From Candidatus Thorarchaeota archaeon (GTDB lineage: Archaea; Asgardarchaeota; Thorarchaeia; Thorarchaeales; Thorarchaeaceae): a DNA stretch of 64,000 nucleotides. Positions within the stretch are counted from its first letter, which is position 1. Every line of letters begins with the position of its first letter. The position numbers and the translations under genes were made by a program. Below the pieces are notes generated by a model. The model was not told the DNA's origin, searched no databases, and worked only from the letters and a program-made list of their open reading frames with translations. The DNA lies in contig JAIZWL010000001.1 of the NCBI GenBank assembly GCA_021498125.1, positions 1,489,123 to 1,553,122 on the forward strand, read 5' to 3'. Of the stretch, positions 1 through 64,000 are shown one piece after another.

Positions 1-791
1 TAAAAGTATTTTATATCAGGATCGTTAGAACGCCATCGATTCCATGGTCTTAGCCATTCGCTAAGGTACCCCTTGAGAAATTGTAATGGGTATGCTCTAT
101 CGAAGATTTTTTTAATTAATGACTTGAATACAAGTAACGTGTTGGTTCTGATATATGCTGTTCGTTGTCCCATTAAGAAGGCGCCTCTACGACTAAGAAG
201 TAATGTCGGTCGAGTAGTCTTCATGGTGAAGGACTCGTTTCCGACCAAGACCTTGAACCCATGAAGGTGTGCCTTGATGTTCCATAGGGTGTCAGGATCG
301 AGATCCCAGTATTGCCCTCTAGTCAGCTTGATGACTTCCCAACGTACAAGTTTTCCGGTTCCACATGGCATTTTTCCGAGATATTCACCAAGCACCTGTC
401 CGGAGAAACAGCCGATTCGCGGATCTTTCTGAAGGAGGTCTACTGCACGTTCAATGTAGCCCTCTGGGAGTCTTGTGTCGGCATCGAGTTTAATGAGGAA
501 GTCGAACTGATTCTTGTCAAGCCAGTCCGAGTTGAGTTCTTGCACTCTTCTAAAAGCTCGACCTTTCAAGTTCGGGCTAGGGTTTTGCTTTTTCTCGCCA
601 TAGGTGATTGAATATGGCACGTCGTATTTTTCGAGGAGGTCTACGAACACTTGTGTTGAGTTGTCTGTAGAGCCATCATCGATCAGAATCCAGTACTCGG
701 GAGTGAGGCTCTGGGCCATTATGTTTTCCACAAGACCTGGTATGTTTTCCTCCTCGTTGAAATATTCAGTGAGTGCCATGACTCTGACCAT
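1..791 (-). CDS. Family 2 glycosyltransferase, 5' part only
   Basis: The reading frame runs off the left edge of the window, so the C-terminus is missing; about 263 codons are present. The N-terminus carries a GT-A nucleotide-sugar fold: a first strand with TEYFNEEENI, then LIDDGSTDNST, and further on a KLDADTRLP motif matching the metal-binding DxD region. It should transfer a sugar from a nucleotide donor, probably in surface glycan assembly given the pseudaminic acid genes 3 kb away, but donor and acceptor are not readable. The start at 791 follows a strong GGAGGTGG ribosome binding site. It is separated from the glycan island by an insertion sequence and two membrane-protein genes. Confidence 0.85.
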   Translation of the reverse strand, partial: MVRVMALTEYFNEEENIPGLVENIMAQSLTPEYWILIDDGSTDNSTQVFVDLLEKYDVPYSITYGEKKQNPSPNLKGRAFRRVQELNSDWLDKNQFDFLIKLDADTRLPEGYIERAVDLLQKDPRIGCFSGQVLGEYLGKMPCGTGKLVRWEVIKLTRGQYWDLDPDTLWNIKAHLHGFKVLVGNESFTMKTTRPTLLLSRRGAFLMGQRTAYIRTNTLLVFKSLIKKIFDRAYPLQFLKGYLSEWLRPWNRWRSNDPDIKYF

Positions 792-979
792 TTCTCCACC
801 TCCTAGGGATATGTATTGGTGTCGTGTTCCAAATCGTATAGCGGATTCGTTTCTCATATGTATGATTGTATATTGTACCTTAGGTTGAATAACTAGTGTT
901 TTCACCTAATTGATCACAATTTTAGTCACAATCTCATCGCCGTTCCGAGTCCGGACTTTAAAAATCTATGGCATAATTT

Positions 980-998
980 GGCTCTGTGTGAAAAGTCA
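980..998. repeat. Left terminal inverted repeat of the insertion sequence
   Basis: The sequence GGCTCTGTGTGAAAAGTCA is the exact reverse complement of 1973-1991. The match does not extend outward by a single base, which fixes the element boundary here. Confidence 0.95.
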
Positions 999-1047
999 AT
1001 GAGGTAATACAAGACTATGTGACCAGCTTGGCAGCCTCCTATGATTC

Positions 1048-1975
1048 ATGCACTACTACTCATCATACGATGCCACCAAGGCTCGTCATTCTCAGTTCTT
1101 GCTTGATGCACGTATCAACCTTAGTACTATGCTCCCCAAACGGTCCTCCTCCTTCGGTCGCCTGCCGGACTGCCCCCTCCCCGCCCTCTTTGTCCTCTTG
1201 GGCCTCAAGTTTTATCGATTCCGGCCTCAGCTACAGGGCCTTTGTCGCCCACCTCTCGCTCATGCCTCAGGTCCTTGAGCGCCTCGGGCTGGCACGGCCC
1301 CCCTCCTATTCCATTCTGCAACAGGCACTCCGACGACTGGACACTCGCCTCCTCCATCGCATGTATCGTCTCCTTGGCAGAGCGCGACCGCCTCCACGGA
1401 CCGTCGCCGTGGACTATATTCCACTGGCTTCTCCCACTCCACAGGAGGGGAGTGGTTGTCGCTGCGGTTCAAAAAGACGCTGAGACGGCGATTTACTGCA
1501 CTCCACGCCGTCGTGGACACCGACACCCTCCTGGTCCTTGCAGCACGGGTCCGGTCCCGACCCGGGGGCGATGCCAGACACATGGTCGCCCTCCTTGATC
1601 AGGTCGTGGCCCCACAACTCGAACGGGTCTACGGGGACAAGGCCTACCTCTCCCGAAAGGGCGAACGTCCAGTACATCCATGACCGGGGTGCCTATCCCG
1701 CCATCGAACCCAAGAGGGGCCTGACGGGCCGGTCGCGTGGGTATCGTGGCTATAAGGAGCTGATCAGGGAGTACCGAAGAGACCCCGAGGGCTGGAAGGC
1801 CAGACACGCCTACGGGCAGCGGAGTCTGGTCGAGACCGTCTTTGGTATGATGAAGGTGAGGTTCGGAGGCGGCCTGACCTCACGAGGATTCCGCGAACAA
1901 CGACGCGAGGTCCTGCTGAAGGTGCTCCTGCACAACATCGAGCGGCTCAACTTCCTGGAGTGTGATGGGAGGTGA
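1048..1975 (+). pseudogene. IS4/IS5-type DDE transposase, frame-broken
   Basis: Transposase-like sequence is spread over two frames with three switches: frame 1 to about 1225, frame 2 to about 1440 (with SYRAFVAHLSLMPQVLERLG and a VAVD motif fitting the first catalytic Asp), frame 1 to about 1670 (VYGDKAYLSRK, second Asp), then frame 2 to the stop (RSLVETVFGMMK, catalytic Glu). All three DDE residues are therefore present, but no single frame joins them. One programmed frameshift is known in some insertion sequences; three switches point to decay or sequencing errors. The last codons run into the right inverted repeat, as is common for compact elements. Confidence 0.8.
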
Positions 1976-1991
1976 CTTTTCACACAGAGCC
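1973..1991. repeat. Right terminal inverted repeat of the insertion sequence
   Basis: TGACTTTTCACACAGAGCC is the exact reverse complement of the left end at 980-998. The transposase reading frame stops inside it. Confidence 0.95.
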
Positions 1992-2061
1992 GGATATTAC
2001 GGATACCTTAATTAACAGAATTCTTTTCTCTGTCTTTTGTCCGTGGAGATGTGCGACAGAC

Positions 2062-3093
2062 GTGGCAAAGAAATGGTTCATGAAGCAGTATTGGCGAATT
2101 GGCACAATCAGATCTTTACTTAGTCTAATGTTAGGAATGTTTGTACTGGGGAGTAGGTATTATCTCTATATTCCAATACTTGCGGATATGGGTCTTATTG
2201 GGGCTTTGACTCTTGGATCTTTGCTGACGCTTCTCTTTATGGGCATAGGCTGGCTCTATGACGAAAAGGCAAAGATGTGGAGTCAACAAGTGCAAGCAAC
2301 TACTGAAAGAAGCCCCTATCAGTACGTTTCTAATTACAAAGGGTATGCCTTTGATTATCCTGTATTTTATGGCTTTCTAATGGTTATGCGTGACGTCTTA
2401 AAAAAGATGAATTTGTCCACTGATGCAATTCAAGATTGTATCGTATATCTGAACTCGTACTTTAAGCGGGGCCTTTCGAAACATGATATCAATTCAGCTC
2501 TTCCAGCCGCAAAAGAATATATCACAGCGCATCCATTTACTGGTGATATCGAGCCCCATGAAAAACCAATCAGTTTGCGTGCTAGGATCAAACTTAGTTT
2601 TCAGATTAACCTTCTTAGGTTGACATGGATACAATCATCAACGGGTCTTGTGCAGGATGTCTTAGTATTTGGGGTATCCTATGTAATTCTGCTTGTACCC
2701 TCTGCAAATCTCACTGTAGATGATGCGCTTTCCTTCGAGTATCTCGTATTAGGACTACTCTTTATTTCTCTACCCCTCTTTCTGCTCTTGGTAACACTTG
2801 GATGGATTTATGATCGGCGCTTGCGTATTTGGTCTCCAGATATGATTGTTAAGTTCGAAAGAAATCCCTATCAGTATCTACCAGAGCCTTATCTCCATAT
2901 CATGTTATTTCCAGTATATATTGCACTTTTCAATACCTTTCGGAAGGTATTTCTAAAAGAAGGATTGGATACATCCAGCATTGACAAAATACTAACGTAT
3001 CTCCAACAATATGCGGCTCTAGATGTTGGGCATACGAAAGATATGCAAAAGGCAAGGGATCTTAGAAACTCGCTAGGGGTGCTTTTTGGCTGA
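2062..3093 (+). CDS. Membrane protein with two copies of a KQ-WRI/ERNPYQY module
   Basis: Function unknown. The protein contains the same module twice: a short basic helix (KQYWRIGTIRSL in copy one), two hydrophobic helices with a YxPIxADMG stretch between them, a WxYDxxxxxW segment, an ER(S/N)PYQY motif and a soluble helical tail. Copy two starts near residue 195 and carries FERNPYQYLPEP. The next gene encodes one further copy. I chose the GTG at 2062 because GGAGAT lies 11 bases upstream and the resulting N-terminus aligns with that of the neighbour; ATG 2080 is an alternative. The frame remains open back into the insertion sequence end, but that extension would be element sequence. Confidence 0.75.
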   Translation: MAKKWFMKQYWRIGTIRSLLSLMLGMFVLGSRYYLYIPILADMGLIGALTLGSLLTLLFMGIGWLYDEKAKMWSQQVQATTERSPYQYVSNYKGYAFDYPVFYGFLMVMRDVLKKMNLSTDAIQDCIVYLNSYFKRGLSKHDINSALPAAKEYITAHPFTGDIEPHEKPISLRARIKLSFQINLLRLTWIQSSTGLVQDVLVFGVSYVILLVPSANLTVDDALSFEYLVLGLLFISLPLFLLLVTLGWIYDRRLRIWSPDMIVKFERNPYQYLPEPYLHIMLFPVYIALFNTFRKVFLKEGLDTSSIDKILTYLQQYAALDVGHTKDMQKARDLRNSLGVLFG

Positions 3094-3117
3094 AGCTTTT
3101 TGATTGAGGCGATTACA

Positions 3118-3621
3118 TTGAAACTTAGAAAGTGGCTTATGAAACAGCAATGGCGGATTGTACAGATTCGAGGGATTTGGGGGTTGTTCTATGGGATTCT
3201 ATTACTTGCTATCTCTTTCTTCAAGTATGTGCCTATATTCGCGAACATGGGTACATTAGGGCCATTTGCATTTTCAGCGGTGCTATTAATATTTTTTATG
3301 ATTCTTGGCTATATCTATGATCGTGTTTTCATTATGTGGGCACCATCGCAAGAGGTTAGTATGGAACGAAATCCATACCAGTATGTCCCGAGTCCAAAGG
3401 ATCACATCTTTTGGTTTCCACTCTATGCATCTCTTTTAGAGACCGCTGAGGCACTAGCAAAAAAGTATGATGTTGATACCAAGTATATACGGGATGCGCG
3501 AGCCTATTATGCAAAGCTGCAGAATCTTCGACCAGAGAGGAATAAGGATCTGGATTTTGCAGTCCAACTTCGAGATGAATTTATCAAGGAGCATCCGTTT
3601 AAAAATGACATGAAGAAGTAA
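3118..3621 (+). CDS. Membrane protein with one KQ-WRI/ERNPYQY module
   Basis: A single-module paralogue of the preceding gene, 24 bases downstream and probably in the same operon. It shows KWLMKQQWRIVQIRG, two hydrophobic helices with a YVPIFANMG loop, IYDRVFIMW, MERNPYQYVPSP, then a charged helical C-terminus that is probably cytoplasmic. TTG 3118 is preferred because TTGAGG lies eight bases upstream and the N-terminus matches that of the paralogue. The family is not recognised; the shared ERNPYQY motif suggests a conserved ligand or partner surface next to the membrane. Confidence 0.75.
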   Translation: MKLRKWLMKQQWRIVQIRGIWGLFYGILLLAISFFKYVPIFANMGTLGPFAFSAVLLIFFMILGYIYDRVFIMWAPSQEVSMERNPYQYVPSPKDHIFWFPLYASLLETAEALAKKYDVDTKYIRDARAYYAKLQNLRPERNKDLDFAVQLRDEFIKEHPFKNDMKK

Positions 3622-3637
3622 ACTTGGTCGTTGAATG

Positions 3638-5056
3638 TCACTTACTCACAGAGATTAGTCGGTCCAAAAATGCTATTATATTTCTTACTGCATTATGACG
3701 GAAGAAGTATTCTGTATCGAATAATTTACTCTCCTTGTGTTCGTGAAGATATTCTAGTAATTCTTCAGGGGCCGATACCCTCTTTGCATATCCTGATGTT
3801 TCTAATTTGCTAAGGAATCCCACACTTGGTGCATCGATTAAAAATGTTCTCAGACCAAATGCAAGGCCTTCAAAGAGTGCTGTGGATGAAACTCCAATTT
3901 GGATTATTGACTCTGCAAATAATTTGTATAATATTGTCCCACGGCCCTCGATAATTTCTATGTCGGAATCAAGCAGTTCCGGATAGCGTTCTCTCCAATT
4001 GTGCCATTCACCAGGATGGAGTTTGTATATTATATTATATTCCCCATTAATTATTTTGGAAAAATGTACTGCGAATTGTGGGATTGAATTTCCTATTCCC
4101 CACTGTGAGATAAATAATATTTGTTTCTTTTTTATTAAGTGGGCATACTTTTGCATTTGAATCTCCATATAGGGGTATCCTACACTAATTATCCGATCTT
4201 TTGGTAGTGGGAACTTGGCTGAATCACACCAATAATCCCCAAATAGGAGAAGGTAATTCGGAAATGTCCTTTTTGTGGCATGTTCTCCCTCGAATGAATA
4301 TCCGAGATGCATGGGATAAATGACTCCATGTTGTAATTCCACAACTGGAATCGCGAGTTCGTTTGCGGCCTCTATTAAGTCCTCTTTGCCATAACCGACT
4401 ATACAAACTATGGCTTTCGGTTTTATTCGTTTCAGCATTATATTATAGAGTGGGAGTATGGTCTTTCTTTTGAGAAGCACATTGTATATTAGATCTCTGA
4501 GATTCATTTTGACTCCGAATCGGTCATAGATTGTGACTTCAATTTGTCTAATCAATTTTCTTTCGGCAGGACTAAATCTCAGCTTGCATAGTCCAAGTCG
4601 CTTCTTGATTTCTGTAAGTAAAACGAGAAAATCCATGTATCGCATGTTTTTTGTCTTTGCAGGTGCCCGGTGCTGAAGCCTAAAATCCGGTTCAAGTAAT
4701 ACATAGGATCGACTAATCTTTGCAAGTATTGGATCAACGTATATGTCCCACCAGTAACCATCTTCAAACATCAGCCGTCTTGGACTGTTCACGAAGAGGA
4801 TGTCTTTCTTTCTGCAGAGGAACGGATTTTTAAATATATTTACAAATGCACGAATATAGAACAGTATGAGATTCTTGTGCGAATGCTTTGTAGCAAATGA
4901 GGTAGTGGTTTCTCCCGCGATGTTATTATAAATATAGGTATAGACTCTGAATCGTATTCTCTCCCAAAAGAAAATCCCGGTTATCCTTTTCGAGAAAAGA
5001 CTCATGTCTTTCTCAAACTTTAGAAATTCTTCAGACATCTTGTCTATATCCGTCAT
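3638..5056 (-). CDS. GT-B-like glycan or polyol-phosphate transferase
   Basis: A 472-residue protein resembling capsule-type and CDP-glycerol-type transferases of GT-B fold. The C-terminal half has a VVELQHGVIYP segment, a LFGDYW strand, a VGYPYME strand and a late IIQIGVSSTALFEGLAFG loop; a Ser-Ser-Thr with Glu near a Gly-rich turn is typical for nucleotide binding in this group. It probably adds a sugar to a surface glycan. It converges with the 3118 gene and, like the downstream methylase, points away from the core sugar-synthesis genes. It is too long for, and does not look like, the PseG hydrolase missing from the island. Confidence 0.7.
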   Translation of the reverse strand: MTDIDKMSEEFLKFEKDMSLFSKRITGIFFWERIRFRVYTYIYNNIAGETTTSFATKHSHKNLILFYIRAFVNIFKNPFLCRKKDILFVNSPRRLMFEDGYWWDIYVDPILAKISRSYVLLEPDFRLQHRAPAKTKNMRYMDFLVLLTEIKKRLGLCKLRFSPAERKLIRQIEVTIYDRFGVKMNLRDLIYNVLLKRKTILPLYNIMLKRIKPKAIVCIVGYGKEDLIEAANELAIPVVELQHGVIYPMHLGYSFEGEHATKRTFPNYLLLFGDYWCDSAKFPLPKDRIISVGYPYMEIQMQKYAHLIKKKQILFISQWGIGNSIPQFAVHFSKIINGEYNIIYKLHPGEWHNWRERYPELLDSDIEIIEGRGTILYKLFAESIIQIGVSSTALFEGLAFGLRTFLIDAPSVGFLSKLETSGYAKRVSAPEELLEYLHEHKESKLFDTEYFFRHNAVRNIIAFLDRLISVSK

Positions 5057-5254
5057 GGATTCATATCCCTTTCCAATTCTTGGTGCTGATGCTTGTTAGG
5101 TCTATTGTTGTTTTTTTCTTAAACCCTGTTCTGTCTTTTTATTTTCTAATCCTTTCGAGTCAAAGTAGTTGTTCAAGTTTTCGCCAAGAGCCCTAGAAAA
5201 AGATTGTCTATGTCCGACGCTAATATATTATATACGGGATGCGTGTGTATCAAC

Positions 5255-5887
5255 TTACGGTGCTTGCTTTTCCAGAAGGAACATTATGTCAACATTCTCA
5301 TTGTGGAGATATTTGACCATTCGTTTCTTGACCAGAATTAGATCGGGGAAGGTTTCTTGGAATACTCGAAGGAAATTATTTTTCCAGAGTCGATTCTTAT
5401 GTCCCCGATATTCTATCTCCGTGCACTCATCGGCAAAATACTCGAAACACCAAATGTATTTTCGGGAAACACGATAGATCTCTTTTATTGCGTTTTGCAA
5501 ATTCTCTGGGGGAATATGAATAAGGACTCCACTAGTGAATGCAAGATTAAAGAACCCCTCCTTGAATGGGATATCATAGATGGAACCTTCTACGATATTA
5601 AATTTTTTATTCTCACGCGCAATTTCGATTGCTTTTTTATTGATCTCGATGCCCCAGAGATTTGTAAAGCCTTGTTTTTCAAGGACCTGAAGTTGATTTC
5701 CACGGTTGCAACCTATTTCAAGAATTCTTGCGTCGTGGGGGATTCCCGTCAGAAATTCTTCATTCAATGAGGTTCGAGTTACTCCCCACTGACTTTTGTA
5801 AAACGCATCCCAGTCCCCAACGTTCCGGATGGTGTATTCGTCCCCAAAATTGCCCTCCCAAAATTTTTCCTGTTCAGTTTTTTTCAT
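5255..5887 (-). CDS. Pseudaminic acid-associated SAM methyltransferase
   Basis: A class I SAM-dependent methyltransferase of about 211 residues. It begins KKTEQEKFWEGNFGDEYTIRN, typical of methylases found in pseudaminic acid loci, followed by motif I ILEIGCNRGNQL, an Asp/Glu-ended second strand (GIEINKKAIE) and motif IV FNLAFTSGVLIHI. It probably methylates the nonulosonic acid or a precursor. A longer frame exists upstream, but ATG 5887 starts exactly where family similarity starts and leaves a 106-bp divergent promoter region shared with the amidotransferase at 5994. Confidence 0.8.
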   Translation of the reverse strand: MKKTEQEKFWEGNFGDEYTIRNVGDWDAFYKSQWGVTRTSLNEEFLTGIPHDARILEIGCNRGNQLQVLEKQGFTNLWGIEINKKAIEIARENKKFNIVEGSIYDIPFKEGFFNLAFTSGVLIHIPPENLQNAIKEIYRVSRKYIWCFEYFADECTEIEYRGHKNRLWKNNFLRVFQETFPDLILVKKRMVKYLHNENVDIMFLLEKQAP

Positions 5888-5993
5888 TGTAGCAACCACG
5901 ATTTTTGCGCTATGACGGTGAACTCGGCCAATAAACAACAATCTTATAAACTTGCCAGTATTGGGTACTCCGCATAATTGAGGTTGATTCTTC

Positions 5994-7082
5994 ATGGAAC
6001 GCTGTAAGCGATGCACAATGCCTAACACACGTCCGGGATCAATTTTCAAAGATGGTGTATGCCAAGCATGTCGTAACTATGACTTGCGTTCTACTGTTGA
6101 TTGGGATAAGCGAAAACAGGAACTGCGAGAGCTGTGCGACAAGTACCGCAGTGATGATGGAAGTTACGACTGTATTCTGCCGGTCAGTGGTGGCAAGGAC
6201 TCGTATTTTCTTGCACACACTTTGGTTAAAGAGATGGATATGCATCCGCTTCTTGTTACAGTTACGGATAGTTTTACGCATACAAATGCCGGAGTTCACA
6301 ACCTTCGGAATTTAATCGAAACCTTCAAACTGAACCATTATCTGTATACCATTAATCATGATCTGTTCAGAAGAGCAACACGAATTGCTTTTGAAGAAAC
6401 AGGGGAATGTCTGAAATTTGTCGAATATGCAATATATACAATCCCTACACTTGTAGCTCAGAAATTTGATATTCCTCTTGTTGTTTTCGGGGAGAACTCT
6501 GCTTTTGAATATGGTTCAACCGAGACCAATTTCTATGATGCCACCCCCGTAGTACAGGCCATGTCTGATGCCTTAGAGAAAGACCGTGACTGGTGGGTGA
6601 AGCATGGTCTGACCAGTCCTGAGGTCAGTTCTATTCAACTAGATAAGAACAAGGATCTTCCTATAGTCATATACATGAGCTACTTTATCCCTTGGAGCAG
6701 TGTTCGTAATCGTTCTGTTGCTAAGAGATATGGGTTCAGAGATCTGACTCATGAATGGATTCGTGAGGGTTACATAGAGAACTTTGAACAAATAGACTCG
6801 GTCGCCTATATGGTGCATCTTTGGATGAAATATCCGAAATTCGGTTTTCAACGAGTTTCCGATATAGCTAGTAGACGAGTACGAGAGGGGCGTCTTACAC
6901 TTGAAGAAGCAAGGCGTCTTATTCGTGAGGGTGATTCAATCCTTGATCAGCGGGCACTACAAGATTATATCGACTTTCTGGGTTATACCGAGAAAGAGTT
7001 CTGGGATATTGTGGAAAAGTTCTGGAATCGGGACATTTTCGAGCAGCGCGATGGCGAATGGGTTCTGAAAACGCCTCTCTGA
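5994..7082 (+). CDS. pseA: N-acetyl sugar amidotransferase (PseA/WbuX type)
   Basis: This enzyme type uses ammonia and ATP to turn an acetamido group on a nonulosonic acid or related sugar into an acetamidino group. The 362-residue protein starts with a Cys-pair segment, RCKRCTMP and GVCQACRNY, followed by the PP-loop ATPase motif PVSGGKDSYFLAH near residue 63. A FGENSAFEYGS segment and a helical C-terminal half follow, as expected for the full-length family. The start is supported by GAGGTTGAT six bases upstream. Together with PseB, PseC, PseH and PseI in the same island it indicates an amidinated pseudaminic-type sugar. Confidence 0.85.
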   Translation: MERCKRCTMPNTRPGSIFKDGVCQACRNYDLRSTVDWDKRKQELRELCDKYRSDDGSYDCILPVSGGKDSYFLAHTLVKEMDMHPLLVTVTDSFTHTNAGVHNLRNLIETFKLNHYLYTINHDLFRRATRIAFEETGECLKFVEYAIYTIPTLVAQKFDIPLVVFGENSAFEYGSTETNFYDATPVVQAMSDALEKDRDWWVKHGLTSPEVSSIQLDKNKDLPIVIYMSYFIPWSSVRNRSVAKRYGFRDLTHEWIREGYIENFEQIDSVAYMVHLWMKYPKFGFQRVSDIASRRVREGRLTLEEARRLIREGDSILDQRALQDYIDFLGYTEKEFWDIVEKFWNRDIFEQRDGEWVLKTPL

Positions 7083-7172
7083 CATTCCACAGATTCCTAG
7101 AGCATAGAACGTTAATAGGCTGGTGTATTCACTAGATATTCAATCTATGAACAATGGGGATGTGTTTCAATC

Positions 7173-7838
7173 CTGAAACCCGCGATAACCGTCATAATTC
7201 GAACCTATAATAGTCAGAATACGATACAACGCGCTCTTGATAGTGCTATAAATCAAACACTGTCCCCAGACCTCTATAGAATACTGGTGGTTGACGATGG
7301 CTCATCTGATCAGACACTGGATATCGTTCAGAGATACAAGAATATCGATGTTCTTCTGTGCGATCACCGGGGTGCGGTTCAAGTTCTAAATAGTGCTCTT
7401 AAGAAAGCGACCACTCCCTATTTTATATTACTTGACTCAGATGATTGTTTTGAGCCGCGTATTCTAGAGAAACAGTATAATGCACTTCTCAGGGATCCAT
7501 CTATTGACTTTGTATATTGCGACTACTATGAAGTCATAAATGGGATTAAGAAGATTGTTTCCGTCAAGGATAATCTCTTCCATACACTCGCGGCAGGCAT
7601 TATGCATTCAATGAAACTTATACGGCTGCACGGGTATTATGATGAGACCTTGGTCTTCCCTGAGTACGATTTTTTGATGAAAATACTCCCCACAGCACGA
7701 GGATATCATATTCCCGAGCCATTATACACCTACTACAGAATGGATACTAGTCTGACCTCAAAAAAGGATCTTGTTCAGAAAGGTCGAAAACAATTATTTG
7801 ATAGGTATGGGAAACAACTATCAATACGGGACTTTTAG
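7173..7838 (+). CDS. Family 2 glycosyltransferase, probable CTG start
   Basis: A GT-A glycosyltransferase of about 221 residues. The first strand reads PAITVIIRTYNSQNTIQRAL, followed by ILVVDDGSSDQT and a ILLDSDD metal-binding motif. The first canonical codon in frame, GTG 7287, would delete the first strand and helix. Between the in-frame stop at 7116 and 7287 there is no ATG, GTG or TTG. CTG 7173 directly precedes the conserved sequence and has GGGGATGTG upstream, so I place the start there. It lies 11 bases before pseH and likely shares an operon with pseA and pseH; it may attach the finished sugar. Confidence 0.7.
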   Translation: MKPAITVIIRTYNSQNTIQRALDSAINQTLSPDLYRILVVDDGSSDQTLDIVQRYKNIDVLLCDHRGAVQVLNSALKKATTPYFILLDSDDCFEPRILEKQYNALLRDPSIDFVYCDYYEVINGIKKIVSVKDNLFHTLAAGIMHSMKLIRLHGYYDETLVFPEYDFLMKILPTARGYHIPEPLYTYYRMDTSLTSKKDLVQKGRKQLFDRYGKQLSIRDF

Positions 7839-7849
7839 GAGCGAGTGAA

Positions 7850-8338
7850 TTGGAAGCGCCAAGTTTGAATGATGGATACGTTTTCTTGGATTCTGTTAAA
7901 GATGAAGATCTTGAGCTGCTTCTAGCTTGGAGATCGCATCCTGATGTGTATCGCTACTTCCATGCACAGAGTTCTCCGTTACATTGGGACGAGCATTACA
8001 AGTTCTGGACTACCCGAAAAGATCGACTTGATTGGATAATATCCGTAGACGATGGCATACGTAAACGTAAGGTTGGGAGCGTGAATGTGTCTCACCTTTC
8101 AAGTCCCGCACCTGAGATCGGTATTTTCATTGGTGAAGTGACACTTATGGGACACGGAGTTGGGAAACGTTCTCTGAAGCTAGTTCTTCTTTATTTGAAA
8201 TCTCAGGGATATCTCCGAGCAACAGCCAGAATTGCTGAAGGTAATATTCCGTCACAGCGCTTATTTGGATCATTAGGCTTTGTTCGAAAAGAGAAGATCC
8301 CCGATGCGGATGCTTATCTTTACGAACTGGTCTTTTGA
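7850..8338 (+). CDS. pseH: GNAT acetyltransferase, PseH type
   Basis: Predicted to acetylate the 4-amino group of the 2,4-diamino-trideoxyhexose made by PseB and PseC, using acetyl-CoA. The 162-residue protein has the GNAT layout: LLLAWRSHPDVYRYF near the N-terminus, IGIFIGEVTLMGHGVGKRSL as the acetyl-CoA loop, and ARIAEGNIPSQRLFGSLGF as the conserved final helix. The LxWRxxPxVxxYF and GxGxGxxSL arrangement fits PseH of pseudaminic pathways. TTG 7850 has TAGGAGCG eight bases upstream, overlapping the stop of the preceding glycosyltransferase, so translation may be coupled. Confidence 0.8.
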   Translation: MEAPSLNDGYVFLDSVKDEDLELLLAWRSHPDVYRYFHAQSSPLHWDEHYKFWTTRKDRLDWIISVDDGIRKRKVGSVNVSHLSSPAPEIGIFIGEVTLMGHGVGKRSLKLVLLYLKSQGYLRATARIAEGNIPSQRLFGSLGFVRKEKIPDADAYLYELVF

Positions 8339-8384
8339 CTTTCGCTTGTTTATGAACCTTATTTGTCGTATGAACGGTACATGG

Positions 8385-9521
8385 CTATTTCAAGAAAAGT
8401 TGAAGTGATTCGAGAACATACTGAATCTCTTCATCGGTGAGTTTGGGGAACATCGGCAATGATATGATCCTCTCATAAAATGCCTCTGTCTGTGGCAAGA
8501 ATTCGTCCTTATAGCCCGACGACCTATAATATGGATGCCAATAAATGGGAATATAGTGAACTTGGCAGAATATTCCTCTGTTTTTCAAGAAATTAAATAA
8601 TTCTAATCGCATTTTTGCATTTTCCACTTTGATCACATAGAGATGATATGCATGAAACTCGTAATTTCTCTCTTGAATAATCTCGACCTTGTCGCTGTAT
8701 TTTTCGAAAAAGTCATTGTATGTTCCTGCTATCTCTCGTCTCTTTTTGATGAATTGATCAATTCGTGATAGTTGCGACAGACCGAGGGCGGCCTGAATGT
8801 CAGTCAGCCGATAATTATAGCCGAGCTGATGCATCTCTTGATACCATGGTTCAGTATGTTGTGTTTGGAACTTTCTCTGATCCTTTGTGATTCCATGAGA
8901 TCTAAGACTTCGGAGAAGTTCATTCATCTCTTTGTCATTGGTAGTGATGACACCCCCTTCGCCTGTTGTGATATGTTTCACTGGATGTAGACTGAAGGCG
9001 GTAAGGTCTGAATAACGATTGTCCCCTATTTTCGAATCTCTATATTTTGCACCTATCGCATGACTTGCATCCTCAATGACAAATAGATCATTCTCATGAG
9101 CGATTTTAGAAATCTCGGTGCGTTCGACTGGCAATCCCATATAATGCACGGGAATGATACCTACGGTTCGCTCTGTAATATGTTGGGGAATCTGTTCGGG
9201 GTCAAGTAGACCGCGTTCAGTTATATCTGAAAATACAGGGGATCCTGAGTTATAGAGAACGCAATTTGATGTTGCCGCGAACGACATGGGTGTGGTTATC
9301 ACTTCAGTATTAGGGGCGACTCCCAGAGCTTTTGCAGCAAGATGAAGCGCTGCTGTTCCACTTGTGACCGCAATAGCATATTTCGCGCCGACATATTTGG
9401 CAAACTCTTTTTCAAAGGTGTCGATAAAAGGGCCAGTCGTCAGGAAGTCCGAATCCAAGACTTCCATAACTCGTTGTTTGTCCTCCTCGGAGATCCATTG
9501 TTTTCCATATGGAATTCTCAT
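8385..9521 (-). CDS. pseC: PLP-dependent 4-aminotransferase, PseC type
   Basis: A DegT/DnrJ/EryC1 aminotransferase of 378 residues, the usual length. It starts IPYGKQWISEEDKQRVME with DFLTTGPF, a signature of PseC, and has SGTAALHL for cofactor phosphate, EDASHAIGAKY, and the PLP lysine in SLHPVKHITTGEGG near residue 183. It should aminate the 4-keto sugar produced by PseB, with glutamate as probable donor. It lies 12 bases downstream of pseB on the same strand. Confidence 0.9.
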   Translation of the reverse strand: MRIPYGKQWISEEDKQRVMEVLDSDFLTTGPFIDTFEKEFAKYVGAKYAIAVTSGTAALHLAAKALGVAPNTEVITTPMSFAATSNCVLYNSGSPVFSDITERGLLDPEQIPQHITERTVGIIPVHYMGLPVERTEISKIAHENDLFVIEDASHAIGAKYRDSKIGDNRYSDLTAFSLHPVKHITTGEGGVITTNDKEMNELLRSLRSHGITKDQRKFQTQHTEPWYQEMHQLGYNYRLTDIQAALGLSQLSRIDQFIKKRREIAGTYNDFFEKYSDKVEIIQERNYEFHAYHLYVIKVENAKMRLELFNFLKNRGIFCQVHYIPIYWHPYYRSSGYKDEFLPQTEAFYERIISLPMFPKLTDEEIQYVLESLQLFLK

Positions 9522-9533
9522 TCTCCCACTTCC

Positions 9534-10571
9534 TTAGAGTAGGTTTAATTTTTCTAAATACTTTTTAAGATCTTCTTTTGAAAGCACGTGATCCTTTGAT
9601 GAGTATTCTTTTAGTTCCCCATTTGCCATGTGTTGGCCCTTTTGCATATAGATGGGTTGTTCAATTTCGTCTTGATATTTTCTTATGAGTGATGTAATCG
9701 CAAAAATATCTTTATATTTATATGTTAAAGGCATCTCATATTCATTGATGAGAAGCTCGTGAATCTTTTCACCGGGGCGTATCCCTATAATATCAATGGG
9801 ATTATCTGCATGAAGCAAGTCCTTTAGTACATCAATCAAGTCAATGATGCGTGTTGACGGAATGAATGGTACAATGACCTCGCCGCCTACACTATAGGCA
9901 AGTGCTTTCATGATCAAATCAACAGCCTGATCTGCTGATATGATAAACCGTGTCATGTCCGGATGGGTTAGCGGGATCGGTTCTCCTCTCTCGATTTTTT
10001 CCTTGAAAATTGGAATGATCGAGCCGGTGCTGGCAAGTACATTTCCATAACGTACACAGCTTAAGAGCGTCCTTGATTTTCCTTTACTATAATTGGTTTC
10101 TGTAAAGATGCGTTCTCCAAGAAGTTTGCATGCACCATACGAGTTCAATGGGGCGCATGCTTTGTCTGTAGAGATAAACAGGGCATGGCGCACATTATTG
10201 GCAACAGCGGCATTTGCCACATTCAAGGTTCCAATAATATTGGTCTTGATCGATTCGGCCACATTGTATTCAATCATGTCGATTCTTTTCAATGCGGCTG
10301 CATGAATTATTATGTCCACACCTTTTGTTGCGCGTTCCAACCGTGGATAGTCCCGCACATCGCCTATCAGATTTCGAATGTATGGGTTTTCACCAAATTC
10401 GACATTAAAATGAAAATGTTTGACTTCATCTCTACTGAAGACTCTGATGGACTGAGGGGAGTACCTTAGAAATCTTTTCACGAGGCTCTTCCCAAGGAAA
10501 CCAGTGCCCCCTGTAATCAGGATTACCCTATCATGCACGAGTTCAGCAATTTTTTTATCAAAATCAATCAA
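9534..10571 (-). CDS. pseB: UDP-GlcNAc 4,6-dehydratase, PseB type
   Basis: A short-chain dehydrogenase-fold enzyme that starts the pathway by dehydrating UDP-N-acetylglucosamine, with 5-epimerisation in the pseudaminic branch. The 345-residue protein has ILITGGTGFLGKSLVKRF for NAD(P), HAAALKRIDMIEYN, and STDKACAPLNSYGACKL, where Asp-Lys and the downstream Tyr form the PseB/FlaA1-type active site. RYGNVLASTGSIIPIF and THPDMTRFI follow as in the family. It is translated just before pseC, and the two form a compact unit downstream of the cytidylyltransferase gene. Confidence 0.9.
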   Translation of the reverse strand: MIDFDKKIAELVHDRVILITGGTGFLGKSLVKRFLRYSPQSIRVFSRDEVKHFHFNVEFGENPYIRNLIGDVRDYPRLERATKGVDIIIHAAALKRIDMIEYNVAESIKTNIIGTLNVANAAVANNVRHALFISTDKACAPLNSYGACKLLGERIFTETNYSKGKSRTLLSCVRYGNVLASTGSIIPIFKEKIERGEPIPLTHPDMTRFIISADQAVDLIMKALAYSVGGEVIVPFIPSTRIIDLIDVLKDLLHADNPIDIIGIRPGEKIHELLINEYEMPLTYKYKDIFAITSLIRKYQDEIEQPIYMQKGQHMANGELKEYSSKDHVLSKEDLKKYLEKLNLL

Positions 10572-10637
10572 AAGGTACTCACTCTCTGGTTATGTACTAT
10601 TCCACCAAACACAACAATGGCCGTAATTTGAACTTTG

Positions 10638-11411
10638 CTATGTCATTCTTGTGTCTACTTCTTTGAAATGCTTCTGTTTGACACCACTGTTGATTGTAGC
10701 AATTTCTGGATGGGCGTCTAAAAACTCTATTATTTTGCGATGATCCGCATTAATTAGGTCTTCTTTGAAATGATCATAGATGGCTAAAATTAGTCTGTAA
10801 TCAGTTTCAGTGTCAACGCATAGTCGATATCTTGGTCTGCAATCCGGAGGCTCCGGGAAGAGATACTCTGTGGTGAAATTCTCTTGATGCGTGTACAAAT
10901 ATGGCATCACATGTTCTCGTTCATATTTTTCGGTGGCCTCTGAAGCTGCTATTGCCAAGGACTCAAACTTAGCCACTTCGACATCAAATCCCCTCGGATA
11001 TGCACACTCCTTATTTTCTCCTATGGAAATAGTGAGATAATCCACGTCTCTTTCGAGAAATGATACAACCGCGTAATCGATGAGTTTCGGAGAGATGACC
11101 GGGCAGTCGCCAGTGACTCGCACAACAACATCCGCCTGCTGAGATTTTGCGGCCTCGAAGAATCTTGAGAGAACATCATCTTCTGACCCGCGAAATACCG
11201 CAAAACCAAGATCCCTCACATATTCTGCTAATGGGTCGTCTGACGGATTGGTGGATGTGGCTAAGATGACTTTATTGACTAGGTGAGCTTGACTCGCCCG
11301 TTTTAAGACGAGTTCAACGATCGACCAACTACCTATTTTTTTGAGAGATTTTTTTGGGAGGCGGGATGAGTTCATCCGTGCTTGGACAATGCACACAATA
11401 TTTTGAGTCAT
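10638..11411 (-). CDS. spsF: SpsF-type cytidylyltransferase
   Basis: A nucleotidyltransferase of about 257 residues with VCIVQARMNSSRLPKKSLK, the pyrophosphorylase signature, then FRGSEDDVLSRF and VRVTGDCPVISP with the metal-binding Asp. It belongs to the SpsF group that supplies CMP-nonulosonate in place of a classical PseF or NeuA, judging from neighbours rather than residues alone. It precedes pseB and pseC on the same strand and faces pseI across a 127-bp promoter region, so the two units are probably expressed together. Confidence 0.8.
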   Translation of the reverse strand: MTQNIVCIVQARMNSSRLPKKSLKKIGSWSIVELVLKRASQAHLVNKVILATSTNPSDDPLAEYVRDLGFAVFRGSEDDVLSRFFEAAKSQQADVVVRVTGDCPVISPKLIDYAVVSFLERDVDYLTISIGENKECAYPRGFDVEVAKFESLAIAASEATEKYEREHVMPYLYTHQENFTTEYLFPEPPDCRPRYRLCVDTETDYRLILAIYDHFKEDLINADHRKIIEFLDAHPEIATINSGVKQKHFKEVDTRMT

Positions 11412-11538
11412 TGTTTTTCAATAAATTTTGTATTTGCAAACGTTAATGAGTTTGTCTATCGAATAAATTGGCTTCATGCTATTCTGTTTCTCCAAGAATC
11501 TATATATGATGTTTATAGTTGGATTAGTTGGTGACTAA

Positions 11539-12588
11539 ATGAAGACTATACTGATTGATAATATTGCAGTTGGCGATAACCAACCCGTCTTCATTGTTGC
11601 TGAGATCTCTGCCAATCATTTACAAGATTATGATCTTGCTGTGAAGCTCATTGATGCCGCTGCAAAATCGGGAGCTAATGCAATCAAGTTGCAGACCTAT
11701 ACGCCCGATACTATCACACTCGATTCCGACAACGATTATTTCAAAATAAAACAGGGGACCATATGGGACGGGCGCACTCTCTATGATCTCTATAGCGAAG
11801 CATATACGCCTTGGGAATGGCAGCCAAAACTGAAGAAATATGCAGAGGAGCAGGGGCTTGTATGTTTTTCGTCACCTTTTGATTCTACTGCCGTAGATTT
11901 CCTAGAAAAAATAAATATCCCGGCCTATAAGATCGCTTCTTTTGAAATCACTGATATTCCTCTGATCGAGTATGTTGCTTCTAAAGGTAAACCTGTTATT
12001 ATCTCGACGGGGATTGCTACGACTGAAGATATTGAAGCGGCAGTCCAAGCATGTAGACGACAACACAACAACGACATAATTATTTTAAAATGCACCTCTG
12101 CCTATCCCACCCCACTACAGGAAGTAAATCTGCGAACTATGCCGGACATGAGGAGCCGCTATGATTGTCTTGTGGGCCTATCCGATCATACTAAAGGGGT
12201 TTCCGTTCCTATTGCATCAGTGGCACTTGGGGCATGTATGATTGAGAAGCATATAATCTTGGATCGAGATATGGGAGGGCCCGATGCAGCATTCTCATTG
12301 GAGCCTGATGAATTCAAATCCATGGTTACAAGTGTACGTGAGGTCGAGGAGGCTCTGGGTGTAGTTGATTATTCTTTGACCAGTAAGAAGAAGAAGAGCC
12401 GAGAGTTTGCGCGTTCGCTATTTATAGTGAAGGATATTGCTGCTGGTGAAAAATTAACTCCTGACAATGTTCGTTCGATTCGGCCCGGATACGGTCTTCC
12501 CCCAAAATTTCTGAAGGATGTGCTTGGGCGAACAGCGAAAAAAGAAATTAAACGAGGCACGCCTCTCACATGGGATCTGCTGGAATAG
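11539..12588 (+). CDS. pseI: Pseudaminic acid synthase, PseI/NeuB family with SAF domain
   Basis: It condenses the six-carbon amino sugar with phosphoenolpyruvate to give the nine-carbon sugar. The 349-residue protein has the NeuB barrel: FIVAEISANHLQDYDLA, IKLQTYTPDTITL, CFSSPFDSTAVDFLE, KIASFEITDIPLI, ILKCTSAYPTP and GLSDHTKG, with IEKHIILDRDMGGPDAAFS providing metal ligands. A C-terminal SAF (antifreeze-like) domain covers roughly residues 285-349 and ends RGTPLTWDLL. GGTGAC precedes the start. The YPTPLQEVNLRTM wording is closer to PseI than to sialic acid synthases. Confidence 0.9.
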   Translation: MKTILIDNIAVGDNQPVFIVAEISANHLQDYDLAVKLIDAAAKSGANAIKLQTYTPDTITLDSDNDYFKIKQGTIWDGRTLYDLYSEAYTPWEWQPKLKKYAEEQGLVCFSSPFDSTAVDFLEKINIPAYKIASFEITDIPLIEYVASKGKPVIISTGIATTEDIEAAVQACRRQHNNDIIILKCTSAYPTPLQEVNLRTMPDMRSRYDCLVGLSDHTKGVSVPIASVALGACMIEKHIILDRDMGGPDAAFSLEPDEFKSMVTSVREVEEALGVVDYSLTSKKKKSREFARSLFIVKDIAAGEKLTPDNVRSIRPGYGLPPKFLKDVLGRTAKKEIKRGTPLTWDLLE

Positions 12589-12651
12589 TTTTCTAGTTCC
12601 GCTTATCATCGCCGACATGTTTATTTTTAATTGCCTGAGTTACTTTCAATA

Positions 12652-13305
12652 ATGAACAACCCTCTCATTACTCGGCTAAAAGAAAGGATCTTACGTGAGA
12701 CCTCATTAGTTGCGAATCAGGACTGGCAACGGATTGTTAACACAGATGGGCCTCCAATTTACAATTATCGCAGGGATCATGTTGCAAGTGTTGTTGCAAC
12801 TGCCTGTTATCTGGCCAAAGAAGCAGGTGCGGACATGGATGTTGTATTAATTGCTGCTTGGTTGCATGATGTTGCCAAACCCGGTCTTGGTGGGCCTGAT
12901 GATCATGGCGTTGAGGGTGCAAAAATTGCCACACAGATTTTGACTGATGAAGGTATTGATTCAAAAATGATTGAGCGTGTCACATATGCGATCCGCTCCC
13001 ATGTTGGTCTTGTACGTGATACGCCTCTTGATACTGTCGAGGCTCAGGTATTATGGGAAGCTGACAAACTTGTAAAACTGGGGGTGATTGGGTTTATCCA
13101 TTATGTTATCAATGGGCTTCAGCTTAAACCCGGGATGGGACTGGTGGATCTTCATAGCAAGCTGGAAGAGTTTCTCCCGCTTGCAGAAAAAATTGCAGGA
13201 AGCATGATTACTCCGCCCGCCAAACGAATGGCAAAGGAGAGGCTTCAGGTTCTAAAAGATGTTGTTTTATCGTTGAAGCGGGAATTATATTTTGGTGGTG
13301 AATAG
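12652..13305 (+). CDS. HD-domain phosphohydrolase
   Basis: A metal-dependent phosphohydrolase of about 217 residues. The HD signature is visible as RRDHVASVV, AAWLHDVAKPG and a downstream AIRSHVGL, with a final LWEADKLVKLG Asp. The substrate cannot be read; this family includes nucleotidases and (p)ppGpp or cyclic nucleotide hydrolases. I chose ATG 12652 because an AT-rich TTTATTTTTAAT element lies about 25 bases upstream, fitting a leaderless transcript; TTG 12631 would add seven residues. The next gene begins at once, so they probably share a transcript. Confidence 0.8.
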   Translation: MNNPLITRLKERILRETSLVANQDWQRIVNTDGPPIYNYRRDHVASVVATACYLAKEAGADMDVVLIAAWLHDVAKPGLGGPDDHGVEGAKIATQILTDEGIDSKMIERVTYAIRSHVGLVRDTPLDTVEAQVLWEADKLVKLGVIGFIHYVINGLQLKPGMGLVDLHSKLEEFLPLAEKIAGSMITPPAKRMAKERLQVLKDVVLSLKRELYFGGE

Positions 13306-13307
13306 AT

Positions 13308-14120
13308 ATTACACGAGATATTCGCACAGTTGGAATTCTAGTAATTGGAAACGAGGTTCTTGATGGGATCATCTTGGATACAAATTCTAATTGGCTGGCA
13401 CAGCAACTTGTTGTCTTGGGACTGCAACTCGTGCGTGTGGCCGTTGTGCGTGATGATCCTGCCGAAATTGGGGCGGGCTTGGATTTTCTTACGGGAATGT
13501 GCGACTTGGTTCTAACATCAGGTGGTCTTGGTCCGACCCATGATGATATGACTCTTACAGCCATTGCAACAAAATACTCGTTAAATCTGATTGAAGACCC
13601 CACTGCCCTTGAAATAGTGCGCAGGCAATATTTGCACTTTTACGAACAAGGCGTCGTAGATTCTCCGGATATGTTCCCGGCAAGAAAAAAGATGGCCACG
13701 ATTCCTTATGGAGCTATTCCACTTGATAATCGCGTGGGGGGTGCTCCAGGCATACGTTTAGAGTTGGACGGTACGGTGATCATATGTTTACCCGGTGTGC
13801 CTTCCGAGCTCAAGCACATCTTCGAGCAGGAAGTTGTTCCATGGATACGATCAAATCTTGCTGGAACGTATTATGAAGAAGTAGTTGAGTTTAAGATCCA
13901 TGACGAGAGCGTTTTCGCTCCATTTATAGACGAGGTGATGAAGAAACACCCCGGTGTCTATATCAAGTCAATGCCCAAACGTTATGGGACGACCAATGTT
14001 CTCAGGGTCTGGGTCTCAGCACGAGGGGACGATTTTGAACAGTTGAAGAAGCTCGTCCAATCTGCAATCCACGATCTGGCTCATGTATCCGGGGTAGATG
14101 TAGTCGACCATCAATCCTGA
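13308..14120 (+). CDS. CinA-like molybdopterin-binding domain protein, probable ATT start
   Basis: A 270-residue protein of the MoaB/CinA N-terminal domain group. It shows TVGILVIGNEVLDGIILDTN at the start and TSGGLGPTHDDMTLTA near residue 68, the phosphate-binding loop, then PGVPSELK. Related CinA domains act on pyridine nucleotides or related compounds; the archaeal stand-alone version has no settled substrate. An in-frame TGA at 13299 and the absence of ATG, GTG or TTG before the conserved GNE motif leave ATT 13308 as the best start, six bases after GGTGGTGA; ATT 13320 or ATA 13302 are possible. The first canonical codon, TTG 13374, would remove the first strand. Confidence 0.75.
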   Translation: MTRDIRTVGILVIGNEVLDGIILDTNSNWLAQQLVVLGLQLVRVAVVRDDPAEIGAGLDFLTGMCDLVLTSGGLGPTHDDMTLTAIATKYSLNLIEDPTALEIVRRQYLHFYEQGVVDSPDMFPARKKMATIPYGAIPLDNRVGGAPGIRLELDGTVIICLPGVPSELKHIFEQEVVPWIRSNLAGTYYEEVVEFKIHDESVFAPFIDEVMKKHPGVYIKSMPKRYGTTNVLRVWVSARGDDFEQLKKLVQSAIHDLAHVSGVDVVDHQS

Positions 14121-14185
14121 TCAATGGTGGTCAGCATCTATCTCCGACAGATATATCCGTTGGTTTTCTCGTTCCATTTTCGAGT

Positions 14186-14965
14186 GTGAAATTGGTGCAG
14201 ATTGAACTGGTCATTGAACTTGGTGATCTTGTTGTTTTTACAATAGGCCTCTTCTACGTGCTCATGGTCTTGACAATTGGTGATTTACTTCGCCGAAAGA
14301 TGAACTATAGCCCCGACTTTACGAGAAAGGTGATTCACCTCTTTGCGGGCGGTGCGATCTGGACTGTTCCGTATTATCCTCATCCTTGGATGGCAACGGT
14401 ATTGGCGGCCACGTTTGTTGGATTTCTTTTGATTGCGGGTTCTGATCGCTTCAGTCACTATTTTGAGGCGATGGCACGACCCGAAGACTTGGAGCAGGGA
14501 AGTGTCCGAGGGCCATTCTGGTATGCGGTTTCATTAACAATTCTTACGGGCATCTTCACATTCAGCGGGTATGAACGGCTCTATTTCATCGGAGCGGCAG
14601 CAATCCACATCATGATGTTCGGTGATGGTTTCTCTGCACCCATTGGGATTTTGTACGGGAAAAATCACACACGCACGATTAATGGTTCAAAGAGGAGTTT
14701 CCATGGTTCTATGGCCCTATTTGTCTTTGGATTCATTGGGGCCTTTGCTGCATTCTGGTATTTTGGTGTGGTGCACTATGGAGCATTTCTGTCAGGTTCT
14801 ACTATGCTGTTGCCTCAAATGTTGGTCCTTGCCCTTATCGGAGCAGTATCTGCAACTCTGATCGAACTTGTGAGTCCAAAGGGCACGGACAATACCACAG
14901 TACCACTTCTGACTGCACTCATCATGTTCTTGGTGGGTATGTGGATGGGCGTTGTGATCATCTAG
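14186..14965 (+). CDS. Dolichol/phytol kinase family membrane protein
   Basis: An integral membrane protein of 259 residues with about seven hydrophobic segments, of the family that phosphorylates polyprenols with CTP (SEC59, VTE5, DGK1). The family-specific parts are SPDFTRKVIHLFAGG early, MMFGDGFSAPIGILYGK in the middle and KRSFHGSMALFVFGF, followed by a SPKGTDNTTVPL loop near the end. The lipid may be dolichol for N-glycan synthesis or phytol/geranylgeraniol from lipid salvage; the sequence does not decide. The GTG start is near TTTTCGAGTGT, a weak ribosome site. It converges with the rpoH gene, eight bases apart. Confidence 0.85.
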   Translation: MKLVQIELVIELGDLVVFTIGLFYVLMVLTIGDLLRRKMNYSPDFTRKVIHLFAGGAIWTVPYYPHPWMATVLAATFVGFLLIAGSDRFSHYFEAMARPEDLEQGSVRGPFWYAVSLTILTGIFTFSGYERLYFIGAAAIHIMMFGDGFSAPIGILYGKNHTRTINGSKRSFHGSMALFVFGFIGAFAAFWYFGVVHYGAFLSGSTMLLPQMLVLALIGAVSATLIELVSPKGTDNTTVPLLTALIMFLVGMWMGVVII

Positions 14966-14973
14966 ATGATTCA

Positions 14974-15531
14974 CTAGGAGCCTTCGACGACGAGCCTATA
15001 ATAGTAGGTCTTACCAGCGGTCCGGCTATCGCGCTCGATTCTGACGACTTGGCCGGGTTTGGCTCCGAGCACACGAGCAGCGGGATCACTTCTAAGAATC
15101 CGTGGGAGTTGTGTCTTGTCTATCCCGTAGTGATTGAGGACTATCTGAATCTCATCTTTAGTGGCAATCCTATGCTTGGGGACCAGTTCGTGATCGAAGA
15201 GGTCAAAAGACGAATAGTTACCCTGGATCAATTCGACATGGCTCTCTCGTGCCTGTTTCTTCGCAGCGGGCGTGAATCTGCTGCCTCCGATGAGCATACC
15301 CTCTGGAGCTTGAACTTCCTCCATATTCCGGGCAATGTCTTTTACTAAGGCCACTCCGACAACACGTGGCTCTTTGAAGATCCACACAACGGATTTTGTG
15401 ACGACATCATCTTTGACTCTCTCAGGGAATAGCACCCACCGTTCCTCATACTCGAACAGTTCGTCGGCCTTATAACCCCGGAGTCTCAAGAGCTGCCTAG
15501 TCTTGATAACTATGCTTGGTAGATCCACCAT
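14974..15531 (-). CDS. rpoH: RNA polymerase subunit RpoH with eukaryote-like N-terminal jaw domain (full-length RPB5)
   Basis: Residues about 112-185 are the universal RpoH/RPB5 C-terminal domain, with HELVPKHRIATKDEI, QLPRILRSDPAARVLGAK and GQVVRIERDSRTAGKTYYYR. Ordinary archaeal RpoH is only that domain, near 80 residues. Here about 110 residues precede it and run parallel to eukaryotic RPB5: KTRQLLRLRGY near the start, then IFKEPRVVGVALVKDIARNM, GMLIGGSRFTPAAKKQAR and a VELIQ strand leading into the shared domain. In RPB5 this part forms the lower jaw contacting downstream DNA. The gene stands alone rather than upstream of rpoB. Homology of the N-terminal part rests on my reading of the motifs. 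Confidence 0.9.
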   Translation of the reverse strand: MVDLPSIVIKTRQLLRLRGYKADELFEYEERWVLFPERVKDDVVTKSVVWIFKEPRVVGVALVKDIARNMEEVQAPEGMLIGGSRFTPAAKKQARESHVELIQGNYSSFDLFDHELVPKHRIATKDEIQIVLNHYGIDKTQLPRILRSDPAARVLGAKPGQVVRIERDSRTAGKTYYYRLVVEGS

Positions 15532-15556
15532 GTCAAAACACCTGTACAGCGCGAAT

Positions 15557-15585
15557 ATGTTCGCTCTTTAGTGAACATATAAAGA
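15557..15585 (-). promoter_or_regulatory. rpoH promoter with overlapping palindromic operator
   Basis: On the minus strand a TATA element, CTTTATATG, lies at about 15577-15585. Directly downstream, at 15557-15578, is an inverted repeat with arms ATGTTCGC and GTGAACAT (one mismatch) around TCTTTA. The palindrome covers the expected transcription start, 25-46 bases before the ATG, a position typical for repressor sites in archaea. The regulator is unknown. Confidence 0.6.
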
Positions 15586-15764
15586 TTGTCAAGTAGTAGT
15601 CCCCGAAAAATGTCAGTCGCATATGGTGATAGATAGAATCGGTGAGTAGTCGGACAGATCCGTAGCAAATTCTAGTGTCTACTTGATTGACACGATTGTG
15701 GACTGGAAAAAGAGGAGATCGATACATGCAACGTACAACATTACATGTATCTAGACTACCAATA

Positions 15765-16085
15765 TTAAATAAATAGATATAGGAAGATCGCAAAATCTGC
15801 AATTGCCATTACTATTATTGTTGTCAATGCAAGCTTGTAGAGATCAATGTCTTGTCTAAGGGTTCCACGTTTCACCAACACATACCCTAGAGCCATAAAC
15901 GCGAAAAATAGTATTAATACTACAATTCCATGGCCTGTCCAGTGGTGGCCTGTTATTGCTATAAAGACCCCTTTGAACTCCTCACTTGATTCTTTTCCAA
16001 TTGTTATGATCGTATTGGCTATCGATACAAGCATTAATGAAAATAGTGCAGAAATTTGTGTGGCTTTAGCCGTTTCATCGTCCAT
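15765..16085 (-). CDS. Small membrane protein, second gene of a two-gene operon
   Basis: A 106-residue protein with three predicted membrane helices and a KRGTLRQDIDLYK loop. No family recognised. It follows the 16089 gene by three bases on the same strand, so the two products probably form one membrane complex. A GHHWTGHG segment with three His precedes the second helix and could bind metal or haem, but this is only a possibility. Confidence 0.6.
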   Translation of the reverse strand: MDDETAKATQISALFSLMLVSIANTIITIGKESSEEFKGVFIAITGHHWTGHGIVVLILFFAFMALGYVLVKRGTLRQDIDLYKLALTTIIVMAIADFAIFLYLFI

Positions 16086-16088
16086 TAT

Positions 16089-16559
16089 CTACGCACCACC
16101 AAATCCGATTTTTAGTCCCGCAATGATAATTCCGCCCATGCCTTCTATGAGCATGACTCCAATTACTAACATTGCTGAAAGAAGGGCTATTGTCTTCCTG
16201 AAGTTTGGATCGTTCAATTGTTCATCAGTGACAAAATATCCAATGATTCCCAAAGCTATCGCAAACCAGAACCCGGAAATAAAAATATGTTCTTTCGTTT
16301 CCATTATGAGCGTGTGAGCCCATGCCACTTCTCCAGCCGTGATTATTGCTTTGTCCGCCCCATAGTATACTACGTACCACCAGCCAGCTATTACATAGGT
16401 CAGAGCACTAAAGACAATTAATCCGATACTGTACATTTTGAATCGCTTTGCAGAGCCACCCCACATACTCTCTCCGAACATCAGTACTGCGAATATCATG
16501 ACCAGTACCGCTGTAAATACATGGGTTGAACCTGCAAGGATTATCCATACACTTTGCAT
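16089..16559 (-). CDS. Membrane protein with conserved-looking His/Glu helix, first gene of operon
   Basis: A 156-residue protein with about five membrane helices. The middle region reads WAHTLIMETKEHIFISGFW, placing His and Glu residues at a helix edge. Function unknown; the look is that of a small redox or transport component, but no family motif can be named. GGATGTGATC, an excellent ribosome binding site, precedes ATG 16559, and a CTATATATG TATA-like box lies about 65 bases upstream, so this gene probably leads the operon. Confidence 0.6.
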   Translation of the reverse strand: MQSVWIILAGSTHVFTAVLVMIFAVLMFGESMWGGSAKRFKMYSIGLIVFSALTYVIAGWWYVVYYGADKAIITAGEVAWAHTLIMETKEHIFISGFWFAIALGIIGYFVTDEQLNDPNFRKTIALLSAMLVIGVMLIEGMGGIIIAGLKIGFGGA

Positions 16560-16783
16560 ATATGATCACATCCGAGTGTTACACTTCCACCGTTTATTGG
16601 ATAGTTTCAAAATGTAACTTATGACATATATAGGTTCGCTTAGGTCTCTTTTGTCGAGTCAGCAGTGTAGGTCTCGTTGGATTTTGTCATTGCCGAAGGT
16701 TATTATTTCGGTTTACACATAGTACGAAGATACAAATAGACTGATGCAGAGATATTTCACGACTAGATCCGAGGCGATAAGGG

Positions 16784-17209
16784 ATGGCCGGGTTAACAAA
16801 GGGAATGATCGTTGATGTTATGGCAGAGCGTACGATAAGGATCCCTGAGGAATTTTATAAGAGCAGTGTGTCGACCGATGTTCAAGCGGCCATAGTGATC
16901 TATTTTGAGCGAACAGGCGAGATTCGATTCATTCCGATGAAACGATCGGGTGGTGCACGTGTACGTTTAGAAGTTGAGAAGGTCAACCCCGCACTGATGC
17001 AGACAATGACGCATCTGTTTAAAGAGCTTGACCTCACTGTTCTCTATACTACGGGATTCTGCTATGAACAGAACCGCTGTATCTATGAAGTATACTTTGC
17101 TACTGACAATATTGTTGAGAAGGAGCCGCATATCCGAAAGATCCTTGAGAGCATACCTGGGCTCTACGAGAGCGAGTTCGAGATATTAGAAGTCGGAAAA
17201 CAATGGTAG
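16784..17209 (+). CDS. ACT-like regulatory domain protein
   Basis: A soluble protein of 141 residues. The N-terminal part (RTIRIPEEFYKSS) resembles a short DNA- or ligand-contact strand pair, and the part from about residue 65 (NPALMQTMTHLFKELDLTVL followed by a YEVYFA strand) has the beta-alpha-beta order of an ACT domain. This suggests small-molecule sensing. It converges with the RHH regulator gene 20 bases away; a functional link is a guess. ATG codons at 16805 and 16817 are alternative starts. Confidence 0.55.
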   Translation: MAGLTKGMIVDVMAERTIRIPEEFYKSSVSTDVQAAIVIYFERTGEIRFIPMKRSGGARVRLEVEKVNPALMQTMTHLFKELDLTVLYTTGFCYEQNRCIYEVYFATDNIVEKEPHIRKILESIPGLYESEFEILEVGKQW

Positions 17210-17229
17210 TGGGCTCTCCGATCTCATTA

Positions 17230-17793
17230 CTATTTGATTCTGAGAGCCACTGTATCTTTTGTGCTGGTCGTAACTCTTTCTAGTTTGACCTTCAATAAAG
17301 ATTCTAAATATCCTCTAACGAACGGTGCCGGATAGAATGGGCTGCCGACGACAATAAGGTTCTCATGAAGACTGATTGCGCCCCACCCCTGATCCTGAAG
17401 AATTCGAAGGACGAGTTGGTAATTCTTAGGATCTTGTGGGTCTTTCTCATAGAATAGTCTTACCACATCTGCTACTGGTGTCTGCGCTCCAGCAGTCACA
17501 CCTAGTTCATACTGATCAGCAGGGGTGAGTTTTGAAAAATACAATGACGAGAGAGTCTCGCTCTCCAACACAACTCGACTCGAATCGATGTATATTCCGC
17601 GCTCGCTCCATTTGTATACAGTCAGGTCGATAAACCATCTGACCGCATCCTCGATCAACTGGGCACGTGACCGTCCAATTCTGTCTTGTACAAGATCATC
17701 AATTCGTGAAACCAATGATTGGCTCATTGTGACGCTGATGATTCGTTTTTTGTCCTCATCTGTAGTATCTTGCTCAGACTGTTTTCGAGCCAT
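17230..17793 (-). CDS. Ribbon-helix-helix transcription regulator with C-terminal sensor-like domain
   Basis: Residues about 17-60 form an RHH DNA-binding domain: a beta strand ISVTMSQSLVSRIDDLV and helices containing GRSRAQLIEDAVRWFID. The remaining 125 residues are an unrecognised alpha/beta domain ending in PAPFVRGYLESLLKVKLERV. The fusion suggests a ligand-responsive dimeric regulator. The start is preceded by AGGAGGAGAA. The target is unknown; no copy of the rpoH operator palindrome was noticed near this gene. Confidence 0.7.
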   Translation of the reverse strand: MARKQSEQDTTDEDKKRIISVTMSQSLVSRIDDLVQDRIGRSRAQLIEDAVRWFIDLTVYKWSERGIYIDSSRVVLESETLSSLYFSKLTPADQYELGVTAGAQTPVADVVRLFYEKDPQDPKNYQLVLRILQDQGWGAISLHENLIVVGSPFYPAPFVRGYLESLLKVKLERVTTSTKDTVALRIK

Positions 17794-18140
17794 TTGCAGG
17801 TTCTCCTCCTGAATGGTGCACTTCCTCTTTCTGCAGTGTTGGTTAATATTCGTTATTTACCACTACTGAGAATGAACAGGTATCATGTGTTCCTACTATT
17901 TCAATCTTCGGAATTCCCTTCCGCCAAGTGTTAATTATAATATTTTACCCCTTTGATTCTTCAACTGTGTCATTGTTTCACATCCAGTGCTCTTAGTAAG
18001 GTGTGCTTTCGTGGGTCCAATATTGTATTAGGGACTGATTCGATAGGCTAGCAAAGAAACATTCTAAAGTGAATTCTCAGCCACTTAATCAACTGAACAA
18101 CTGAGGTCTTGATTTGGGCTATTGTGAACTTTGGCTCGAG
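17794..18140. other. Intergenic region, 347 bp
   Basis: This AT-rich stretch separates the divergent regulator gene and the small 18141 gene. Apart from the ribosome binding site of the regulator at its left end I see no gene, RNA or repeat. It presumably holds two promoters. Confidence 0.5.
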
Positions 18141-18392
18141 ATGCGAACACATGATCGTGCCTTTAGAGTCGCATTGCTTGTTCCTCTCGGGTTCAATATT
18201 CCAGATGATTTTCAGCGTCTTAAGATGCAAGATGAAATACCCGAACGTGAGTTTTACGTCAGTCAATGGTTCTCAGGCATTTTTGCAGCCAAGACTGCGA
18301 TGGAAGATGCTGCTATGTTCTATAAAGAGAGTGATATTCAGTTCTTGTTTTTTAGAGAGATCCGACCTGTGACTCTCACTGTGCCTACCTGA
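18141..18392 (+). CDS. Small hypothetical protein, 83 residues
   Basis: Function unknown. The protein has RAFRVALLVPLGFNIPDDFQ, then an acidic stretch, then FFREIRPVTLTVPT at the C-terminus. The frame ends 21 bases before a strong hairpin terminator, which supports its being a real gene. ATG 18141 was chosen over TTG 18114; the ribosome site is weak (GAG). Confidence 0.5.
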   Translation: MRTHDRAFRVALLVPLGFNIPDDFQRLKMQDEIPEREFYVSQWFSGIFAAKTAMEDAAMFYKESDIQFLFFREIRPVTLTVPT

Positions 18393-18413
18393 TCTATAGA
18401 AAAAGAAAGAGTT

Positions 18414-18429
18414 GAGGGGCAAGCCCCTC
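18414..18429. terminator. Hairpin terminator between convergent genes
   Basis: GAGGGGC and GCCCCTC form a perfect 7-bp stem with an AA loop. TAATTTATTT follows on the plus strand and CTTTCTTTTTC on the minus strand, so it can serve both the 18141 gene and the 18450 gene. Confidence 0.75.
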
Positions 18430-18449
18430 TAATTTATTTACTTAGAAAT

Positions 18450-19103
18450 TCACGGTGCTGGCCATGGGATGACAAGACCCAGCATAGTTGGCGCAAAGAT
18501 GACTACTATTCCCACGCCAATTGCAGCAAGTCCGATGATGATGCTGATCGGAGTCCATGAGAAGATCTTCCCAATGAACTGAATTATTTTTATCAGTAGA
18601 CCTCCGACGTTGTAGACCACTGCGAAAATGATGAAGCCAATGACCGCCATCCACTTCAGTGAAATGATCTGAGTGATGTATGGGCCAATGTACGGGTATG
18701 CTGCGTACGGTGCCAGCAGGCCGTAGATTGTGAAAGTTGCAAAGATGGCAACAGCCAGTGCAAACACAGCCGCGATAGGCATCTTTGATAGTAATCGCAT
18801 CACCAACGAGAATCCAACGACAACAAGAACTCCAGCCACAATGACTCCATTGGGATTTGTCACGTACACGACGTATCCTACAAGGATATCCAGTGCGCCC
18901 ACAAAGAATCCCAGAAAGGAACCGATTTTTACGAGAATGTCAAAGATGGTTCCCAGCAAGGGAATTGGATCTGTGATGTTCTCGAAAAGCCAGATTGCGG
19001 CAAGGATACCCGATCCGATAAGCACCCATCCAACGACCACCGGGTCTTGGAAGAAGGCCATGATTTCGTCAAGACTAAGGTCAAACACTCCTAGTTGTAG
19101 CAT
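18450..19103 (-). CDS. Polytopic membrane protein next to FlaJ/TadC
   Basis: A 217-residue protein with about six membrane helices and almost no charged residues outside short loops. No family recognised. It begins 68 bases after the stop of the FlaJ/TadC gene on the same strand and ends at a hairpin terminator, so the two are probably one unit. A role as an accessory to the secretion platform is inferred from position only. Confidence 0.65.
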   Translation of the reverse strand: MLQLGVFDLSLDEIMAFFQDPVVVGWVLIGSGILAAIWLFENITDPIPLLGTIFDILVKIGSFLGFFVGALDILVGYVVYVTNPNGVIVAGVLVVVGFSLVMRLLSKMPIAAVFALAVAIFATFTIYGLLAPYAAYPYIGPYITQIISLKWMAVIGFIIFAVVYNVGGLLIKIIQFIGKIFSWTPISIIIGLAAIGVGIVVIFAPTMLGLVIPWPAP

Positions 19104-19171
19104 TATTCACACCTCGGAGCAACAATGAGAGTCATAGTCACTCGTACTAAAAAACCTATGTTCGCTGTGGC

Positions 19172-20695
19172 CTATGAGAGAAGTCCCATCATCGAACCTG
19201 CAAATACAAACGACAACCAGTATAAGGTGCCACTGATGAGACCCATTAGTCGCGGTCTGGAGCCATTTATCATCAATGTGCTCTGATAGCCTGTTGATAT
19301 AGTCAAAGCCAGTAACGTAATTAGTAGAGGCGCGAGATCCCACATCGATATGGTTCCAAAGGTCGTGCCTCCTCCTTTGAAGAGTGAGGCCACAAAGAGG
19401 AACGGTGCAAGGGCAGATAATAGTCCCAGTACGATCGCACTTGTGAGACCAAGCAGGTACACCTTCAGCCGTTGTGCAGCAATGATCGACTCTCTCTCCT
19501 TTGCAACCGCTGTCCTCTTGATCAACCGTGTGACGATCCTACCTAACCGGATTCCGGCGTCTGTGGCCGAGGCCTCACACATTCGCCCCATGAGGCGGAA
19601 CAGATACGCTACACGTTGGCCCAGTGCGAGTGAGGCTGCCTCCTCGATCGCCTCTTGAAGTGACATCTGTTGCTCATATATCAACTCAAGAAACCTGTCT
19701 ACGATCGGTCTCACTTCTGGCGAGGCATCATCTCTACTCTGCGCCAATGCAACCTCTAATGTATCGCCTGTTCTTAGCCGCTCACTCACAAGCATCAGAA
19801 GGTTGAGGAACTCATCATACTCTCGAAGGATCTCTTTTTGCGTGGGTCTAGTGATCCCTTCATTCTGTGGTCTATCAAAGTACGCTGCAAAGGCGCGAGA
19901 GAATCTTGTTCGCAAGATGGCGTTCAGCCCGACAAGTATTGGGATCAACAGCATGACAAGAGGATTTGTGGCAAACCCCGCAAGTGATGCTGCAAGGGTG
20001 AACATGATCGGCGTGTAGGTTACCAGCGCAGCAACGATGAGTAACCTGCTCTCGAGTTCGAGATTCTTGGAACGCAGTACCATATCTGCCTCATACGATT
20101 CTCCCGACAAGGCCTCTAAGAGATCTGTCTTTTGTTCCATTGCTGAGAGGACTGCGGTGATGTATCTTCGAAGGTCATCAGAGGGTTGGTTTCGCGCAAA
20201 CTCTGAGAGCAGGGTCTCGGGAGATATGCCCTCCATGATCTTTGCTATCATCTCTTTGAATGCCTGTGAGAGATACGGGTGATCGGATTCCGCGACCATC
20301 TCAATGGCGTCGAAGATGGTGCCTCCCGACTGAAAGATGAGCAAGAACTGTTCGAAGATGATATCCGCTTCTTCAGAGAGACTCAACTTGTATGAATTCA
20401 TACGATTTACCGGGTATGTGGAAAAGGCAAAATAGACGAACAATGCATTGATGACGGCAAGTGGCACGACCGCCAATAATGAGAGTCCCAAGAACTGCCC
20501 AACACCAAAGACTGTGATCAATGTGAGAATTGAGTAGAGGTAGCTTCCCGCAACTACCTCTTGCGGAGTGATTCGAATGAGCGGTGCCAGAAACCTTGTG
20601 GCACGTTCCAGATCATGACTATGCTGGTGTCTTCCTGCACGAGAAAAGATGGGCATCTTTCCTGCTACATGGCACGCTCGTTCGTATAGTGTCAT
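19172..20695 (-). CDS. FlaJ/TadC-like secretion platform protein, two T2SSF domains
   Basis: A 507-residue inner-membrane platform of type IV pilus or archaellum-like systems. Two cytoplasmic GspF-type helical domains are visible: one with EEADIIFEQFLLIFQSGGTI and AMEQKTDLLEALS, the other with YDEFLNLLMLVSERLRTGDT and AYLFRLMGRMCEAS, each followed by paired membrane helices. No secretion ATPase, pilin or prepilin peptidase lies within the window, so the partners are elsewhere. It is followed by the unknown membrane protein at 18450. Confidence 0.8.
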   Translation of the reverse strand: MTLYERACHVAGKMPIFSRAGRHQHSHDLERATRFLAPLIRITPQEVVAGSYLYSILTLITVFGVGQFLGLSLLAVVPLAVINALFVYFAFSTYPVNRMNSYKLSLSEEADIIFEQFLLIFQSGGTIFDAIEMVAESDHPYLSQAFKEMIAKIMEGISPETLLSEFARNQPSDDLRRYITAVLSAMEQKTDLLEALSGESYEADMVLRSKNLELESRLLIVAALVTYTPIMFTLAASLAGFATNPLVMLLIPILVGLNAILRTRFSRAFAAYFDRPQNEGITRPTQKEILREYDEFLNLLMLVSERLRTGDTLEVALAQSRDDASPEVRPIVDRFLELIYEQQMSLQEAIEEAASLALGQRVAYLFRLMGRMCEASATDAGIRLGRIVTRLIKRTAVAKERESIIAAQRLKVYLLGLTSAIVLGLLSALAPFLFVASLFKGGGTTFGTISMWDLAPLLITLLALTISTGYQSTLMINGSRPRLMGLISGTLYWLSFVFAGSMMGLLS

Positions 20696-20818
20696 CTACA
20701 TCCTCTGACCATCTTGTCTTCGCGTGGATACTTAAAATACACGACATTCTGAATTTGCAACGAGGCTTTGAATTGTGCGCCTCCTTTCATCAGGTGTTAC
20801 TTGATCGACTCGGATTGT

Positions 20819-21265
20819 CTACTCTACAGGACTTGTCGGTTCAAGCCTTAGCTTGAGTCCTTTCCTAAATCCAAGAATCGTGACTCCTGCATAAAATATT
20901 CCAAACAAATAATGTCCTATGGCCATGTTAACAAGAGTCTTTGGCGTCACCAGATCGATAACGGAGTTCCAGAATATTATTAATAGAATTATGCCTGCAA
21001 GACCTATAATGACCAGCCCTGTGCCCAGCTCCGATCTCGGTTCACGAATACTTCCTTCCTCATTGTACCTCTCAGTATAGTATCCCAGAACAATCATGTT
21101 GATCGTTGGCATTTCTATGACAGTAAGGAAAATAAATATAACATTGACAAGTAGTGTCTGGTCACTAGGAGCGCTCTGGAGTCCAATTATTACTAATTGA
21201 ATAAATACGATAATAAATAGTAAAATCACGCCCGCCCGAAAAAATAATTTTGCTGAGATATTCAT
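20819..21265 (-). CDS. Membrane protein with four helices
   Basis: A 148-residue protein with four hydrophobic segments, a polar loop containing YYTERYNEEGSIREPRSE between helices two and three, and a basic C-terminal tail (FRKGLKLRLEP). No family recognised. It is somewhat more AT-rich than its neighbours and stands alone between the FlaJ/TadC gene and nreA. Confidence 0.55.
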   Translation of the reverse strand: MNISAKLFFRAGVILLFIIVFIQLVIIGLQSAPSDQTLLVNVIFIFLTVIEMPTINMIVLGYYTERYNEEGSIREPRSELGTGLVIIGLAGIILLIIFWNSVIDLVTPKTLVNMAIGHYLFGIFYAGVTILGFRKGLKLRLEPTSPVE

Positions 21266-21453
21266 TGATTACTACTCCGTTCTTCATACTACTATTGGTT
21301 CTTGTATGCAATTTTTGTTCACAATGTGCAAGAGAATTTTCAGATCTTATTCATGGAAACGATACCCGTCTCAGATATACATGTTCGGGAGATATTATCG
21401 CGCGCTAATTAATAGAATTTTATATGTGCTATTTGCCTGGTTCTCTAATGTTC

Positions 21454-22710
21454 TCAGAAAAAGTCATCTAGCCGGGTCTGTGTCCTGTATTGTACTATGG
21501 TATCTGATGCTTCCAAGTAGCGATCAATTGTGTTGATGAGAGTGGCACCAGCCATCTCAAGGGCCTCCTCAAGAGTCGTGACCTTTGTTGGTTCCCGTGA
21601 GAATGCACGTTTGGCAATCTCTCTAAAGCGCCAGACACCGAGTGGTACCCATTCTCGCGGATTTACTTCGAGAAAGACCAGCGCCCCGGCCTGTCGTCGG
21701 ATATCATCCAGATACTTGAGAACAGGAAGGCGAACCGCATAGTATGCTCCGACTACATTTGAGGCATAGGTCGATCTGCCCTTTGCATACTCGTGATCCG
21801 AGATGACCGAAGGTCGTGGCCCGCTCAACCAGCATTCCAAGACTTCGAATTGCCATGCGCCTGGCATCATCAGGATAGTGACGGTATTTCCAAGTGCGTG
21901 GTCGGAGAAGACGAGAAAATCGTTGATTGATCTGTGGCGAAGTACCTGTCTATGCAACCTCTTGGACACAATATCATCAACTGCTGTGATGCTCCATTCT
22001 GTCGGGACCAGACGGCGTCTCTTTCCTGTTCCAAGGAGACCTATTGAGAAGAGTCGTGTCAGATGTTCCTGAGAGATCCCCTCGTCAAATAGAGTGGTCA
22101 CTGCACTTACTGCCTTCAGGTCCGTGTCAGAAGTCACCTTGTCAACAGGTTTAGGGACCTTTGGATTATCCTCAAGGGTGAACGACTTGAGCGGTGCTGA
22201 AGGCCCCACTGGCAGAGTTCGTTCCGAGAACACACTGGTGAACTCGGGTCGCTTGAGAAGGAGTGCCTCGGAATCAGTAGGCGCTTCAGATAATGCCATT
22301 GTCTGGGTCTCAGCAAGAACACGTGGCGGATCGACCGCTGCGTCAACAGGGAGAAGTTGTTTAGTCCGAACCAGACGGAATCGGAGTGCCAAGATCTCAT
22401 CCATTGAGAAGTCGAGCCAGAGATTCGGTTGTTCCATGAGTGCTGCTCGTTCTCCGCGGATCGGTGGGACCAGCGGACCAGCCAGCACCTTTGGATATCC
22501 AAAACTCCCCACAAAGACTGATGGTGGGGACGATCCCTCAAGGCTCATCCCACTGACTGCGCTGTCGATCTTGCTCAACGAGAGTGCACGCATGACCAGT
22601 GGGCAGGGACGAATCCCACACAGGGCCCTATGGCCCATGCACTTACTGCATACTCTCTCGTCAAATGACGGCTGAGACTTTTGATGATCGGCAAGTCGCA
22701 TCTGTGGCAT
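21454..22710 (-). CDS. nreA: NreA-type DNA repair protein with PIP box
   Basis: A member of the archaeal Nre family, implicated by earlier work in repair of DNA damage together with PCNA. The N-terminus carries a Cys cluster, CSKCMGHRALCGIRPCP, a likely zinc site. The middle has FVGSFGYPKVLAGPL and VGAYYAVRLPVLKYL, typical of the family, and the extreme C-terminus TQTRLDDFF is a textbook PCNA-interacting motif (Q-x-x-L-x-x-F-F). The full length near 418 residues is normal. TTG 22713 and ATG 22701 are alternative starts. It lies divergent to the HTH/Zn-ribbon regulator and 0.9 kb from EndoQ. Confidence 0.9.
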   Translation of the reverse strand: MPQMRLADHQKSQPSFDERVCSKCMGHRALCGIRPCPLVMRALSLSKIDSAVSGMSLEGSSPPSVFVGSFGYPKVLAGPLVPPIRGERAALMEQPNLWLDFSMDEILALRFRLVRTKQLLPVDAAVDPPRVLAETQTMALSEAPTDSEALLLKRPEFTSVFSERTLPVGPSAPLKSFTLEDNPKVPKPVDKVTSDTDLKAVSAVTTLFDEGISQEHLTRLFSIGLLGTGKRRRLVPTEWSITAVDDIVSKRLHRQVLRHRSINDFLVFSDHALGNTVTILMMPGAWQFEVLECWLSGPRPSVISDHEYAKGRSTYASNVVGAYYAVRLPVLKYLDDIRRQAGALVFLEVNPREWVPLGVWRFREIAKRAFSREPTKVTTLEEALEMAGATLINTIDRYLEASDTIVQYRTQTRLDDFF

Positions 22711-22937
22711 CAAGGCACACTCTTTTCTGGTATGTTGCTAATCCATATTCTTTGTCTCATATATCTACTTGAACGTATATAGGCATCATGGAGGGAGCAC
22801 CGAAACTTGAGAGGTTTGAAAGCATTCCAATTCAGCACGTGCGGACTCAACTTGGGACTCCAGTAAAAACAGTTAGCACGTGCGGAATATTTGGTACGTG
22901 CTGAAAGTATATCTGTGCAGATGTTATCAAGACACCG

Positions 22938-23243
22938 ATGCAAACTCGTAGAGAACGAATCGCCCAGCTATTAGAAGAATCGGATCACCCGCTCACAGCA
23001 CAGGATATTGCAGAAGTTCTTGGTCTTGAGAACCGTAACGTTGTCTTCGAAGACATTGAACATATTGCAAAATCTGCAAAACGCGAGGGGAAGCGAGTGC
23101 TGATCCGTCCCGCCTCTTGTGGGAAGTGTGGTTACGTATTCACTCCCAAGTCTGCAAAACGTCCATCACGTTGTCCCAAGTGCAAGTCCGAGTGGATCCT
23201 CTTGCCCGGTTATTTGATCCGTCCCGCAGGAAAACGGCAGTAG
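22938..23243 (+). CDS. Winged-helix regulator fused to Zn ribbon (COG3357 type)
   Basis: A 101-residue archaeal protein. Residues 1-50 form a helix-turn-helix (RRERIAQLLEESDHPLTAQD) and residues 60-90 a four-Cys ribbon (CGKCGYVF and CPKCKSEW). It is probably a DNA-binding transcription factor. It lies between the divergent nreA and the convergent OB-fold/EndoQ pair, so control of these repair genes is plausible but not shown. Confidence 0.8.
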   Translation: MQTRRERIAQLLEESDHPLTAQDIAEVLGLENRNVVFEDIEHIAKSAKREGKRVLIRPASCGKCGYVFTPKSAKRPSRCPKCKSEWILLPGYLIRPAGKRQ

Positions 23244-23253
23244 GTCGTTTGTT

Positions 23254-23568
23254 TCAGTCTTTATCCTTTAGGTCAACGACTCTCTTTACGCCTGCACCTG
23301 CATGTTTCACATCAGACACCCGTGAGACCACAAAATCCGAGAGTCCATACTCTGCCTCTTCAACGAAACCATGAACGATGACAGGCATGCCCACACGAGG
23401 CAGGAACCTGCACCGATCCATGACCTTTGCTGAGAGCTTGACACTGTACGTCTGACCTGTCTCCTCATCCTGGACAACAATTGTTGTTGTTCCATACCAT
23501 CTATGCGTCCCAACACGTGTAGTGGTGCTTCTCCCAACTTCTCTAATGATCCCTTTTACAACAGTCAT
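23254..23568 (-). CDS. OB-fold-like protein coupled to EndoQ
   Basis: A 104-residue beta-rich protein. VVKGIIREVGRSTTTRVG, TTTIVVQDEETGQTYSVKL and MPVIVHGFVEEAEYG give the strand order of an OB fold, suggesting nucleic-acid binding. Its start overlaps the stop of the EndoQ gene by four bases, so the two are translationally coupled. A role as a DNA-binding partner of EndoQ is inference from this arrangement. Confidence 0.65.
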   Translation of the reverse strand: MTVVKGIIREVGRSTTTRVGTHRWYGTTTIVVQDEETGQTYSVKLSAKVMDRCRFLPRVGMPVIVHGFVEEAEYGLSDFVVSRVSDVKHAGAGVKRVVDLKDKD

Positions 23569-24839
23569 GTTTTTTCACTCCATGGAGCGACCACTTGGCC
23601 ATACCGGCCTCCACCGCCCGGAATGTATCCGACCTCTCCTGAGCGGTAACTGAGAATGACTTCACTTATTCTCTTGTTAACATTTGCAATTGGTCGTTCA
23701 TCAGCCTCTGTCAAGATGTAGGTCTCGGTGCCAACACTTGAGATAAGCTGGTCGTACAAGCTTCTGACACGTTTAGATGTTGTCGATTTCACACCTAATG
23801 AGACTCGGATCAGTTCAGTAAGTGGTGGCATGTGAAGATATGGTGGTCGGTGTGGTGGTGACTTGCTCTTCACCTCTCCGATCATCTTTGCTCTATCGCG
23901 TACACCGAGTCGCAATCTCTTTCCACAGGCTGGGCACTTGATCCTTCTCTCGTGGATATCGCTGAGCAACTCTGCCTGTTCCTCAGGAGACCCCACACGG
24001 AAGTACACATTCATCTCATCGAAACTTGGTGGACCATCTCCCTCTTCGAGAATCAGAGTGCGGCGGCAAGAGCTACAGAATGAGAGATAGTATTTGCCAA
24101 GGCGTGGATCCAATCCAACATTGAGCGTCGCGCCTCGTCCCCCCTCCCGTTTGAGGGCCTTTGCTATCTCATCATATGTTGGCTGTTCGACCTCAAGTCT
24201 GACAAATTCTCGTCCAAGCTTATTTGGTGTCGGCGAATGCGCGTCGCTTGATGTGATGAATGTACGGTTTCGAAGTTCTGGAATATGATCCGCGATCTCC
24301 GTGTCTGCTGAGAGTCCCAGCTCGATGAAATGGATATGCTGCACCTCTTGACCATAGCAGGCTGCGAGTGAGTCGTATTTTCCTTCGCGGAATATTGAAC
24401 GATATGGTGTGAACGCATGGGCCGGGCCGATGAGACCTCCCGCGTCCCTGACCAGACCTGCAAGCATCCCCCCATTTACATTTGCACGGGGCCGACCGCC
24501 CCACTCATGATCCAGATTTGGGGAATGAGGTCTCAGAAATTCTCTCAGTTGTTCCACAGCCTCAAAATCAGGCAATAGCACGACATGGTGGATCGCATCC
24601 TCATCTTCTATCTCTACGGTGATGATGAAGTAGACATCCTCATACTTGAGACCTTCATCTGTGGGTTCAAGGGTGGTCCGAAGATGATTCAGCCAATCCG
24701 GTTGTGTTGCATCTCCAGTTCCCACCAGCATGACCCCCTTCCGTCTTGCCCCTGCTGCGATATTTGGAATTGTCATGTCCTTGCTGACACCGATCGAGTG
24801 AGGTGAATGAATATGAAAGTCAGCATCAATCTGTAGCAT
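23565..24839 (-). CDS. Endonuclease Q (PHP-domain deaminated-base repair nuclease)
   Basis: EndoQ nicks DNA on the 5' side of uracil, hypoxanthine and related lesions. The protein is 424 residues, the family length. The PHP metal site is visible: DADFHIHSPHS at the N-terminus, GTGDATQPDWL, IGPAHAFTPYRSIF and ITSSDAHSPTPNKLG. A four-Cys zinc insert follows (CSSCRRTL and CPACGKRL), then a helical C-terminal domain. I see no clear PIP box at the tail. The neighbours NreA and the OB-fold protein make this a repair locus. Confidence 0.9.
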   Translation of the reverse strand: MLQIDADFHIHSPHSIGVSKDMTIPNIAAGARRKGVMLVGTGDATQPDWLNHLRTTLEPTDEGLKYEDVYFIITVEIEDEDAIHHVVLLPDFEAVEQLREFLRPHSPNLDHEWGGRPRANVNGGMLAGLVRDAGGLIGPAHAFTPYRSIFREGKYDSLAACYGQEVQHIHFIELGLSADTEIADHIPELRNRTFITSSDAHSPTPNKLGREFVRLEVEQPTYDEIAKALKREGGRGATLNVGLDPRLGKYYLSFCSSCRRTLILEEGDGPPSFDEMNVYFRVGSPEEQAELLSDIHERRIKCPACGKRLRLGVRDRAKMIGEVKSKSPPHRPPYLHMPPLTELIRVSLGVKSTTSKRVRSLYDQLISSVGTETYILTEADERPIANVNKRISEVILSYRSGEVGYIPGGGGRYGQVVAPWSEKT

Positions 24840-24947
24840 TATATGTTCCTCGTGTTAAATCTGCACGAACCTTCTCACTATCTGAAATAGTGATCATGCT
24901 AATCGTGCGAGATTCCTCTTTAGACATTTTGACCCGGTCGGGTCGCA

Positions 24948-25937
24948 TCAGATATTAATAATTACTTTTATGGCATTTGGTTTTGTTGCATACTCGAAAG
25001 CGGCAATCCCCTCGTCAATAACAAATTGTTTCGTCACAAGTCGCTTGACTTCGATGCGTCCCTTTGCAAGCATGTCCAGTGCAGTGTTGAAGGGGCCACC
25101 AAGGCTCCCTACAATTTTGAGACCTCGGTTTACGATCATCGCTGGTGAGATTCCTCCATTGACTCCGACCAAGCTCTTCAGGGCTACAGTACCTCCTTCT
25201 CTCACGATATCCAAGGCTGTGTCCAACCCCTCTTTTGATCCTGTGACATCTACAACCAGTCTTGGGCCTGCGCCTTCTGTGTTGTCTAGGATCTTTCGTT
25301 TCCAGTCTGCTTGGGTGTTATCAATCACGTGACGTAATCCGAGCTGTCTTGCCAGTCCAAGCTTCCAGTGATTCTTACCAATAAGATAGACCTCGGCTCC
25401 GGCCGCATCATATACCTGTGCAGTGAGAAGCCCTAACCGTCCCGAGCCAATTATTGCAACAACCTCGTCTTTTGTAGCAGGTGCGGCCTGTACTGTGGCA
25501 ATCGCTGATGCTAAGGGTTCTGTGAATGTCCCTTCAATTGCATCAACACCTTCTGGCAGGACATGGATCATATCTGTGGATACGCTGATATATTCGGCCA
25601 GGCCACCGTCCGTTGTCATTCCTAATATTTCTCTATTGACACAGTGTTGACGCATTCCATGTCGGCAGTAGTAGCAGCGTTCACAAAAACGAAAGATCTC
25701 TGTGGTCACCGGGGTCCCTGGTTTGAGGGAGGGGTCTGTGCTCTCATGTACAAACCCTGAGATCTCATGGCCCAAGATGAGTGGGAGATCGGCATTCATT
25801 TCACCCTGCCAGATTGCTAGATCCGATTTACATAGCCCTACAGCACGGATCTCAATTCGGGTCTCGCCCGGCATGAGTGATGGCATTGGTGTGTCCCCAA
25901 GTTGGAGTCCATCCCGTGTGAGAATTAGCGACTTCAT
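24948..25937 (-). CDS. Zinc-dependent medium-chain alcohol/polyol dehydrogenase
   Basis: A 329-residue MDR-family dehydrogenase. The catalytic zinc site is C-K-S-D in AVGLCKSDLAIW with GHEISG; a structural zinc loop is CERCYYCRHGMRQHC. IIGSGRLGLLTAQ binds the nicotinamide cofactor, and the residue after the second strand is not acidic, which leaves NAD versus NADP open. The sequence resembles threonine and sorbitol dehydrogenases, but the substrate cannot be assigned. It stands alone. Confidence 0.8.
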   Translation of the reverse strand: MKSLILTRDGLQLGDTPMPSLMPGETRIEIRAVGLCKSDLAIWQGEMNADLPLILGHEISGFVHESTDPSLKPGTPVTTEIFRFCERCYYCRHGMRQHCVNREILGMTTDGGLAEYISVSTDMIHVLPEGVDAIEGTFTEPLASAIATVQAAPATKDEVVAIIGSGRLGLLTAQVYDAAGAEVYLIGKNHWKLGLARQLGLRHVIDNTQADWKRKILDNTEGAGPRLVVDVTGSKEGLDTALDIVREGGTVALKSLVGVNGGISPAMIVNRGLKIVGSLGGPFNTALDMLAKGRIEVKRLVTKQFVIDEGIAAFEYATKPNAIKVIINI

Positions 25938-26408
25938 TGCTACCGCTATCTAAATCTGTCTTCATATGCTATAATCCCTTCGCTCGACTTTAGCGAGCCC
26001 TCGTTCCTCTCGCCTGAATCGTTATTTGCTGTTTCGCCTTTACCATTGATTGTAAGTTGGACATTTTATGTCGGTAGGTTCAGAGTTCGCCCACCAACGG
26101 CAGTAGGCACTAACTACCTCACCATCATAGAAGAGGTCATTCGTGAGATATTGTCGGAAGTAGTTAAACTCCTATTCTCGTGTTCATGAATGTCCAAGTC
26201 TTCAGCGGCTGTTGGCAACCCTGCAAGTTCTTGCACCGGGCATTAACTATCTTTGTAAATGTTTAACATACTCTGTAGTAGCATTACGACTTTTTATTCT
26301 CTGGCCTAAGAAGATTTATTTGTTGATTGTAGATTATTGTTTTATTAGTGGCAGGACTCGAATTCAACTTGCCTCGAGCAAATTATTGGTATACGAGGGT
26401 ATTTACTA
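25938..26408. other. Intergenic region, 471 bp, with possible gene remnant
   Basis: No complete gene is visible. On the minus strand, 26040-26171 is an open frame between two stops with protein-like content (YFRQYLTNDLFYDGEVVSAY, then CRWWANSEP and KCPTYNQW) but no start codon, possibly the tail of a decayed gene. The right half is AT-rich and presumably holds the promoter of the NYN gene. Confidence 0.35.
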
Positions 26409-27893
26409 ATGACATCAGTAGCCGTATTTTGGGATATCGAAAATTGTGCTCCACCTAAGAATATACGTGGTTCGCTTGTCGAAGAAAAACTACGTAAATA
26501 TCTTACAGGTTTAGGGCCAATTAAGCAAATATCTGCTTACGCTCAGATGAAGGATTTTCCACATGAATTGAAGCAAGAGCTTCAACATTCTGGTGTACAC
26601 TTGATAGATGCACCACACCTTTCGGAGAAAGATGTTGTGGATCACATGATTATTACAGACATGTATCTTTTTGCGATGAATAATGCACACCCACAAAAGA
26701 TAGTGCTTATCTCTGGCGATATTGATTATGCATACCCTTTGGCAAGACTAAGGCAACATCAATATGAGATTATATTAGTTATACCCCCAGTTGGAGCGAA
26801 TCGAATGCTAATAGAGCAAGCCGATGTAATTCTTGAATGGAATGACATTATGGGTCGGAGTGGTAGTGCTTCAAAAACAGGGTTCGAAGGCCAAAGAATG
26901 CGTTTTGAATTTTTAAGGTCTATTCTTGAAGAAATGGAACAAGATGGCATGACTCCTGCAAAAGATTTAAGCGAAATCGAAATACGACTTGATGCAAAAT
27001 ATCCCACTTGGAAACAAACCACGAAGTTCGATTCTATAGAAGAGTACTATGCAGCCTACGAAAAAGTTTGGGCTTCTACGACAGCTCAAGATTCCTTGGA
27101 AAATTCCGATATTGATGAAGAAGATGTTCACGAGGAAGTAGATCCTGATCGTTATAGTCCTTTGATAACGGTTTTGCATCAAGCTGAATCACAGGGCACT
27201 CGTGAACCCGAATTGGCATGGATTGGTATTGCACTTAGATCATTGATGGATGATCCGTTACGTTATCTAGGGATAAAGCGTTTGAAAGACTATGTGTTAG
27301 AAGCTCAAGAATATGGAATAGTCAAAGTTAGGCAAGATGGTCTTCAGCATTATGTTTCGTTGATTCACAAAGCAGAACGTGAGAAACCCTCCAGTCTTGA
27401 TGATACAGATTTAGATTTGCTCGAGCAGGCACTTGAATCACTGAGGCAAGATGAAGTGATTCCTACGAGCAAGGCTGTCTTAGGACGTATGAGAGAACTT
27501 GGTGATGGTTGGATTGTTTCCAAGTCATCATATGGAAGTTTAAGGCATCTACTCGATGTGGCTAAAGATCAACGTGGAATAATCATCGAAACAAGTCACT
27601 CATTCCAACTTATTTTCCCCAAATCTGGAAAATTTGACTATTGGGATCCAAATGATAGTGATAACGATCCATTCTCCAACGAAGAATGGGTCGCCTTTGA
27701 AGATTTTTTAAAGGCACATAGTGATCTCAGAGTGAAAGGGCGTTATGGTCTTGCTAAGATGGTTAAAGACCAATGTGAGGTGTTATCCTCTCTATCGCTA
27801 GGAAAACTAACGGTATTGGTTCAGCTTGCTATAAACAAAGGCTGGTTGACATTTTATCAAGACAAATTAGGACTCTCTCCAATTTATAAATGA
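26409..27893 (+). CDS. NYN-domain ribonuclease with LOTUS/OST-HTH-like repeats (MARF1-like)
   Basis: Residues 1-155 form an NYN (PIN-like) nuclease: VAVFWDIENCAPPKN with the first Asp, DVVDHMIITDMYLFA, and VLISGDIDYAYPLARLR with the later Asp, finishing in VILEWNDI. Three helical units of 70-80 residues follow; the third (SKSSYGSLRHLLDVAKDQRG) has the YGSLxxLL pattern of LOTUS/OST-HTH RNA-binding domains. An acidic linker lies near residue 235. The 494-residue gene is AT-rich compared with its neighbours and isolated, suggesting transfer. It probably cuts RNA, perhaps as a defence or quality-control factor. Confidence 0.75.
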   Translation: MTSVAVFWDIENCAPPKNIRGSLVEEKLRKYLTGLGPIKQISAYAQMKDFPHELKQELQHSGVHLIDAPHLSEKDVVDHMIITDMYLFAMNNAHPQKIVLISGDIDYAYPLARLRQHQYEIILVIPPVGANRMLIEQADVILEWNDIMGRSGSASKTGFEGQRMRFEFLRSILEEMEQDGMTPAKDLSEIEIRLDAKYPTWKQTTKFDSIEEYYAAYEKVWASTTAQDSLENSDIDEEDVHEEVDPDRYSPLITVLHQAESQGTREPELAWIGIALRSLMDDPLRYLGIKRLKDYVLEAQEYGIVKVRQDGLQHYVSLIHKAEREKPSSLDDTDLDLLEQALESLRQDEVIPTSKAVLGRMRELGDGWIVSKSSYGSLRHLLDVAKDQRGIIIETSHSFQLIFPKSGKFDYWDPNDSDNDPFSNEEWVAFEDFLKAHSDLRVKGRYGLAKMVKDQCEVLSSLSLGKLTVLVQLAINKGWLTFYQDKLGLSPIYK

Positions 27894-28047
27894 CATTTAA
27901 CAATACTATGTCTTAAAATCATCTGAATCCGTTATCGTGATTGTATGTTTACTTGACGGTCACCCGAGTAAAGATTTATTAATTTATTGTGCAATGACAG
28001 ATTTATTTGATGGTCGTTCAGTATTTCTTAACGTTGGTGTTAATCTG

Positions 28048-29118
28048 ATGGTTCTCTTGGGCATTGAGTTTGTACCCGATCGACCAGTAAAGGAGATAGT
28101 TGAGTGTGCACGACTTGCTGAGCAGGTGGGGTTCGATCACGTCTGGATAACTGATCACTACAATAACCGGAACCTATGGTGTACGCTCACAGCAATCGCT
28201 CTCAATACGTCACATGTGAAGATAGGTCCGGGCGTGACCAATCCGTACCATACCAGTCCTGCCCTCTCGGCAGCGGCAGTGGTCACTCTCAACGAGATCT
28301 CGCATGGTCGTGCGGTAGTAGGGATGGGTGCTGGCGATCGAGTGACCCTTGAGACATTGGGGCTCAAATGGCATCGTCCTGTGACAACGGTGATCGAGAG
28401 TATTCAGTCAATGCGTGCACTCATTCAGGGAAAGCGTCTGACCTTGGATGGGAAAGTCTTCCAGTTTCGTCGGGCAAAATTATCCTCTGTGCCAAGGCGA
28501 CCGTTACTTGACGAGTCTGGTAAGGCAGTCTATAAGGATGGTAAGGTTGTGAAGACCGCCCCGCATATTCCCATCTATGCCGGGGCGCAGGGGCCGACAA
28601 TGCTACGACGAGTCGCACCCTACGTTGATGGAATTCTCATTAATGCGAGTCACCCTCGTGATTTTGATGCGGCACTCAAGTCGATCAGGACGGGATTGAA
28701 GGGGACGGGTCGTGATATATCCGATCTTGATATTGGAGCTTATACTGCGTTCAGTATTGCTCCTACTCGTGAAGAGGCTCTCTCTGGCGACACACGAATG
28801 GTCGTTGCATTTATCGTCGCCGGGTCTCCAGACGAAGTGATTGAGCGACATGGCCTTACCATCGAGCAACGCGAGCAGATTGCTAGACTTCTTGAGAACG
28901 GCGATTTTGACGGGGCATCTCAGGCTGTCACTGAAGAGATGATCGAGTCCTTTGCAATAGTTGGAGACCGTGATTATTGCATTGAGCGAATCGAGGATTT
29001 GCTTAAAACTGGAGTCACACATTTTATTGTAGGCTCGCCTATTGGTCCGGATAGACGGGAAGCGATCAAGATGATCGGCCGGGAACTGATTCCCTATTTC
29101 AAGGAGGCACGTTCATGA
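28048..29118 (+). CDS. mer: F420-dependent methylene-tetrahydromethanopterin reductase (Mer-like)
   Basis: A luciferase-like monooxygenase-fold protein of about 356 residues, the Mer length. FDHVWITDHYNNRN, KIGPGVTNPYHTSPALSA and GRAVVGMGAGDRVTLETLG are typical of Mer, which interconverts methylene- and methyl-H4MPT with coenzyme F420. This would place an archaeal Wood-Ljungdahl methyl branch in the organism. Related F420 oxidoreductases are hard to exclude without alignment. ATG 28048, with GGTG about nine bases upstream, is preferred to the long frame starting near 27937. The next gene overlaps by four bases. Confidence 0.8.
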   Translation: MVLLGIEFVPDRPVKEIVECARLAEQVGFDHVWITDHYNNRNLWCTLTAIALNTSHVKIGPGVTNPYHTSPALSAAAVVTLNEISHGRAVVGMGAGDRVTLETLGLKWHRPVTTVIESIQSMRALIQGKRLTLDGKVFQFRRAKLSSVPRRPLLDESGKAVYKDGKVVKTAPHIPIYAGAQGPTMLRRVAPYVDGILINASHPRDFDAALKSIRTGLKGTGRDISDLDIGAYTAFSIAPTREEALSGDTRMVVAFIVAGSPDEVIERHGLTIEQREQIARLLENGDFDGASQAVTEEMIESFAIVGDRDYCIERIEDLLKTGVTHFIVGSPIGPDRREAIKMIGRELIPYFKEARS

Positions 29119-30002
29119 CTAAGGGTATGATCTACAACAGTCGGCTGATGCCACCAGAGCTTGACAAGTGGTTTGAGATGTGTGCGACCGCCGGTGTGGA
29201 AGTCTCTCAGGCACTGCGCAAAGACATTGAGGCCTTTGCACTACTAGATGATGTTCTCTTTTACGTGACTACGATCGAAGACGCACCGGTCGGCGGGGTT
29301 GCACTCTTCAGAGACCGTAAACGTTTGGGGATGATGATTGCCTCAGTCACGCTCTCCCCTGACTTTCGAGACCGATTGATCCGTAGTCTGATCAAGTCAT
29401 CGCTCCCCTTCTTCAGGACCGCTGCAATCCGTGATATTGATGCGCTTGTGATTCCTGAAGGGGTCAGTCTTCCCGGGCCGGTTCCTCCTTTCCCGTACTC
29501 TTTCTTGTTGCCTGCTTGGGTTCGTCCGACCCTCGAAGAATTAGATTTCTCGTCTGTCGAAAAAATCGTATATGGTATAATTCAGTCACCCTTAGCAACA
29601 CATGACAAGAGTATCGAGTGGGACAACTCAATTGATCCTGAAGTGATTCGTGATTTTGTCTGGGAGCAGCGTCATCTCACCGGGCTTGATAGTTCATGCG
29701 TCTGGCTCTCACTTGCTGTAGGTCTCCGTAAAGGCTCTGTGAGAAGCATAACTATCGATGATGAACTGTGTCTTGTCATTGGTTATTCTATTTGGGAGAA
29801 GACTTTGTTGATCGGACCACTTGTGTGGGACTCGGATCGAGTCGAGGACACATTTGTAGCAGCGGCCGTTATCGAATTGGCTCAAGAGTTGGGAATTAGT
29901 GAGATCCACCTCACTCTGCGTGAACGAAAACGTACTCTGTTAGACTTGTTGACCACTAAGCCTCTCAGTCAGGAAATCAGTCTATACCGGAAGCTTCTCT
30001 AG
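29115..30002 (+). CDS. Uncharacterised protein coupled to mer, GNAT-like
   Basis: A 295-residue soluble protein whose start overlaps the mer stop by four bases. It appears to have two related alpha/beta halves: VLFYVTTIEDAPVGGVALF in the first and LCLVIGYSIWEKTLLIGPLV in the second, each like the central strands of a GNAT acyltransferase. The acetyl-CoA loop is not clearly preserved, so catalytic activity is doubtful. Coupling to mer suggests a role in C1 or cofactor metabolism. Confidence 0.6.
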   Translation: MTKGMIYNSRLMPPELDKWFEMCATAGVEVSQALRKDIEAFALLDDVLFYVTTIEDAPVGGVALFRDRKRLGMMIASVTLSPDFRDRLIRSLIKSSLPFFRTAAIRDIDALVIPEGVSLPGPVPPFPYSFLLPAWVRPTLEELDFSSVEKIVYGIIQSPLATHDKSIEWDNSIDPEVIRDFVWEQRHLTGLDSSCVWLSLAVGLRKGSVRSITIDDELCLVIGYSIWEKTLLIGPLVWDSDRVEDTFVAAAVIELAQELGISEIHLTLRERKRTLLDLLTTKPLSQEISLYRKLL

Positions 30003-30251
30003 TGTATAGGTCATGCTCTTACTCCTTTACGGGTGTTGACTGATTTTCACGATTGATACTTGACCAGTCTTGAATTAATCTAGGCCGCACGATGGTTATT
30101 TACAAAACATCGCATACTATTCTCGTGTTATCATATTCGAAGAAATAATAACTTAATCCTTCTACATTTAGGATTGAAGTATAATGTTCGTATGAGATTT
30201 GATTCACGACTCATCTATAACTGTTTTATTTATAATAATGTGGGATTCAAA

Positions 30252-30854
30252 ATGAGTTCTGAAGTGTCCGAAAAACAGATTCATGCTGAAGTTGAACGCA
30301 TTGCGTATGCGTTAGGAAAAGACCCTCCCTCAAAAGTGGAAATAGATTTTGCAATTCCGATGAAAAGACCTCGTCTGGAAAAGAACGGTGAAAAATTGCT
30401 ACTACATGGCGGTTGGGGTCTGCAAGACCTTCGTGATCAAATAGTATGGACACTTCTAGAGCCTGATCTTAAAAACCACGAGAATCCTTTTGTCCGTAAT
30501 CCACACCGATATGATATGATATTGGCAGTCTTGGTATGTGCGGGATTTGCAGCTCTTATCATTACTTTTCCATTGGTTCCATTCCTACTGCGTATTCTAA
30601 GTATAGTGGTCCTTCTGGGAAGCTATCTGTTCGCAACATTTCATCTTGGGCATTACAAGAAAGAATACGCCACGATTGTTGGAGAGGCAATGCTAAAGAC
30701 TAAGAATTGGCCTCAAGCACGGGCTGAACAATTCATCAAGAATGCTAATCGTATGGGACTCGGTCTTTCAGTGTTTTTGGCGGTCGTGCTAGGCGTTATG
30801 GGCATTGCTCTATCTATCATGTTCGATATATTTGACATCCCATCAATATTGTAA
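30252..30854 (+). CDS. Membrane protein with cytoplasmic N-terminal domain
   Basis: About 200 residues. A charged N-terminal region (EKQIHAEVERIAYALGKDP) is followed by two adjacent membrane helices around residues 100-145, a helical hairpin, and a final hydrophobic helix pair. No family recognised. ATG 30252 is preferred because TTTATTTATAAT lies about 24 bases upstream, fitting a leaderless transcript. Confidence 0.6.
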   Translation: MSSEVSEKQIHAEVERIAYALGKDPPSKVEIDFAIPMKRPRLEKNGEKLLLHGGWGLQDLRDQIVWTLLEPDLKNHENPFVRNPHRYDMILAVLVCAGFAALIITFPLVPFLLRILSIVVLLGSYLFATFHLGHYKKEYATIVGEAMLKTKNWPQARAEQFIKNANRMGLGLSVFLAVVLGVMGIALSIMFDIFDIPSIL

Positions 30855-31015
30855 TGGTATTGGCAAGGGACCTGTAAATTTTCATTTAGATCTCGCCTAT
30901 AACATCGCCCACCTCTTGTCACGACTACGAGTGCGTCCTAGTTCTAGAACTGATGTGATGTCATAGTTCCTCCTCGGAAAGCCTTTTCTTACAGGTACAG
31001 TTCTCTTAAACAACC

Positions 31016-32020
31016 ATGTCTGTTGTAAATGTCCGAGCAAGTAGAGGAGGTTTCGTTCTCGAGTACGGTGACATGCAGATTGGTTTTGATACAAGCGTTC
31101 CTAATGGACCCACACTGCTCTCTCATTCTCATGCTGATCATACACGATCCATCCAGCACGCGAGTGAGATCATTGCAACTAAGGGAACTATAGATACATT
31201 CACCGCACGTGGGGGTCGTGTCCACAGTAAAGTCACGATTGTCGAGACCGGCTCCAGCATCTTCTATGGTGATCTGATCATCACCGTACTGAATGCCGGA
31301 CATGTCCTCGGTTCGTCAATGTTTCTCATCGAGCTTGCAGACAATCAGCGAGTGCTCTATACTGGTGACTTTAATACAGAAGACAGTCTAGTTCACTCGC
31401 GAGCGCATCCTGTTGATGCGGATGTCCTGATCATGGACTCCACCTATGGTGAACCACGCTGGGTGTTTCCAAGCCGTGAACGAGTGTATGGTGATATCGT
31501 AACGACTGCAAAGCAGACCCTAGACGAGGGCAAGACTCCCCGTTTTCATGCCTACTCACTCGGCAAGGCGCAAGAGGCAATCGCGCTTCTGCAGCGTGAA
31601 GGATTTGACGTGGTTACAGGAAACAAGAGTATAGATCGAGTCTCGCAGGTCTATAATCGTCATGGTTCAGGTCTCGAATTCACGCCGCTCGATTCGCAAG
31701 AGGCCAAGCATCTCTTCGAGGCCGGTTGTGTGGTGGTTTCCTCCTCCAATCGACATATGTTCTATAATCTTGCAAAGCTGATGGGGTCGCACTTGGCCAA
31801 ACAGATCGAGGCGACCACGGAGGACTTTAATCTCTCTGGGTGGACATTATCACAATATGGAAAGGGTGGTCTTCCCCTGAGTGCCCATACAGACTATCCC
31901 GGGCTCATCAAGTTTGCAAAAGCGGTCAGCCCTGTGATTACGTACTGCTTTACGGAGAACGGGCGCGTCATGGCGGATGGACTGTCTAAAGAGGGGCTTG
32001 CTGCAATTCCGCTGGAGTAG
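31016..32020 (+). CDS. Beta-CASP metallo-beta-lactamase nuclease
   Basis: A 334-residue nuclease of the mRNA 3'-end processing/exonuclease group (COG1236-like). Motifs appear in order: LLSHSHADHT (HxHxDH), NAGHVLGSSM, YTGDFNTED, IMDSTYGEP, and LSAHTD near the C-terminus. It is shorter than the CPSF-type archaeal enzyme and has no KH domain. Substrates in the family are RNA or DNA ends. It leads a three-gene operon with the 32030 and 32607 genes. Confidence 0.8.
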   Translation: MSVVNVRASRGGFVLEYGDMQIGFDTSVPNGPTLLSHSHADHTRSIQHASEIIATKGTIDTFTARGGRVHSKVTIVETGSSIFYGDLIITVLNAGHVLGSSMFLIELADNQRVLYTGDFNTEDSLVHSRAHPVDADVLIMDSTYGEPRWVFPSRERVYGDIVTTAKQTLDEGKTPRFHAYSLGKAQEAIALLQREGFDVVTGNKSIDRVSQVYNRHGSGLEFTPLDSQEAKHLFEAGCVVVSSSNRHMFYNLAKLMGSHLAKQIEATTEDFNLSGWTLSQYGKGGLPLSAHTDYPGLIKFAKAVSPVITYCFTENGRVMADGLSKEGLAAIPLE

Positions 32021-32029
32021 GTGAGAACA

Positions 32030-32593
32030 ATGGTTCACGAGAGCATTGCATCAGAGCTCGTCACTCCTGTTCATGCCAGTTCTTTTTTCTCGGTCTCACG
32101 GACTGGCGAGATTCACGAGCGGTTGATCTACGAGTATGATGATCCCGCCGGGTACTATCCTCATGTACTTGCAGATGACTCGCTCTACGAGACCGAGGTC
32201 TCAAAGCTGTGGGACAACATGCAATATTTTTTGGATAAGGAGCGTGTTGAGATCAATGGCCAACGAGTTCGGTCTGTTGTGAGGCATACCGATATCATCC
32301 CCAAAGGTACCACAAGTGTTATTGGAGTTATCTTTGTAATCGATTTTGTTGGGAATCTTCTGACTGGCCGGAACAAGATTGAGACCTGGCTTGAAGAAGA
32401 AGAGGCCCCCTACGATTTCGATATCATCTGGCGATTCCCTATAGGTACAACTATTGTCGAGATTGAGAGCTTGCTGGACTATGAGATCTCTGAGGACATC
32501 GTTGTGCTTTGGGCTGTCGAAGGCCAACAGGTTGGTGGTTATGAACGAATGGTATTCGATATCAAAATGAGCACTGATGAATGTAATGAGTAG
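32030..32593 (+). CDS. Uncharacterised protein in beta-CASP operon
   Basis: Function unknown, about 187 residues. The protein contains RTGEIHERLIYEYDDPAGYY, a central DIIPKGTTSVIGVIFVIDF stretch and an acidic C-terminus. ATG 32030 follows GGTGAG by four bases; GTG 32021, with GGAG before it, is an alternative. It begins nine bases after the nuclease stop, so co-expression is likely. Confidence 0.55.
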   Translation: MVHESIASELVTPVHASSFFSVSRTGEIHERLIYEYDDPAGYYPHVLADDSLYETEVSKLWDNMQYFLDKERVEINGQRVRSVVRHTDIIPKGTTSVIGVIFVIDFVGNLLTGRNKIETWLEEEEAPYDFDIIWRFPIGTTIVEIESLLDYEISEDIVVLWAVEGQQVGGYERMVFDIKMSTDECNE

Positions 32594-32606
32594 GTGACAG
32601 TCATAG

Positions 32607-32864
32607 ATGATGATGCAGGTAAACACTTTCTATCCAGCACTTTCACTGATGTTAATGGTTATCGGGATCATACTTGTGGTCTATGGACTGTGGCTTCACT
32701 TTGCTCAGTCGCACGGTGATGTTGATGTTGTTGAACATGAGAGTAAGGGCTTTATCCTTCTTGGACCGATACCAATAGTCTGGGGCTATGGCTGGAAAGG
32801 CTGGGTCCTCGCTCTTTTAATTGGAATAATCCTCTTCTCTCTCTTCTTTCTGTTTCCCTTCTGA
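32607..32864 (+). CDS. DUF131-type small membrane protein
   Basis: An 85-residue protein with two membrane helices and the family-like centre GFILLGPIPIVWGYGWK between them. DUF131 proteins are widespread in archaea and have no known function. GGTGACAG precedes the ATG. It is the last gene of the beta-CASP operon and converges with a Zn-finger gene two bases away. Confidence 0.75.
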   Translation: MMMQVNTFYPALSLMLMVIGIILVVYGLWLHFAQSHGDVDVVEHESKGFILLGPIPIVWGYGWKGWVLALLIGIILFSLFFLFPF

Positions 32865-32866
32865 AA

Positions 32867-33127
32867 TCATGCGGACCAGCCACACTCAGGACAGATGGCT
32901 GGATTGGCTCCAATAGTCCGCACGATCACGCCATTCACCAGACATTCTGGGCATATGTTGAGTGGTTTTTTGCAAACGGGACAGTTTGTTGATCTCCCGA
33001 GATCCCTGATACACGTGATGGTCCCACAGGATGGACACTTGATGGCATGGGCGGTACAAAATTCGTTTCTGCAGTGGTCGCATCGCAATTTTGGTTTTTC
33101 TCTACAGATTGCACAGGTCTTTCCCAT
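32867..33127 (-). CDS. Small multi-Cys zinc-finger protein, AN1/B-box-like
   Basis: An 86-residue protein with many Cys and one likely His ligand: TCAICREKPKLRCDHCRNEF, then CTAHAIKCPSC, CPVCKKPLNICPEC and a final CPECGW. The first part has spacing C-x2-C-x6-C-x2-C-x4-C-x2-H, close to AN1 or B-box fingers, and the rest forms at least two further ribbon sites. It is probably a protein- or nucleic-acid-binding adaptor. ATG 33145 would add six residues. Confidence 0.65.
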   Translation of the reverse strand: MGKTCAICREKPKLRCDHCRNEFCTAHAIKCPSCGTITCIRDLGRSTNCPVCKKPLNICPECLVNGVIVRTIGANPAICPECGWSA

Positions 33128-33303
33128 CGTATCGACCCCACTCATCTCATCTTAGTCCGAGCTGACTCGCACATAAGACTCTATCTCTTTGGCTCTATTA
33201 AGATAGTTGTAGGTGATACATAATCTTCGATACCATCCGAGTATTACCGAAAGATTACCAAATACTATAGTCATCTAGATAACGGGTATTGTTGGAGAGT
33301 AAC

Positions 33304-33573
33304 ATGATATTCCGATGTCGAAACTGTGGCGAGACTACAAGTGATATTGATATGGTCCTTGAAGGCGCATGCAAATGTGGCGGCACAAAGTTTGAGCTGG
33401 TGTCCGAAGATCCTCTTGGGGTCTCTACTGAGATATCCCCCAGAGAACGTATCCGGCGCGATCTTCATCTGTGGGTCGATCTCAATATCGATTCCCTTGA
33501 TGTCAATGCGATCAACAATCTGCGCGTCAGGTTCGAATTTGATGATCCCACCAGCCACGCCATCTCGCGCTGA
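33304..33573 (+). CDS. Zn-ribbon protein, COG3364/OapC-like
   Basis: A 90-residue archaeal protein that begins with FRCRNCGETTSDID and CKCGGTKF, a rubredoxin-like four-Cys ribbon, then a beta-rich tail. It resembles the COG3364 group of archaeal Zn-ribbon proteins. ATG 33304 has GGAGAG six bases upstream. Its stop codon abuts that of the convergent helicase gene without a spacer. Confidence 0.7.
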   Translation: MIFRCRNCGETTSDIDMVLEGACKCGGTKFELVSEDPLGVSTEISPRERIRRDLHLWVDLNIDSLDVNAINNLRVRFEFDDPTSHAISR

Positions 33574-36225
33574 TCATTCCTCTTTCGCCGATTTCTCTGT
33601 ACCTGTCTCTTCTTTGAGGGGCTTTTCGATCATTGCGATCTGCCCCTCGATCTCAACTCCCAGATCGACCTTTCCGGCCACTGCTGCAATTCTCTGTACG
33701 GCTTTTAAATTATGAATTAATGAGTCGAGCCACGAGTATATGTCACCCGGATACGCCCAGAGATGAAACTCATCGTGCAGCTTCTTTGCCAGTCCAGTGG
33801 GATTCAATCCCGCCTTTCTATGTTCGACCAACCAACGTCCGAGCCGTATCTTTCCGTGGTCGCATTCCGGATAGAGTGGGCAGCCACAGTTGAAGAACGT
33901 ACTTGCCCATTTTGCAAAGACATCAAAGACCCAACTTGGTAGACGGGCGGCCCCGCCTCGCTTTTGTGAGAGATCGCTTATGTCTGAGAAGACGCCCGAA
34001 AAGAGTCGAGTAGGCATGTGCGTCTTGAATGCAGAATCAACCTCGCCTTGGAGTTTACTGCTCAAGTATACATTCTCGAAGGGTTCCAGCTTGATGGCGA
34101 TGTCGAGCACATCCATCTTGTCTGTGAGTTTGTAGACCTCAAGGCCCTCGGTGGGTTTCAAGAATGAGAGTGTTGTTGCCTTTCCGAGCGCAGTGACATT
34201 GATCCCATTTTGTACTCGCACCATGTGGTGGCGGACAAGATGTTTCAATGCATCTGATGGTGGTACTGACATTGAGAGATGTTTTCGGTAGACTCTTGCC
34301 ACATCCTCAAGCTTTCTCACTCCCGTGGCACTGATGGATGCGAGTGCCTGTTCGGCTGAGGTCTCAAGATCAGCAAATGGCTCAACATCCTCAACAACGC
34401 CATTAAGGAGTTCTGCTGCAATTGCATCCTCTGTCCTGTCTTGGCCGCTGTGATACTTTCTATCTGGTTCAACAACAACATAGACCTTTCCACGATCATG
34501 TTTTCCTAATCTTCCGGCACGACCAAGCATCTGTTCGAATTCGGCTATCGAGAGCCAGTTTGCGCCCATAGCCAGTGATTCAAAGATGACCTGAGATGCA
34601 GGAAGATCGACACCCGCGCCGAGTGCAGCAGTCGTGACTACGCACGCATAGCGTTGTTTTGTAAATGCGTGTTCCACCCGTCTTCGTCTGTAGTACGAGA
34701 GTCCTCCATGATAGACGGTGGCTGAGACCCTCCGGTCACGGAGCCAATCGCTCAGTGCGTGCGCTCTTCGTCGTGAGAAGGTGAAGATGATCGTCTGTCC
34801 GCGATTGCCACTACTACTGATGTGACGGAATTCGCTGACCACCAGTTTTCGAATAATGCCCCACTTGTCTTCATCATTTCTAGCAAAGACCAAGTGACGC
34901 TCTAAGGGTACGGGGCGACCTGTGTAATTGACAAGTTTGAGTCGTAGTTCTTTAGCGAGCTGTTCGGGTGTTCCAACGGTTGCCGATAGAGCAAGGATCT
35001 GTGCACGCGGTGCATGATGTCTCAGTCTTACGAGCAGGCCATCGAGTTCTGGACCCCGCTCCGGATCAGCAAGGTTCTGGATCTCGTCAACAATGACCGT
35101 TCCGATCTCTCCAAGCTGTTTGGTTTCGCGTGAGCGAAAGATCAGGTCCAATGCCTCGTATGTGGCGCAGATGATATCTGACTTGGATACATCTGTATCA
35201 ATGATCGGTCGTCCTTCTTTTCCCACATCCAGTCTTGACATGCCCACCTTGATCCCGGTTCTGAGACCCAGTTCTCTGTACCGTTTTCGCCAGAGTTCGT
35301 ATTTCTCGTTCGTGAGAGCAACCAGCGGGGAGAGATAGAGCATCTTTTTGCCCTTCATCGCTCTGGGAATTCCGGCAAGTTCCCCGATGAGCGTCTTTCC
35401 CGAAGAGGTCGATGAGACGATGAGGAGGCTCTTTCCCTCAAGAAGCCCCTCGCTGATGGCAAGGTTCTGAACCGGGAGCAAATCGACATACCCGTTCTTC
35501 TTCAGGATCTTCTTGAAGTCATCGGGAAGTGGAAGGTCTGCCACTTTCTTTTTCACGCCAACCTCAATGGCGTCGATCGTATCTACGAGTGTAAGGTCAG
35601 GGTCTCTCGTGGGGTCGAAACCCGGCATGAGCATCTCGATCACACGAGGAACGGACTTGGTACGTGCCACTTGGAACTCAAGTTGCCTGAGCATACCCCG
35701 TGACATCTTCACGCCGATACTCTTCAATTCCGACTTTAGATCTGCGAGTGCACAGGTCATACAGACAACTTCTGTTGCTGAAACCTTTACGGCATTCTTC
35801 CTTGTCAAGACAGTCAGTCTGTCTTCTCTAAGGCAATGCATACAGACTGACACGATGTTCGGTTTCGTTGTCTGGATCCGTTCAAGAAAGTTCAGGAGCT
35901 TTTTCAAAAATGGTGGTGATGCCTCTTTTGGGATGATGATCCCCTTGGCTTTTCTGAGGATTTCGTGAAACTCTTTTGGCTGATAATAGACGGGCTTGTT
36001 GAACTTAACGAACCACGATCGTCGTATCTCGAGCAACCCGTTCTGTTTCTCTCCAAATTCTATCAGGCCCGCAAGTTGTGCGCGTTGGCGGTCTTTGAGG
36101 ACAGCAGAGTAGACCTCGATTCTGCAAGATAGTTCTTGTCTGGTCTTTCGAAAGACCATAGTGAACGGCTTTGATAATAGCTTCTGAATTCTCGCATCGG
36201 CTACTTCCAACGTGGATATCCTCAT
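33574..36225 (-). CDS. ASH-Ski2 type archaeal superfamily II helicase
   Basis: An 883-residue helicase of the COG1202 type. Motifs in order: I IVSSTSSGKTLIGELAG, II IVDEIQNLADPERG (DEIQ rather than DEAH), III ALSATVGTP, IV TIIFTFSRRRAH, V TTAALGAGVDLP, VI QMLGRAGRLGKHDRG. A zinc-like CMHCL and CMTCA pair lies near residue 145, ahead of the helicase core, and CGCPLYPECDHG lies in the C-terminal domain. It probably unwinds DNA or RNA in repair or processing. It lies 54 bases after the 36280 gene, likely in one operon with it and 37062. Confidence 0.85.
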   Translation of the reverse strand: MRISTLEVADARIQKLLSKPFTMVFRKTRQELSCRIEVYSAVLKDRQRAQLAGLIEFGEKQNGLLEIRRSWFVKFNKPVYYQPKEFHEILRKAKGIIIPKEASPPFLKKLLNFLERIQTTKPNIVSVCMHCLREDRLTVLTRKNAVKVSATEVVCMTCALADLKSELKSIGVKMSRGMLRQLEFQVARTKSVPRVIEMLMPGFDPTRDPDLTLVDTIDAIEVGVKKKVADLPLPDDFKKILKKNGYVDLLPVQNLAISEGLLEGKSLLIVSSTSSGKTLIGELAGIPRAMKGKKMLYLSPLVALTNEKYELWRKRYRELGLRTGIKVGMSRLDVGKEGRPIIDTDVSKSDIICATYEALDLIFRSRETKQLGEIGTVIVDEIQNLADPERGPELDGLLVRLRHHAPRAQILALSATVGTPEQLAKELRLKLVNYTGRPVPLERHLVFARNDEDKWGIIRKLVVSEFRHISSSGNRGQTIIFTFSRRRAHALSDWLRDRRVSATVYHGGLSYYRRRRVEHAFTKQRYACVVTTAALGAGVDLPASQVIFESLAMGANWLSIAEFEQMLGRAGRLGKHDRGKVYVVVEPDRKYHSGQDRTEDAIAAELLNGVVEDVEPFADLETSAEQALASISATGVRKLEDVARVYRKHLSMSVPPSDALKHLVRHHMVRVQNGINVTALGKATTLSFLKPTEGLEVYKLTDKMDVLDIAIKLEPFENVYLSSKLQGEVDSAFKTHMPTRLFSGVFSDISDLSQKRGGAARLPSWVFDVFAKWASTFFNCGCPLYPECDHGKIRLGRWLVEHRKAGLNPTGLAKKLHDEFHLWAYPGDIYSWLDSLIHNLKAVQRIAAVAGKVDLGVEIEGQIAMIEKPLKEETGTEKSAKEE

Positions 36226-36279
36226 CTTGGTGCCTGATTAGCAAGCAAAGACCTTTGTGGTCTGGTCTGGATATAGGTT

Positions 36280-37065
36280 TCAGAGTTCGAAGATATATTT
36301 CTCCTCATTCTGTTTGATTGCCTTCATGACCTCTTCAAATTCTGCACGGTACGCTTCTTGACCGAGTTGTGTCTCCATACCTGCTTTCTCAACAATCATC
36401 CAATCCTTCATTGCTTCATCATCACTAAATTTGGAGAATCGTCGGAAGGGAATCGTCATTATTTTCACACGTTCGGGATTGAGAAAGCCTCTCTTGTGAT
36501 AATGTGTGACTAGCCGTTTATACATGGGGCCGTTGGTTCCAGCCAGAATGAACTTGGCGCGTTGCACTCCTGATACATGCGTGACCTTGATCTTCTTTGC
36601 AAGATCGATTGCGTGTGCAGTCATCGGGACGGATGCCTCAGTATGCTGCTTCATGATGATTTGGCCGGGAAGGATGTTGCCATGTTCAACGATGATTTTA
36701 CGGATGATTGTGACAATCTCCTCCTCACGTCCCGACTCGAGTGGGTCGATCACTTCAGGGTGAACTATATCAACTTCAGGAAGCGGCTCGTCAAGTCGGA
36801 GTTTGCTTGGATCAAACATCAGGCCCCCGACAAACTCGATGACATCCACGACTCTCCCTTTTACTTGTGCGGTCCCTTTGAAGATTCCCGGCCCAATTAG
36901 CATGGAAAACACAGTATCTCCTCGAATCAGTGACCACAGTTGACTGGAGAGGATCATGATGGTTCCTCTCAGTTCTGTCCCCTTGAGCACACCAATATCG
37001 AAATCATAGGTCTCGATGTCAATTAACCAGTACATCGGATTACTGCGCATCATGATGTTGGTCAC
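36280..37065 (-). CDS. Uncharacterised protein of the helicase operon
   Basis: Function unknown, 261 residues. The N-terminal half is beta-rich (YWLIDIETYDFDIGVLKG, FKGTAQVKGRVVDV); the middle has EEEIVTIIRKIIVEHGNILP and a KYIFEL end. The GTG start overlaps the stop of the upstream gene as GTGA, so translation is coupled. The position between an unknown helical protein and an ASH-Ski2 helicase suggests a nucleic-acid-related complex. Confidence 0.6.
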   Translation of the reverse strand: MTNIMMRSNPMYWLIDIETYDFDIGVLKGTELRGTIMILSSQLWSLIRGDTVFSMLIGPGIFKGTAQVKGRVVDVIEFVGGLMFDPSKLRLDEPLPEVDIVHPEVIDPLESGREEEIVTIIRKIIVEHGNILPGQIIMKQHTEASVPMTAHAIDLAKKIKVTHVSGVQRAKFILAGTNGPMYKRLVTHYHKRGFLNPERVKIMTIPFRRFSKFSDDEAMKDWMIVEKAGMETQLGQEAYRAEFEEVMKAIKQNEEKYIFEL

Positions 37066-38237
37066 CTGTTGTAGATGTTGTCATTAATGAACTTGAATAC
37101 GAATTTTGCTGCCTGGATCTCGCGTTGGTCTATTGGTGCCAGACGGAGTTCGTCTACAACGCTCTCGGTATACTCCCCTATGGGTGATGAGTCCACCTTG
37201 AATCTCGTGGCGACTTCGTTTAGTGTCTGGGCAATGGCATCCTCAAGTGAGATCTCTTGGTACTCAAGAACGTGAAGTACTCTGGAGATTCGTTGGACAA
37301 GATACCTCTCCCGTTCCTCATCAGGACGACGTTTTGCCAGATATATATCTCGTTCCAAGAAATCATAAGGTGATGTCATATCAGGTTCTGCCTTACTGCC
37401 CCGTGTGGATGCAGCACCAAACTCAATGTATCGTGATTTGTCGCCACGTCCTAGTGGTTTGGGCACCATATGCAGAAGCAGATGCCCTACAGCCAAGGGG
37501 CTTAGCTTTGATAGGTCCTGTGACAGATCTTCAATCACTGATCTGACAGAGACCATTATCGAGTCCACTGTTGTGGAGTCGGAGGCTGTACCCAGCACCT
37601 TCAGAAGGAGTCTAAAGAGAGCCTGATTGCGTCGGCGTAATACAGGAAGGCGCCCTAGAAATGTTGCACGTGGCCACTTTGTGAGAGCAGGGCCGAAGGC
37701 AACGAGTGCATCCTTTGATGTGGACTTCGGATGATCCTTTAACCATTCTTGGACCAGCGGTGCGATTATGCCACCAGCAACCCTTGATCGTTCTCGAAGC
37801 ACGATGAGTGCTTGTTCAGCAGTGGCATTCTCCGTGTTAAGGGCGCTCTCGAGATTCGCAATATTCCTGGTCTTAATCTCCATCTCACGTGAAAACTTTC
37901 CATAGATGTATTCGATCCATTTTCCCTCATTGATTGCGAACTCCAAGATGTTACCTGGAATGTTCGGTATCTCCTCTCTCACTGAGGCTCTTCTCTGAAG
38001 CTCAAATGCAATGAGGTCGATCGCATTTCGCAGATTCAGAATGTTGTCCATGTCTATGAGATACGCTATGATTGCAACTTGTAGCGGGCAATCGTACTCC
38101 TCAGCAATTCTTCTTGCATGATCGATTGGGACTCGGAATGCTCGTGTTCGAAGGTTTGTATATTTTTCCTGAAACTCGCTGACCAATCCACGTTGACTTT
38201 CCCCTGCCATTCGTTTGAGTTCTGATTCAGGAAGCAA
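37062..38237 (-). CDS. Uncharacterised helical protein leading the helicase operon
   Basis: Function unknown, 391 residues, largely alpha-helical and charged, with segments such as FRVPIDHARRIAEEYDCPLQ and QALFRLLLKVLGTAS. No catalytic motif was seen. TTG 38237 is preceded by GAGGAG at ideal spacing. It is probably a scaffold or adaptor for the coupled 36280 product and the helicase; this is inference. Confidence 0.55.
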   Translation of the reverse strand: MLPESELKRMAGESQRGLVSEFQEKYTNLRTRAFRVPIDHARRIAEEYDCPLQVAIIAYLIDMDNILNLRNAIDLIAFELQRRASVREEIPNIPGNILEFAINEGKWIEYIYGKFSREMEIKTRNIANLESALNTENATAEQALIVLRERSRVAGGIIAPLVQEWLKDHPKSTSKDALVAFGPALTKWPRATFLGRLPVLRRRNQALFRLLLKVLGTASDSTTVDSIMVSVRSVIEDLSQDLSKLSPLAVGHLLLHMVPKPLGRGDKSRYIEFGAASTRGSKAEPDMTSPYDFLERDIYLAKRRPDEERERYLVQRISRVLHVLEYQEISLEDAIAQTLNEVATRFKVDSSPIGEYTESVVDELRLAPIDQREIQAAKFVFKFINDNIYNR

Positions 38238-38383
38238 CTTGTTCTCCTCTACCTAGAGGATATTATCCTCACATGAAAGAGAAACTTCTTTTCCGTTATG
38301 AATGATATTGTGGTATATCCTGTTTATTACAGTTGGACCGCCGCTGCTGAATAACAGACTCATCTATGATGATGATGATTCTC

Positions 38384-38587
38384 TTACACGCCCATCCAGA
38401 GCATCAAGAATTGAAGTCCAAGACCGAAAAAGACTGCACCAATGATCCCCGCAAGAGCGACCTTAGTCTTTGAAAAGTGGCGGCTGTGCTCCACATGAAC
38501 AGCTAGCCAGCCGAATGCAAACACTCCAAAGGCTATAAAGACGATTGATAGAGGGAGAAAGAAAGTTAGAATATCTATCTGGAGCAT
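38384..38587 (-). CDS. Small two-helix membrane protein
   Basis: A 67-residue protein with two hydrophobic helices joined by a His-rich basic loop, VHVEHSRHFSKTK. No family recognised. It stands alone between the helicase operon and the 38664 gene. Confidence 0.5.
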   Translation of the reverse strand: MLQIDILTFFLPLSIVFIAFGVFAFGWLAVHVEHSRHFSKTKVALAGIIGAVFFGLGLQFLMLWMGV

Positions 38588-38663
38588 ATCTGTGCCACCT
38601 ATTTACTGTGTACTTTGCCATTTTTATTTTGATGTGGATTTAAAGGTCACGGTCAGTTGTTTC

Positions 38664-39431
38664 TCAGGCCGTGAACGGAAACTCGGAAGTGTACGTGGTC
38701 CCATCGATATCTACTCGGCGTATAAGCTTGCCAGTCTTCTTTGCAAGCCTGCGTTTCTCGGCGAATGAGAGACCCGGATCATCTGGAATCTCTATCTCTT
38801 CGATGATGATGTCCTGATGGATCTTGATCTTCTTGGTCTTGTCCGGTATCTTATCTGCAACATCGAGGAGGACCTCTTTGAGGAGAAAGTCCCAGACCTC
38901 AGGAGTTCGGCCCAGAGCGCCCTTTGAAAATACGGGGTCCTTCTCAGAGTCGCCCTCGTCACCTCCGGCTGGCGATTTCGGGAACGATGTCTTTGTAGTG
39001 ATCTTCCACGGTTTTGAGCCGTCCTGTGGGCTGAGTGTTAGCAGGAAAAAGGTCGTTGGATCATCATGTTCTAAGAGTTCCTTCAAATGTTCTGATGGAA
39101 CTACCTCTTTGATCTTCGCCTTGTAGGTCGTGGCGCCCTTGCCCTTTGCTACTCTCCACTCCAATGGCATGGCTATCTTGCTGAACTCGTCGCGTCTGTC
39201 CTGATATGTTGTGATGACGCCTGCGATCTTCTGTTGGCCTTCTGGAACACTATTTGCATAGGCCCGGATAAAGACCTTCTCGAAGTCAAGGTCGGCCTTG
39301 AAACCCACCTTCTTTGAAGACAGGGTCAGAAATGCACGTGGTCCGGGGTGCACCCCTTTGCCGTATTTGAGTATCTTTGCATGAACGAATTCGTCAGCCT
39401 TTCCTTCAATGATCTTTGCTAGCCAGTCCAT
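38664..39431 (-). CDS. Uncharacterised soluble protein
   Basis: Function unknown, 255 residues, Lys- and Glu-rich. The first 150 residues are beta-rich with a VFIRAYANSVPEGQQKIAGV segment; an acidic loop, SPAGGDEGDSEKD, follows; the C-terminal part is helical with SFAEKRRLAKKTGKLIRRV. It has no signal peptide or membrane helix. Codon use and GC are like the core genes. Confidence 0.5.
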   Translation of the reverse strand: MDWLAKIIEGKADEFVHAKILKYGKGVHPGPRAFLTLSSKKVGFKADLDFEKVFIRAYANSVPEGQQKIAGVITTYQDRRDEFSKIAMPLEWRVAKGKGATTYKAKIKEVVPSEHLKELLEHDDPTTFFLLTLSPQDGSKPWKITTKTSFPKSPAGGDEGDSEKDPVFSKGALGRTPEVWDFLLKEVLLDVADKIPDKTKKIKIHQDIIIEEIEIPDDPGLSFAEKRRLAKKTGKLIRRVDIDGTTYTSEFPFTA

Positions 39432-39595
39432 TATTTGACGCCTCGCTCTCTCTGCACCTCGGTCCCTGATTTAAGCTCTTCGCACATGTTATTGTTGTAC
39501 CACTGTTATCTCTTGGATCATTAATTGGTGTTTTTATTATTCTCACATGAATATGTTCTTGAACCTGTTCTGCTGTTGTATGATGAGCTTCAAAA

Positions 39596-40474
39596 TCATT
39601 TACTTGAAACAAGTATGATAAGGAACCACAAGAGTATACTCAGTAATGCAAAAATCCGAATAATTGCCATAGCAGTCGGTAGTTGATTGGTGTTGATAGT
39701 TTGTAGAGTGTTATTAATGTCTTCGATGAACCTATTGGTCTTGTTTTTCTTCTGAAGATCGTCTTCCGGATTTGATTCAGGTTGCTGCCTACCGGGTTCT
39801 CTTTCAATTGTTTCAACAAGCTTTCGAGCATCGGCCTTGATTACCTGGTCGCTCATTTTTTTATATTTTCCAAATTCTCTTTGTAGGGTATAACTAAATA
39901 GTATTATAATTATGGGCGCCATCAAAATTGGTCCCATTATCTTATTTATATTAATAGCTGCGTTATTGGTGGAGTTTGCCCAATTGTTTGTCAGGAATAA
40001 TGTTAGGATAGAAATAATAATATTTGTAATTACTATGAACTTTTGAGTGGATACAGCTTTGAGCATTGTCAAATTGATGTTCCTGTAAATTTCTGCAAAC
40101 CGGGAATCATCAATGGACATATGTTTCAATAAAATTTTCAAGAAAATCGGTGGGCAAAATGTTACAGTATTTACTGGTGAGATTATTTTATATGTCATAT
40201 AACAGAACACAAGTATTGCGACTAAAATCACGAAATAAGGTATTCCTGCTTTTGTTACCAATTCATCATTTGTTGTAGGAATGATATGCCCTTCAAAGGC
40301 AATATTCACAATATACAAGAAGACAGTATCTATGAAAATACATACTGTGAGCCATGCATCTATGAATAATCCGAGATGATAATTTCCCTTCTCACATCCG
40401 GAATAATCTATTGCTTGTTCATTAGACAAGTCGTAATGTGTATCCTTTTCCTGATCATCATGGTTCTTAGACAC
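39596..40474 (-). CDS. AT-rich membrane protein of accessory patch
   Basis: A 292-residue protein with about five membrane helices and a charged cytoplasmic segment near residues 205-255 (DDLQKKNKTNRFIEDI). It has no recognised family. The gene is markedly AT-rich compared with the surrounding core genes. GTG 40474 has GAGAGGAGAAAG upstream. It begins the accessory patch holding the toxin-antitoxin pair. Confidence 0.55.
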   Translation of the reverse strand: MSKNHDDQEKDTHYDLSNEQAIDYSGCEKGNYHLGLFIDAWLTVCIFIDTVFLYIVNIAFEGHIIPTTNDELVTKAGIPYFVILVAILVFCYMTYKIISPVNTVTFCPPIFLKILLKHMSIDDSRFAEIYRNINLTMLKAVSTQKFIVITNIIISILTLFLTNNWANSTNNAAININKIMGPILMAPIIIILFSYTLQREFGKYKKMSDQVIKADARKLVETIEREPGRQQPESNPEDDLQKKNKTNRFIEDINNTLQTINTNQLPTAMAIIRIFALLSILLWFLIILVSSK

Positions 40475-40592
40475 ACTTAATCTTTCTCCTCTCTTGATGA
40501 TTCATACATAAAACGCACTTTAACTTGATGTGACTTGTGGGCGTGACAGGATGATCCTCCATTTTTGCGTGTCCTTCTTTCCAGCTCTTCAT
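40467..40592 (-). CDS. Possible small protein upstream of the AT-rich membrane gene
   Basis: An open frame of about 41 codons from ATG 40592 (KSWKEGHAKMEDHPVTPTSH, then a CVLC pair and ERRKIKCV). It overlaps the start of the membrane protein gene by eight bases, which could mean coupling. It may equally be the tail of a decayed gene, since the frame continues open upstream. Confidence 0.3.
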   Translation of the reverse strand: MKSWKEGHAKMEDHPVTPTSHIKLKCVLCMNHQERRKIKCV

Positions 40593-40692
40593 CTGTATTC
40601 TTTGATATGTTCTCAGGCATAGATGAGCAGTGTCAAAATATGATAAACTTGTGATATGCGATTTAGACAGTGGCATTAGGAATAGCAACATA

Positions 40693-41193
40693 TCAAGTCA
40701 ACTGCTTGAATTTTTTCTGAAATGTATCGATTCTCATTGTTGTTGACCAAATTGCCAGTTTATGAGCGCTCATGCGATTCTTCAATCGCTTAAAATGGAA
40801 ATCGTCCACGATAATTGCACTACATCTCTGGTCTATTGCTGAGGCTAGGTGGAGTGCATCTGAGGCGTACAAGTTATATTTTGATATAAATTGCCTTGCC
40901 AAATCAAGTACTTCATTTGTGATCTGTAATTCCACTAATTGGTTCTTGTACATTAGTTGTTGCCATTTGACTTCAATGAATTCAAGAAGGTCTTTACCCT
41001 CCTTCTTTGTGATCTCTTTCTGATTTATCCTCTTTTGTACTGCTCGTGCCAACTCTAGTCGTGTCCATGCGGAAGTCCGACATGATACCTCGTTATTTTC
41101 AATCAAACAATATTCGACAAGGTTTTTGCCCGGTTCTCCATACATAAGATCCCAAAGGGCAGAGGCTTCAAGGTATATTGCTATCTTCCTCAT
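40693..41193 (-). CDS. vapC: PIN-domain toxin, VapC-like
   Basis: A 166-residue PIN nuclease. The usual first Asp is replaced by Glu in IYLEASALWDL; the other acidic positions are RLELARAV, then SDALHLASA and IIVDDFHFKRL with Asp residues. It probably cleaves tRNA or other RNA when released from its antitoxin. The start at ATG 41193 follows GAGG at nine bases; ATG 41202 adds three residues. It overlaps the antitoxin gene by 26 bases. Confidence 0.8.
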   Translation of the reverse strand: MRKIAIYLEASALWDLMYGEPGKNLVEYCLIENNEVSCRTSAWTRLELARAVQKRINQKEITKKEGKDLLEFIEVKWQQLMYKNQLVELQITNEVLDLARQFISKYNLYASDALHLASAIDQRCSAIIVDDFHFKRLKNRMSAHKLAIWSTTMRIDTFQKKFKQLT

Positions 41194-41416
41194 TGTGGTC
41201 ATCCTCTAAGCCTCGCTTGTGGGTCTTCTTTTTAGCAAAATAAGTACGAGTCTCATCAAAAGTCTTCCATCGCAATGACTTGATCTTTTCTTCTTGCATC
41301 AACTCTCTAACTCCCGCCTTGAGTGCCTCACTTATAGATGAAAATACACCTTCAGCCACCAATCGCTCAAGAAATTCTTGCTCTTCCTTCGTAAGTCTTA
41401 CTGATGCTACAGTCAA
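41168..41416 (-). CDS. RHH antitoxin of the PIN toxin
   Basis: An 82-residue protein with a ribbon-helix-helix N-terminus (ASVRLTKEEQEFLERLV, ISEALKAGVRELMQEEK) and a charged flexible C-terminal tail that should wrap the toxin. It is the first gene of a two-gene operon and probably represses it. The combination of RHH antitoxin and PIN toxin defines a VapBC-like module. Confidence 0.8.
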   Translation of the reverse strand: MTVASVRLTKEEQEFLERLVAEGVFSSISEALKAGVRELMQEEKIKSLRWKTFDETRTYFAKKKTHKRGLEDDHNEEDSNIP

Positions 41417-41585
41417 GCCGATAACCCTGACTATTATGTTTACAACTTGTATAAATGTTTACATCTTGTTGCTTCTGATATGTCACATCCTGTACTACTT
41501 TGTATCACTTCATTGACTTTTTCAGAGCGGAAGAGTATCCAATAGATTATATGTCTAGAGAAGAATGTTACTTGTGGTGCCAATA

Positions 41586-41816
41586 ATGATTCGAGTGCGC
41601 ATGGATGCCCAACGGCGAATACGCATTCCAAAGAAGGCAAAACTGGAAGGGAAAAATTTCTTTTTGGTTAAGCGCGGAAATTATCATATATTAATTTCCA
41701 TACCTGATGACAAACCTGAACTCGAACTTGAAGAGCCAATTTCCGAATTGTTGCAATCTGCTGAAGAAGAGGTCTCATATGAGATTGCCATGAAATGGGA
41801 ACGGACAGAAAAATAG
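41586..41816 (+). CDS. Orphan AbrB/MazE-like protein
   Basis: A 76-residue protein with the swapped-hairpin AbrB pattern VRMDAQRRIRIPKKAKL, then strands containing FFLVKRGNYHILISIPD and an acidic tail. AbrB-type proteins serve as antitoxins or regulators. No toxin gene follows. ATG 41586 fits better than 41565, which would add seven hydrophobic residues. Confidence 0.6.
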   Translation: MIRVRMDAQRRIRIPKKAKLEGKNFFLVKRGNYHILISIPDDKPELELEEPISELLQSAEEEVSYEIAMKWERTEK

Positions 41817-42117
41817 CATGCTCATGACAATGGCATGTTACTTGCCTACTAGAAAAAGAAAGATCCTCTTCTAATATCAACCACAGAGAAGCTAGTTGGA
41901 TTGACTAAGACAGGCAGACTAGATTTGACAATTATCATGTGTTTTCGTACTGGAGCTATTCTATGTTCTTAGGAATTTGACAGGAGTTGCATCTGCCAAG
42001 CGGATTGCGACATATCTATCTATAGTTCCTAATGTCAAACTAATGTCAGCTCCTATAGGCGATCAGCCTCTCTGCTTCTTCTTGAACAGTACAGACTCAC
42101 TTCAATATTTGATGCCA
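41817..42117. other. Intergenic region, 301 bp, with gene debris
   Basis: On the minus strand, downstream of the anion transporter stop, a protein-like stretch (GADISLTLGTIDRYVAIRLA, ending at a TAG at 41961) is separated by a frame change from VQEEAERLIAYR near 42060-42100. No start is present. This looks like the decayed end of a small gene of unknown type. Confidence 0.35.
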
Positions 42118-43884
42118 TCAATTATAGATGACAACCAGCCCCATCAGCACCCATAGATAGACGACTACAATTGTGACGACAAGGATGGCGATCATGTCTA
42201 CGACGAGACCCGCCGTCACCATCTCACGCATCTCTATCTTTCCGGTACTGTAGGCGATAGTCGATGGGGGTGTCCCAGTTGGGAGTGCATAGTCCATCGA
42301 GACCGCAATAGCAATCACCATTGTTATGAGCAGGGGATCGATTCCCAGTTCTGAGGCGAGGGGGATTGCGATAGGGATCAATATGACTGCGGCTCCAGTG
42401 TTTGAAGCCACCATGGTCACCAAGACTGCAACGACTCCTATTATGATGATGACCAGAATTCCCGGTAGTGCACGGAGTGCCGACATTTGATGAGCTATGA
42501 ACGTGGAGAGACCTGTGTCGATCATAGCGCCCCCGAGGGCGATGCCACTGCCTAAGATCAATAATGATGACCAGCTAATCTCGTGAGATATGTCATTCTC
42601 ATCAATCAGTCCGAACACCATCAAGGCGAAGCCTCCTATCAAAGCCACGATTGAGCTTGAGATGCCATGACCTGGCCAACCAATTACTGCAACGATGAAG
42701 TCGGGGAGCTTCTCAGTGAGCCAGAGTCCTACTACGCTCACGAAGATCAGAAGGACAAGTTTCTGCTGAGTGGTTATTGGTCCGAGACGATGGTATTCCT
42801 TCTCGGAAATGCGTTTTAGCTCCTTGATCTCTTCAACATCTTTTGGGATGTGAAATCTGAACATGAGCCATTGCCAGATGATTGGAAGCATGATGAGGAC
42901 GACTGGGAGACCAAAGGGAAGCCATCTCATGAACGAGAACTGTTCGCCCAAGAACGTGCTTATGTACGATGCAGCAAGAGGGTTGGGCGTGGAACCGACA
43001 AGGGTTGCAACACCACCCAGCGTTGCCGCATAGGCCACACCAAGTACGAGGGCCTTTCCGTACTTCTCTCTGACCTCATCTGTATGAATACGTGAGATGA
43101 CGGCGAGCGAGATTGGAATCATGATAGCTGCGGATGCGGTGTTACTGATCCACATTGAGAGGAATGCAGATGCCGCCATGACCGTCAAGATGAGCTTTGG
43201 ACCTGATCCTGCGCCTTTTGACAGGATGAGCAGTGCCATTCGTTTATCGAGATCGTATTTGCTCAATGCCCTGCCAATGAGAAAGCCGCCAAGGATGAGC
43301 GCGACGACAGGATCAAAGAATGGAGCGAGGGCGGTCCGCGGGCCCTGTATCGCTAATAGCACGATCAGAATTGGTATCATGATCGAGGTCGCAACAAGAC
43401 TGATCCCCTCTGTGAACCATAGCACTGCAACGGTTCCAAGGAGCAGGGCCGCACCTTTTGACTTGACCAGCGGCTGATATGCAATTGTGAACGTCTGGCC
43501 GATCTGACGTGTGGGACGTAAGCTGACATCTCCCGTTGACGCCCCATGGAAGACGCCATGGATCTCATCCGCCTCCAATGGCTCGCCTGTGGCCAAGATC
43601 TTGATGGTGAATGCATTATCTGGGGCAATGACGACGGTATCGGTCAGTTCAATGGTGACATTTGTCGAAGTACCGTTGATCGTCACAGTAGATGTAGATG
43701 TCTCACCAGACTCAACAAAGGTGACGTTGAATGAGCGTGTAAGAGATATTCCGGATGATTCAATCTCAATGTCCACAGTATACTTTCCTGCCGTGATCTC
43801 GGGAGGCGCCACATTGTACAGGATGAGACCTATCATTGATGCAATAATGAGGATGGCAATGGTCTTTTTTGATACCTTGGACAT
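42118..43884 (-). CDS. DASS/SLC13-type anion symporter with N-terminal extracellular domain
   Basis: A 588-residue sodium-coupled di- or tricarboxylate or sulfate transporter. The two substrate-site SNT motifs are present, ISNTASAAIM near residue 248 and ASNTGAAVIL near 515, each in a helical hairpin, with PTGTPPSTIAYSTGK near the end. Unusually, after the first membrane helix a beta-rich domain with Thr-rich strands (about residues 30-140, TSTSTVTINGTSTNVTIEL) precedes the transport domain. The N-terminal domain is probably outside the cell. The substrate cannot be decided. Confidence 0.85.
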   Translation of the reverse strand: MSKVSKKTIAILIIASMIGLILYNVAPPEITAGKYTVDIEIESSGISLTRSFNVTFVESGETSTSTVTINGTSTNVTIELTDTVVIAPDNAFTIKILATGEPLEADEIHGVFHGASTGDVSLRPTRQIGQTFTIAYQPLVKSKGAALLLGTVAVLWFTEGISLVATSIMIPILIVLLAIQGPRTALAPFFDPVVALILGGFLIGRALSKYDLDKRMALLILSKGAGSGPKLILTVMAASAFLSMWISNTASAAIMIPISLAVISRIHTDEVREKYGKALVLGVAYAATLGGVATLVGSTPNPLAASYISTFLGEQFSFMRWLPFGLPVVLIMLPIIWQWLMFRFHIPKDVEEIKELKRISEKEYHRLGPITTQQKLVLLIFVSVVGLWLTEKLPDFIVAVIGWPGHGISSSIVALIGGFALMVFGLIDENDISHEISWSSLLILGSGIALGGAMIDTGLSTFIAHQMSALRALPGILVIIIIGVVAVLVTMVASNTGAAVILIPIAIPLASELGIDPLLITMVIAIAVSMDYALPTGTPPSTIAYSTGKIEMREMVTAGLVVDMIAILVVTIVVVYLWVLMGLVVIYN

Positions 43885-43959
43885 TGATTCACATCCATGG
43901 ATTATGCGAGTCTATCCCGGGAGTTTTCTGATAAAAAAGTGGTTGACAGCGGCAAGGGA

Positions 43960-44322
43960 TCAATCAACTGGGCGATGTTTCATGATCTCGTCAATTCCCG
44001 TCAGAGGAAGGTTGAATCCCTTTGTACCAATGATCGTTTCAGTCTTTTCTACGAAATGTGCACTCTTTTGTTCAAGGGTCTCAAAGTGCTTCCTGAATGC
44101 TTCTATGGTCCCCTCATAGACGGTGAATCCAGTGTAGGATGTGCCAAATGCTCCAAAGCCCTCCACGATGATATTGAGACCGTGCGGGAGGTTTGCCTTG
44201 ATCTCGGCCCATTCATTGAACCATGTACGTTTCTCTTCCTCACTAAGAGTGCGGAGTCGATAAAGAAGCACATAGACAAGTTCAATGCTTCCGGCACCAT
44301 CCGGGACTCTGATTCCGGGCAT
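43960..44322 (-). CDS. Small alpha/beta protein of unknown function
   Basis: A 120-residue protein with ELVYVLLYRLRTLSEEEKRTW, GLNIIVEGFGAFGTSYTGFT and GTIEAFRKHFETLEQK, the beta-alpha-beta order of a ferredoxin-like dimeric barrel. No catalytic site named. A TTATAA element lies 26 bases upstream of the ATG, fitting a leaderless transcript from a promoter shared with the divergent MFS gene. Confidence 0.55.
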   Translation of the reverse strand: MPGIRVPDGAGSIELVYVLLYRLRTLSEEEKRTWFNEWAEIKANLPHGLNIIVEGFGAFGTSYTGFTVYEGTIEAFRKHFETLEQKSAHFVEKTETIIGTKGFNLPLTGIDEIMKHRPVD

Positions 44323-44342
44323 ATCTTATGAGTACTTAGAAC

Positions 44343-44353
44343 AACTTATAACG
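44343..44353. promoter_or_regulatory. Shared bidirectional TATA element
   Basis: The symmetric TTATAA at 44346-44351 lies 26 bases before the ATG of the minus-strand gene at 44322 and about 25 bases before a plausible plus-strand start near 44374, upstream of the MFS gene. One TATA may therefore serve both directions. Confidence 0.4.
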
Positions 44354-44395
44354 CTGATGTCTTTGTCACCTTACAATTCATTGGAGCTGAAATTG

Positions 44396-45613
44396 ATGGG
44401 TCTCAGAGCTTCAGGTCACTTTCTTACGCTAATGGCTCTCTATTTGGTCAACATGATCATGAGGGCCTCTTTCTACATGACGATTGCTAGTATTCAGAGT
44501 AACAACTACCTTGGTGGTCTCTCGGACTGGACGGTTGCCATTGTCCTGATGATTTATCCAGTAGTTGAACTGGCAACTGTTTCGATCTTTGGTTCCTATA
44601 GTGACAAGATTGGTCGAAGGCCGATTTTTATTATGAGTCTGTTCTTGACTGGTGGTGCGGCCTTGCTCTTCGCGCTCTCGCCAATTGTTTCGATCATTTT
44701 CATCTTTTCTGGGATCTTCGGAATGGGTGCCGCAGCCGAGGTGACAAGTACCCTCTCTATGATTGCGGACTCCTCCTCTGAGAATAATCGTGCCAGATTA
44801 ATGGGTTACTTTGATCTCTCAACCCTAATGGGTCTGGCCGGTGGTTATGGTCTTGGCATTATCCTTCTCCAGTTTGGTATTATGCCTACTCTTATCTTAA
44901 TGGCTGGGGCAGGTGCCTGTTTTATCAGCGCTATAATCGCGTTCTTTACCATCCGCGAGACCGCAACCATGGCACATCACGAGTACTCCATTAGACAGTT
45001 GCTTAGCCATGTTGCTAAGGACAAAAGGATTCAGATGATGCTTCCAGTCTACGTCCCCATTATCTCTCTGTACGGACTTTTAATTGCCAATGCCGAGAAT
45101 ATCCTCGAGGAACACTTCACTTTCACTGCAACAGATCTCATTATCCTATTCGGGATGTTGGGTGTCTCGCTCGTTGCAGGGATTGTAATCATGGGCCATC
45201 TCTCTGACCACTTTATGAAGCGACGTCCCTTCATTGTAGCTGGTCTGCTAGGATTTGGGGTCCTCTCATTTCTCTTGGTGGCCTATGCCTCTGACTTTGC
45301 TGCCCTATGGGCGATCTGGCCCGTTCTGCCACTCTTGGGCTTCTTAGCCGGTGCATTTCCGCCTGCTGCTATGGCCTACCTGACCGACGTATCCAGTGAG
45401 GAATCGCGTGGGAGCACGATGGGTGTCTATAGCATCTTCTTCGGTACTGGAATGATCATTGGTCCCGGAACAGGTGCCTTTGCCTATACTACTTGGGGGC
45501 TCTGGGGTCTCGGTGGTCTAGTTGCATTATTCATCCTGATAGCCATCATTGGAACCTATTTCATGCCCGAGGTCCATGAATCTTCGTCCCCTGAAATAAT
45601 CAGCAATGATTAA
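44396..45613 (+). CDS. Major facilitator superfamily transporter
   Basis: A protein of about 405 residues with twelve hydrophobic segments. The MFS loop motif between helices two and three is GSYSDKIGRRPIFIMSL, with a related MGHLSDHFMKRRPFIV in the second half. Similar to drug or sugar efflux carriers; substrate unknown. ATG 44396 has GGAG nine bases upstream and begins just before the first helix; ATG 44357 and 44285 are longer alternatives, the last overlapping the divergent gene. Confidence 0.8.
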   Translation: MGLRASGHFLTLMALYLVNMIMRASFYMTIASIQSNNYLGGLSDWTVAIVLMIYPVVELATVSIFGSYSDKIGRRPIFIMSLFLTGGAALLFALSPIVSIIFIFSGIFGMGAAAEVTSTLSMIADSSSENNRARLMGYFDLSTLMGLAGGYGLGIILLQFGIMPTLILMAGAGACFISAIIAFFTIRETATMAHHEYSIRQLLSHVAKDKRIQMMLPVYVPIISLYGLLIANAENILEEHFTFTATDLIILFGMLGVSLVAGIVIMGHLSDHFMKRRPFIVAGLLGFGVLSFLLVAYASDFAALWAIWPVLPLLGFLAGAFPPAAMAYLTDVSSEESRGSTMGVYSIFFGTGMIIGPGTGAFAYTTWGLWGLGGLVALFILIAIIGTYFMPEVHESSSPEIISND

Positions 45614-45662
45614 TATGTAGGTGCGTTAATGATTGGTACAACCCCTTTTGGGAGATGGAAAT

Positions 45663-46280
45663 ATGGTTCGACTCACTACGATCAGTAATGTATTATCAGG
45701 CATCGGTCTGGCACTGCTAGGCTTCTCACTTATAATGAAGTGGATTCTCTCAGGACTCAGTGTCACCGGCACATCGTACCCCTACTACATGTGGTTAGGT
45801 GGAGTGGTCCTGCTTGCCGTTGTCGTCATTATGAGCGTGATAAACACGTTCACAGAGATCACGGGCTTTGTGCACCCTGAAGATAAATTAATTAGTAATA
45901 TGTTTGTGTACCTGATGGCCATCGCTACTGTGCTCATCTTTGGTGCTCTGGACGAGGGTGCGGTATTCCAAGAGATTCTCTTCAATATCGCCTCTATGAT
46001 CGTCATCGCATACGTATTCTTGTTCATCTTCACTTACTTCTCTCGCACTATTACTGAGGAAGGTCAGATGGGACAGGTCAAGGAGATGACCGCCAGATTC
46101 ATGCTCGTATCCCTTGTCTTGGGTGGTATCATGGCCGCCCTATTGGTCGGTCTCAAGGCCGTATGGGATCTCTCTGCTTCTTATGAGTGGGCCGCTGGTG
46201 CACTGGGCATCTTTGCAGTTGCTCTGGTCGTTATCATTGTCCTCGCACTTGGTCACAAGTACGAGCCAGTTGGTGAGTAA
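45663..46280 (+). CDS. Membrane protein with six helices
   Basis: A 205-residue integral membrane protein of unknown function with six hydrophobic helices and short loops, one reading FSRTITEEGQMGQVKEMTAR. GGGAGATGG precedes the ATG. It follows the MFS gene by 49 bases and ends at a hairpin terminator, so it may be the second gene of that unit. Confidence 0.6.
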   Translation: MVRLTTISNVLSGIGLALLGFSLIMKWILSGLSVTGTSYPYYMWLGGVVLLAVVVIMSVINTFTEITGFVHPEDKLISNMFVYLMAIATVLIFGALDEGAVFQEILFNIASMIVIAYVFLFIFTYFSRTITEEGQMGQVKEMTARFMLVSLVLGGIMAALLVGLKAVWDLSASYEWAAGALGIFAVALVVIIVLALGHKYEPVGE

Positions 46281-46294
46281 TAGTATCTCAGGTT

Positions 46295-46333
46295 GGGGAG
46301 GATTTTCTCCTCTCCGGCCATGCTTTTCTTTTT
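46295..46333 (+). terminator. Hairpin terminator after the 45663 gene
   Basis: GGGGAGGA and TCCTCTCC form an 8-bp stem with one G-T pair and a TTTTC loop at 46295-46315. A CTTTTCTTTTTC tract follows at 46322-46333, 14 bases after the gene. Confidence 0.65.
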
Positions 46334-46441
46334 CAAGTCCCACCAATAAACGAAATAAGGGCTCAGTTCTCAACTATTCTTCGTTGAGTATTGACTAAGA
46401 TCGTTATCGGTATCAGACAAGGTTAGTGAACGGTGGTTGCA

Positions 46442-48400
46442 ATGGCTGATGGAAAATTGTGGCTTGGCTACAAATTGGGTAAGGATGGAAAACGGACTAA
46501 TGAAAAGTTCGAGATTAGTACTGATCTACTACGACGACATGGTGGCGTGTTTGGATCAACCGGTTCTGGGAAGACCGTGTTAAGTAAGGTGATACTGGAA
46601 GAGGCAGCTCTTCAAGGAATTCCCATAATTGCTTTTGATCCCCAGGGTGATATTGCTTCACTGATGATTCCGGGGGATCCCAAGAAGCTCAAAGAGAAAG
46701 GCGTTGATCCCGCCCGGCTTAAGGAGTACATGGAAAAAGTTCAGGTCCGTGTCTATACGCCCGCAAGTAGCAAGGGCTTGGCAATCTCGATTAATCCTCT
46801 GAAGCTCCCTGACAAGAAGGCCGACCCCGATGATATGATCCGGCTCTTGGACAATTCTGCTCGCACGCTTGTAAAAGTACTTGCTAAGGTCGCAGGCCTC
46901 TCGCGTTCTTGGGAGAGCAAGTCCTTTGCTGCTTTGTACGAGTTACTCCGTGTGACATGGGAAAAGGGCATCGATGTCAAACACCTCATGGATCTGGCCA
47001 ACTTGTTGGTGGCCTCACCTGAAGAGGTGGGTGTTGACCTTGAGCCGTTCATGAAGTTATCAGAGCGGGAAAAGCTTGCATCTGCAATTCGCAGTCTGAC
47101 TGTGGGTTCTTCGCAGCTCCTCTTCAAAGAGGAGGGACAGATCGATTTTGACGAACTCACTCGTCCCGTTGGTGGCAAGACCCCGCTCAATGTCATCTTT
47201 CTCAAGACGCTACGTAGCGAGGAAGAGAAACACTTCTTCATCGCCATTGTTCTTAATCAATTGTATTCATGGATGCTTCGTCAGGGCTTTACTGAGAAGC
47301 CCCGAATGATTCTCTTTATGGATGAGGCTGCACCCTTTATCCCCGCAGGCATGAAGGCTCCCGGACCAAAAGAGATCTTCCTTCTTCTCTTCCGTCAGGC
47401 GCGTAAGTACGGTATTGAGTGTCTGATTGCAACTCAGAGCCCCAAAGACATCGACTACAAGGCGTTCGAGCAGTTCAACACGATCGCCTCTGGTCGTATC
47501 AGTAGTGAGCAGTCGCTCAAGGTCTTGGAGCGTATTCTTGAACCGATTGCTGGTGAGAAGGAGGCCGAAGAGATCATCAATGCCCTTCCCGGGCAACAGA
47601 CCGCCTCATTCATCTTTTCATCGGCTGACCTGAAGCCGCGCGTTAATCGTCTTGGTGTACGATGGTTGCTGACCAAACATATCACGCTGACAGAACGCGA
47701 TGTGAAGAAGCACATGGAGGCTCTCGTCAAGCAGCAGGAGAAGATCCTCAAAGAGATGGAAAAGCGACGACTGGAGGAAGAGCGTCGTAAGGCAGCAGAG
47801 CGTAAGAAACAGGAAGAACAGCGTCGTAAAGAATTGGAACGAAAGAAGAAAGAGGAAGAGAAACGTAAGGCTGAGGAGGCAAAGCGCAAGGCCGAAGCAG
47901 AGAAACGGCGGCAACGCGAGGCAGAACTTGCAGCGCTGAAACAGAAATTCAAGACGGCTAAGGATGATGAGCCAGTCTTTGAGACCCGTGGTCAAGCGCA
48001 GAAGGTTTCCTATAATGACATTGTGAACGCTTTTGTTGCCAAGATCGAGAAAATCGCCAAGACCCGATTTGGTCTACCCTTCCTGAAAGAACTCGCAAAA
48101 CGTGGTTCCCTGAACTATGAGAAGTCCCTCGCCTTCTATCTCAAAGAGACCCGTGAGGCCATCAAGCTCGGGCTTGCAAAGAAGGACAAGTGTCCGACAA
48201 AGCGTGGGAAGATGATCCCATGCATTATCTTTGACTTTGAATATGTGCTCAGTCAAGTCATCAAATCAATGGGCATTAAGAAACCCGAGTACGTTGATGA
48301 TCAGCGTCTGAAGAAGCGTTTCGGAGAGATCATCAAAAAGGCATCAAAGAACAGTCTTCTCGAACGCATTGTTCTTGGTGAGCCGCTCTTGGAGTTCTAA
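46442..48400 (+). CDS. HerA/FtsK-type ATPase with long charged coiled coil
   Basis: A 652-residue ATPase. Walker A is FGSTGSGKTVLSK at about residues 38-48, IIAFDPQGD follows, and Walker B is RMILFMDEAAPF near residue 290, then a IATQSPKDIDY sensor strand. Residues about 420-505 are an almost uninterrupted Lys/Glu/Arg coiled coil (RRLEEERRKAAERKKQEEQ), after which a helical C-terminal domain of about 140 residues follows. HerA relatives pump DNA in end resection, but no nurA, mre11 or rad50 neighbour is present. GGTGG lies before ATG 46442. Confidence 0.8.
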   Translation: MADGKLWLGYKLGKDGKRTNEKFEISTDLLRRHGGVFGSTGSGKTVLSKVILEEAALQGIPIIAFDPQGDIASLMIPGDPKKLKEKGVDPARLKEYMEKVQVRVYTPASSKGLAISINPLKLPDKKADPDDMIRLLDNSARTLVKVLAKVAGLSRSWESKSFAALYELLRVTWEKGIDVKHLMDLANLLVASPEEVGVDLEPFMKLSEREKLASAIRSLTVGSSQLLFKEEGQIDFDELTRPVGGKTPLNVIFLKTLRSEEEKHFFIAIVLNQLYSWMLRQGFTEKPRMILFMDEAAPFIPAGMKAPGPKEIFLLLFRQARKYGIECLIATQSPKDIDYKAFEQFNTIASGRISSEQSLKVLERILEPIAGEKEAEEIINALPGQQTASFIFSSADLKPRVNRLGVRWLLTKHITLTERDVKKHMEALVKQQEKILKEMEKRRLEEERRKAAERKKQEEQRRKELERKKKEEEKRKAEEAKRKAEAEKRRQREAELAALKQKFKTAKDDEPVFETRGQAQKVSYNDIVNAFVAKIEKIAKTRFGLPFLKELAKRGSLNYEKSLAFYLKETREAIKLGLAKKDKCPTKRGKMIPCIIFDFEYVLSQVIKSMGIKKPEYVDDQRLKKRFGEIIKKASKNSLLERIVLGEPLLEF

Positions 48401-48410
48401 ACTAATCTGG

Positions 48411-49154
48411 TCACCGGGACGGCACATACCGTCTCGGTCGGCCTATCTCACAGGTCAGCCATTGTGAGATCATCGAGGCCGTTGTGTCCATTGCAGAACT
48501 CATCTTGCTGGCCGAGACCTCTGGAGAACCGTACAACAGGACAAGCACTCTCTTTGACCGAGGGCTCACTTTGGTATGATCGGAGTCATGAGTGGCATAG
48601 CCAAAGCAGACGATCTTTGACTGGTCCGCCAGGACGATCTCTCGTCCACGACAGGTGAGCTCTTTTCCACCGATGCGCCGGAATATCTCTCCGCGTTTTG
48701 CGGTTCTCACAACCAGTGTTCCATCAATGGTGTCTTCATCAATGAGACCTATCGGTATTGCGTGGTATGCGGAGGCCAGATTGATCACATCCACAACGTC
48801 ACTGATTCTCCACAGGTTGTTCCCATTGAGAATGCGTCTGACCAGTGCCTCACTTGAGACCCTCTGCTTGGTGGGATCCATGCCAAATGTCCAGTAGAGG
48901 TCACGGTAGGATCGAAAGACCGTATCTGTTGCCAGATCTTCTAACGTCCATCGTGAACGTATCTTGTTGAAGATAGTCCTCTCATACTCTTCAAATTCAG
49001 GTCTTGATCTTCCTACTTGCAGATCGCTCAGCCGAATGGCACCAATGGACAGACCCTCACGGTCCACTTCAAATCGGATGAGGTCTCTTGGTAGATCTGA
49101 TGGCATTGTGTCTTCATCACAAGTATCGAGCCTTTGACGTTTAGATGTTGTCAC
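48411..49154 (-). CDS. B3/B4 domain protein (PheRS beta-like)
   Basis: A 247-residue protein of the COG3382 type, a stand-alone copy of the B3/B4 region of phenylalanyl-tRNA synthetase. It has SYRDLYWTFGMDPTKQRVSS, RRILNGNNLWRISDVVDVIN and RGEIFRRIGGKELTCRG, all characteristic. The family may edit or bind aminoacyl-tRNA, unproven. It lies six bases after the HAD phosphatase on the same strand and is third in a cupin-HAD-B3/4 series. Confidence 0.8.
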   Translation of the reverse strand: MTTSKRQRLDTCDEDTMPSDLPRDLIRFEVDREGLSIGAIRLSDLQVGRSRPEFEEYERTIFNKIRSRWTLEDLATDTVFRSYRDLYWTFGMDPTKQRVSSEALVRRILNGNNLWRISDVVDVINLASAYHAIPIGLIDEDTIDGTLVVRTAKRGEIFRRIGGKELTCRGREIVLADQSKIVCFGYATHDSDHTKVSPRSKRVLVLLYGSPEVSASKMSSAMDTTASMISQWLTCEIGRPRRYVPSR

Positions 49155-49160
49155 TGTCTT

Positions 49161-49964
49161 CTACAGCAGATCGATGACTTCCTCAAGACTGTCCACCGCA
49201 AGTGTAGGAGTGGTGTCGAGGTCTCCCGATTCAAAGGGGATAATATTGTCACGTCTGCGAACCAGTATTGTTGTGAGTCCTGCGGCATTGCCTCCTGCAA
49301 TGTCCGAATTAGGATTATCCCCTACAATGACCGACTCTTCCGGAGTGAAACCGAGTGCCTTTACGCTCTCTATGCAGATCTCCGGGAGGGGCTTTCCAAC
49401 GATTACAGCCTTCACGCCAGTTGCATCCTCGAGGGCTCGTACAATTGATAGCTCTCCGATGTAGACATCTTCCACTCCAAGATAGATTCCCGGATATTGT
49501 CTGCTTCCGCTGATGCATACTAGTTTTGCTCCATCAAGAAGCATCTTGGCTGCAAAATTAAGTTCTTGAAATGTCATACCTCTATCCGCGCCCACTGCAA
49601 CATAGTCCACTGGTGGATTGTTGACGACCTCCAGCCCTCTCTCTATGAAATCGTCTCGTGCACCGCCCTCACTGATGACAAAGCATCTTGCGTTAGGCTG
49701 TCTGTTGTGTATGTACGCCGCAGCGCCAGCTCCTGCACTGAAGATCTTTTCAAGGTCGAACGCAAATCCCGCACGTTTTAGAGCAGTATAGATCTGCCGT
49801 GAGGAGAGTCGTCCCGTGTTTGTCAGCACTCCAAGGGTCTTTCCTCCCTCTTGTAATGCGTCGACTAGTACTTTGGCGTCATCAAATACTACAGGGTGCT
49901 CTATGTCTTGGATAAGTGTATTATCGACATCAAACAACCAGAGCTTCTTATCCCTAAGATTCAC
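49161..49964 (-). CDS. HAD-IIA (NagD-like) phosphatase
   Basis: A 267-residue haloacid dehalogenase-type hydrolase. Motif I is WLFDVDNTL, motif II GVLTNTGRLS, the lysine is in VIVGKPLPEICIES and motif III is SVIVGDNPNSDIAGG. The C2-type cap lies between motifs II and III. It probably dephosphorylates a sugar or nucleotide phosphate. It is the middle gene of the minus-strand series. Confidence 0.85.
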   Translation of the reverse strand: MNLRDKKLWLFDVDNTLIQDIEHPVVFDDAKVLVDALQEGGKTLGVLTNTGRLSSRQIYTALKRAGFAFDLEKIFSAGAGAAAYIHNRQPNARCFVISEGGARDDFIERGLEVVNNPPVDYVAVGADRGMTFQELNFAAKMLLDGAKLVCISGSRQYPGIYLGVEDVYIGELSIVRALEDATGVKAVIVGKPLPEICIESVKALGFTPEESVIVGDNPNSDIAGGNAAGLTTILVRRRDNIIPFESGDLDTTPTLAVDSLEEVIDLL

Positions 49965-49995
49965 TCATCTCACTCCTTGAAACATTGGGCATTGC

Positions 49996-50346
49996 CTATT
50001 CCTTTTCAAGAAGCGGTATGACGCAAATGAATCTGAAGGGTTCTTTTCCCTCGGTGTTATCATACCCGTGAGGCTCGTTTGGCGGAATGAAAATGACATC
50101 ATCCTTCTTGCCTATCTTCGTACCATGTTCACCCAATAATGTGATCTGGCCCTGCAGGACGAAGATCTCGTGTTCTTCAGGATGATGATGAAGTGGGACC
50201 TTTCCCCCTGGTGCTATCTCGAAAATCCGCATTGCATACGTTCTTGCGCCGGTGTTCTTACCAATTAGCCATCGCATAGTGGTCTTCTCACTACCTGGTA
50301 AATTAACGACCACCTCTTCGCGTTCGTGATAGTTGACGACGTACAG
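49996..50346 (-). CDS. Cupin, probable CTG start
   Basis: A single-domain cupin of 116 residues. The metal-binding strand is GGKVPLHHHPEEHEIFVLQG with three His and one Glu, and the second motif is PPNEPHGYDN. The first canonical codon, GTG 50313, is not preceded by a usable ribosome site and removes the family's N-terminal strand (VVNYHEREEV). CTG 50346 lies right after an in-frame TAA and eight bases after a strong GAGGAGG, so it is the probable start. It may be an isomerase or a small-ligand sensor. Confidence 0.7.
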   Translation of the reverse strand: MYVVNYHEREEVVVNLPGSEKTTMRWLIGKNTGARTYAMRIFEIAPGGKVPLHHHPEEHEIFVLQGQITLLGEHGTKIGKKDDVIFIPPNEPHGYDNTEGKEPFRFICVIPLLEKE

Positions 50347-50514
50347 TTAAGCTGCCTCCTCTACGGTGGTTACTCTACTGTTTGGGGTGCAATGTTTGAG
50401 TATATAATAGTCTTCAGTTGTGGACAGAACGGCCACAGAAACTTTATGTGATGCCTTTGCCATGTGCGATGTGAGAGTAACACGATTCGTGACAGATTTA
50501 GGAGTATGATTAAC

Positions 50515-51045
50515 ATGGCTGAGGATGACACATATGTCCGTGCGAAGCTCACCGAGATCAATGGAGCGCTCACTCGCATGACCGAGATGCTCAACAAGAT
50601 GATTGAAGTGTTGACGCGAACAGTGGGAATGGATGAACAGATCTCTGACCTTGCACTCTCAGTGGCGGCAAATAGTGAGAAGATCGACGAGTTGATCTCG
50701 CTGGTAAAAACAATGCCTGCAAGAACTGCGGCCCCTGCTTCTGCAGGACATGCCACATCCTCTGTTGAGGAAAAGGCCAAAGTGTCTTCTCTCAGTTCAC
50801 TACTTGACACCCTCGATTCTCAAATTCGTGATGGGATGATCGCTAGTGATCTTGCCGATAAAATCCGTGAGACCGCTGAGCTCTTCGAAGAACGTGGAGG
50901 GAGCAGTAATCTCATTGTTAAGATGCAGCGGTGGGTTCGGATTCTCAAGACGTACGGTCGTGTTGACCCGATCAATCCTACCGATATTGCCAAGCTGCGC
51001 AGTGACCTTAAGGGCTGGCAGAAAGAGCTGGCTCAGGCAAGATAA
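50515..51045 (+). CDS. Coiled-coil protein of unknown function
   Basis: A 176-residue helical protein. The first 60 residues (LTEINGALTRMTEMLNKMIE) form a probable coiled coil, a low-complexity Ala/Thr linker follows near residue 80, and the C-terminal half contains DLADKIRETAELFEERGGSS and a basic GWQKELAQAR end. ATG 50515 has GGAG ten bases upstream. A strong terminator follows directly. No partner assigned. Confidence 0.6.
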   Translation: MAEDDTYVRAKLTEINGALTRMTEMLNKMIEVLTRTVGMDEQISDLALSVAANSEKIDELISLVKTMPARTAAPASAGHATSSVEEKAKVSSLSSLLDTLDSQIRDGMIASDLADKIRETAELFEERGGSSNLIVKMQRWVRILKTYGRVDPINPTDIAKLRSDLKGWQKELAQAR

Positions 51046-51047
51046 TC

Positions 51048-51076
51048 GAGGGGATTTCCCCTCTTCCTTTTTTTTG
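51048..51076 (+). terminator. Hairpin terminator after the coiled-coil gene
   Basis: GAGGGG and CCCCTC form a 6-bp stem with an ATTT loop at 51048-51063, two bases after the stop codon. TTCC and a run of eight T follow, a classic intrinsic terminator layout. Confidence 0.8.
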
Positions 51077-51183
51077 AAACAATCTGACGAAAAAGCGTCG
51101 AAAATGGACGTTGTATATATCTTTAATAGCATTGAATCCCTTTACGAAATATGTAAATGTCGGGACAAAGGTGCGAAAAAAAA

Positions 51184-51522
51184 ATGATTGACACAGAGAT
51201 TGATACACGGATTCGGAAGGTGATTGCAGGAATCCCTTCACCACATAAGAACGACCTTCTTACGATCTGGGAGGGGTGGATCGCAACCAACCCGGAGCCG
51301 CCCTTCTATGTTAGTTGGTCCGATTATTCCGCACAATGGGACGACTCAGAAGCTCTCTATACAGACCGTCGTGTCTATCTCCGCCGAATCACGAACGAGC
51401 TGCGGGATATTGAAGTCCCAAAGACACTGTGGCAAAAAGCCGCAAAGGCTCTCGCTGCTGTTGCAAGTGCCTTCTTTGTGATCTTTCTTGCTCTCTCCCG
51501 AGTTGCTCGTGGTGCAGAGTGA
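51184..51522 (+). CDS. Small tail-anchored protein
   Basis: A 112-residue protein with a soluble part (RKVIAGIPSPHKNDLLTIW, SWSDYSAQWDDSE) and a single C-terminal hydrophobic helix near residues 85-105 followed by SRVARGAE. This is the layout of a tail-anchored membrane protein. ATG 51184 follows GGTGCG and an A run; an upstream ATG at 51157 is unlikely. Function unknown. Confidence 0.55.
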   Translation: MIDTEIDTRIRKVIAGIPSPHKNDLLTIWEGWIATNPEPPFYVSWSDYSAQWDDSEALYTDRRVYLRRITNELRDIEVPKTLWQKAAKALAAVASAFFVIFLALSRVARGAE

Positions 51523-51592
51523 TCCCTCGCTAAACTCGTCACTACAGAGCGGCCGACTTATATTATCCCCTGTGTCCCCGTAACTGAGGACA

Positions 51593-53095
51593 ATGGATAT
51601 CCTTGAGACCATACCCCAAAAGATGAAGGACTATTTGACAGAGGCTGCTGATATAGTTCGTGACGCAAAGAGTGTCGTTGCGATCTCTCATATTGATGCT
51701 GATGGAATAACTGCACTAGCCATTGTTCTCCAGCTCCTTGAACGATCGGGCCTTACTCCTATCTGGAGAAATATTCATCAATTAAATTCTGAGACCATCA
51801 AAGAAGTTCGCGATTTGGTGCGTGAAAACCGACCTGACCTTTTGATCTTCAGCGACTTGGGTACCGGGCAAAAGCGCTCGATTGAGGAACTTGTTAAGAC
51901 TGAAGAGTATATCCAACATGTTATCATCTTGGACCACCATCTCCCCCAAGATGATACTCCGGGTACCGATGAGCCTCACAGTGAACGCATCATCGAGATC
52001 AATCCGCACAATCACGGGATCGATGGTTCGTATGAGGTCTCAGGCGCAGGTGTGTCGTTCCTCCTGGCCATGGCCACCGACCCGCGAAATGTAGATCTCA
52101 GCGAATTGGCAATTGTCGGTGCAACTGGTGATCTCCAGAGATACTATGGTCGAGGTTTTGTCGGGGTCAACAAATCGATACTTGCAGTCGCAGAAGAACA
52201 TTCGATCGTCAGGATAAAACGTGACCTGACCTTCTTTGGGATCAACACCCGACCCTTGCCATTTCTACTCGAATATGCCACTGATCCGTACTTACCCGGG
52301 TTGACCGGGGAACGTGATGCCTGTTACGAATTCTTCGAGTCACGGCACATTCCGCTCAAAAACGAATATGATGAGTGGCGGGTCTGGACCGATCTCTCTC
52401 CTGATGAAAAGTCACGCGCAATTCAAGGAATCATTCATGTGATCATTGACGCTGGTTACAGCACACATGTTGCTCAGGGCATCATTGGTGATGTTGTGGA
52501 GTTGCTGCACCGTCCTCTCAGAAGCGAGATGCGAAATGCCAAAGAATTCTCTACTCTTCTAAACGCTTGTGGTCGAAACTCGCGTCCTGAGATTGGAGTG
52601 CTCGTGTGCATGAATGCAGAAGAGGCCTACGTTCAGGCTCGGACTCTGCTACAGGTCCATCGTCAGAATCTGGCTCAGGCCCTTCGTAGGCTTGAACAGA
52701 ACGGTTACGACGAGATCGAGGGTATGTACCTTGTCAACGATCCCGAGACCCCGGATACTATTGTGGGTATTGTGATTGGAATGGCTCAGGGCTCACGAAT
52801 CGTTCCTACAAATCGTCCAGTCCTTGGAATTGCCACTCGGACGACAGATGACTCCCCCTTTGTCAAGATCTCTGGCCGGGCACAAAAATTCCTTGTGAAG
52901 CGCGGTATCAATCTGAAGGAGACCTTTGTTGAAGTTGCTCATATTCTAAATGAGCAATATGGCAAGCTCGTCGTGGAAGCAGGTGGTCACCCCATGGCCG
53001 CAGGAGCCTTTGTTCTCAGTGAGCATCTTGATGAGTTTTTAGAACTAGTATCCATGAGATTTGCACAAGTGCTTCGTGGCGACGTAAAAAAATGA
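51593..53095 (+). CDS. DHH-family single-strand nuclease, archaeal RecJ/GAN type
   Basis: A 500-residue DHH/DHHA1 phosphoesterase. Motifs: AISHIDADGITA (DxD), LIFSDLGTGQ, IILDHHLPQDD (DHH) and the DHHA1 end VEAGGHPMAAGAFVL. Archaeal relatives act as GINS-associated nuclease or single-strand 5'-3' exonuclease in replication and recombination; others clip RNA. It stands alone, ending at a terminator shared with the convergent gene. Confidence 0.85.
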   Translation: MDILETIPQKMKDYLTEAADIVRDAKSVVAISHIDADGITALAIVLQLLERSGLTPIWRNIHQLNSETIKEVRDLVRENRPDLLIFSDLGTGQKRSIEELVKTEEYIQHVIILDHHLPQDDTPGTDEPHSERIIEINPHNHGIDGSYEVSGAGVSFLLAMATDPRNVDLSELAIVGATGDLQRYYGRGFVGVNKSILAVAEEHSIVRIKRDLTFFGINTRPLPFLLEYATDPYLPGLTGERDACYEFFESRHIPLKNEYDEWRVWTDLSPDEKSRAIQGIIHVIIDAGYSTHVAQGIIGDVVELLHRPLRSEMRNAKEFSTLLNACGRNSRPEIGVLVCMNAEEAYVQARTLLQVHRQNLAQALRRLEQNGYDEIEGMYLVNDPETPDTIVGIVIGMAQGSRIVPTNRPVLGIATRTTDDSPFVKISGRAQKFLVKRGINLKETFVEVAHILNEQYGKLVVEAGGHPMAAGAFVLSEHLDEFLELVSMRFAQVLRGDVKK

Positions 53096-53097
53096 GT

Positions 53098-53127
53098 ATG
53101 TGGGAATGATCCCACATTATATTATTA
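53098..53127. terminator. Hairpin terminator between convergent genes
   Basis: ATGTGGGA and TCCCACAT make a perfect 8-bp stem with an ATGA loop at 53098-53117. TTATATTATTATTA follows on the plus strand. It begins three bases after the nuclease stop. Confidence 0.7.
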
Positions 53128-53586
53128 TTAGTATTCTTCAGCGGTCAGTGATGCACCGATCATACCCGGGACAAAGAGCAATGCAAATGCTACCCCAAGG
53201 TCAATGACGATGTTCTTAGCAATTGTTGCAATGATGTCCACTTGAAGTGAAGCACCCATCGTCAGCGCAACGTATCCGACAAAGAAGAGGACTAGAGTGA
53301 TTACTGAGACAATGAGCATTCTGATACCGTTCTTTGAGATCAGTCCGGCAACAAAGCCAGCAACGCCTAATGCGACCAGTGGTCCGTAGATGCCGCTCAA
53401 AGCCATCGAATATGGCAGCATCAACTGTGCAAAGAGGAGTCCACCCTGATACGCAAGGGCATTAGTGAGACTGGCACTCTGAAGGAGTGTCTGGATGTCA
53501 GCGACTCCTAACCCTAAGATCTGGAAAGCGCCGATGAGAATTGCAGTGATTAGTGCAACGAGAAGGGCCATTATTGTGCGGAACAT
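53128..53586 (-). CDS. Small membrane protein with four helices
   Basis: A 152-residue membrane protein with four hydrophobic segments and Gly/Ala-rich loops (ALSGIYGPLVALGVAGFVAG). The arrangement resembles small channel or holin-like proteins but no family can be named. It is convergent with the DHH nuclease gene across a shared terminator. Confidence 0.6.
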   Translation of the reverse strand: MFRTIMALLVALITAILIGAFQILGLGVADIQTLLQSASLTNALAYQGGLLFAQLMLPYSMALSGIYGPLVALGVAGFVAGLISKNGIRMLIVSVITLVLFFVGYVALTMGASLQVDIIATIAKNIVIDLGVAFALLFVPGMIGASLTAEEY

Positions 53587-53669
53587 ATTGGTTCAGCTCC
53601 TTTATCTATCTGGAGTGTGAATGTATTCAACCTATTTATCTCTTGGGAAGATATGTTACATGTCAATAC

Positions 53670-54128
53670 CTATCGTTCTAACTTGTTTGCAGCAGCCTTG
53701 AGGTCGCTCATGTACCTCTGGATGGCCCCCCACAATAGTTCAGGGATCTCGTCTTTTGGTAGGTTGTCAAGTGGGAACCATGCAACTTCCCCCTCAGGTG
53801 TTTCAGCATGGGTTTCTGTGTCAAGTGGTCTAGCAATGTAATGGTTGAGAACATAATGGAACATGATCTTTCCATCGGGGTCTCGCTCAATGAGGTCTGC
53901 TGTACCCAACAGTCTGAGAATCTCTATATGAATGCCAGTCTCTTCAAGGATCTCCCGCTTGGCAGCCTCCTCTTGAGTCTCGCCAAGTTCAACAGCGCCA
54001 CCTGGAACGCTCCAGAGTCCTTTGCCGGGTTCCTTGTCGCGGCGGGCCATGAGTAATCCTTTTGGCCCTATGACAAATGCACCCACCCCGCATATTGGGC
54101 GTTTGGGATACAATCTATCACTCAACAT
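53670..54128 (-). CDS. Nudix hydrolase
   Basis: A 152-residue Nudix enzyme. The Nudix box is complete, from GGAVELGETQEEAAKREI through LEETGI. It probably hydrolyses a nucleoside diphosphate linked to another group. ATG 54128 is preferred because GAGATGATC lies just upstream; the gene then begins ten bases after the TPR gene stop on the same strand. A longer frame to 54209 overlaps that gene and is less likely. Confidence 0.85.
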   Translation of the reverse strand: MLSDRLYPKRPICGVGAFVIGPKGLLMARRDKEPGKGLWSVPGGAVELGETQEEAAKREILEETGIHIEILRLLGTADLIERDPDGKIMFHYVLNHYIARPLDTETHAETPEGEVAWFPLDNLPKDEIPELLWGAIQRYMSDLKAAANKLER

Positions 54129-54138
54129 TAAGATCATC

Positions 54139-55299
54139 TCATACTGTTGATAGATGTTCGGGCAATGCGAGTTCCCTATCACAATACACGCAATAGACAG
54201 GGATATCAAGATTCACTTTTGCTGTGTTTACTACAGGGATTCTCATGTGTTGATTGCACTGTGGGCAATAGGTCTTGATATACCCTCTGAGCTTGATCGA
54301 TTTGACCCATGCGACCTTTGCCTCTTCAGAATGACCTCTCCGGGTTTCTTCAATGGCAAGTGCAATCCATGCTGCTGCTGAGGTTGTATCTTCTTCGATG
54401 ACCATGTTCAAGCAGTGAAGCAGATCATCAAACTTCTTCAGAAGCACGTGCACATTACAAAGTCGCTGCCATGAGGTTGGCTCTTCTTCTACAAGTCTCT
54501 TTGCCCTGTTCAGATATCCTTCAGCTGCAATCTCGTCGTGTAATTGGTATGTGATCACCGCAAGTCTACTGAGTGCTTCGATGCTTGTTGGGCATTGATG
54601 TAAGGCCTTGGTGAAAGCGTTATGTGCCGTCTTGTAGTTTCTCATTTGAAATGCCATTTCGCCCTCAAGCATGATCGTCCTGTAATGGTCCGGGGCCATC
54701 TCTTTGGCCTTGTCGATCACATTCTTGGCATCATCGATTCTTCCGACAAAGAGGAGTGAGTATCCATAGTTTGCAAGGGCAACGATCGATTCCGGTCGCA
54801 GGGCACTGACCGCCCCCCATGCCCGTGCTGCTTCCGTATAGTCACCAAGACGATAGAAGCTCATCGCTCGGAGCGAGTGCAGTGCTGGATCTTCAGGGAA
54901 CCGGACGACAGCCTCTTCCAGTATTCGTGCAGCCTCACCATACTGTTTAGTGAAGTAGAGTACTTCCGCAAGATCGAGCCATGCCTCATACAGTTCAGGA
55001 TCTGCACTGATGGCCTGTTTCAGATATGTTTCTGCGCAGTCGTAATCGCGAATCGCCTTGTAGGCTCTCCCTAGAAACTGCGCGACCACGCAATGGTTCT
55101 CGATCTGTTCATTCGCCACGAGGAGGACATCAATAGCCTTCCTGGGCTGCTCGTTCTGTAGATATGCGAGACCAAGATAGACGAGCAGTTCTGGATCATT
55201 ACCATTGGTCTCCACAAGATCCTCAAGGATGACCGTGGCTTCTTTGAAGCGCTGATCTTCAAGAGCCTCAATAGCACGATCGAATTCCTTTGTCTGCAA
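54139..55299 (-). CDS. Tetratricopeptide repeat protein with C-terminal Zn ribbon
   Basis: A 386-residue protein made of about nine TPR units, for example ELLVYLGLAYLQNEQPRKAI, ALHSLRAMSFYRLGDYTEAA and ALANYGYSLLFVGRID. The tail has a four-Cys ribbon (YCPQCNQHM and VYCVYCDREL). It should act as a protein-binding scaffold. The TTG start follows GAGGTT by six bases. It is followed immediately by the Nudix gene, so the two may function together. Confidence 0.8.
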   Translation of the reverse strand: MQTKEFDRAIEALEDQRFKEATVILEDLVETNGNDPELLVYLGLAYLQNEQPRKAIDVLLVANEQIENHCVVAQFLGRAYKAIRDYDCAETYLKQAISADPELYEAWLDLAEVLYFTKQYGEAARILEEAVVRFPEDPALHSLRAMSFYRLGDYTEAARAWGAVSALRPESIVALANYGYSLLFVGRIDDAKNVIDKAKEMAPDHYRTIMLEGEMAFQMRNYKTAHNAFTKALHQCPTSIEALSRLAVITYQLHDEIAAEGYLNRAKRLVEEEPTSWQRLCNVHVLLKKFDDLLHCLNMVIEEDTTSAAAWIALAIEETRRGHSEEAKVAWVKSIKLRGYIKTYCPQCNQHMRIPVVNTAKVNLDIPVYCVYCDRELALPEHLSTV

Positions 55300-55394
55300 A
55301 GTCTGAACCTCGTGGATTTTTAGGTGTTTATTGCGAACGACGTATCTGAACTATCAATCGTTGAGGAGCATCTTGATTATAAGTAGGTCACGAT

Positions 55395-56243
55395 ATGGCA
55401 AAAATGATGAGTTCCAGAAAATATGCGACTCCTTTCTCGCTGCTCCATGCTGTGAGTCTACTCAGTCACCGGTTACGGCTTCACAAGTTCCAAGAAGCGA
55501 TACGACAGGTTGTCACTCCCGAATCCTATGTTGTTGATCTCGGGACTGGTACGGGAGTCTTGGCTATGCTCGCCGCACAGGCGGGAGCGCGAAGAGTCAC
55601 TGCTGTTGATATTAATAAGATGTCGATTGACTATGCCATGCACGCAGCTAGGCGCAATGGTCTTACCCAAATCGATTTCGTGACGGCGCACTTTTCGGAG
55701 TTTATCCCCGATGAGCCTGCGGATGTTGTTATCTGCGAGATGCTCTCCTCTATGATGCTTGTCGAGCAACAGGTCCCCGCGTGCAGATATGCAGCAAAGC
55801 ATATACTCAAGGAAAATGGGATCATCCTTCCAAGATCTGCTCGTGTCTATATTGTGCCTGTAGAGTGCCCTTCGTTATGGTCGCGTTTTGAGGTCTCGGG
55901 ACTTGGCTTTCCACGAGTCCCTCAGACAGTTGGTCGGGGTGAGTCAAGGGATCTTGCAGATGCTGTCCTACTTGTCACTCACGATTTTACCAATCCCGAT
56001 GCGCCCGAGATCGTGGAATCTGAGATCTCATTTACTACGGTCTCGGATGGTATTGCACATGGTCTGGTTGGTCTCTTTGAGGCCGACCTCTCGGAATCAA
56101 TCCATCTCGTTATGGAGGATGGCTGGCGTGATCTCTTTCTTCCCTTTGACCCGCCCATTCCTCTAAAGACTGGTGATAAGGTTGTAGTTGCTATCCGGTA
56201 TATTCCTGGGGATGTGAGGAGCCTTGAGATTCGCGTTTCATAG
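55395..56243 (+). CDS. PRMT-like SAM methyltransferase with double-E loop
   Basis: A 282-residue class I methyltransferase with the layout of eukaryotic protein arginine methyltransferases. Motif I is VVDLGTGTGVLAMLAAQAGA, then VTAVDINKMS; the double-E loop CEMLSSMMLVE places its Glu residues nine apart as in PRMT1. A C-terminal beta barrel follows, with GIILPRSARVYIVPVE, HGLVGLFEADL, EDGWRDLFLPF where PRMT1 has its THW loop, and PLKTGDKVVVAI. The His of THW is absent. It may methylate arginine or another guanidino-type substrate. Confidence 0.75.
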   Translation: MAKMMSSRKYATPFSLLHAVSLLSHRLRLHKFQEAIRQVVTPESYVVDLGTGTGVLAMLAAQAGARRVTAVDINKMSIDYAMHAARRNGLTQIDFVTAHFSEFIPDEPADVVICEMLSSMMLVEQQVPACRYAAKHILKENGIILPRSARVYIVPVECPSLWSRFEVSGLGFPRVPQTVGRGESRDLADAVLLVTHDFTNPDAPEIVESEISFTTVSDGIAHGLVGLFEADLSESIHLVMEDGWRDLFLPFDPPIPLKTGDKVVVAIRYIPGDVRSLEIRVS

Positions 56244-56267
56244 ACTGATCGATAGATGGCCCTTCTC

Positions 56268-56750
56268 TTACCACTCTATTGGTTCAAGAGTCCTGATGTG
56301 AAGTCGCTCCTCCCTTCTCTTCTTTGCCTGTTCAAATCTTGTCTTTTCATCTTCCGTTGTTAGGATGAGTGGCGGTACTCGTTTTGGTCTGCCATCTGGA
56401 CCAATTGAGACATATGTGAGAAACGCCCTGCATGTCTTTCGGGTCTCGCCCGTTATCGGATTCTCTGAGGTCACTCGTACCTCGATCTCCATTGATGCAG
56501 TTCCCACATAGTTGATCCACGCCTCTAGCATCACAATATCCCGTTGGCGGATGGGGTTCAGAAAATTCAGTGAGTCGATCGAGGCCGTCACTATTGTGCT
56601 TCTACTGTGGCGTTTTGCCACAATTCCCCCTAGTGTGTCGATCCAATCCAGAAGGCGTCCTCCGTACAAGGTACCATTGTTATTGACATCATTTGGAAAT
56701 ACGACCTGAGTCATCGTCGTCCTCGAGTCCGCGACACATTTACCATCCAT
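56268..56750 (-). CDS. Hotdog acyl-CoA thioesterase (YciA/BACH type)
   Basis: A 160-residue single hotdog-fold thioesterase that should release fatty acids from acyl-CoA. The family signature reads FPNDVNNNGTLYGGRLLDWI, then VTASIDSLNFLNPIRQRD and ETRKTCRAFLTYVSI. ATG 56750 has AAGGAGATG six bases upstream; the longer frame to 56795 is not needed. It may be unusual only in an organism with ether lipids, where it could act in fatty acid turnover. Confidence 0.8.
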   Translation of the reverse strand: MDGKCVADSRTTMTQVVFPNDVNNNGTLYGGRLLDWIDTLGGIVAKRHSRSTIVTASIDSLNFLNPIRQRDIVMLEAWINYVGTASMEIEVRVTSENPITGETRKTCRAFLTYVSIGPDGRPKRVPPLILTTEDEKTRFEQAKKRREERLHIRTLEPIEW

Positions 56751-56956
56751 TGCAGGCATCTCCTTGTGATCACTGCTACTCCCGACACATCTCATTTGTT
56801 TATAGTATCTTCGTGCTGTTCATATGTTCTTCTTATTCTCCCTCTTTCTTCTCTTCTCTATTATGGGAATCGCGCTATCTTCTCTTCAGACATGGTTTCG
56901 CACTGAGGCGCAGATTTTTAACATACAATGCCACGCGGCCATATGGATGGTGACTC

Positions 56957-57625
56957 ATGATGGATCTTAAAGGCCCCCTCTGCTATTTGCTTGACTTTGA
57001 TGATATCTACAAGTACGCCAATCAGACTGCGCTCAAGATCAAGGAATCTAATTGGCGTCCTGATGTGATTGTTGGCATCGCCCGTGGTGGTTGGGTGCAT
57101 GCACGAATCCAATGTGACCTGCTGGGAGTCAAAGAACTTTACAGTGTAAAGGTGGATCACTGGGGTGTCACTGCCACGAAAGATGGTAAGGCACGATTGA
57201 CCAGCCCTCTGAATGCTGATATCAAGGGGAAGAAGGTTCTTGTGATAGATGACATCACTGATACGGGTGAGAGCCTGACCATGGCCGTGGAACATGTGAA
57301 GGAGCAGGGTCCCGCCGATGTCCGGTCTGCTACCCTGATGCATATTGTTGGCTCCAAGTTCAAGCCTGACTACTTCGGTGTAGAGGTGACCTGGGCTTGG
57401 GAGATATTCCCATGGAATCGGATGGAAGATCTTGCACATCTCGTTCTTGAAGTGTTTAAGGGTGAAAAATTGACCGACATGGAGACCCGTGATGTCAAGA
57501 AGCACCTTCGAGAATACAACAATGTTGTTTTACCCGATGACGAACTTGAGAAGGTTCGTAATCATATGATCTTCCTTGGACACTTGAAGGATTCTCCACA
57601 GGGTAAGTGGAAACTCAAGAAATAG
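56957..57625 (+). CDS. Phosphoribosyltransferase, COG2236 type
   Basis: A 222-residue type I phosphoribosyltransferase. The PRPP motif is VLVIDDITDTGESLTMAV, the pyrophosphate loop is VGIARGGWVHARI, and a TWAWEIFPW segment marks the COG2236 group, which acts on purine bases or related substrates. It lies 0.2 kb before MTA phosphorylase on the same strand, which releases adenine; recycling of that base is an attractive role but unproven. Confidence 0.8.
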   Translation: MMDLKGPLCYLLDFDDIYKYANQTALKIKESNWRPDVIVGIARGGWVHARIQCDLLGVKELYSVKVDHWGVTATKDGKARLTSPLNADIKGKKVLVIDDITDTGESLTMAVEHVKEQGPADVRSATLMHIVGSKFKPDYFGVEVTWAWEIFPWNRMEDLAHLVLEVFKGEKLTDMETRDVKKHLREYNNVVLPDDELEKVRNHMIFLGHLKDSPQGKWKLKK

Positions 57626-57818
57626 ATAGTATGGTCAATCAATTACTGGCGGTCTGGCATGTCCAGATACGCCTCTTGTTTTGTTTTTACTATCTTCTTT
57701 TTACGAGCATTTTTCTATAACTTTACTCGTCTAAAAATTATTGATTGAATAATGACACTATGTATAAATGTGAGAAGGTAGAGCCTTCGGTCAGAGAGAA
57801 ACAGGAGTGGTATCAAAA

Positions 57819-58679
57819 ATGGCATTTGAGGCCAAACTGGATTATGTGGTCATTGACCGAAGCAAGAAGTCTGAGTTCGAATCGCTCTTACCGATCGAGA
57901 TTGGAATGTTCGGAGGCAGTGGCAATTACGACCCGACCCTTGTGGAGAACCCAATCGAAGTAAAAGTGTTCACTCCCTATGGAGCTCCCTCTGATAATTT
58001 CATTGTTGGCACTGTTAAAGGGCGTTCTTTTGCATTTTTGGCAAGACATGGGCGCAGTCATACGATTCCCCCGCATATGATCAATTACCGTGCTAATATC
58101 TGGGGAATGAAGGCTCTTGGTGTCAAACGTATCATCAGTCCCGCAGCCTGTGGGAGTCTTCAGCCTGAGAAGATCAAGCTTGGTGAGTTTGTCATTGCGG
58201 ACCAGATCTTTGATCGAACCTTTGGCACTCGAAAGGACACATTCTTTGAGGGTGGAACCATCGCGCACCTTGCATTTGCAGAGCCGTTCTGTCCCGAGTT
58301 GAGGAAGATCGCCTTTGAGACCGCTCAGGAACTCGGTTTCAAGGCGCATGACAAGGGAACATACGTATGCATCAACGGTCCTCGGTTCTCGACCCGTGCT
58401 GAGTCCATGTTCTATCACAATCAGGGGTGGGATGTCATCGGAATGACCGCCTATCCCGAGGCAGCTCTTGCACGTGAGGCGGGGATCTGTTTCGTCAACA
58501 TCTCCATGCCGACGGACTATGATGTTCATGGTGACGAGGTTGTCACGCATGAGCTCGTCCTGAAGACGATGGCCAGTAACATCGAGCGTGTTCGCAAGTT
58601 GACTTTTGCAATGATTGACAAGATTCCTGAGACCCCGAGTTGTGAATGCCAGACCGCGATGAAGGGCGGAATATTTTAA
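57819..58679 (+). CDS. mtnP: S-methyl-5'-thioadenosine phosphorylase
   Basis: It phosphorolyses methylthioadenosine to adenine and methylthioribose-1-phosphate. The 286-residue protein has IGMFGGSGNYDP, FLARHGRSHTIPPHMINYRA, SPAACGSLQP, CINGPRFSTRAES and IGMTAYPEAALARE, all MTAP signatures; MTAP type rather than PNP is indicated by ISMPTDYDVHGDEV. The C-terminus has a CEC motif like the CxC disulfide pairs of archaeal MTAPs. ATG 57819 has GGAGTGG eleven bases upstream; a hairpin terminator follows the stop. Confidence 0.9.
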   Translation: MAFEAKLDYVVIDRSKKSEFESLLPIEIGMFGGSGNYDPTLVENPIEVKVFTPYGAPSDNFIVGTVKGRSFAFLARHGRSHTIPPHMINYRANIWGMKALGVKRIISPAACGSLQPEKIKLGEFVIADQIFDRTFGTRKDTFFEGGTIAHLAFAEPFCPELRKIAFETAQELGFKAHDKGTYVCINGPRFSTRAESMFYHNQGWDVIGMTAYPEAALAREAGICFVNISMPTDYDVHGDEVVTHELVLKTMASNIERVRKLTFAMIDKIPETPSCECQTAMKGGIF

Positions 58680-58693
58680 TAAAGATATATTGT

Positions 58694-58720
58694 GGCCGCA
58701 CTGCGGCCTCTTCTTTTTCT
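58694..58720 (+). terminator. Hairpin terminator after mtnP
   Basis: GGCCGC and GCGGCC form a perfect 6-bp stem with an ACT loop at 58694-58708. TCTTCTTTTTCT follows. Confidence 0.75.
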
Positions 58721-58731
58721 ATGGGCTCCTC

Positions 58732-58875
58732 TTACCAGTCATCGTCATCATCAATGTCATCCCAATCATCGCCCCAATCTTCTTCTTCCCAGTCTTCCTC
58801 GTCTTCCCACTCATCGTCCTCCTCCTCTGGGTCTAACTCTGTCTTGTCGAATGGGCACACTGGTATTGCCTCCAC
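58732..58875 (-). CDS. Possible small acidic Trp-rich protein
   Basis: An open frame of 47 codons from GTG 58875: VEAIPVCPFDKTELD, then a tail almost wholly of Asp, Glu and Trp (EEEDDEWEDEEDWEEEDWGD and DDDDDW at the end). Such tails occur on small archaeal Zn-ribbon proteins; here only one Cys is visible. An opposite-strand Ser-rich frame covers the same bases and is its shadow. No clear ribosome site. Confidence 0.4.
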   Translation of the reverse strand: MEAIPVCPFDKTELDPEEEDDEWEDEEDWEEEDWGDDWDDIDDDDDW

Positions 58876-58918
58876 AGTCTCATATGCTTGTTGTCAAAAA
58901 GAGTAGTGCATTGATGCA

Positions 58919-58954
58919 ATAAAAAAGTGGTGAGGCGGAGTCTAGTGACTCCGC
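58919..58954 (-). terminator. Hairpin terminator after the beta-helix surface gene
   Basis: On the minus strand, GCGGAGTC and GACTCCGC (8-bp perfect stem, 4-base loop, 58935-58954) begin 12 bases after the stop of the surface protein gene. CTTTTTTATT follows at 58919-58927. Confidence 0.75.
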
Positions 58955-58966
58955 AACTGGATGTTC

Positions 58967-61900
58967 CTACTGCCGTTTCATGATCACAATAATGATGACA
59001 ATGACTACCGACATTATTCCTACGACCAGTCCAAGGACCCACGCAGGAACCATCAGTTCGTCTGGAATAGTGGTCGTTGTAGTGGTAGTGGTCGTTGTAG
59101 TGGTAGTGGTCGTTGTAGTGGTAGTGGTAGATTGTGCAGGGCTCACGGTGACGATCACAGTATCAGATACCATATTTCCTGACGAGTCGTAGGCTACGAT
59201 GGTAAAGTTGTACGTCCCTGCCATGAGATAGTCCACATTGATCTCTGCCGAGTCAACCCATTGGCCTGACATGACAAGTGTTCCATTACGAAATATCTTG
59301 TAGTTCGCTGAATACAAGTCAGTGATGTTCCAGTAGATCACGTGCCCCCGCGTTCCAATGACGTAGACAATATCTTCAGGAGTTGTGATAGTTGGAGCAA
59401 TCGTATCTCGTACAGTGATGAACACAGAATCAACTGCTTGGTTTCCAGACTCGTCTTTTATGAGAACTGTGAAATTGTATGTTCCCAGATCAAGTCCATC
59501 CGCGCTGGCTCTCACAGTTTCCGTATTCGTCCATGTGCCACTTGCAATGTTTGCTCCATCTCTGAAGATTGAGTAGGTCGCCGGATGATGGTCTGAGGCT
59601 GCCCAGATCACTTCATTGCCAGTGCTTCCGGCCTCGATGAAGGCATCCTGTGGATGGTCCACAACGGGAGCGGTCTGATCCGCAACGGTCGCAATGACAA
59701 AGGTCGTGTTCGTAAAGCCAAAGCTGTCATATACTGTGATCGAGAAGTTGTACGTTCCAAGTTCCAATCCATCGGTGCTGTATGAGATATTAGAGCCATC
59801 CCAGTTCTCTGAAGTGACAACGGTGTTATTTCTTTTTATAATATAATGGCTCGGACTAAATGAACGGGCGTTCCACAGGATCGTGTTGCCTGTCGAGTCT
59901 TCAATGATTGATGCAGTTGCTGGCCCCTCGACTTCTGGCGGTACTGGTCTTGTGACCCCACTGGGATAGTGATCGATTGAGCCTGCGCTTCCGGGTACCG
60001 AATAGTTCCCAGTCCCATTATAGTCGCTCCATGAATTCCCCTTGCTCACGCCGTCATCCCATGCATTATTCGTGCCGTTATCCTGTGCGTTAATTGGATT
60101 CTTGCTGATCACGTTCTCCACGAATGTGGCATTACTTGTGGACAAAACTACAATCCCGGTAATGTTGTTCTTTATTACCGCATTGTTTGTCAGAGTCGCA
60201 TTATTGGAACTGGTGACATAGATACCGTACCTATTTGTAATTGCGATGTTGTTTCTCACAGACACATCGAATGCACCATTGGTTATGATTCCATAATCGG
60301 AACATTCTGTGACCAAGTTGTTAGTTATGCTAACATTAGTTGATATGTACAAGTAGATTCCATATTTTGTTGCTATGGCCGAATTTCCTTCAATGAGAGT
60401 TCTGTTCGAGGCTAACACTGTAATTCCTGATGTATCGCTATTTGATACCGTGTTGTTGATGAAGCGGGAATCAGGCGAATATTCGGCGTACACACTATGT
60501 TGTGGTATTGATCTTACAGTGTTATTGAGGAAGTACATCCGTTTCGAGTATTGTATGAATACCCCATAGAATTGTGTATCGCGAATAACACTATTCATGA
60601 TCGTACAATTGTCGGAATAATTCACGTATAACGCACTGGTGGCTGAGTTGCTAATAGTGCAATTATTCATCGTCACATTTGCCGAATATAATATCTGAAG
60701 GGTATTGCGGTAATTTTCGAATATGCATGAGGTGAGTCGTGTAAAGTTTGAGTGTGTCACCAACATTGAGGCATTGTAAAAAGTTCCACCAAATACTTTC
60801 GTTCCCGTGCTGTTGACGATAATGATCTGTCCATACTTGGTACCATCTACCAGCACATTGGTCCTGTTCAAAAAGTAACCCAGTTTCTTCCCGTTGACTG
60901 TGTTATTGTTCTCTTGGAGTATCAAATGATCCAGATTCGTATCGTCTAGGTAGACGCCGCAGGACTCGAAGACACTGTTGGTCAGCGAGTAATCATACGA
61001 GCTTTGAACATAGAGACCTTCAACTTCGCATCCCGTTATTGTGGTCATGTCTACTGAGAAAGTATGGCTTAGTTTCACAAAGATCCCAGTTGCTATCCCA
61101 TAGAGCGTATTATGGGCCATCGATATATTATACGCTTGTGTGATTGAAATGCAATAGGATGAAGCGTTAGCAATGAGATTGTTTGTCACGTATGAAGAGT
61201 TTACAGTATTCATGTAGATGCCTGTTGAAACTGTTGAGGTGATCTTGTTCGAAGTGATGTTCCACGTATTTGAAGTGTGGATATAGATTCCTTGTGTTCC
61301 TGTGCCAGTAAATAGATTCCGTGAAACCGTGACATTATTGCATATAGTTGCCTTAATTCCCATGTAATCAGTTGTACTAAAGGTCGAGTTATCTATGAGC
61401 ACATCATCAACGTTGCTGATGATGACTGCATATTGAACATCGGAAATAGAACAATTGTGGATGTAGAGGTCATTTGAGATTGCTGCATGGATCCCGAATA
61501 CTGGACTAGTTATGGTGGTATTTGTTATCCTTGTGTCATTGTTGTTACTGAGGTAAATACCCTCATTCTGAACTTTGATGATACAATCTTCAACGGCCCC
61601 ATGATCATTGTCATGCAAATCTATGCCGTAGTATGTATAGTCAGATCCTGATGAATTTGTGATGTAACAGTTTCTGATGACAAAGTAGGCAGTCGTTGTC
61701 CTGATCTCTATTCGAGTCTGCGAGCTACTTGAGATGGAGAGGTTCTCTAACCTATACGGATCACCCGCAGTTCCCGTGCCTGGAAAACCTTGTGCTGAGA
61801 AACCCGCATTAGATGTGATTAGAATGGGGGAATGTGTGGTATAGGCCAATGCACTGCCCGAGTCAGTATTTTCCGGCATGAGCTGTGTATCCTGTCTGAT

Positions 61901-61990
61901 GACTGTTTTTTCTACACCGCTTAGAGTTATTGCCAGTGCAAAGATCATTGTTACTACAAATAGGTACGGTATGATGACGTGCTTGTTCAC
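58967..61990 (-). CDS. Surface beta-helix protein with Ig-like repeats, Thr stalk and C-terminal anchor
   Basis: A protein of about 1007 residues. Order: signal peptide (IIPYLFVVTMIFALAITL), a right-handed parallel beta-helix of NosD/PbH1 type up to about residue 660 (repeats such as GIYLSNNNDTRITNTTI), three Ig-like domains near 680-950 each with a GTYNFTxxxxDxxGN pattern, a run of about 20 Thr, and a membrane helix with MKRQ at the end. Dozens of N-x-S/T sequons suggest heavy N-glycosylation. It is probably a cell-surface adhesin or glycan-binding protein. The second GTG at 61990 follows AGGTGA by six bases; the first GTG at 61999 lies within that site. Confidence 0.85.
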   Translation of the reverse strand: MNKHVIIPYLFVVTMIFALAITLSGVEKTVIRQDTQLMPENTDSGSALAYTTHSPILITSNAGFSAQGFPGTGTAGDPYRLENLSISSSSQTRIEIRTTTAYFVIRNCYITNSSGSDYTYYGIDLHDNDHGAVEDCIIKVQNEGIYLSNNNDTRITNTTITSPVFGIHAAISNDLYIHNCSISDVQYAVIISNVDDVLIDNSTFSTTDYMGIKATICNNVTVSRNLFTGTGTQGIYIHTSNTWNITSNKITSTVSTGIYMNTVNSSYVTNNLIANASSYCISITQAYNISMAHNTLYGIATGIFVKLSHTFSVDMTTITGCEVEGLYVQSSYDYSLTNSVFESCGVYLDDTNLDHLILQENNNTVNGKKLGYFLNRTNVLVDGTKYGQIIIVNSTGTKVFGGTFYNASMLVTHSNFTRLTSCIFENYRNTLQILYSANVTMNNCTISNSATSALYVNYSDNCTIMNSVIRDTQFYGVFIQYSKRMYFLNNTVRSIPQHSVYAEYSPDSRFINNTVSNSDTSGITVLASNRTLIEGNSAIATKYGIYLYISTNVSITNNLVTECSDYGIITNGAFDVSVRNNIAITNRYGIYVTSSNNATLTNNAVIKNNITGIVVLSTSNATFVENVISKNPINAQDNGTNNAWDDGVSKGNSWSDYNGTGNYSVPGSAGSIDHYPSGVTRPVPPEVEGPATASIIEDSTGNTILWNARSFSPSHYIIKRNNTVVTSENWDGSNISYSTDGLELGTYNFSITVYDSFGFTNTTFVIATVADQTAPVVDHPQDAFIEAGSTGNEVIWAASDHHPATYSIFRDGANIASGTWTNTETVRASADGLDLGTYNFTVLIKDESGNQAVDSVFITVRDTIAPTITTPEDIVYVIGTRGHVIYWNITDLYSANYKIFRNGTLVMSGQWVDSAEINVDYLMAGTYNFTIVAYDSSGNMVSDTVIVTVSPAQSTTTTTTTTTTTTTTTTTTTTIPDELMVPAWVLGLVVGIMSVVIVIIIVIMKRQ
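59071..59130. repeat. 18-bp tandem repeat encoding the Thr stalk
   Basis: TGGTCGTTGTAGTGGTAG is repeated perfectly three times (59071-59124) followed by TGGTAG. On the minus strand it encodes only Thr (ACC, ACT, ACA, ACG), and six codons repeat as a unit. The array can vary in copy number by slippage without changing frame. Confidence 0.85.
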
Positions 61991-62242
61991 TATTTTCACC
62001 TAAATTGGTGGCAGACGTTTCTATGAATGAACAGTCAAAAACCTCGTAAAATGTAATGACCGTTGGAACTCTGTGTTTTTTCACCCCTCAAAAGTCTTCG
62101 CTTTTTTGTGGTCGCACACCTGACCTATGACAATAGATTCTGGCAGAATGATCATGTACTAAGGGATGGATAATATCACCGCAAGTCATAATAAGGTACA
62201 TTTGGGATTCGCAAATGTTTACACTAAAAGGTGAATTCTGCG

Positions 62243-63271
62243 ATGGGATCGGATGCACAGACAGTGGACATGTTCAAATGTCCAGTCTGCAATGGCAATA
62301 TCCGAACCGGCCCCGACGATGTGGTCATCACCTGCCCCTATTGCGGGCAGACCTCCACAATCGAAGGGAAGGCGATCAGTGATCATCTCATGGAGGCAGC
62401 AAAGGACGAGGATGACCGAATTAAAGGTTTCAAGAAATTCCTCGAGAAGAACAAGGGCATGAATAAGTCCCTCGTTCGTGATGCCGAAGTGGTTGAACAC
62501 ACCCTGATCTACGTGCCGGTCTGGACTGCAAAGGTCAAGGCAGACTCTTGGTACAAAGGCTATAAGACGGTTCAGGTTCCTGTTCAACGGACTGAGACCT
62601 ATACCGATAGTGAAGGTCACACTCAGACCCGTACAGTGACGGAATACGAGACCGGATATGTCCCTGTTCAGGATGAGATTCATACAGACACAGATGAGCG
62701 GCTCTTGGCGAGAAAAGGGGCACGGATCTATGGTCTTGAAGAATATCTTGAGACTATTAATCTAAAAGACACAGAACCCTATAATTTTGAAAAGATCAAG
62801 GACTTGAACCCAACGATTCTAAATGCCGAGATCGGACAGGAGGAATTCGAGAAGGCGGTTCACAGTAGGGTTGCTGACCGTCATCGTGCGCAGGCCAAGT
62901 CGGCTCTTACAGAGCTCTTTGATTGTAGGACCACAACAGATGTTCGAGGAACGACCTATCTCCAAGCGCCCTTTGCACTTATCCGGTACAAGTTCCATGG
63001 TGATCTGTACAAGTGCGCTCTCGATGCTCACTCAGGTAAGGTTGTTCTTGGAGAGATTCCTATCACCAAGGGCCAGAGAATTATGTGGGCCCTGATCGGT
63101 CTCATCGGTATCATTGTCGGTGGGGTCGGTGGCGAACTGGCTTACCTCGGGAGTCTGATTGATTCAACCAGCCGTATCATTGGTGGTGCTGTCGCTGCAA
63201 TCATTGGTGTGATCATGGCGTTCTTTGGCTTCAGAGTGCTGCTTATGACGCAGCGGGAGAAGCGGGGGTGA
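62243..63271 (+). CDS. Zn-ribbon membrane protein
   Basis: A 342-residue protein. The N-terminus carries a four-Cys ribbon (FKCPVCNGNI and TCPYCGQTS), a basic helix follows, then a beta-rich domain (YVPVWTAKVKADSWYKGYKT), and two membrane helices near residues 275-335. The function is unknown; the ribbon should be cytoplasmic. ATG 62243 has AGGTGA nine bases upstream. It is directly followed by a paralogue. Confidence 0.7.
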   Translation: MGSDAQTVDMFKCPVCNGNIRTGPDDVVITCPYCGQTSTIEGKAISDHLMEAAKDEDDRIKGFKKFLEKNKGMNKSLVRDAEVVEHTLIYVPVWTAKVKADSWYKGYKTVQVPVQRTETYTDSEGHTQTRTVTEYETGYVPVQDEIHTDTDERLLARKGARIYGLEEYLETINLKDTEPYNFEKIKDLNPTILNAEIGQEEFEKAVHSRVADRHRAQAKSALTELFDCRTTTDVRGTTYLQAPFALIRYKFHGDLYKCALDAHSGKVVLGEIPITKGQRIMWALIGLIGIIVGGVGGELAYLGSLIDSTSRIIGGAVAAIIGVIMAFFGFRVLLMTQREKRG

Positions 63272-63275
63272 TATC

Positions 63276-64000
63276 ATGGTGAGATGTGCGTTTTGTGATG
63301 CTGATTTCGAGGCGGGTCCTGGAGATGTTCTGCTGGTCTGTCCATACTGTGGTACAGCACAGACAACGGCTGGCAAGAAGTTCAAGGATCATTATATGAT
63401 TCGAGTTCACTTCCCGCAGTCAGAGGCCCAGAGAACCCTACTTGATTGGTGTTCCAAACAGCTCGGTGCTCCGCATGACCTTCCGGTTGCAGCCAAGTTT
63501 GTCAAGGCCAAACTGGTCTTCTATCCATTCTGGATCAGTCGTGTCGATGCAGATACTACCTACAAGGGTATGGGCAAGGATGCGAACTTCTACGACGAGT
63601 GGCCACAGTATCGCGGTGCATACAAGCGAATTGATTTCTACTGGAAACCCGAGTCCGGGCGATTCCAGAGACGCTACGAGCTCAGTGTACCGGGTATAGA
63701 GAATATTGACGAGGATATCAAGAACTTCCCGATCCCCACACGTGCGAAGGAATACTTCAGTCATGCACATGCTGAGGAGTTCGATGGGAAGGTCCTGCAT
63801 AGCCAAGTCGGTGAAGATGAGGCGCGGGAGATCGCAAAGAACCTAGCCTTCGAGAGACAGACCGCATTGATAATGGATGAGGTTGACAAGATCGACGAGC
63901 GCAATGACGACATTGATGTTGGCGAGACCTATCTGATCCATGTTCCTGTCTGGGAGCTTGAGTATCGGTATGGTAGTCGAACGTACAAGGCTTCGGTTTC
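63276..64000 (+). CDS. Zn-ribbon protein, paralogue of the preceding gene, 3' end missing
   Basis: The reading frame runs off the right edge; 241 codons are present. It starts RCAFCDADFE and CPYCGTAQ, the same four-Cys ribbon as its neighbour, and later HVPVWELEYRYGSRTYKASV aligns with the VPVWxxKxKAxxWYKG segment of that protein. GGTGATATC precedes the ATG, four bases after the neighbour's stop, so the two form an operon. It is probably anchored to the membrane as well. Confidence 0.75.
   Translation, partial: MVRCAFCDADFEAGPGDVLLVCPYCGTAQTTAGKKFKDHYMIRVHFPQSEAQRTLLDWCSKQLGAPHDLPVAAKFVKAKLVFYPFWISRVDADTTYKGMGKDANFYDEWPQYRGAYKRIDFYWKPESGRFQRRYELSVPGIENIDEDIKNFPIPTRAKEYFSHAHAEEFDGKVLHSQVGEDEAREIAKNLAFERQTALIMDEVDKIDERNDDIDVGETYLIHVPVWELEYRYGSRTYKASV

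Follow-up and report, generated by a model that had tools for sequence, protein, structure and literature searches.

Is the jaw domain of RPB5 older than the eukaryotes themselves? The relevant passages of PMC2675907, PMC6690254 and PMC3906176 describe this jaw as eukaryote-specific and absent from archaeal RpoH, and those of PMC2675907 and PMC3906176 describe archaeal Rpo5 as an assembly domain only. The question is raised by a gene in a 64,000-nucleotide stretch of DNA from a Candidatus Thorarchaeota archaeon (GCA_021498125.1, contig JAIZWL010000001.1; the whole stretch is here called the window), which the original prediction took for a eukaryote-like, full-length RPB5. While the described Rpo5/RpoH proteins of Pyrococcus, Thermococcus and Sulfolobus are jawless, the window Rpo5 carries a jaw-like domain: this protein, the genome's sole detected Rpo5/RpoH, is likely a two-domain, full-length subunit of the RPB5 type, whose 106 jaw-like residues share common descent with eukaryotic RPB5.

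The window rpo5 gene and its two domains

The gene (rpo5, or rpoH; RPB5-type) is a 185-aa open reading frame that occupies exactly the predicted interval, 14974..15531, and runs on the minus strand, from an ATG at 15531 to a stop codon at 14974-14976. Its C-terminal part (residues 107-185; 14977..15213, minus strand) is the archaeal Rpo5 core, or assembly domain: the Pfam model of the Rpb5 C-terminal domain (PF01191) hits residues 110-181 (2.6e-29, 101.2 bits against a cut-off of 23.5), NCBIfam RpoH (NF007129) covers residues 107-183 (6e-30), and structure alignments give 53–58% identity with the Rpo5 of Thermococcales. Since these two matches begin at residues 110 and 107, 106 residues (15214..15531, minus strand) stand in front of the archaeal core, close to the 110 or so that had been proposed. 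The protein has the C-terminal assembly domain of archaeal Rpo5, as expected of an RPB5, and with 185 aa and a jaw it does not conform to the classical short archaeal form of about 80 residues with the assembly domain only; eukaryotic RPB5 (RPABC1, of Pol I, II and III) is longer, at 205–215 aa. The window gene is the sole PF01191 match in the 3.1-Mb source genome, which is 98% complete, the same search being positive in four archaeal control genomes. By eye, a TATA-box-like TTTATATG (15576..15583, minus strand) starts 52 nt before the ATG, which suggests that rpo5 may have its own promoter, and an AGGTG resembling a ribosome-binding site lies at 15539..15543 (minus strand). Elsewhere in the window (8385-12588) there appears, also by eye, a cluster for sugar-nucleotide and sialic/pseudaminic-acid-type synthesis (aminotransferase, epimerase, NeuB-like).

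For the N-terminal domain, for which a restriction-endonuclease-like fold is predicted, the Pfam models point to the nucleases. Mrr_cat, a restriction-endonuclease family, matches residues 56-105 above its cut-off (1.6e-5, 25.4 bits against 21) over about half of the model, a sequence relation of the Mrr type, and NA-iREase1, an inactive restriction-endonuclease family, gives a second match below its own cut-off (22.2 bits against 27). PF03871 (RNA_pol_Rpb5_N), the eukaryotic jaw model, finds no match in the protein at an E-value of 10, and the protein is not filed under PF03871 as this model is now drawn. Indeed, PF03871 exceeds its curated cut-off in only 1 of 227 genomes of the Asgard phylum; of five weak matches there, four lie in 277–282-aa frames of family f20 that are unlike Rpo5, and the remaining one, in G008, belongs to a jawed Rpo5.

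Other comparisons lead to RPB5. When the PDB was searched with the N-terminal domain, RPB5 proteins were the only relatives under 0.01, and in profile-profile comparisons Asgard jaws matched eukaryotic jaws at 96% (based on 118 eukaryotic proteins minus 18 to which the cut pattern could not be applied), with reversed controls at 0.11–0.15% and a fourth, in which the stand-alone proteins described below were reversed, at 1.4%. Bathyarchaeota jaws matched the eukaryotic ones at 73% over 41 columns. The predicted model superposes on eukaryotic RPB5 over both domains together, in the RPB5 arrangement, the structure-based alignment showing about 31% identity; as AlphaFold2 already knows RPB5, this model is not fully independent evidence. 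An unrelated fold, which would have spoken against the original prediction, was thus not what emerged, and the proposed likeness of the N-terminal domain to the jaw is borne out by profiles, PDB search and superposition alike.

The motifs on which that likeness had been based are all in place, and they are conserved in a 78-row alignment of relatives. RGY (residues 18-20; 15472..15480) has an Arg that is invariant in archaeal alignments, and three aligned eukaryotes also read RGY; EPRVVGV (residues 54-60; 15352..15372) contains Gly59, invariant in the 78 rows; and TPAAKK (residues 87-92) contains T87-P88-A89-A90 (15262..15273; all three on the minus strand), which aligns with T117-P118-S119-A120 of yeast RPB5, a DNA-contacting loop in the account of PMC6690254. 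With R18 and G59 invariant and T87 nearly so, these motifs go beyond chance. The yeast counterpart of the second, EPSVGV, is one residue off, and owing to this offset we dropped the EP motif as an equivalent of the yeast Pro86 contact. The window protein has the TPSA-type loop; by alignment count, all 138 archaeal jaws examined have T or S at the equivalent of T87, and only 55 of them have Pro at that of Pro118; the yeast P118T mutant grows normally, according to the same account (PMC6690254). Because the T-P-x-A falls within a stretch that also matches Mrr-type nucleases, it is not by itself proof of a jaw.

Distribution and gene neighbourhood in archaea

The jaw is neither the trait of a single archaeon nor one of Asgard archaea only. 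Some form of Rpo5 was found in 206 of 227 Asgard-phylum genomes with a full-length query, and the jaw profile matched 126 of the 227 at 1e-6, a count that includes two (G052, G115) with only weak matches in putative Rpo5. Among the 45 most complete and clean genomes 24 matched, as did 19 of the 29 families, a count without f20 and f21, where the one match each was weak or contaminant-like, respectively. Thorarchaeota, Heimdallarchaeota, Hodarchaeota, Jordarchaeia/Freyarchaeota, Borrarchaeum, Sifarchaeum and Wukongarchaeum all have jawed Rpo5. The same protein is present in Bathyarchaeota (Bathyarchaeia), which provide 60 of the best 80 of 115 matching loci, one of them broken by a contig start. 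At 1e-10 the jaw profile matched 58 of 398 evenly drawn genomes of the phylum that contains Bathyarchaeota; in the corresponding class it matched 89 of 151 genomes, in three of which (G302, G652, G668) the match is not in an Rpo5 frame. PF01191 detected Rpo5 in 137 of these 151 genomes, long (at least 179 aa) in 86 and short (at most 136 aa) in 51 by hand count from the table, one of them (G237) having a long gene and a broken second long copy; in none of the 137 did the long and short forms occur together. A protein-cluster search gave 674 matches, with lengths of 176–237 aa among the 120 matches listed.

Several variations on this architecture were seen. Some Heimdallarchaeota relatives (families f7/f8; L040-L044, L153-L157; P0121-P0151) carry three consecutive jaw-like modules on Rpo5, a form not seen in the other archaeal families looked at, and the third of these jaws matches eukaryotic jaws at only 33% (profile-profile). 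Lysine-rich, repeat-like C-terminal tails (KKTTPAKK), similar to those of linker histones, are present on some jawed Rpo5 of Heimdallarchaeota (L038:4949-5872, P0128). Many genomes of the window's own family have two full-length rpo5 in tandem, 57–68% identical to the window protein (loci L012, L015, L016, L018-L020, L023, L025, L026 and L029 are among them). Families f24 and f25 (L067, L068) combine a divergent jaw with some 25 extra residues inserted into the C-terminal domain, and in family f23 (L064:1481-2119) a long N-terminal part that scores only 3.3 bits with the jaw profile precedes the Rpo5 C-terminal domain. A predicted RPB5 of Medicago truncatula (P0156) has two tandem jaws and a precomputed Mrr_cat match; it may be a gene-model fusion.

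Short and long genes lie in different surroundings. A frame of at least 1000 aa starts no more than 204 nt downstream of 26 of 30 short rpo5; in the other four cases, two genes are followed by a frame that the end of the contig truncates, one is itself at a contig end, and in L039, from a doubtful bin, the distance is 1484 nt. Two of these rpoB-sized frames were scanned with Pfam, both being rpoB, and the rest were judged by size. None of the 79 long genes with 3.5 kb of sequence after them (of 141 distinct long genes) has an rpoB-sized frame within 1.5 kb downstream. The window rpo5, unlike the examined short genes, is not directly upstream of rpoB: no RNA polymerase domain was detected in eight scanned neighbours (one HD, one MoCF, one ribbon-helix-helix and five without a match), and the rpoB of the source genome is ~1.5 Mb away, close to where this contig begins. 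Since no testable long gene is followed by an rpoB-sized frame, the jawed gene has either left the rpoB operon or was never in it. This, together with the mutual exclusion of the two forms, suggests that the short rpo5 was replaced by an unlinked long one, via old paralogy with loss or via transfer.

Origin of the jaw

Bathyarchaeota genomes also encode stand-alone Mrr-like proteins of 111–127 aa (L161-L167), which are not fused to Rpo5 and which, like Mrr_cat domains, have the fold class and a T-P-x-A-type stretch in common with the window jaw; they may be close kin of the jaw that lie outside RNA polymerase. A joint archaeal jaw profile matches them at 97.5% and eukaryotic jaws at 95.6%, whereas eukaryotic jaws and stand-alone proteins match each other at 1.2% (profile-profile); archaeal jaws are thus intermediate in sequence space. 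Some longer Bathyarchaeota proteins (L158-L160, L169) have a jaw-like N-terminal part and several cysteines in their C-terminal part.

When 43 long forms were placed in an unrooted tree, the four eukaryotes (one plant, three fungi) were set apart from the rest by a branch of length 1.56 (100/99), no archaeal row falls among them, and Bathyarchaeota group together (91/91). This tree shows no recent gift from the sampled eukaryotes, and it gives the fusion neither a date nor a root; with four eukaryotes and no inferred root, it would be compatible with an older transfer. In a tree of the C-terminal domain (77 columns) the long forms are ungrouped, with at least six changes between long and short; forcing them into one clade was 20 log units worse and was not rejected (AU p 0.13), and we discarded this tree as a test of a single origin, 77 columns holding too little signal. 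There, eukaryotes stand beside families f15-f17 (97/65), which they also adjoin in the long-form tree, a placement that we do not trust given the long branch and the four eukaryotes. Four divergent rows (L041, L043, L067, L068) were dropped from both trees.

As the N-terminal domain matches the RPB5 jaw in sequence and in predicted fold, the jaw likely arose in archaea before eukaryotes. This part of the original prediction gains from the archaeal spread and from the lack of archaeal rows inside the eukaryotes, the data being compatible with various dates and numbers of fusions. In the likely course of events, an archaeal rpo5 outside the rpoB operon would have acquired a dead Mrr-like domain and taken the place of the short, rpoB-linked gene in many Asgard and Bathyarchaeota lineages, with eukaryotic RPB5 descending from this jawed form. 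A further-reaching scenario, which we somewhat favour, has archaea invent the jaw no later than the divergence of Asgard archaea and Bathyarchaeota; the jawed gene would have displaced the short one repeatedly, the jaw would have tripled in one Heimdallarchaeota lineage, and Pol I, II and III would have inherited the single-jaw version.

Archaea and eukaryotes could instead have fused an Mrr-like domain to Rpo5 independently, so that their jaws are alike and yet separate acquisitions. The stand-alone proteins indeed match archaeal jaws slightly better than eukaryotic jaws do, the window protein scores above the Mrr_cat cut-off, and the long forms stay apart in the C-domain tree. We nevertheless consider such parallel fusions unlikely: eukaryotic jaws match the Asgard jaw profile and do not match the stand-alone proteins, the order of the domains is identical, both superpose together in the predicted model, and a single clade of long forms was not rejected. 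Slightly less probable is that the archaeal jaw is not ancestral and was acquired by transfer, either out of an early eukaryote or from one archaeal phylum to another. The patchy spread (19 of 29 Asgard-phylum families, 86 of 137 Rpo5-bearing class genomes), the absence of a root in the long-form tree and the unlinked position of the long rpo5, consistent with a mobile gene having replaced the short one, speak for it. Against a eukaryotic source, though leaving room for transfer between archaeal phyla, stand the 100/99 branch, with no archaeal row among the four eukaryotes, and the compared eukaryotic jaws themselves, which at 123–149 residues contain an insertion not seen in archaeal jaws (~106 residues, without roughly 20–40 of theirs). 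A recent transfer from a eukaryote, the outcome most damaging to the original prediction, is not supported, with jaws in 19 Asgard families and in Bathyarchaeota.

Members of the restriction-endonuclease superfamily are expected to carry an acidic-x-Lys pair. In the window protein the strand before VVGV is VVWIF, without this pair, and by eye no D-(E/Q)xK active site is evident; these features, and the far higher scores of RPB5 chains in the structure comparison, make it very unlikely that Rpo5 is joined here to a nuclease or another enzyme instead of a structural jaw. The yeast RPB5 jaw is presented, in the relevant passages of PMC551604 and PMC1185551, as a restriction-enzyme-like fold without catalytic residues. 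An assembly or binning artefact can account for individual records, such as the copy in a Sigynarchaeota bin (G160, L136) that is very like those of Jordarchaeia and likely a contaminant; as an overall explanation its probability is negligible, and we rejected it on the number of independent genomes, the same architecture being present in the 98% complete source genome, in chromosome records and in many unrelated protein clusters. Both G160 and G013 look like cases of bin contamination or mixing.

Possible role and meaning of an archaeal jaw

By analogy with other archaeal polymerases, the C-terminal domain would dock on Rpo1, and the N-terminal domain, a restriction-nuclease fold in which no active site is evident, would serve as the lower jaw of the DNA-entry channel. 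Its T87-P88-A89-A90 loop would touch the incoming duplex in front of the bubble, some 15–20 nt ahead, and the jaw may steady downstream DNA in initiation and elongation. That the window protein is the sole Rpo5 of its genome, and that long and short forms exclude each other in 137 genomes, hints indirectly that it may be a stable subunit of the polymerase. The pertinent part of PMC2675907 reports that the lower side of the Sulfolobus DNA-entry channel is accessible, that Rpo13 docks there and that the RPB5 jaw partly fills it in eukaryotes. Rpo13 of Sulfolobales, whose site near downstream DNA is partly that of the eukaryotic jaw (PMC2675907), is an unrelated helix-turn-helix subunit and an analogue of the jaw at most.

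Among the matches listed from the open-licence PMC literature, an archaeal RPB5 jaw is described in no title or abstract opening; an earlier mention may exist elsewhere, as in subscription papers, preprints or supplements. The available text of PMC13257274 (2026, on Rpo6 and Rpo8) models Rpo5 and has the word "jaw" only in a reference title, and PMC10307638 counts RPB8 among the informational signature proteins, with RPB5 and rpoH absent from its main text. With jawed Rpo5 encoded by so many Asgard and Bathyarchaeota genomes, a structural module of Pol I, II and III now extends to archaea, whose jaws also bridge, in sequence, the gap between Mrr-like domains and their eukaryotic counterpart. 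Both the origin of the jaw and its role at downstream DNA become testable in organisms with a single polymerase, among which jawed, jawless and triple-jawed forms offer natural comparisons.
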